Shown: positions 1 through 22,684 of the stretch, in pieces
Layout of the letters: every line of letters starts with the position of its first letter
Numbering within the stretch: the first letter of the stretch is position 1
IMG/VR virus record: IMGVR_UViG_3300006112_000056
Coordinates: 1 to 22,684 of that record
DNA: 22,684 nt
Reading direction: 5' to 3' (one strand)
Source of the DNA: a virus
The notes under the pieces: model-generated
What the model was told of the DNA's origin: nothing
The model's database searches: none
What the model saw: only the letters and a program-made list of their open reading frames with translations
Translations under genes and position numbers: made by a program

Positions 1-153
1 CTTCAATACGTCAGATGGCACATATGATGGCACCAAGGCTGCAATATAGACAAACGCAGCAAGATCGGGATTATCCTGATCTTTGAACCGACATTTCAAA
101 ATACTAAACAATTTTGCGAAATTTTCAAAATCATATTGGCCAGGCGTGTCCAT
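1..153 (-). CDS. Unknown small phage protein, C-terminus beyond left edge
   Basis: Fifty-one codons are open from an ATG at 153-151 to the window edge, beginning MDTPGQYDFENFAK and containing an aromatic/acidic stretch (FKDQDNPDLAAFVYIAALVP). The start is supported by a GGAG ribosome site about 7 nt upstream and by an ATG that overlaps the TAA stop of the preceding gene (TAATG), a usual sign of translational coupling. It probably belongs to the same transcript as the 133-residue gene upstream, driven by the sigma70-type promoter at 584-612. I do not recognise a family, and the carboxy-terminal part is missing, so no function is proposed. Confidence 0.65.
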   Translation of the reverse strand, partial: MDTPGQYDFENFAKLFSILKCRFKDQDNPDLAAFVYIAALVPSYVPSDVLK

Positions 154-554
154 TAATTTACTCCTTCCGCAAGATAAGCCTTGATAGAACCATATTTGAG
201 GTTCAGTTCATGCTCAAGAATTTCCCAACCATAGAACTTGAGTTCGTCGGTGGTGATACCTTCCGCATCAGCAATGATGTAGATGGCATCTTCGGTGGTG
301 GTCTGAACCACAATGTCACGAACTTCAAAGACGCGGGCGAGGAACTTATTCCAATTTTTTTCTTGGCGAACAGCTTCTTCTTGGTTGTGAGCATTCAGTT
401 GAACGATCAGATTCTCGAAGTCTTCGTTAAAGTCTTCAAGAGACACAAAACTCGTACCACGCGGACGGAATCCGTGAACATCTTTGAAAAGATCAGAGTA
501 GATGTCACCATCGTGCGAGTTGGTCAGCGAGTTGATGTCCGAAAGAGTAAACAT
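153..554 (-). CDS. Hypothetical phage protein with HGFRPRG motif
   Basis: This 133-residue acidic protein starts MFTLSDINSLT. I chose the ATG at 554 because an AGGATA ribosome site lies about 7 nt before it and because the predicted transcription start (about 577) lies downstream of the alternative ATG at 584. Residues around 20-35 read DLFKDVHGFRPRG, a motif I associate with small conserved hypothetical proteins of many phages. The middle is helical and rich in Glu, Asn and Gln, and the end (ELKFYGWEILEHELNLKYG) looks like a compact alpha/beta tail. No enzyme motif, signal peptide or membrane segment is visible. It has its own strong sigma70-type promoter, unlike the structural genes, so early or middle expression is likely. 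Function unknown. Confidence 0.75.
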   Translation of the reverse strand: MFTLSDINSLTNSHDGDIYSDLFKDVHGFRPRGTSFVSLEDFNEDFENLIVQLNAHNQEEAVRQEKNWNKFLARVFEVRDIVVQTTTEDAIYIIADAEGITTDELKFYGWEILEHELNLKYGSIKAYLAEGVN

Positions 555-583
555 TTGAAGTATCCTTGTGTTCCGATGCATCA

Positions 584-612
584 CTTATAATGCAGCAAAA
601 TAGCCATGTCAA
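584..612 (-). promoter_or_regulatory. Sigma70-type promoter (early-type)
   Basis: On the minus strand a perfect -35 box TTGACA (607-612) is followed after exactly 17 nt by TATAAG (584-589). Transcription would start near 577 and leave a short leader carrying the AGGATA ribosome site of the gene starting at 554. The arrangement matches host-polymerase promoters used by phages for early genes and differs from the late boxes elsewhere in the window. Confidence 0.75.
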
Positions 613-625
613 CAATTAATTTGAA

Positions 626-910
626 TTATTTTTCATCCAGAGGCATATCATAGAAAACGTCATACAGCCCATCCGGACCTTTGCGCAGGATGCCTTTGTC
701 CTTAGGATTACGAACTACCTTGGCAGTCTTTTCTTTAAATTCCCCACGATCCCATGCAGCCAGCACTGGCTCAAACCAGCACGGTTCGTCGGGCGATTGT
801 TTTACTTGATGACAAGTATATGGATCATCTTCGTATGCACGAAATGTTCCACCGGGCAGCGTAATTTCGTTATAACGCCGACCATCGGTATCTGTTTTAT
901 CAAATTCCAT
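626..910 (-). CDS. Hypothetical small protein, early-type promoter
   Basis: The 94-residue product starts MEFDKTDTDGRRYNEI and is rich in charged and aromatic residues. The ATG at 910 is preceded by an excellent AAGGAGAC ribosome site (916-923). A longer reading to 955 is possible, but it would start upstream of the predicted transcription start and lacks a ribosome site. Two Cys occur (YTCHQ and EPCWFEP), too few for a clear metal site. The middle WFEPVLAAWDRGEF and the basic stretch KTAKVVRNPKDKGILRK suggest a small soluble protein. It stands alone between its own sigma70-type promoter and that of the next gene. I do not recognise the family. Confidence 0.72.
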   Translation of the reverse strand: MEFDKTDTDGRRYNEITLPGGTFRAYEDDPYTCHQVKQSPDEPCWFEPVLAAWDRGEFKEKTAKVVRNPKDKGILRKGPDGLYDVFYDMPLDEK

Positions 911-932
911 GACTTGTCTCCTTGTTGCGTCT

Positions 933-960
933 ACTATAGCAAATAAAGAAAACATGTCAA
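933..960 (-). promoter_or_regulatory. Sigma70-type promoter (early-type)
   Basis: The minus strand carries TTGACA (955-960), a 16-nt spacer and TATAGT (933-938), immediately after the stop codon of the 185-residue gene. The predicted transcript starts near 926 and reaches the AAGGAGAC ribosome site and the ATG at 910 within about 16 nt. The -35 box begins TTGACATG, the same eight bases as in the promoter at 584-612. Confidence 0.72.
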
Positions 961-961
961 T

Positions 962-1519
962 TTATTTTTTTAATTTTTCTTTCCACTGTAGGTCTAAATC
1001 AGACCATTTGTTATCACTGAATAATTTTAAAATATTATCACCATTTGGACATTTTAAATCATTGTCACTCAGACATATATTTGAACGATTCCACCAGTGT
1101 TTACCACTAAGCGCGCTTTCGGCAACTTCTGCAACGATGCTATATCTCACTCCGTCACTAAGCATTGATCCCATTATCATGTCGGTGATCTTCATGCGCC
1201 CTTCCATGATGGAATTTAATTTCAGCAAAAGCACCATACCAAAAATTTGATCATATGGTTCTTGTGGAAGTTCACAGATTTTCATTTTTGCTGCTTTGTA
1301 TAGATTTATTGTATCTTCTTGCGTAGATTCGACAAGAACAGCATTTTGAAGTACGTTAGTAACGTAATGAACGACACGTTCCATAGCAATGTTTTGTTCA
1401 TGCATTGAGTCCGTCTCAACTAAAAAACTGAGCACGATATCATAATTGTTTATATAATATTCATTCTTAAAGTGCACTCCGCACTGAAAGAAGAAGTCTT
1501 TTTCAATTCTTGTGTTCAT
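962..1519 (-). CDS. Conserved-type hypothetical T4-like phage protein, 185 aa
   Basis: The product begins MNTRIEKDFFFQCGVHF and continues with an aromatic-rich N-terminus (KNEYYINNYDIVLSF), a helical middle (residues 40-130, with LPQEPYDQIFGMVLLLKLN and MEGRMKITDMIMGS) and a C-terminal segment with two adjacent Trp (KHWWNR). From memory, proteins with this N-terminus and the EPYDQI...LKLN..MEGR pattern recur as hypothetical proteins in T4-like phages of marine bacteria, but no function is attached to them. The start codon overlaps the end of the 81-residue gene by 17 nt, which implies co-transcription with the fibre-type gene at 2781. No membrane segment or catalytic motif is evident. Confidence 0.78.
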   Translation of the reverse strand: MNTRIEKDFFFQCGVHFKNEYYINNYDIVLSFLVETDSMHEQNIAMERVVHYVTNVLQNAVLVESTQEDTINLYKAAKMKICELPQEPYDQIFGMVLLLKLNSIMEGRMKITDMIMGSMLSDGVRYSIVAEVAESALSGKHWWNRSNICLSDNDLKCPNGDNILKLFSDNKWSDLDLQWKEKLKK

Positions 1520-1748
1520 TTTCAGACTGTATGTTAATTTTAGTGTTTAGTTTTTGTTTTTCAAACAAAGCATCCATCTTTTTACGATGTTGATTCTTAT
1601 AACTTTCCATAGCCATTTGAATCTGATGTATGAGCGGACCATTTTGTGTTCTGTGGGCGAAAGTTAATTTAGAAGTCAGACCAGAAATTACTTCTTGAAG
1701 TTCTTCAAGAGTTTTTTCTTCCAGTCCTTTAATAAATGGATGTTCCAT
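1503..1748 (-). CDS. Small helical hypothetical protein, 81 aa
   Basis: The protein begins MEHPFIKGLEEKTLEELQEVI and is almost wholly helical and charged, with heptad-like Leu/Ile spacing over residues 8-60, so a coiled-coil dimer is plausible. I recall similar short proteins (HPF.KGLEEKTLEELQ) as unannotated genes in T4-like phages. An in-frame reading extends to 1823, but that would overlap the preceding gene by 68 nt; the ATG at 1748 lies just after that gene's stop (TAA at 1758-1756) and starts at the recognisable N-terminus. The ribosome site is weak (GGTAAA), so translation is probably coupled to the upstream gene. Function unknown. Confidence 0.75.
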   Translation of the reverse strand: MEHPFIKGLEEKTLEELQEVISGLTSKLTFAHRTQNGPLIHQIQMAMESYKNQHRKKMDALFEKQKLNTKINIQSENEHKN

Positions 1749-1755
1749 GTTTAAT

Positions 1756-2781
1756 TTACCACGTTTGCAACGGTATGCGGGACCAAATTTCTGTTCCGCT
1801 GGTATAATACGAAGCGACAGCATTTCCGGTAGCAGTACTTAATGCAAAATTTGCACCATGGGTTCCACTGGTGCGGGTGGCACTTACTGCAATATTTGGA
1901 GTGCTCAGATAAGAAACATAATAGACGGTGTTTGCCACCAGCCCACCAAACACATTTCCTGTAAACACGATTGGCGCATTAACCGTAAGATTTGTCGTGC
2001 TGCTCAATGTGATTAGATTTCCAGTTGCATATGTGTTTGTAAGTGTTGCTACATTTGATGTTGAATTATAACTTCCAGTGCATACATAAACATAGTTAGC
2101 ATCAACAGCAACTGTTCCAGCGGTATCTCCCAGTGAACCATAAGGTGAAGGTGTGCGTTGTTGAATCTCAGTAGATTGATATGGGCGGTTCACGGGTTCA
2201 ACTGTAATGGTATTTCCACAATCAACCGTAGAGAATCTATACTCCAAAATGGATACATTTGCAGGTGCACTTAGTGTCGCGACGCCACCTACATTTGAGT
2301 AGTTTTCCAAAAGGGTAACACCAAAATTATTGTTTGAATTGACACATGCACTTGGCAAAGAAATTGTAGCATTGGCATTAGAGATGCTCAATCTTAACAC
2401 AACATTGCTTTCTGTATTCGTGGGTGACCAGTTTCCGAACTGAAGAATAGTATTTCCAGTAATGGCACCATACTGAACATCGGCCTGATTAACGTTAACT
2501 AACACAGTTCCGGCGATGGCATTACCTAAATTATATGTAGTTGCTCTGAAACCGCTTGTGGATGCATTACTAATCAAGGTATTAGCCATGTCATTATTAA
2601 GAACTGTATTGTTCAGCGCGGCCTTCAAAACTACTTTAGATTGCAAGTCGGTAATTTCTGTTCCAGCAGTATTCAACTGTGCAGAAATTTGCGTAAAATT
2701 ATCTCTGAATCCCTGTGTTGAATTATTTTTACCCGGCACAGGATAGTTTACATTAATTCCATTGGTATTGATCTGACTCAC
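1756..2781 (-). CDS. Fibre-type virion protein with inserted beta module, 341 aa
   Basis: The start is a GTG (2781) 8 nt after AGGA. The N-terminus, MSQINTNGINVNYPVPGKNN followed by STQGFRDNFTQI, matches a known opening of tail-fibre and neck-type structural proteins in T4-like aquatic phages; residues 30-60 continue with a short coiled coil (AEITDLQ-like). Residues 75-200 form a beta-rich domain. The end (DANYVYVCTGSYNS ... TEIWSRIPLQTW) is a conserved-looking closing motif, but residues about 240-326 interrupt it with a module containing PIVFTGNVFGG and NTVYYVSYL. That module recurs twice in the adjacent 955-residue protein. The gene has a late-type promoter box at 2806-2813. A virion role is well supported; the exact position on the particle is not. 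Confidence 0.8.
   Translation of the reverse strand: MSQINTNGINVNYPVPGKNNSTQGFRDNFTQISAQLNTAGTEITDLQSKVVLKAALNNTVLNNDMANTLISNASTSGFRATTYNLGNAIAGTVLVNVNQADVQYGAITGNTILQFGNWSPTNTESNVVLRLSISNANATISLPSACVNSNNNFGVTLLENYSNVGGVATLSAPANVSILEYRFSTVDCGNTITVEPVNRPYQSTEIQQRTPSPYGSLGDTAGTVAVDANYVYVCTGSYNSTSNVATLTNTYATGNLITLSSTTNLTVNAPIVFTGNVFGGLVANTVYYVSYLSTPNIAVSATRTSGTHGANFALSTATGNAVASYYTSGTEIWSRIPLQTW
1804..2064 (-). repeat. FGG-type beta module, copy 1
   Basis: Residues about 240-326 of the 341-residue protein: GNLITLSSTTNLTVNAPIVF, TGNVFGGLVANTVYYVSYL, then a Thr/Ser/Ala-rich end. It splits a C-terminal motif that otherwise would read continuously from YVCTGSYNS to TEIWSRIPL. Confidence 0.68.
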
Positions 2782-2805
2782 ACTTAAATTCCTAATTTGA
2801 TATTG

Positions 2806-2813
2806 TATTTATT
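2806..2813 (-). promoter_or_regulatory. T4-type late promoter box
   Basis: The minus strand reads AATAAATA, one base from the T4 late consensus TATAAATA, and ends 24 nt before the GTG start at 2781. It sits in the 56-nt gap after the 955-residue gene and would drive the 341-, 81- and 185-residue genes together. Confidence 0.6.
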
Positions 2814-2837
2814 GCTTTTAATTATTCATTACAAAAA

Positions 2838-5705
2838 TCACAAATCTAATTGTGTTGTTGTAGGTAATATTGTCTCTTGTGGAAACAGCACATAGAAATC
2901 ATATTCATTTTTTGGATTCGCGGCAGGAGTGGCGCTGGGAAGTGAAGTCCATACATGAGGATTAACTGTTGTATTATAATCATACGTATTACTTTTATCC
3001 ACAGTAAATCTATCAATCTTGAAATTTATAGTATTAAGAGTTTGTAGTTCACCTACTGGATTTAACCAATTATTCTGAATTTGATACTGAATATACTGAG
3101 CATAGGTTCCGGTGGTTCCATTTGGTAATGTGGTTAAACCGGGTAAACAATATGCAATGACCCAAGCAGGAGTAAATCCAAGAGTTGATCCGTTCTTTTG
3201 CTGACTTGACATCCAATCTGGAAGAATACCAATTGCATTTTGATCACCAAGCACATCTTCAACTTGCAGCCTCATGTTAGGTAATGAGTTTGGATATACT
3301 GTTTCTGCAAATCCCGGAGTCAGGCTTGTATAGAAATCCTTAGGATCAGTCCATGCAACAAATGACATACTTCCTATGGAATCGGTCAGAGTAACTGGTG
3401 TTCCATCTTCTGACATTGAAATTACTATTTGCGTACTGCTTAGAATGCTTACAATGTAATAGGTAGTATTAATGTTTACTCCACCAAATGGAGTTCCAAT
3501 GAAAATGATATAATCATTGACATTTAATCCTTGAGTAGATTGACATGTGATCACATTTCCTGATGATGCGGTTTGGGTTATTGTCCCATCCATTGTATTA
3601 GTGCCGCCGATATAACTAGCATATATATCTTCTTCTGAAGTATACCATGGTCCAAGATTTAAAGGAATGGGAAATGGCCATGTTACTTGCTTAGCAACGC
3701 TAATACCATAAGGAGAAACATAATTTGTTTGTGAATATGTTTGATAATTACTGTAATTCTGATTTACCGCAGGTGGATTAACAAGATTATCAACGACTCT
3801 GCTGTATACCACTTCATATACAATATTACCATTATTATCTCTGGCAACAGCAGTCTCAATGTTTCCAAGAGTGATATTTCTCCAGTAATGGTTTTCAGTA
3901 ACGGCTGCTATATATTGATCAACGTTACTTGCATTGATACCGTAAGCATGTTCATATATGACACCTTTTGCTTTACCAAAGTTTACGTCATTTGGTCTAT
4001 AGATAAAGTCTGGCGGAATAAGAGTATCATTAGTTAATAATGTGGTGAGCAAACTTCTGTCTTGCATGCTTGGTGTGCACTGAATATATAACGTGTCGGT
4101 CGGATATTCAAATTCTTGATAAATTGTCAAGGTAAACGTCTGATTGGAATTGATTACCGTTGGAAATGTTGGAGAATATGCCTGTATAGTAAAAGTGAAA
4201 GTGGTAGAAGCCCCTTGAGGCAATAAAGCTGAGGTCGGTTGATATGCCACAGTCCCTGCTATTTCACCATCACTGTATAATGTGAGGTTGGGTGGAAGTG
4301 TTCCTGATACTAAAGTATATAACAATGGAACATCTGATGTGGCTGACACACTCAGAGTGCTAACCGATCCATTATTGATTTGACCAAGATTGGAGTTTGT
4401 CACCCAAGTTATTATACCACTAATTTGGTTTGTCAACTTAAGAGAAAAATTAAATACTGGAGATGCTATACTAGTATTATTAGTTTTTACTACTTGTGCA
4501 GTAAAGTAATATTCAGTGATAGTATTTACAGTGATCATGGGAGTTCCAGTAATCCATCCGGTGTTTGGGTCACCAGTCAATCCGGCAGGCAGTCCTGTAT
4601 ATAAATAAGTCAAGGTATTATTGTCAAAATCATGCCCAAGAATTTTAAATGCAAGGAAATCTCCACTATTAAATTCATTTATATATGCATTCTGAGATGG
4701 AAGATAGGTAGCGCCATTAGAATTTGCTGGCAGAACGTAATAACCAAATTCTTGTTGATTAGAATCAAGTAAATATGTTTCTGGTCGCGTGTTATAAATT
4801 GTGGGTATTCTCGTGTTTGGTGGATTGCCCGGTCCTCCTTGGCTTGAAGGAGTATTTTGATTAATAACCGTTATGCTATAAGAAGCAATGTCAGTTCCCA
4901 ATATACTGTTAAGTTTAAGAATAAAAGAGTACGTTTGCACTATTGGTTGACCAACAGTAATTGAAGGAAGTGATGCTGACATATAACCAACCCCATTGGT
5001 CAGTGACAGTGGGCTTCCATTAACAGTGTTGGAAATAGTAAAAGTGCTTTGATCAATGATTGATAAAACATAATATGTCTGACCAGCAACTAATCCACCA
5101 AATGTTGTTCCGGAAAATACTATAGGTCTATTAATTTCAAACCCAGCAGTGCTCAGGCATATTAATTGATTATTACTGATTGCTACGATATTTGTAGTCT
5201 CTGCTTGCAGATTTACTTGAATTACAGGAGGCTGTGCATACCCGCGTATTAAACCATATTCATTTATCTCTATGCCGGGTGGAAGTCTTCCTTCAACAAC
5301 ATTAACAATTACTTCATTAGTTGAAATAGGATTATTATATGTTACTGGAAATTCTATCCAAGTACTATCCGTAGTTGTCAATAAATTTCCTGCCGGAATC
5401 GTAAATCTTGGATTTGCTGATCCCGAAATAGTAACAGATAATGTTATATCTCTAATATTTCCAAGATTATCCGTTGCTCTTACGACAAAAGAATAGGATG
5501 TGTTATCCGTTACTAAAGTTGGTATACCTGAAATTAATCCAGAAGTACTTAACCCCAGACCAGTTGGTAAATTTCCGCTGATTATTGCATATGTAACAGA
5601 AACAGCAGGCAATATTGCACTTGCTGATAACTGAAATGTTAATGATACTAAGGAAGGATAGGTTCCAATGGTTCCACTAGGTGTATTCCAAACTGGTTGT
5701 GACAT
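2838..5705 (-). CDS. Large virion protein with Ig-like (He_PIG) domains, 955 aa
   Basis: Residues 10-98 form a typical He_PIG/cadherin-like domain: an LPTGLGLSTSGLISGIPT core followed by YSFVVRATDNLGN. Related cores occur at about 140-160 (LPPGIEINEYGLIRGYA), 368-390 (GLPAGLTGDPNTGWITGTP) and 465-485 (TLPPNLTLYSDGEIAGT). Residues 539-700 and 800-900 are a non-Ig C-terminal region rich in Tyr, Asn and Trp (ILPDWMSSQQ, TPAWVIAYCLPG). Two copies of a beta module (about 167-247 and 705-786) interrupt these regions. Ig-like domains on phage structural proteins are known to give surface or carbohydrate contacts; here the protein is likely part of the tail-fibre or baseplate apparatus. It starts 8 nt after the lysozyme stop, with AAGGAT as ribosome site, so the two are one operon. 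Confidence 0.82.
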   Translation of the reverse strand: MSQPVWNTPSGTIGTYPSLVSLTFQLSASAILPAVSVTYAIISGNLPTGLGLSTSGLISGIPTLVTDNTSYSFVVRATDNLGNIRDITLSVTISGSANPRFTIPAGNLLTTTDSTWIEFPVTYNNPISTNEVIVNVVEGRLPPGIEINEYGLIRGYAQPPVIQVNLQAETTNIVAISNNQLICLSTAGFEINRPIVFSGTTFGGLVAGQTYYVLSIIDQSTFTISNTVNGSPLSLTNGVGYMSASLPSITVGQPIVQTYSFILKLNSILGTDIASYSITVINQNTPSSQGGPGNPPNTRIPTIYNTRPETYLLDSNQQEFGYYVLPANSNGATYLPSQNAYINEFNSGDFLAFKILGHDFDNNTLTYLYTGLPAGLTGDPNTGWITGTPMITVNTITEYYFTAQVVKTNNTSIASPVFNFSLKLTNQISGIITWVTNSNLGQINNGSVSTLSVSATSDVPLLYTLVSGTLPPNLTLYSDGEIAGTVAYQPTSALLPQGASTTFTFTIQAYSPTFPTVINSNQTFTLTIYQEFEYPTDTLYIQCTPSMQDRSLLTTLLTNDTLIPPDFIYRPNDVNFGKAKGVIYEHAYGINASNVDQYIAAVTENHYWRNITLGNIETAVARDNNGNIVYEVVYSRVVDNLVNPPAVNQNYSNYQTYSQTNYVSPYGISVAKQVTWPFPIPLNLGPWYTSEEDIYASYIGGTNTMDGTITQTASSGNVITCQSTQGLNVNDYIIFIGTPFGGVNINTTYYIVSILSSTQIVISMSEDGTPVTLTDSIGSMSFVAWTDPKDFYTSLTPGFAETVYPNSLPNMRLQVEDVLGDQNAIGILPDWMSSQQKNGSTLGFTPAWVIAYCLPGLTTLPNGTTGTYAQYIQYQIQNNWLNPVGELQTLNTINFKIDRFTVDKSNTYDYNTTVNPHVWTSLPSATPAANPKNEYDFYVLFPQETILPTTTQLDL
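3348..3593 (-). repeat. FGG-type beta module, copy 3
   Basis: Residues about 705-786 of the 955-residue protein. Key positions are GNVITCQSTQGLNVNDYIIF, then IGTPFGG, then TTYYIVSILSST, then a GTPVTLTDSIGSM end. The order of conserved elements (gN.I...st.gl.vn..I.F.Gt.FGG....tYY.vs) is the same as in the other two copies at 4965-5207 and 1804-2064. Confidence 0.7.
4965..5207 (-). repeat. FGG-type beta module, copy 2
   Basis: Residues about 167-247 of the 955-residue protein, with the elements NQLICLSTAGFEINRPIVF, SGTTFGGLVAGQTYYVLSI, and SPLSLTNGVGYMSASL. It lies inside an Ig-like domain, whose last strands (YSFILKLNSILG ... SYSITV) resume after it. Confidence 0.7.
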
Positions 5706-5713
5706 AATAATCC

Positions 5714-6337
5714 TTAACCGTGAGATATAGAACCGAGAGCAAGAAGATAGAGTCTTTTTCTATCTTCAATGCCAATAGTTCCACCATTAATTCTACGCGT
5801 CAACATTACAAAGTTATCAGTGTCGCAATATGCATTTAATTTATTTGCATGCCAAAACCAACCAGCAGATGCGGTTGCCCCAGCGGCAGTTTCCATATAT
5901 GCAGCAGCGTCTTCAACTGTTTTACCGATTGCAGTTGCAAAACGTGTGTAATTGTCGCGACCAGTTAACTGAATCAATCCGCGTCCATGGAATAACCATC
6001 CATCACCTGATGCTTCATTCCCGTTGCCCATGCGATTCGCATAGACACGATTGGCGATCTTTTCTGGCTGGCGTTCATATTCCATTGCTAAAGCCATTGA
6101 AGGAAAGTATTTGTGAAAGGTTTTCATCAATGATGCTGCTTTATATTTTAAATTTTCTTTGGTTGCGGTGAACCCTCCCGATTCATGTGCAACTTGTGCC
6201 ACAAACGCTGCTTCACGTTTCGGGTTTTCCAACATGTCGTAATGCTTAGCAACATCATTAAGAGGATCAACAAACATCCCAAGAGTTGCTGTGGGTGTAT
6301 GTGGACACATGTGTTGTAATAGCTCCAATGTGATCAT
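5714..6337 (-). CDS. GH19-family lysozyme/endolysin
   Basis: A 207-residue glycoside hydrolase of the GH19 (chitinase-like) fold, which in phages cleaves peptidoglycan. The catalytic Glu is E52 in VAHESGGF, with E61 (TKENLKY) as the likely second acid. The signature NRMGNGNEASGDGWLFHGRG (101-120) followed by LIQLTGRDNY and the late RRINGG (181-186) are all in place, so the enzyme looks intact. There is no signal peptide or membrane segment and no separate cell-wall-binding domain, so export would need a holin, which is not in the window. The ATG at 6337 has GAAGGA as ribosome site and a late promoter box at 6363-6370. Position among fibre genes leaves open whether it is the endolysin or a virion-borne lysozyme. 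Confidence 0.92.
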   Translation of the reverse strand: MITLELLQHMCPHTPTATLGMFVDPLNDVAKHYDMLENPKREAAFVAQVAHESGGFTATKENLKYKAASLMKTFHKYFPSMALAMEYERQPEKIANRVYANRMGNGNEASGDGWLFHGRGLIQLTGRDNYTRFATAIGKTVEDAAAYMETAAGATASAGWFWHANKLNAYCDTDNFVMLTRRINGGTIGIEDRKRLYLLALGSISHG

Positions 6338-6362
6338 TTAAATTCCTTCAATATATTAAAAC

Positions 6363-6370
6363 TATTTATC
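6363..6370 (-). promoter_or_regulatory. T4-type late promoter box
   Basis: GATAAATA on the minus strand, ending 25 nt before the lysozyme ATG. It is identical to the boxes at 13311, 16443 and 20138 and lies in the only 36-nt gap between the glycine-rich gene and the lysozyme. Confidence 0.7.
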
Positions 6371-6373
6371 GAT

Positions 6374-7147
6374 TTAAGTATAGTAAAACACGACTGCACC
6401 ATTATAACCAGAAGTTGCTGGACTTGGATATGTGCTTCCATCTGCACCTTTACCATATGGAGAACCATCTCCAGCAACGCTTCCTGTTGTACCTTCGCCC
6501 CCCACGCCGCCAGCACCGTCTGCTGCATCGCCTGACATACCATTATAGTTTGCTTGATTGCCACCTGTAGCTGAACCACCATTTCCTCCAGCACCAGTCA
6601 AAGTCGCGCTGTTGGGAGAATGTGTACCACCATATCCTTGCATAGTTGTTAATGTATAAGAATTGGATGATACGTTAGATGCTAGACCATCAGTTATTCC
6701 AGTTCCGCCTGCCCCGACAGTATAATTTATGGTTTGTCCCGAATATCCTATCACGTTATACGATGATCTAGAGTAACCACCAGCACCACCGCCGCCAGTA
6801 GAAGCACCTGTTTTCGTACCAATACCAGCACCACCGCCGCCTCCCCAAACTTCAATTACCATTGTCGCCGCACCCACTGGTATAGTTTCTGTTCCGGAGC
6901 CAGTTGTTGTATGAATATGAAGGGTTGGACTGAATGCAGTTTTTCCATATAGGTCGGCAAATGAAATGGGTCCAGAAGGAATTCCAGCAAGGGTTCTTAC
7001 GGCAGCATCATTTAGAGAAATAGTAGCATTCCCCGATCCATTATAGCCTTTACCGTTTTGATATAATTCGTATTCAATTGATTCATTTAGTCCGGATGAT
7101 TGGACAATTCCACCCAAACTGATTATTCCTGATGGTACTATCGTCAT
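6374..7147 (-). CDS. Glycine-rich tail fibre/adhesin-like protein, 257 aa
   Basis: The N-terminus (MTIVPSGIISLGGIVQSSGL) and the segment ISLNDAAVRTLAGIPSG followed by ISFADLYGK (residues 44-70) are the usual attachment region of glycine-rich phage adhesins and fibres. Residues 78-105 form a beta domain (TGSGTETIPVGAATMVIEVW) leading into glycine runs (GGGGGAGIG, GGGGAGG, GAGGNGGSATGG). It closes with SGYNGAVVFYYT, a short C-terminal strand typical of this family. Such proteins probably form polyglycine-type brushes or sandwiches at the fibre tip and determine receptor recognition; that is family-level inference. It follows the 624-residue protein after 17 nt, with GGAAC as ribosome site. Confidence 0.78.
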   Translation of the reverse strand: MTIVPSGIISLGGIVQSSGLNESIEYELYQNGKGYNGSGNATISLNDAAVRTLAGIPSGPISFADLYGKTAFSPTLHIHTTTGSGTETIPVGAATMVIEVWGGGGGAGIGTKTGASTGGGGAGGYSRSSYNVIGYSGQTINYTVGAGGTGITDGLASNVSSNSYTLTTMQGYGGTHSPNSATLTGAGGNGGSATGGNQANYNGMSGDAADGAGGVGGEGTTGSVAGDGSPYGKGADGSTYPSPATSGYNGAVVFYYT

Positions 7148-7164
7148 TATGTAAGTTCCATTTC

Positions 7165-9039
7165 TTAAAAAAACATCATAAGCATATTAGAGGTTTGCAC
7201 GACCGGTTGACTATAATAAGTGAGAATAATCGCACCTTGAGCGCCGAATCCTCCAGTAGTTAAATATGAACGTGATACGCCTGTGCCACCAGCGCCGCCG
7301 CCACCGCCGCCAAATAGACCGCCGTTTCCACCATACCCCCCATAGTTCGGAGAACCGGCTGAACCGACTCCATTAGCGCCGCCGCCCCCTCCTCCGCCGC
7401 CGCCCGGTCCTACAAGTTGACCAACATATGCTCCGGCAGTGATAGTATATATATTTGCATGACCACCATTTCCACCCAAGCCGCCACCACCGGGGGCTAA
7501 ATATGTTCCTAAACTATTGCCGCGCCCGCCGCCGCCACCCGGTCCATAAAGATTAATTGTTCCGTTTTGTCCATCACCATTTGCGACGTTTCCACCACTG
7601 GAGGGATTGCCTTGTCCCCATCCTCCTGCGTATGGGACAGCATTACTGGTACCCTGCCCATATTGTGCAAAAAAAGCGACGATTAGCTGGCCACCCCCGC
7701 CGCCGCCGCCGCCAGAATTGGTTCCGGTGTTGGAGTTTGCTCCTACACCAAAACCACCATTACCTGATGGTCCGCCTGCACCACCACCGCCAGAACCGCC
7801 ACTAAAACCTGAAGTCGTACTAGTGTAACTATTTCCACCATAGGTGAGAACATTCCCAACAGCCCCCGTAGTATTACCACCGACATTTCCAGTAGCACTT
7901 CTTGCTAAAGCACCGTTAGTAGGGTTACTAGGGGGACCAGAACTTAATGTGTTAAAATATACATTAGATGTTGAACCACCAGATGGTATATAATAATATG
8001 CATACGTAGAATTTGCACTTAAATACACGTTACTTGATAATGAAAATCCACCACCGCCGCCGCCGATAGAGCCTGCTGAGTTTGGATTTACAATTCCATT
8101 GCCTCCTGCACCAATTACAGCGACGCTTATAGGAGAAGTGACAACTAATCCGGCTGGATAATACCAAATGTTGTTTCCTGTGGTAGTAAGAAGGACAGTG
8201 CTAGTCGTAGCCGCAGTATATTGAATAATTATAGCGCCTTGCGCACCATTCCCCGGCGATATACCTTGACTATTTCCCACACCACCGCCGCCGCCATAAA
8301 GGCCGCCAAAGCCTCCGGAGTCATCGCTGCCACCGCCGCCTCCACCACCACCAGCATATGATCCAGAACTAAGCAAAATATCTCTACCAGATACGCCCAC
8401 ACCACCGCCCCCGCTGCCGGTATTGCCATCCCCACTGCCACCACCCCCTCCGCCGTTGGCCCCTGCTGCGCCTCCAGCCACCGGACTATTTGTGGAATTA
8501 TATGTACCGGCTCCGCCAGTTCCTCCACCACCACCACCACCACCTGAGGATGAGGCGGCGCCGCCACCGTTAAACCCATTACCAAGCGAAGAAGCTGCTG
8601 AGCCGCCACCGCCGTAATAAGATGTAGCGCCATTTCCTCCAGAATATGTTATGTTGCCTATACCGGATGATGCTTGTCCTCCAATGCCAGTCGATCCGCC
8701 CAATCCTCCTTTGGCAAGAGCACCCTGAGAAGTTGAAGTTGGTGCTGCATTTGTTGCTATATTAAGCCAAGTATCACCACCATTCCCGCCATAACTGTTG
8801 GTTCCACCACTACCTGCTGCTCCCACCGATATGTATACGGTGGTCGGGTATGAAATGGTCAGAGAGGAGGTTTGTGACCACGCGCCGCCTCCGCCTGCCA
8901 CAAAAAGGTTTGCATTCGCATCACTTCCTCCGCCACCACCACCAATACAAGTAACGGTAAATGGATAATTATACAGAAAATCAACTGGGATTGTCCAAGT
9001 AGTTCCAGAAGTAATTAAAACCGTTTTTATAGTAGTCAT
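7165..9039 (-). CDS. Large glycine-rich adhesin-like protein, 624 aa, internally duplicated
   Basis: The protein consists of two related halves. Half one starts with MTTIKTVLITSGTTWTIPVD and a CIGGGGGG stretch and ends with GAQGAIIIQYTA (266-276). Half two starts with TSTVLLTTTGNNIWYYPAG (279-297) and VIGAGGNG, and ends with GAQGAIILTYYSQ (599-611). Between them are many glycine runs up to nine residues long. Each half repeats the pattern of the 257-residue neighbour: a beta cap with W..P, a glycine region and a GA(Q)GAIII.Y closing strand. The gene begins 1 nt after the stop of the fibre gene, so it is probably expressed with it. A host-range adhesin at the tip of the long fibre is likely but not proven. 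Confidence 0.78.
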   Translation of the reverse strand: MTTIKTVLITSGTTWTIPVDFLYNYPFTVTCIGGGGGGSDANANLFVAGGGGAWSQTSSLTISYPTTVYISVGAAGSGGTNSYGGNGGDTWLNIATNAAPTSTSQGALAKGGLGGSTGIGGQASSGIGNITYSGGNGATSYYGGGGSAASSLGNGFNGGGAASSSGGGGGGGGTGGAGTYNSTNSPVAGGAAGANGGGGGGSGDGNTGSGGGGVGVSGRDILLSSGSYAGGGGGGGGSDDSGGFGGLYGGGGGVGNSQGISPGNGAQGAIIIQYTAATTSTVLLTTTGNNIWYYPAGLVVTSPISVAVIGAGGNGIVNPNSAGSIGGGGGGFSLSSNVYLSANSTYAYYYIPSGGSTSNVYFNTLSSGPPSNPTNGALARSATGNVGGNTTGAVGNVLTYGGNSYTSTTSGFSGGSGGGGAGGPSGNGGFGVGANSNTGTNSGGGGGGGGQLIVAFFAQYGQGTSNAVPYAGGWGQGNPSSGGNVANGDGQNGTINLYGPGGGGGRGNSLGTYLAPGGGGLGGNGGHANIYTITAGAYVGQLVGPGGGGGGGGGANGVGSAGSPNYGGYGGNGGLFGGGGGGAGGTGVSRSYLTTGGFGAQGAIILTYYSQPVVQTSNMLMMFF

Positions 9040-9040
9040 T

Positions 9041-12000
9041 TTATTGTTCCGCTACTGCAATGACATCCCAACAAGCTGCCGAAATACTTACAAAACCACT
9101 TGTAGCTTGAGAAATACTAACCGTCCACGATGTGCCACTTCCGGCAGTTATTGTAGTGCCTGATGTTATGCCTGATCCGCTAAGAACCATACCGATGGCG
9201 ATGGTTCCCGAATAAACAGTATTTACCGTTAATGCAGTGCCAGAAATGCTTCCAAAAAAATACGCACCAGTTGCATTATAAATACACGCCATATACAAAA
9301 CTTTTCCTGATACGGTGCTACTAGGGAATGATATTCCAATAGGACGGTATATACTTGCCCATGTCAGTGCTTGAGAAGTTAAGTTATCCGTGAAACGTAA
9401 CATCAATTTCTGGCCATCTACTGGATTTCCGGATGGAGCGGCGATGGTTGCTGATGTAGCCAGTGCTGTTATATTGTATTGATTTGTGGTTCCTGCCGTA
9501 GGCGTAATCGTAGTGCCGGTGGTTGTGTTGGCAGTAGAAGTAACAAATAATCTACTCACCGATAATGAATCTACTCCTACTGCAAAATTGTTAGTAGTAG
9601 TTACATTCGTTCCGTTAACTGGATTAGAGAAATATGTTCCATATAAATTAGTGAATGTTACAGGATTTGATGCGTTTAATTGAGATTGACCAAAGTAATT
9701 AATATTTACATTAGAAGATGCTGTTCCGCTTGAGGTTGTATCAGTATAAGTGGCATTGTTTTGTGTTATTCCCACGCCGTTCGCATTGGTGCCATACCAA
9801 CTTGCTGCTGAAACATTATTTGGAATTATACGTATTGCGCCATTACCGTTAATAGTTGTATTGGCAGCAGCATTTCCTATGAATACTGATGAAGTAATTC
9901 TTGAATTTCCTGTGACATCCAAGGTATATGCTGGGCTAGTCTGGTTAATACCTACATAACCATTTGAAGCAATACGCATACGTTCATTGCTTGCTAACTG
10001 TCCTCCCGTAAAGAATATAACATTAGCGTTTCCTGCCGTGCCGATGCCTAAATTTGTATTACCTGTGTATACATAACCATCTGATGGTCCAGTAACGGTC
10101 CATGATCCATTGCTCCAAGTATTACTTAGAATACCAATATCAATGAAATTATTACTTGAAGGTCCAGTAGTATCATAAATTGCAAAGTCGGCAGATGTGT
10201 TCTGACTTACGTTTGAATTCCAAATATATACCTGCACATAATTTGCAAGGTTACCTTGAAACGCGCCTATTGCATTGTTTGGACTATCATAATATAAACT
10301 TGTCGTTGCGTTTGGATTAGTGATCACGACTCCATTTGCAGACACATTGCTTGCTGATATCAGATTTCCTGTTGAAATATTTCCAGTAACAGTTAGGTTT
10401 GAAAGTGTTCCAACAGAGGTAATGTTTGGCTGCGCTGCATTTGTTACTGTATTTGCGGTGGATGCTGTGCCGATTAGGTTACCAGTAATAGTGCCACTTG
10501 GAACTATTATATTTCCAGCATTGATGTTTCCGGATGTAATTAAGTATGTTAATGTTCCAACAGAGGTAATGTTTGGCTGCGCCGCATTTGTTACTGTATT
10601 TGCCGTAGATACGCCTGATCCACCTACCAATTGCTGTGCATATACTGCATAATTTGCATTTGCTACCGTTCCAATTACATTTGGTCCTGATAATGAACTT
10701 AGATTTGCGCCGTTGCCAGTAATGTTACCCGTTACCGTAAGAGTGGATAACGTTCCAACGGAAGTAATATTTGGTTGAGCATTTGTTGTTAGTGTTCCAG
10801 TCAACAAACTACCAATAACACTACCACTTGGTGCAGATATATTTCCGGAATTGATGTTGCCGGAAACAATCAATGAAGATAGTGTTCCTGTTTGTGTAAT
10901 ATTTGCCTGAGTTGCACTTGAAATATTTCCGGTTAGATTTCCGGCTGGAAGATTTGTTAATGCCGTTCCGCTACCAAATACGCTAGTAAATACACCATTA
11001 CCCCCACTGATATTACCGGTGACACTAAGTGCATTTGTTGTCTTATTGAAGGTTAATCCCGGCTGTGCTGCAAAGTTTCCACTATCATTGAACAGAACCT
11101 GAGTATTTGACCCCGGTGCAATAGTCAATGCGGTAGTGCTTAACCAATTTACTCCACCTGATCCGTTAGAAACAAGCACTTGGTTTACAGTTCCACCAGT
11201 AATGACAATGTTACTAGTTGGACCCAAATTAGCAACGCCTGCCATATTCAGACTAGTCAAATTGCCAAGGGATGTGATATTTGGCTGTGCAGAAGTAACA
11301 ATATTACCTGCCAATGTAGTTGCCGTAAAGTTACCATTTAATATTGCGCCAGTTCCTATCACTGATAGGACATTTGCATTTCCAGAAACACTGATATTGA
11401 CATTTCCATTTAATGGAATATTAACATTAGAACTTCCGTTGATGATAGTAGAACCAGCAGCAACTGTAATACCTGTTAATTGACTACCATTACCAATAAT
11501 ATATGTAGCATTAACATTTCCTGTAGTGGTTAAATTTCCAGCAGCAATATTTCCTGAGACGGCTAAATTAGAAAGAGTTCCTACAGATGTGATATTTGGT
11601 TGTGCTGCATTTGTTACTGTTCCGGCATTTGATGCTGATCCGCTCAGTGCGCCAACAAATGTAGTTGCAGTAATTGCGCCATTTGCTAAGTTTGCACTAA
11701 ATGATGGATTTGATGTGTGTGCATAATTTCCGGTAGTATTTCCGCTCACAAAAGTAGGGTAATAGATTCCGGTTGATTGAGTCGTTACCGTAGTATTTAC
11801 TGCATTGGATGCCGTGGTTGCTGTCCCACTCAATCCTCCTACAAATGTTGCGGCAGTAATTGAGTTGTTTGATAAATTTGCGGAAATCCCCGAAGTGGTT
11901 ACTGCACTATAGTAACCATTACCTATTGTGGTAACAAATGCTGGATACACGTTGGTTGCGGATGAAGAATTGGTAAGTAAGGTATTGGCAGCATTCGCAT

Positions 12001-13282
12001 TTGAAACTGGACCAGTAATGTTTGCGGCGGTGAGTGAACTTAGACCAGAACCATTACCAAAGAAGTTTCCGTTGACATTTGCTGCCGAGATGTTACCTGT
12101 GACAGCGAGTGAAGTTAGTGTTCCAACAGATGTAATGTTCGGCTGAGCATTTGTTGTTACGGTTCCTGCGGTTGTTGCAGAGGTTGCCGAACCCGCATTT
12201 GTTGCATATGTTGCGTTTGCGACGTTTCCCGTTACGTTTGCTGCATTAATTGATGAAATGGCCGCACCGTTCCCGAACAGATTAGCGGTAACATTTGCCG
12301 CTGACACGTTTCCAGTAACATTGAGAGAACCCAAAGTTCCAATAGATGTGATGTTTGGCTGTGCTGATGTTGTTAACGTTCCTGCTACACTTGTAAATGC
12401 AGCATTATTTGCACCAATATTACCTACGTTTGCATTTCCTGTAGCGTTTAGTGTTCCTGCTACATTAATTCCAGTCGCAGTTATTACCACCACATTAGAT
12501 GTGCCGCCAACTGAAGCACTTATGTTTCCATTTGTTGATGTGACATTAACATTTGATGTGCCGTTTGCGATGTATGGGCTTGCGACGGCAATTACTCCAG
12601 TTAATTGACTACCATTACCAATAAAATATTGTGCTTTAATGTTTGCCGTGTTAGCGCAGATATTTCCAGTAGAATTTATTACATTAGCATTTACTATGTT
12701 TGCAGCAATAGTTCCAGAATTTGCATAAATGTTTCCGGAAGTAATCGTATTTGATACCGACACATTAGTTGTAAATGCGCCTGTTGATGCTCCTATATTA
12801 CCTACGTTTGCATTTCCAGTAACTAACAACACTCCTGATGTTGTTAAATTGCCGCCAGTGATATTTCCCGAAACACCTAAAATGTTGCCATTAATTCTGT
12901 TCCCAGTGATATTTCCTGAATTGGCTGTTAGATTACCAATGGCATTAATATCGGTAACTGTGTTTATTATTGATGGCAAATCAACAAAAAGAACTTGGGA
13001 TGAATCATTTATTGACGTAAATTGTGAGCCATTAGAGCCGCGACCGATGCTTAATGTGGTTGTTTGAACTTGAACTTGAGCAAGGTTCGCAGTAATAAGC
13101 ACATTTCCAGTAGGTGAATTGATTGAAATTCCTGGACCCGCTGCGATACTAAGAACTGCCTCGGACTTAAGACTATTGAATAACTGACTAAAGTTATTCT
13201 GAGTTTTTTGAAATGCAGTTCTGATTGCATCTGCGCTTGGATCGTCCGGGAAAGTTCCGAAATCTATATTCTGCTGGCTAAT
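9041..13282 (-). CDS. Long repetitive tail fibre protein, 1413 aa, apparent ATT start
   Basis: The coding frame is open from an ATT at 13282 and starts (I/M)SQQNIDFGTFPDDPSADAI, the usual N-terminus of a T4-like aquatic phage fibre, followed by RTAFQKTQNNFSQLF. Its only upstream SD is GGAG 7 nt before ATT; the first standard start (GTG 13102) would discard 60 recognisable residues. The shaft has eight copies of QPNITS.GTL..L.V.GN, interspersed with FGNGS.L and GNGSQLTG. The C-terminal region has YDSPNNAIGAF, a RMRIASNGYVGINQTSP motif followed by AYTLDVTGN, as in fibre knobs, and ends WDVIAVAEQ. A beta module (9074-9254) splits the last motif. It is probably trimeric. A late box at 13311-13318 precedes it. 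Confidence 0.86.
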   Translation of the reverse strand: MSQQNIDFGTFPDDPSADAIRTAFQKTQNNFSQLFNSLKSEAVLSIAAGPGISINSPTGNVLITANLAQVQVQTTTLSIGRGSNGSQFTSINDSSQVLFVDLPSIINTVTDINAIGNLTANSGNITGNRINGNILGVSGNITGGNLTTSGVLLVTGNANVGNIGASTGAFTTNVSVSNTITSGNIYANSGTIAANIVNANVINSTGNICANTANIKAQYFIGNGSQLTGVIAVASPYIANGTSNVNVTSTNGNISASVGGTSNVVVITATGINVAGTLNATGNANVGNIGANNAAFTSVAGTLTTSAQPNITSIGTLGSLNVTGNVSAANVTANLFGNGAAISSINAANVTGNVANATYATNAGSATSATTAGTVTTNAQPNITSVGTLTSLAVTGNISAANVNGNFFGNGSGLSSLTAANITGPVSNANAANTLLTNSSSATNVYPAFVTTIGNGYYSAVTTSGISANLSNNSITAATFVGGLSGTATTASNAVNTTVTTQSTGIYYPTFVSGNTTGNYAHTSNPSFSANLANGAITATTFVGALSGSASNAGTVTNAAQPNITSVGTLSNLAVSGNIAAGNLTTTGNVNATYIIGNGSQLTGITVAAGSTIINGSSNVNIPLNGNVNISVSGNANVLSVIGTGAILNGNFTATTLAGNIVTSAQPNITSLGNLTSLNMAGVANLGPTSNIVITGGTVNQVLVSNGSGGVNWLSTTALTIAPGSNTQVLFNDSGNFAAQPGLTFNKTTNALSVTGNISGGNGVFTSVFGSGTALTNLPAGNLTGNISSATQANITQTGTLSSLIVSGNINSGNISAPSGSVIGSLLTGTLTTNAQPNITSVGTLSTLTVTGNITGNGANLSSLSGPNVIGTVANANYAVYAQQLVGGSGVSTANTVTNAAQPNITSVGTLTYLITSGNINAGNIIVPSGTITGNLIGTASTANTVTNAAQPNITSVGTLSNLTVTGNISTGNLISASNVSANGVVITNPNATTSLYYDSPNNAIGAFQGNLANYVQVYIWNSNVSQNTSADFAIYDTTGPSSNNFIDIGILSNTWSNGSWTVTGPSDGYVYTGNTNLGIGTAGNANVIFFTGGQLASNERMRIASNGYVGINQTSPAYTLDVTGNSRITSSVFIGNAAANTTINGNGAIRIIPNNVSAASWYGTNANGVGITQNNATYTDTTSSGTASSNVNINYFGQSQLNASNPVTFTNLYGTYFSNPVNGTNVTTTNNFAVGVDSLSVSRLFVTSTANTTTGTTITPTAGTTNQYNITALATSATIAAPSGNPVDGQKLMLRFTDNLTSQALTWASIYRPIGISFPSSTVSGKVLYMACIYNATGAYFFGSISGTALTVNTVYSGTIAIGMVLSGSGITSGTTITAGSGTSWTVSISQATSGFVSISAACWDVIAVAEQ
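9074..9254 (-). repeat. Inserted SISGTALTV-type module at fibre tip
   Basis: About 60 residues reading GSISGTALTVNTVYSG, then TIAIGMVLSGSGITSGTTIT, then WTVSISQATSGFVSI. This GSI.G..LTV..V.SG.I..G..lSG.GI..GT.It pattern is a common module of phage structural proteins as I recall it. It lies between VLYMACIYNATGAYF and CWDVIAVAEQ, which look like two halves of one conserved fibre-tip motif. Confidence 0.6.
10407..10700 (-). repeat. Two 147-bp tandem repeat units in the fibre shaft
   Basis: A near-identical stretch (starting gttccaacagaggtaatg on the plus strand) occurs at 10407 and 10554, exactly 147 bp (49 codons) apart; the first about 48 bases differ at only a few sites. The encoded unit starts with TNAAQPNITSVGTL. 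Six further diverged copies lie at about 10755, 10880, 11265, 11576, 12118 and 12333. Confidence 0.8.
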
Positions 13283-13310
13283 GGGATATCTCCTGAGTAT
13301 ACTGTATGAG

Positions 13311-13318
13311 TATTTATC
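13311..13318 (-). promoter_or_regulatory. T4-type late promoter box
   Basis: GATAAATA on the minus strand, ending 28 nt before the proposed ATT start of the fibre gene and 18 nt after the hairpin at 13336-13363. It would drive the fibre gene and the two glycine-rich genes. Confidence 0.7.
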
Positions 13319-13335
13319 TTTGGAGACAGAAACAG

Positions 13336-13363
13336 AAATAGCCGGAACTAAGTCCGACTATTT
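13336..13363 (-). terminator. Probable terminator hairpin after the 798-aa gene
   Basis: An 11-bp stem (13336-13346 with 13353-13363, one G-T wobble in the minus-strand RNA) encloses a 6-nt loop. On the minus strand it follows the 798-residue gene by 25 nt and is followed by CTGTTTCTGTC, a moderately T-rich tail. It separates two late transcription units. Confidence 0.65.
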
Positions 13364-13388
13364 CATTGATTAAGGTATTAGGTGGTAG

Positions 13389-15785
13389 TTACTTTCTAAT
13401 ACCTGCCAATTTCATCCAGTCACTCACTGACTCATTGATGTCTTTAGTGTTGTGTGAATGCATACGGTCATTTTGTCCTGCGATTACCGGAACAGTAGTT
13501 TGACCAGTTGATTTCTGCTTGTTTAGACCACCAGAGATGATTTTAGTCATGAAATCAATATCGGCTTCCCAATCTTCGTCATTGTTTTGACCTGCATTGT
13601 TTGCCCATTCATTGAGACTTTCTTCATCATCATCTTCTTCCTCATCGCACTCACATGGCTCAGAATGACAATCTTCACATTCTTTGTCTTCCTCAACTTC
13701 CTGTGGACCATTTTCTTCATGCTGTGACGCATCATAGTTTGCGGCTGCTGCATTTGCCGAATTGTTGCCCTTTGTAGCATTCTGTGAGTTTGCTGAACCG
13801 TTATCAGAAGGATTCTGTGGCTGAGCATTGCTCTGACCTTGTTGGTTCTGTGGTTCTTCTTCATCTTCAGCCATATTGTATGTCATCTGATCTTCTGATT
13901 CAACTTCATCCAGCTTGTCTTCTTCGCACTGACAGTGTGAAACGGGTTCACCACAGTTTTCACATTCAGCATCTTCATCTTCATAATCGTGATGATCTGA
14001 ATCACCTTGGATGCCGGAAAGTTTCTTCATCAGCCCAAGCATACCTTCATTGTCATCTACAACCTCAATATCGCCCGGTGTATTGGTTTCGCTAGATGGT
14101 GCTTGGATGCTAAAGCCCCTTGGTTCTCCGCCAAGCTCTTCGTGACTTTCGCCACCAAAGATTCCTAATCCAGCCTGCTTGATAAGCGAGATAACTTGAT
14201 CTGCCTCAGAATCAGTTGCATTAATATTTACTGAATCTGGTGAACCCTGTTGACCTTTAGAGATAGAAATAGTCATGCCTTCGTTAAGTGACTTTTTACT
14301 TGACTTTTTACCTTCGTTGATTTGCTTACCTTCATTGATTAAGTTTTCAAGGTTTTTATTCCAAGATTCAAATGCAAAATCATTTTCACCAAGGTGTGCA
14401 CTATAATCAGAATTATCAGTGTAAGTTTTCCCGCCTACTGTAAACTTACCACCCTTTGGTGTTTTTGCAAGTGCGGCAGTGAAGGCATTGCCTTCTTCCA
14501 TGTCGCCATACATTTCATCAAGTGTGCCAGTATATGGATCACGAATAGCCTGATCTGCCATACCATGTGTAGTTGCTGGCATATGAGGAGTCGCCATGCC
14601 GTAGCATTCGTCCATCATACCATAACATTCATCAAGACCTTCTTTATAGCCATCGTGATATGCTCTGCATTCTTCCATGTCGTCATAATTTTTACCGGCA
14701 TAAGAGTGACCCTTAAGCCCATGTGACTTACCCTCAAGACGGGCTGCTCTGATACGGTTACTCATATTTTCCTTTACTGCCTTTTTCTTTTTGTCTGATG
14801 TGGCTTTTTTCATTGACTCTTTCTTATCGCCATCTTTGTCTAAATCAAGGAAGTCTGGCTTAGCTTTTTTAGCTTCTGTCACTTCTTTTACTCTTGCATA
14901 TGCAGGGGCTTTTGATTTAGGGTATTTTTTACCAATTAAATCTTTATAATTTTCTCTGTTAAAAGCATTGTCAACAACTTCGACCTGTGGTTCTTTTCCT
15001 TCAAGAGTAGTTCTACTTCTACCTGCTCCTAATGCTGCTCCCTGCGTATCAACACCTGCTACTGATGGGATATCTGCTTCCTTGACAGATTTTTCCTCAA
15101 GTTTACCTTGCTTAGCCAACTTAGCACGAACCGCGCCTGCAACACGCTCGCCCGCTGCTTTGGAGCCATATTCCTTAGCAGCCTTTTTAGCAATCTTGGC
15201 AAAGTTCTTACCCGGCTTGCCCTCATCACGTTCAGCAAGTTTTTTATCTTGCATTTTCATCTTATGTGCGCGATCACGCTCTTGTGCCGCGATATTTTTC
15301 ATGCCATCTGCTTGTCTGCGCATATTTTTCTTTACGACCGGAACTTCATCATCTTCACTCATCGGTTGCTGACTCTGAGTTGAACTGGTTGGCATAGTTG
15401 ATTTGGTAGCGCCGCCTTGATTCTGTTGATTCTGTTGACCTTGCTGATTCTGTTGTCCGGGTTGAGTAGGAACAACAATCTGTGCTTGCTGTGGGGTCAA
15501 TGAACTCAATGCAGTCTGCAATGCTTTACCAGTTGGTGATTGGTCAGTAATGTTAATAAAACCAGCACCAGTTTGTGTTTGGTCGCCCTGCTTTCCTACA
15601 ACGGGAATTGGCTTCTGACCCGGAGCAAGTGCTTCATCTAATTGCTTGAACATATCTTTCAATGACATTTCTTTAGGATCAGTCTTGACTGCAGGAGCAG
15701 ATTCATTTAGAACCTTTTTCTTTTTCGGAGCAGTTTTTTTAGCAGATGCTTCTAACTGGCTCATCTTGTCTAATAAGTCTTTCAT
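13389..15785 (-). CDS. Low-complexity charged protein with (L/I)NE sites and Cys clusters, 798 aa
   Basis: The N-terminus is basic and helical (MKDLLDKMSQLEASAKKTAP, KKKKVLNE). Residues 95-145 are Gln/Gly/Ser-rich, 150-235 are strongly basic and helical, and 311-323 read DFLDLDKDGDKKE, resembling a partial EF-hand loop. Two short Cys clusters occur in acidic surroundings (C608/611/618/620 and C703/706/711/713). Six (L/I)NE tripeptides (ending at 28, 485, 491, 502, 726 and 785) match the (L/I)xE cleavage preference of T4 prohead protease gp21. The C-terminus is VSDWMKLAGIRK. I infer a head-interior, scaffold or core protein that may be processed during maturation; the family is not known to me. 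ATG at 15785 has AAGGAT as ribosome site and overlaps the region of the previous stop. Confidence 0.75.
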   Translation of the reverse strand: MKDLLDKMSQLEASAKKTAPKKKKVLNESAPAVKTDPKEMSLKDMFKQLDEALAPGQKPIPVVGKQGDQTQTGAGFINITDQSPTGKALQTALSSLTPQQAQIVVPTQPGQQNQQGQQNQQNQGGATKSTMPTSSTQSQQPMSEDDEVPVVKKNMRRQADGMKNIAAQERDRAHKMKMQDKKLAERDEGKPGKNFAKIAKKAAKEYGSKAAGERVAGAVRAKLAKQGKLEEKSVKEADIPSVAGVDTQGAALGAGRSRTTLEGKEPQVEVVDNAFNRENYKDLIGKKYPKSKAPAYARVKEVTEAKKAKPDFLDLDKDGDKKESMKKATSDKKKKAVKENMSNRIRAARLEGKSHGLKGHSYAGKNYDDMEECRAYHDGYKEGLDECYGMMDECYGMATPHMPATTHGMADQAIRDPYTGTLDEMYGDMEEGNAFTAALAKTPKGGKFTVGGKTYTDNSDYSAHLGENDFAFESWNKNLENLINEGKQINEGKKSSKKSLNEGMTISISKGQQGSPDSVNINATDSEADQVISLIKQAGLGIFGGESHEELGGEPRGFSIQAPSSETNTPGDIEVVDDNEGMLGLMKKLSGIQGDSDHHDYEDEDAECENCGEPVSHCQCEEDKLDEVESEDQMTYNMAEDEEEPQNQQGQSNAQPQNPSDNGSANSQNATKGNNSANAAAANYDASQHEENGPQEVEEDKECEDCHSEPCECDEEEDDDEESLNEWANNAGQNNDEDWEADIDFMTKIISGGLNKQKSTGQTTVPVIAGQNDRMHSHNTKDINESVSDWMKLAGIRK

Positions 15786-15788
15786 ATA

Positions 15789-16415
15789 TTATCCTTTATG
15801 TGCGCCAGTTTGTGGCTTTGCGGGTCTGGTAATGTGTGACATTGGACTATTTTTTCCATGTGGATCATTGTCCAAATACGGCTTGAATGGATCAAATGCA
15901 TCAGGAGTTTTTTTGCCATCATAAACATATTGAATTTTGTCATCTTTGGCTTGATCTTTAATGCTTTCAAGATATGAACCGCCATATGCTTTTGCAGCAG
16001 CCTTGGCATCCTTTTCTTCTTCCATTTCTTCATGAGTAAGAACAGGGCTATGTTTCATTTGGTTAGCATAGCTATCCATTTCATCGTTAATGCTATCATC
16101 ATATGATGTTTTGACGACACGAACCATATCTACATTGTAGCCAAGTAATTGTGCAATTTGTTGAATCATAGGTTCAGTGGCAGGATATCTAAACACACAC
16201 TTTATAATCGTAATGGATTCATTCTCCAAATTGGGAAACCCATAAGGGTCTTTTTGGATTGGAGTTGATTTTGGTTCAGATATTTCAACGGGATCAAACT
16301 TTTTTAGATTGAACGTGAACATATCAAGAAAGTTTTTATCAACGTTTCCTGCGATTTTAATCGTGTATGCATAAGTTCTTACACTTTCTGCAATGAAATG
16401 TTTCAGGCTTTTCAT
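15789..16415 (-). CDS. Conserved-type virion-associated protein, 208 aa
   Basis: The protein begins MKSLKHFIAESVRTYAYTIK, followed by IAGNVDKNFLDMFTFNLKKFDPVEI. An ordered alpha/beta N-terminal domain (residues 12-115) has a SEPKSTPIQKDPYGFP loop and a FRYPATEPMIQQIAQLLGYN segment. A charged helix (EEMEEEKDAKAAAKAYGGSY) and a flexible Pro/Lys tail follow. I recall related phage proteins as unannotated structural or head-region genes but cannot name the function. It is co-transcribed with the 798-residue gene, which starts just 3 nt after its stop, so the two probably act together. A late box at 16443-16450 drives the pair. Confidence 0.78.
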   Translation of the reverse strand: MKSLKHFIAESVRTYAYTIKIAGNVDKNFLDMFTFNLKKFDPVEISEPKSTPIQKDPYGFPNLENESITIIKCVFRYPATEPMIQQIAQLLGYNVDMVRVVKTSYDDSINDEMDSYANQMKHSPVLTHEEMEEEKDAKAAAKAYGGSYLESIKDQAKDDKIQYVYDGKKTPDAFDPFKPYLDNDPHGKNSPMSHITRPAKPQTGAHKG

Positions 16416-16442
16416 AGGTATCCTTGCAATTGCTTTATATTA

Positions 16443-16450
16443 TATTTATC
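16443..16450 (-). promoter_or_regulatory. T4-type late promoter box overlapping gene end
   Basis: GATAAATA on the minus strand, overlapping the last stop codon (TGA at 16451-16449) of the small-terminase gene and ending 27 nt before the next ATG (16415). Confidence 0.68.
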
Positions 16451-16931
16451 ATTGATCATTATTTTTGTTACTCAACATTCTGAGTAGCTCATTACGATCA
16501 AACGACTGTCCTTCGCCTAAGGGAGTAGATTCAATTTGTTCCGTCTTAGCTGCATTTTTAGCATCTAATGCTGCTTTCTTTAGCTGCATGTCAAGCATTT
16601 TGAGTTTCTTATTAATTTTCGCAGTCTTTGCCGTGATCGCATGTCCGAGAAATCCGCTTGCTGCGCTGAATATTTCTGCACTAAATCTGGAATCAACTTG
16701 CATTCCTAAATCAACAAGGTCTTTATAACTATTTGTTGCTAAAGCTGCGAGTTCATCCATTTCTTCATCGGCGGCTTCAAGTCCCTTGACTTGAGGTAGA
16801 GCGTTATCAATCTTTTCAAGAGTGCTTGCTGCTTCTGTGGTGATGTCGTGTACATGTTCAAGAATTGGGTGAGTGAGTTCATTTTCCTCACTGGTTGCCA
16901 ATTCAAACAGTTCTTCCAGTTTGCGACTAAT
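16449..16931 (-). CDS. Terminase small subunit, gp16-like, apparent ATT start
   Basis: The 160-residue protein reads (I/M)SRKLEELFELATSEENELTH at its N-terminus and has a long helical central region: IDNALPQVKGLEAADEEMDE, then DLVDLGMQVDSRFSAEIFSA, then GFLGHAITAKTAKINKKLKM and LQLKKA. This central pattern (two long helices with a G..V...H or RFSA turn and a KIDKKL stretch) is the gp16 family, which recognises DNA and regulates the gp17 motor during packaging. A short tail ends DRNELLRMLSNKNNDQ. ATT at 16931 has GGAG 7 nt upstream and gives 10 extra residues matching the family; the next usable start is TTG at 16901 without a ribosome site. In T4 gp16 sits directly before gp17-gp18; here it sits after gp4-like. 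Confidence 0.8.
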   Translation of the reverse strand: MSRKLEELFELATSEENELTHPILEHVHDITTEAASTLEKIDNALPQVKGLEAADEEMDELAALATNSYKDLVDLGMQVDSRFSAEIFSAASGFLGHAITAKTAKINKKLKMLDMQLKKAALDAKNAAKTEQIESTPLGEGQSFDRNELLRMLSNKNNDQ

Positions 16932-16954
16932 AGTAATTCTCCATTATTATGGAG

Positions 16955-16961
16955 TATTTAG
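16955..16961 (-). promoter_or_regulatory. Late-type promoter box (variant)
   Basis: CTAAATA on the minus strand, a one-to-two-base variant of the late box, ending 23 nt before the ATT start at 16931. This spacing equals that of the other boxes relative to their starts and so supports the ATT start. Confidence 0.5.
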
Positions 16962-16983
16962 TATAGAATTAAACAAGTCTGAC

Positions 16984-17427
16984 TTATCTTTTGTTCTTTG
17001 GATCGCCGTTATAAAACAGATCATCTTCAGTTATTACACGAAATGCAAAGCCCTGTGATTTGCAGTATTTGGTTGCTGCTGACCATTTAGCCCTATTGAC
17101 AACAACTACCATTTTGTTTGCAGCAGATGCCTTACTTTCAATTATACTTTGCTTTTTTGGTTTGATTTCAACTACTTCTGCTATTGTTTTGCCAAATTTA
17201 TTCTTATACACGACAAAAAAATCGGGAATGTATATAGTAGGTTTTCCGGTAAAGGGGTGTTTGTATGGAATTTTAAGCGATTCACTGGCCCAATGTAAAA
17301 TATTTTCATTATTATCGAGAAAGACCATGAATGACATTTCCCATCCTGACCTATAGCGCGGTGCGCGATTACCTAAATATTTTTGTGGATTTTTTACGGT
17401 GTAAATGCCCTGCGCATACTTAGCCAT
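16984..17427 (-). CDS. 4: Head completion nuclease-like protein, gp4-like
   Basis: This 147-residue protein starts MAKYAQGIYTVKNPQKYLGN, with RYRSGWEMSFM (residues 24-34), PDF (68-70) and VEIKPKKQS (86-94). The pattern E30, D69, E87-x-K89 is a PD-(D/E)XK (TnsA-type endonuclease) active site, the same layout as in T4 gp4, which is needed to complete heads after packaging. The C-terminus (AKWSAATKYCKSQGFAFR, VITEDDL) fits this family. Length is close to the usual 150. ATG at 17427 has GGAG as ribosome site about 8 nt upstream. A late-type box (CTAAATA, 17467-17473) lies 39 nt before. It is next to the gp16-like gene. Confidence 0.86.
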   Translation of the reverse strand: MAKYAQGIYTVKNPQKYLGNRAPRYRSGWEMSFMVFLDNNENILHWASESLKIPYKHPFTGKPTIYIPDFFVVYKNKFGKTIAEVVEIKPKKQSIIESKASAANKMVVVVNRAKWSAATKYCKSQGFAFRVITEDDLFYNGDPKNKR

Positions 17428-17466
17428 TATAACGCTCCATACACATACTTCCCATTATTAATATAT

Positions 17467-17473
17467 TATTTAG
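17467..17473 (-). promoter_or_regulatory. Late-type promoter box (variant)
   Basis: CTAAATA on the minus strand, 39 nt before the gp4-like start. Somewhat farther than other boxes, so it is weaker evidence. Confidence 0.4.
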
Positions 17474-17476
17474 GTT

Positions 17477-17830
17477 TTAATTTATGATGTTTCTCTGCAC
17501 TGCTTGGTTTGGGTGAGGAACATTACTGATTCCATACATTGATGCTTTGGATTTAAATGTATTTAAGTAATAACAAATCAATGAATTCATCTGTAAAGTG
17601 TCGTTTGCACCTTTAATAATTTGCAAAAGTTCTATGACATTATACCCCCCTTGCTGTGCTATATTAAATAATATAGCAGCATAATTTCCAGCAATGGTAC
17701 GGTTATCAGATACTCCGTAGAAATATGAATATACGACATCATAATCTGACGCATTTACTACAGCATTCATGTTATAGAAACTATCATATATCAATACAGT
17801 TTGGTCGGGACGATATGTAATTGTAGCCAT
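17477..17830 (-). CDS. Small conserved-type phage protein, 117 aa
   Basis: The protein begins MATITYRPDQTVLIYDSFYN and has a beta/alpha pattern rich in Tyr and Asn; its end SKASMYGISNVPHPNQAVQR closes with NIIN. I recall this C-terminal motif (YG...P.PN..V.RNI) in unannotated structural-region genes of T4-like phages. No enzyme motif is visible. The ribosome site is poor (AAAGAA 14 nt upstream of ATG), and an AT-rich late-like box (17836-17843) is too close to the start for a normal leader, so co-transcription with the 527-residue gene is more likely. A later in-frame ATG (residue 21) would remove a good-looking N-terminus. Confidence 0.72.
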   Translation of the reverse strand: MATITYRPDQTVLIYDSFYNMNAVVNASDYDVVYSYFYGVSDNRTIAGNYAAILFNIAQQGGYNVIELLQIIKGANDTLQMNSLICYYLNTFKSKASMYGISNVPHPNQAVQRNIIN

Positions 17831-17840
17831 ATTATTATTT

Positions 17841-17854
17841 ATTCTTTAAAGAAT
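17841..17854. repeat. 14-bp perfect palindrome
   Basis: ATTCTTTAAAGAAT is self-complementary and lies in the 32-nt gap between the 527- and 117-residue genes. It overlaps the AATAAATA box by three bases. Without a loop it is more like a protein-binding site than a hairpin, but chance is possible in AT-rich sequence. Confidence 0.4.
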
Positions 17855-17862
17855 GTTGCAAG

Positions 17863-19446
17863 TTAAATTCCAAAATCAAGCGGTGGGGGTAGATTACCAC
17901 TGTCATCAGAGGTGCTTCCAATATACTGACTACCGGCCAACTCATTATTTTGATTACTGAGTGACTGTTGATTATTTGCAACTTCCTGTCCCAATGATGA
18001 TTGATATGAATATTGACCAGTTGCCAGAGACATCGGAGCCGGTGATATCATTATGCCATCAGAATTTGCATATGTAGCTGCTTGTTGTTCTGAAATAGGA
18101 TCACTATATGAAACGATAGTAGAATTATTGGATATCGGGAAATTTTGCTGATTTAATGTTGGGTTTTGTGCAATAGCAATTCCAGTACTAATATCAGTAG
18201 CATTATATTGATTGCCAAAATAATCACTGGTAATGCCATCTTGCGCAACAGAAGGTGGGGATGAAAGTGCACCAATAACAGGAGTATTCGCAAGTCCAAG
18301 AGGACCAGGAGAAGATTGCGCATTCGGAATAGAAAATGGAGTATTTCTATTTGTTGGTGTATTCATGCTGGATTGTGCATATAGTCTATTTAATTCCCCA
18401 CCGTATGAATTATTGCCGACAGTATTAAATCCGTTATATGCAATATTCTGTGCTTGGGTTGCTCCGATCTGATTGAAATTTCCAGGCGAATCTATGTAAC
18501 CTCCAGAAGCATTTACAAGACCATTCTGCCCTAGTGCGTAACCATTGCTGTTGGGTGATGTAATTGGGCTTGGTGTATTATCGTAATTTGACGAATCACC
18601 AAACCCCTTTACTATTTCACCGGGTGACTTACCGTCTATATTTCCATAATTATATATAACAGTTTCATAGTCTATAGTCATTCTATTTGACATTATACCG
18701 TCTCCCGCTGCATAGGCATAAGTATCATGACTAAATGTGGTTATTACTGGATTGACAAAAGTGTATGCAGTAAATCTATGCTGATTCAACCCAAAAACTG
18801 TTATATTATTAAAAAATGGGTTTTTTTTGCCGGATTTGGCATCACTCTGTCCCCCAGAAAAGCCCCATGAGTTTTGTTGAGAAAATGTTTCTGAATCACT
18901 ATATAAAGTTCTTGTATTCACATCAGGAGTATTGATAAAGCTGTTACCCGGCTGTCCAGTTTGCGGGATCATACCATCATTATAGTAGTAGTTATAGTAA
19001 GTTTCCCACAGCTTATTAATTTGATTAATATTATCATCATGGAAAACTATTTCAACTGGGTCATATTTTATTTTAGTCTGTATTATTCTTTTTCTATTAT
19101 ACTGGTTTAACTGAACTGTATTGAGTGAAAACGATGGAAGTTTAATCTCTTTGACTAATAATCCATAATTTGGCGTTTGTAATGAACTTCCACCTAAAGA
19201 AGAATTTTGCCCATACAGTATACCTTGCTGCGAAGGTTGATTGCTGGTAAGTGGCGTATTTAATGCATTGATATTGAAAAAAGTATGGAATAAAAACTTA
19301 AACTTTGGCGCGTTTGAATATGCGACAGGTCTAAACGTCTTAGAGGCATGCTGATAATCTCTAAGAACCACGGGACCGGGTAAACTCCCGGTCCCGTTTA
19401 GTGTAGTAGCTGCTCCATTCTGAAGATTTTGAAAAAATCCTGACAT
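17863..19446 (-). CDS. Tube-fold structural protein with long disordered tail, 527 aa
   Basis: Residues 30-265 are ordered: HASKTFRPVAYSNAPKFKFL, a LVKEIKLPSFSLNTVQLNQY core, then KIKYDPVEIVFHDDNINQIN before a YYNYYYNDG end. The LP.F....V.LN...R...QTK...DPV.I.FHDD layout parallels the gp19 core (EITLPVYN ... VNIRDDAS), so I infer a second protein with the tail-tube fold, e.g. a tube initiator, baseplate-tube or tail-end protein. Residues 285-527 are Asn/Gln/Ser/Pro-rich and probably disordered. The gene starts 21 nt after gp19 with AGGAAT as ribosome site, suggesting joint expression. I do not know its exact T4 counterpart. Confidence 0.75.
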   Translation of the reverse strand: MSGFFQNLQNGAATTLNGTGSLPGPVVLRDYQHASKTFRPVAYSNAPKFKFLFHTFFNINALNTPLTSNQPSQQGILYGQNSSLGGSSLQTPNYGLLVKEIKLPSFSLNTVQLNQYNRKRIIQTKIKYDPVEIVFHDDNINQINKLWETYYNYYYNDGMIPQTGQPGNSFINTPDVNTRTLYSDSETFSQQNSWGFSGGQSDAKSGKKNPFFNNITVFGLNQHRFTAYTFVNPVITTFSHDTYAYAAGDGIMSNRMTIDYETVIYNYGNIDGKSPGEIVKGFGDSSNYDNTPSPITSPNSNGYALGQNGLVNASGGYIDSPGNFNQIGATQAQNIAYNGFNTVGNNSYGGELNRLYAQSSMNTPTNRNTPFSIPNAQSSPGPLGLANTPVIGALSSPPSVAQDGITSDYFGNQYNATDISTGIAIAQNPTLNQQNFPISNNSTIVSYSDPISEQQAATYANSDGIMISPAPMSLATGQYSYQSSLGQEVANNQQSLSNQNNELAGSQYIGSTSDDSGNLPPPLDFGI

Positions 19447-19467
19447 TATTAATGATATTCCTACCTG

Positions 19468-20115
19468 TTAAGCAGTAGTTCCACCAATGCCTGTTACAGA
19501 ACCAGTTGTTCCATCAGCAATACGATTGATTGGAGTACCGACGCCAGAACCAAGTGGTGCCTGAATTGCGTTGTCATAGCGAAGTGATAGGGTAATTCTT
19601 ACTACTTCGCTTGTTGCATAATTCAGTGTATCGTAGTTGGCAGTTACTAGGTAGCAACCATATAGTTCCCAAGTTTCAAGAACTACTGGTGCAGATGTTC
19701 CGTTACCACCATCAAGAATTTCAATATTGGTTTGGAATTTATAATCCTGTCCAGTCGCGGCAGAAGCCTGTTCAACAAAGTCAAGTTGTTTCTGAAGTTG
19801 TTCACCAACTGCACGCGAAACACTACCAGATGCGTCATCACGAATGTTAACTTGTAATGGTTGCCATTTGTGCTTACCTGCCAGATATAACGTCGAGTTG
19901 TAAACTGGAAGGGTAATTTCGTCAAATGTCACCTGAGGTCTTGCACAGTCAATTACTTGCTTCGTTAAACTTATTCCACTAGTTGAGCTAATACCAAAGT
20001 TAAGAAAGTTAACTCTGAATCTGAACTGTAGTTTTGGCATCAACAAGCCTTGGTTTCCGCCAGCGTTATCTGATGCTACTGTCATGTTAAATAATGATTG
20101 GCTTGCTGTTGCCAT
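19468..20115 (-). CDS. 19: Tail tube protein, gp19-like
   Basis: The 215-residue product begins MATASQSLFNMTVASDNAGG. The core (residues 28-175: LQFRFRVNFLNFG, DCARPQVTFDEITLPVYNST, HKWQPLQVNIRDDASGSV, VVLETWELYGCYLVTANYDT) is the T4-type gp19 tail tube fold, of which hexameric rings stack inside the sheath. Length exceeds T4 gp19 (163) because of longer N- and C-terminal ends (the latter GSGVGTPINRIADGTTGSVT). It follows the sheath gene, as in T4. ATG at 20115 has AGGAGA as ribosome site and a late box at 20138-20145. Confidence 0.92.
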   Translation of the reverse strand: MATASQSLFNMTVASDNAGGNQGLLMPKLQFRFRVNFLNFGISSTSGISLTKQVIDCARPQVTFDEITLPVYNSTLYLAGKHKWQPLQVNIRDDASGSVSRAVGEQLQKQLDFVEQASAATGQDYKFQTNIEILDGGNGTSAPVVLETWELYGCYLVTANYDTLNYATSEVVRITLSLRYDNAIQAPLGSGVGTPINRIADGTTGSVTGIGGTTA

Positions 20116-20137
20116 TTGTATTCTCCTGTTATATATA

Positions 20138-20145
20138 TATTTATC
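20138..20145 (-). promoter_or_regulatory. T4-type late promoter box
   Basis: GATAAATA on the minus strand followed by an AT-alternating run (ATATATAT), ending 22 nt before the tail-tube ATG. It lies 7 nt after the hairpin at 20152-20178. Confidence 0.72.
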
Positions 20146-20151
20146 TTTAGT

Positions 20152-20178
20152 TAGAGTGGGTGCCGAGCACCCACTCTA
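20152..20178. terminator. Strong hairpin between sheath and tube genes
   Basis: A perfect 12-bp GC-rich stem (20152-20163 with 20167-20178) encloses a 3-nt loop. On the plus strand it is followed by TGTTTTTATT; on the minus strand (direction of the genes) no T-run follows, and the A-run precedes it. It may be a factor-aided or bidirectional terminator, or an RNA-processing/stabilising element at the sheath 3' end. Confidence 0.72.
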
Positions 20179-20183
20179 TGTTT

Positions 20184-22684
20184 TTATTGACCTTTATTGT
20201 TACCCAATGTACCAGTAGCAAGGACGCGAACTGGGATATAGATGAATTCAACAGCCTTGACTGGTTCAATTGCAACGTCTACCCAAAGTTCATTTCTATC
20301 AATTCTTGCTGGTGTGTTGTTTGACAGATCACATACTACCAAGTAGTCATATAAGCCTCTCTTAGCAACAAGATCAACCAACAGTGACTGAATTACACCA
20401 GTGATTTGACTTCTAGTGAGTGAATCATTAGGTTCAAACACAAATGGTCTTGCCGCTAGAGTCAACTGGCGACGGAGATAAGCGATAAGTCTTGCAACGT
20501 TGATTCTATCAAGTGCAGAACTTGACTTATAACTAGTGATATTACCATAGCACAACAGTCCGTTTCCTGAGAAGAAAACAAGTGGGTTGATTTCATTTTC
20601 ATATAGAGTATCACGGATACCTTGGCTGGTCTTAACCGTAATAAAACTGCCTGTAGCTGAATCAATATAACCAAGACTTGTGGCATTATCAATGATTCCA
20701 CGACGAGTACCTGCCGCCGCAAACCAAGGATAAGCGATGTTATCGTTACGTAAGAATGTTCTGATCATCATGTGTGATGGCGGAACTGCAACGATATTCC
20801 CATTTAAATCGGATGTTGTGCCCGATGGGTAGAACAATCCAAGATAAGTGTCACGATTTACAAGACCATTCATATCAGTAGTTACTGATCCATATGAGTT
20901 ATTTGCCCATGCCTGAATTGCAGTTCCAGTTGCTGGAAGATTCATTGGAGTATCTCCAACAATGTATCCAGTTTGACCACGATCATCGTTGAGAACAATC
21001 ATGTTTGGTTGAAGTTCAGGGTAGTTTGGAGCAGCGATCAAGTTGAAGAAATTGTCTTCGTCACGAATTGCAGTATTAGTATCAATAGTTGCTCTCATTG
21101 CTTTGACAACCATTGCTCTCTGAGCATTGCTTCCCATGTATGGAGTGCCATCTTCCATATTACCAGATACCGTTACCCAAGCATCGGTTACTGCGGGAAG
21201 AGTAGCACCAGGGAAAGTGCTGTTATTGAAGTAATTAGCAATATATTGCTTTACATTATACCCTGAGCGTCTAGTGTTATATAGCAGCATACCTACTGGA
21301 TAAAGAGAATGATTCGGAGCATCCAAATCAAGATAATTGCTAGTGAGCAATGATTGAATCGTAGGAATTGCATCTGTTACAGGGCTAACAGACCCTGACG
21401 TTCCCCAACGAGCATCTTGGAAAATGATACCACTTGAATCAACGTGATCAGCAGTATTAATCATTACCCATTGTGCAGTTTGCGGATTACCTGCAAGTTG
21501 CCAACGATAAATGACTGGATATTCTGTCAAGTTTGCAGTATCAATCCAGAGATCACCATATTGAAGTGCTGTGCCATCTGATTGTGTAGTTGGCATAGTA
21601 GCACTAACAAGCGGTCCATTCGGATCAGTTACTGGAGTTCCGGTTGGGAGAGGGAATCCGTTTGAATTAAAGCATACGTTATTATATCCCTTCCATCCAG
21701 TTGAAGTATTGACCATGATGTCAACCTGATCAACTACTGAATAGAACCAATTAGTTCCAGACGCTGGAGCATTAAATGGTGCGCCAGAAGATGCCTGCAT
21801 TGTAAATTCTTGCCAGTTTGACAACTGGGTTGAATATGCAATTGGACCCACACCGGACTTAAAGGAGACAGCAGTTACTACGCCAGCACTTACTGCTTCA
21901 ACAGTCACGATTAGATCATTGGCAGGTGATGTTCCACCAAATTGTGTACCATTAAAGGTTATGCTGTTACCTACTGCGTAACCAGAACCACCACTTACAA
22001 AACTAGTTGGATTTACGTAGTATGTTTGGTAGTAATTTGTTACTTTAAGTTGTAGACCAGAACCACTGCCACCTGAACTTGCAGTTGGAGTGAAGCTTGC
22101 TACGCCAAATGGACCTTCTTTGACTCCCTGTGTTGTTCCAATTACAAATCCGGCATCCATCATCAATCCATTGCTCAATCCAGTGGTTGGACTTACATCG
22201 TTAACGACAATTGTACCACCGGCAGTATGAGTAAGTTGAATTGATCCTGTTGCAGTTAATGCAGCAGAAGTATATGGAATATTTGCTGCTTGCCATGCTG
22301 CAACAAAGTCTGCACCAGTAACCAAGGCTGTTCCGTTTGTTCCGCCGAAAGTATATGCGGCTGATAAACTATTTGAACCGGGAACCGATACAAAAACATT
22401 TGCACTATACAATGTAGTTATTGTTGCAGTGCCTGATCCTGTTCCAGGTCCAGATGCAGTAAATTGTGTGCCTATATTGTTGTTTGCTGCACCAATCAAC
22501 GTAAAGTCAGTAGTTCCTACTGTTTTAATAGTATACAAGGTTCCGGTTACAAAAGAACCTGCGTTAACTGTTGTTGTATTACCAAAGGATGGTGCATTGT
22601 TATTACCGGTGATAATAGTTGGACCAGTTGCAATTCTTTCCCAATAATAAAGTGGAGAGTTGACCCAGCCAGTTCTTACATCTT
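20184..22684 (-). CDS. 18: Tail sheath protein, gp18-like, N-terminus beyond right edge
   Basis: The frame is open to the right edge (832 codons in the window), so the gene is partial. C-terminal sheath signatures are clear: ITGVIQSLLVDLVAKRGLYD, then YLVVCDLSNNTPARIDRNEL, then VDVAIEPVKAVEFIYIPVRV. Upstream are NYPELQPNMIVLNDDRGQTG, SLYPVGMLLYNTRRSGYNVK and MINTADHVDSSGIIFQDARW, all as in T4-like sheaths. T4 gp18 has 659 residues; this one exceeds 832, with extra beta modules (YTIKTVGTTDFTLIGA at about 22420-22540; GGSGYAVGNSITF and FGGTSPANDLIVTVEA around 21890-22000) near the N-terminal side. These would face outward on the sheath. Function: contraction of the tail. Confidence 0.93.
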   Translation of the reverse strand, partial: DVRTGWVNSPLYYWERIATGPTIITGNNNAPSFGNTTTVNAGSFVTGTLYTIKTVGTTDFTLIGAANNNIGTQFTASGPGTGSGTATITTLYSANVFVSVPGSNSLSAAYTFGGTNGTALVTGADFVAAWQAANIPYTSAALTATGSIQLTHTAGGTIVVNDVSPTTGLSNGLMMDAGFVIGTTQGVKEGPFGVASFTPTASSGGSGSGLQLKVTNYYQTYYVNPTSFVSGGSGYAVGNSITFNGTQFGGTSPANDLIVTVEAVSAGVVTAVSFKSGVGPIAYSTQLSNWQEFTMQASSGAPFNAPASGTNWFYSVVDQVDIMVNTSTGWKGYNNVCFNSNGFPLPTGTPVTDPNGPLVSATMPTTQSDGTALQYGDLWIDTANLTEYPVIYRWQLAGNPQTAQWVMINTADHVDSSGIIFQDARWGTSGSVSPVTDAIPTIQSLLTSNYLDLDAPNHSLYPVGMLLYNTRRSGYNVKQYIANYFNNSTFPGATLPAVTDAWVTVSGNMEDGTPYMGSNAQRAMVVKAMRATIDTNTAIRDEDNFFNLIAAPNYPELQPNMIVLNDDRGQTGYIVGDTPMNLPATGTAIQAWANNSYGSVTTDMNGLVNRDTYLGLFYPSGTTSDLNGNIVAVPPSHMMIRTFLRNDNIAYPWFAAAGTRRGIIDNATSLGYIDSATGSFITVKTSQGIRDTLYENEINPLVFFSGNGLLCYGNITSYKSSSALDRINVARLIAYLRRQLTLAARPFVFEPNDSLTRSQITGVIQSLLVDLVAKRGLYDYLVVCDLSNNTPARIDRNELWVDVAIEPVKAVEFIYIPVRVLATGTLGNNKGQ

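Follow-up and report, generated by a model that had tools for sequence, protein, structure and literature searches.

A gene on the minus strand of the window, which is the whole stretch of 22,684 nucleotides that we analysed from the virus record IMGVR_UViG_3300006112_000056, appears to begin with ATT. This locus raises the question of whether AUU really is the initiation codon of the gene and, if so, how the gene acquired and kept it.

ATT as the start codon of the gp16-like gene

The gene in question (16449..16931, minus strand) encodes a gp16-like protein of 160 aa, a putative small terminase. The order at its start on the minus strand is TAAATA-CTCCATAATAATGGAGAATTACT-ATT-AGT-CGC. The predicted AUU initiation codon (16929..16931, minus strand), placed by column alignment to relatives and by its Shine-Dalgarno (SD) sequence, follows that GGAG sequence (16939..16942, minus strand) at a distance of 7 nt, the same SD and the same spacing as in other AUU alleles. 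A late promoter box, TAAATA (16955..16960, minus strand), lies 23 nt 5' of the AUU. Both the GGAG-7 nt-ATT AGT CGC arrangement and the late-type box had been described in the initial annotation, and both were placed correctly there. The gene immediately upstream encodes a gp4-like head-closure/completion protein (16984..17427, minus strand; phrog_218, PF08722), and the gap between the two genes is 52 nt. An inverted repeat, CTCCAT-AATA-ATGGAG (16939..16954, minus strand), found in the sequence and by RNA folding, occupies part of the interval from the late box to the AUU and overlaps the SD. The leader folded at -9.6 kcal/mol as read-through mRNA and at -1.8 kcal/mol when started at the late promoter, so that in this model the hairpin would mask the SD when transcription reads through from upstream, but hardly when it starts at the late promoter. 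In the leaders of T4 endonuclease genes the SD is likewise hidden in read-through RNA and not in late RNA (PMC2988022).

The evidence strongly supports AUU as the genuine start. Among 80 aligned relatives from IMG/VR (63-78% identity), the codon at the column of the window ATT was ATG in 74, GTG in 1 and ATT in 2 (L025 and L026), with an ATG one codon off in the remaining 3. Coding conservation set in immediately 3' of this column, and the residues after the start, T/S-K/R-K-L-E-E-L-F-E-L, were kept in both AUU and ATG alleles. Across codons 2-11 of 13 AUU alleles the differences were mainly synonymous (347 vs 167). The in-frame codons before the window ATT are TAA TAA TGG AGA ATT ACT, none of them ATG, GTG or TTG.

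The alternative, that AUU is not the start and that initiation occurs at a downstream TTG or GTG, or that ATT is an assembly error, is in our judgement very improbable. AUU initiation was read from the sequence and not from protein, and the window does have a standard start at codon 11, TTG 16901, the first one 3' of the ATT. Conservation of this TTG as a start among relatives had been named beforehand as the observation that would speak against AUU; instead, the relatives begin at the ATT column, and TTG 16901 was rejected as the start. In the AUU alleles the position of the next standard start varied between codons 5 and 50 and was not conserved, whereas the N-terminal peptide TKKLEELFEL was conserved and a well-placed SD was present in 32 alleles. 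Base-calling error is unlikely and was rejected because other IMG/VR contigs (L107/L280 and L110) carry the identical sequence, 100% over 5.9-11.4 kb.

The identification of the gene as a small terminase, also proposed earlier, was not established. Pfam and Foldseek gave no match for the protein (model pLDDT 68), and its PHROG family, 16202, is of unknown function. The small-terminase family phrog_445 was matched weakly by 2 of 40 members of the gp16-like family, and hhalign of the family to T4-type gp16 was not significant (p about 0.1). Small terminase is a guess. No cultured phage protein matched the window protein in a direct search; homology was reached through PA5oct PQE65_gp283, a homologous and syntenic gene with an ATG start that is annotated as hypothetical. 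In PA5oct TerL is encoded three genes downstream of the homologue and not adjacent to it, and the window has no TerL. Like the window gene, PQE65_gp283 and the homologues in RaK2-type jumbo phages follow the gp4 head-closure gene, but in PA5oct the ATG comes straight after gp4 and there is no endonuclease. Among cultured phages, the closest relatives are of the jumbo T4-like kind (PA5oct, Atu_ph07, Phosso and the RaK2 group). The gp16-like family sits in a large freshwater clade of such phages with contigs of more than 300 kb, G018 and related contigs reaching 367 kb.

Distribution of AUU starts

Including the window, we found 32 distinct AUU alleles of the gp16-like gene, from many metagenomes, all with a strong SD approximately 7 nt upstream. 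A first scan of IMG/VR for non-ATG starts of the N-terminal peptide of the gene yielded many further AUU alleles, one AUC and no AUA, and a later scan added 19 distinct AUU alleles. On the tree AUU was gained approximately ten times among ATG alleles, with at least 8 changes forced.

In 15 contigs carrying AUU alleles, AUU was essentially confined to this gene. When 18 contigs (approximately 1.4 Mb and 1,390 ORFs) were scanned for GGAG-N5-8-ATT at ORF starts lacking a nearby standard start, the hits were essentially the gp16-like gene and one further gene in the window, of fibre type; two large contigs with ATG alleles (244 and 367 kb) had no SD+ATT starts. The initial annotation had judged the ATT starts to be beyond chance, which agrees with this restriction, and had offered two explanations. 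The first, that host or phage tolerates AUU in general, was not supported, as AUU was limited to single genes and no homologue of IF3 (PF00707) was found in the 20 contigs searched. The second, deliberate low expression, may apply. Use of AUU across the genome, or a relaxed code, was rejected on the gene specificity of AUU, and a phage-encoded IF3 on the absence of the gene from the same 20 contigs.

The bacterial gene infC starts, after an SD, at a conserved AUU through which IF3 regulates its own synthesis. The gp16-like gene resembles infC in having a conserved, gene-specific AUU with an SD, and differs in that the 20 phage contigs searched are without an IF3 gene and AUU is associated with a mobile element, as described below. 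In T4 gene 26, Nivinskas and colleagues reportedly found that an internal AUU initiates a shorter product; this too is an AUU in a T4-type phage, but internal there and the only start of the gene here.

The fibre-type gene is the second GGAG-N7-ATTAG site of the window that had been pointed out earlier, and it is present at 13293-13280. The gene (9041..13282, minus strand) encodes a tail-fibre-like protein of 1413 aa with weak matches to PHROG tail fibres; its AUU lies at 13282-13280, its SD GGAG at 13293-13290 and its late box at 13316-13311. The codon aligned to this ATT in 80 relatives was ATG in 76, CTG in 2 and GTG in 1. Homologues with a CTG start were found in L345/L347 (3001), L150 (8500) and L054 (11645), and one with a GTG start in L351; the CTG starts follow a strong SD (GGAGAACTCCC-CTG and similar). 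An endonuclease was present at the start of this gene in L314, L316, L370, L351 and L054, in the last of these immediately upstream of the CTG, and relics were found in L364 and L365. At the second AUU gene of the window itself no endonuclease relic was visible.

Homing endonucleases at the start of the gene in relatives

In AUU alleles of relatives, the ORF immediately upstream, between gp4 and the gp16-like gene, usually encoded a homing endonuclease. These ORFs matched HNH, NUMOD3, I-HmuI-like and PHROG homing-endonuclease families (PF01844, PF07460, PF22083 and phrog_314/655/10088), and some GIY-type (GIY-YIG) ORFs were recognised through PHROG only. The endonuclease was present or absent at the same site among close relatives (L055/L074, L101/L198, L035/L033 and others), and in endonuclease-free sister alleles the insertion site was intact. 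The earlier reading of AUU as a genuine start stands, but it had missed these endonucleases at the start codon in relatives. The gap between gp4 and the gp16-like gene also takes cargo other than endonucleases: L145, L126, L023 and L030 carry other ORFs of 385-400 aa there, that of L145 without a PHROG match.

Most ATG alleles of the gp16-like gene have TAAATA 4-5 nt before the ATG and no SD; by analogy with the layout of T4 late promoters, their late mRNA probably starts at or beside the AUG. At the left boundary of the insertion, the late box and ATG(AC) of the gene now start the endonuclease (L118, L026, L105 and L055), and in L101 the old gene start can still be seen ahead of it, cut short as ATG ACC AAA AAA TAG. 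At the right boundary, the final codons of the endonuclease hold AAGGAG and overlap the new gene start. An example is the tail AAG GAG AAT CAA AAT TAC TAA, in which the gene frame reads A-ATT-ACT-AAR. In L035 the end of the endonuclease encodes a late box and the ATG is kept (C R L N N I stop, TGC AGA CTA AAT AAC ATA TGA). A C-terminal tail, KLVNGKRVW..KEN with SD+AUU, was common to HNH and GIY-YIG types; because both types have this tail, it seems to have been exchanged between them as a module.

From these sequences we were able to show, as far as sequence can be read in this way, the insertion point of the endonuclease, its relics, its supply of SD and AUU, and its association with AUU. The mechanism that we propose is as follows. 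A homing endonuclease gene would insert exactly at the start of the gp16-like gene and would take the late promoter and the AUG(AC..) of the gene as its own. Its last codons would at the same time give the displaced gene an SD (AAGGAG) and an AUU, the strong SD 7 nt upstream would render the AUU usable, and SD and AUU would remain after the endonuclease had decayed or been lost. We consider it probable, on the sequence comparisons above, that AUU with its strong SD starts the gene and that across the family AUU is a recurrent, kept replacement start tied to endonucleases at the start site. Weighing against this are the AUU alleles with no recognisable endonuclease, the ATG and lack of an endonuclease in the nearest relatives of the window, the endonuclease-bearing alleles with ATG or GTG, and the absence of a visible relic at the second AUU gene.

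In T4-like phages, free-standing homing endonucleases (seg/mob) are promoter-poor cassettes beside essential genes that use upstream host promoters. Some contain, within their own coding sequence, a promoter for the essential gene that follows, an arrangement said to help in their retention (PMC2988022). The cassettes described here are similar in that they are inserted next to a conserved gene and use an upstream promoter. They differ in lying at the start codon itself, in taking promoter and AUG, and in supplying SD and AUU from their 3' codons. In the literature searched we found no description of a cassette that lies at the start codon in this way and supplies SD and AUU for the displaced gene. 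In L138 (1-745) an endonuclease gene also lies immediately before the tail-tube (gp19-like) gene, whose start is GTG with the SD GAGGAG.

An intact or decayed endonuclease was found in 21 of the 32 AUU alleles; in the other 11, including the window, none was recognisable. Among ATG alleles endonucleases were rare. The decay states were a truncated HNH ORF (L025) and a GIY-YIG ORF of 42 codons with an internal deletion (L084), together with relics at the 5' side in L100 and the 3' side in G005. In the first sample, which was not selected for SD, AUU occurred in 11 of 16 endonuclease-linked rows compared with 1 of 139 others (Fisher p=2e-12), and 11 of its 12 AUU alleles were linked to an endonuclease. 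In independent contrasts between AUU and ATG, the endonuclease went in the same direction in 7-8 of 8. The endonuclease-bearing alleles without AUU kept ATG in six cases and had GTG in one. In the second sample, for which SD+AUU was demanded and whose split of 9 versus 10 is accordingly not an unbiased rate, 10 of 19 AUU alleles were endonuclease-free, and the proposition that AUU always means an endonuclease was rejected on these 10. Several of the endonuclease-free AUU alleles adjoin endonuclease-bearing ones in a clade in which 15 of 17 rows have AUU. Because such alleles occur, several of them beside bearing ones, AUU either outlasts loss of the endonuclease or can exist without one.

Origin of the window allele and retention of AUU

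The window allele is either a scar of a lost endonuclease or an independent case. A scar is plausible from its sequence, and under the proposed mechanism the window would be an endonuclease-free AUU allele, plausibly a remnant of that kind. Its leader has the same box+SD+AUU layout as the endonuclease alleles L025, L097 and L092. Its gp4 has the longer, KR-ending C-terminus (GDPKNKR*), a form seen in several endonuclease-bearing alleles; it resembles that of L049 (..GNPKNKR), which has an endonuclease, and that of L003, which has none. Both features speak against a direct change from ATG to ATT in the window after gain of an SD-bearing late leader, of the type of the T4 gene e leaders, without any endonuclease. 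We nevertheless give this course of events not far short of an even chance: the 52-nt gap contains no endonuclease ORF or recognisable relic, the nearest relatives of the window allele have ATG and no endonuclease, and the late box with its CTCCAT/ATGGAG hairpin resembles other SD-led late leaders.

AUU would be expected to initiate at a reduced rate. It may have been kept in place of AUG either because the altered site would be immune to being cut again or for reasons of dosage. There are three readings, namely protection from re-cleavage, tuning of dose against the strong SD, and a low-cost scar. A stronger form of the second, in which AUU with a strong SD is a dosage-tuning start that arose independently of endonucleases, keeps a late gene low or IF3-sensitive and is only secondarily linked to endonucleases, appears unlikely to us. 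The 11 endonuclease-free AUU alleles agree with it, as do the persistence of AUU in a clade both with and without the endonuclease and the use of an SD with a weak start in the fibre-type gene, which begins with ATT in the window and with CTG in L345/L347 and L150. However, the near confinement of AUU to endonuclease-linked alleles in the first sample, for which no SD was required, argues against it, and the endonuclease ORFs themselves carry near-identical SD+AUU tails. Protection from re-cleavage can be extended further: unrelated endonuclease families may share a portable SD+AUU 3' tail, AUU being selected as translatable yet target-destroying, with cleavage-proof alleles persisting as resistance and the phage depending on the remnant. 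We put this forward tentatively, as somewhat doubtful.

Gene callers limited to ATG, GTG and TTG mis-start or truncate genes of a phage family with a conserved AUU start such as this one. The finding also links non-AUG initiation to insertion of a selfish element at the start codon, with the endonucleases bringing a translation start for the displaced gene in addition to promoters. The many independent pairs of endonuclease-bearing and endonuclease-free alleles make dosage control, cleavage immunity and scar directly testable.

The layout of late genes was examined genome-wide in G017, G018 and G001-G008, and also at 17830 in the window. The distance from box to start was bimodal, either 4-6 nt without an SD or approximately 16-26 nt, mostly with an SD. 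Late genes with the box 4-6 nt before the ATG probably have leaderless mRNA. The idea that a leaderless AUG and AUU throttle only the gp16-like gene was weakened by this result, as late starts of the leaderless type are common across these phages.
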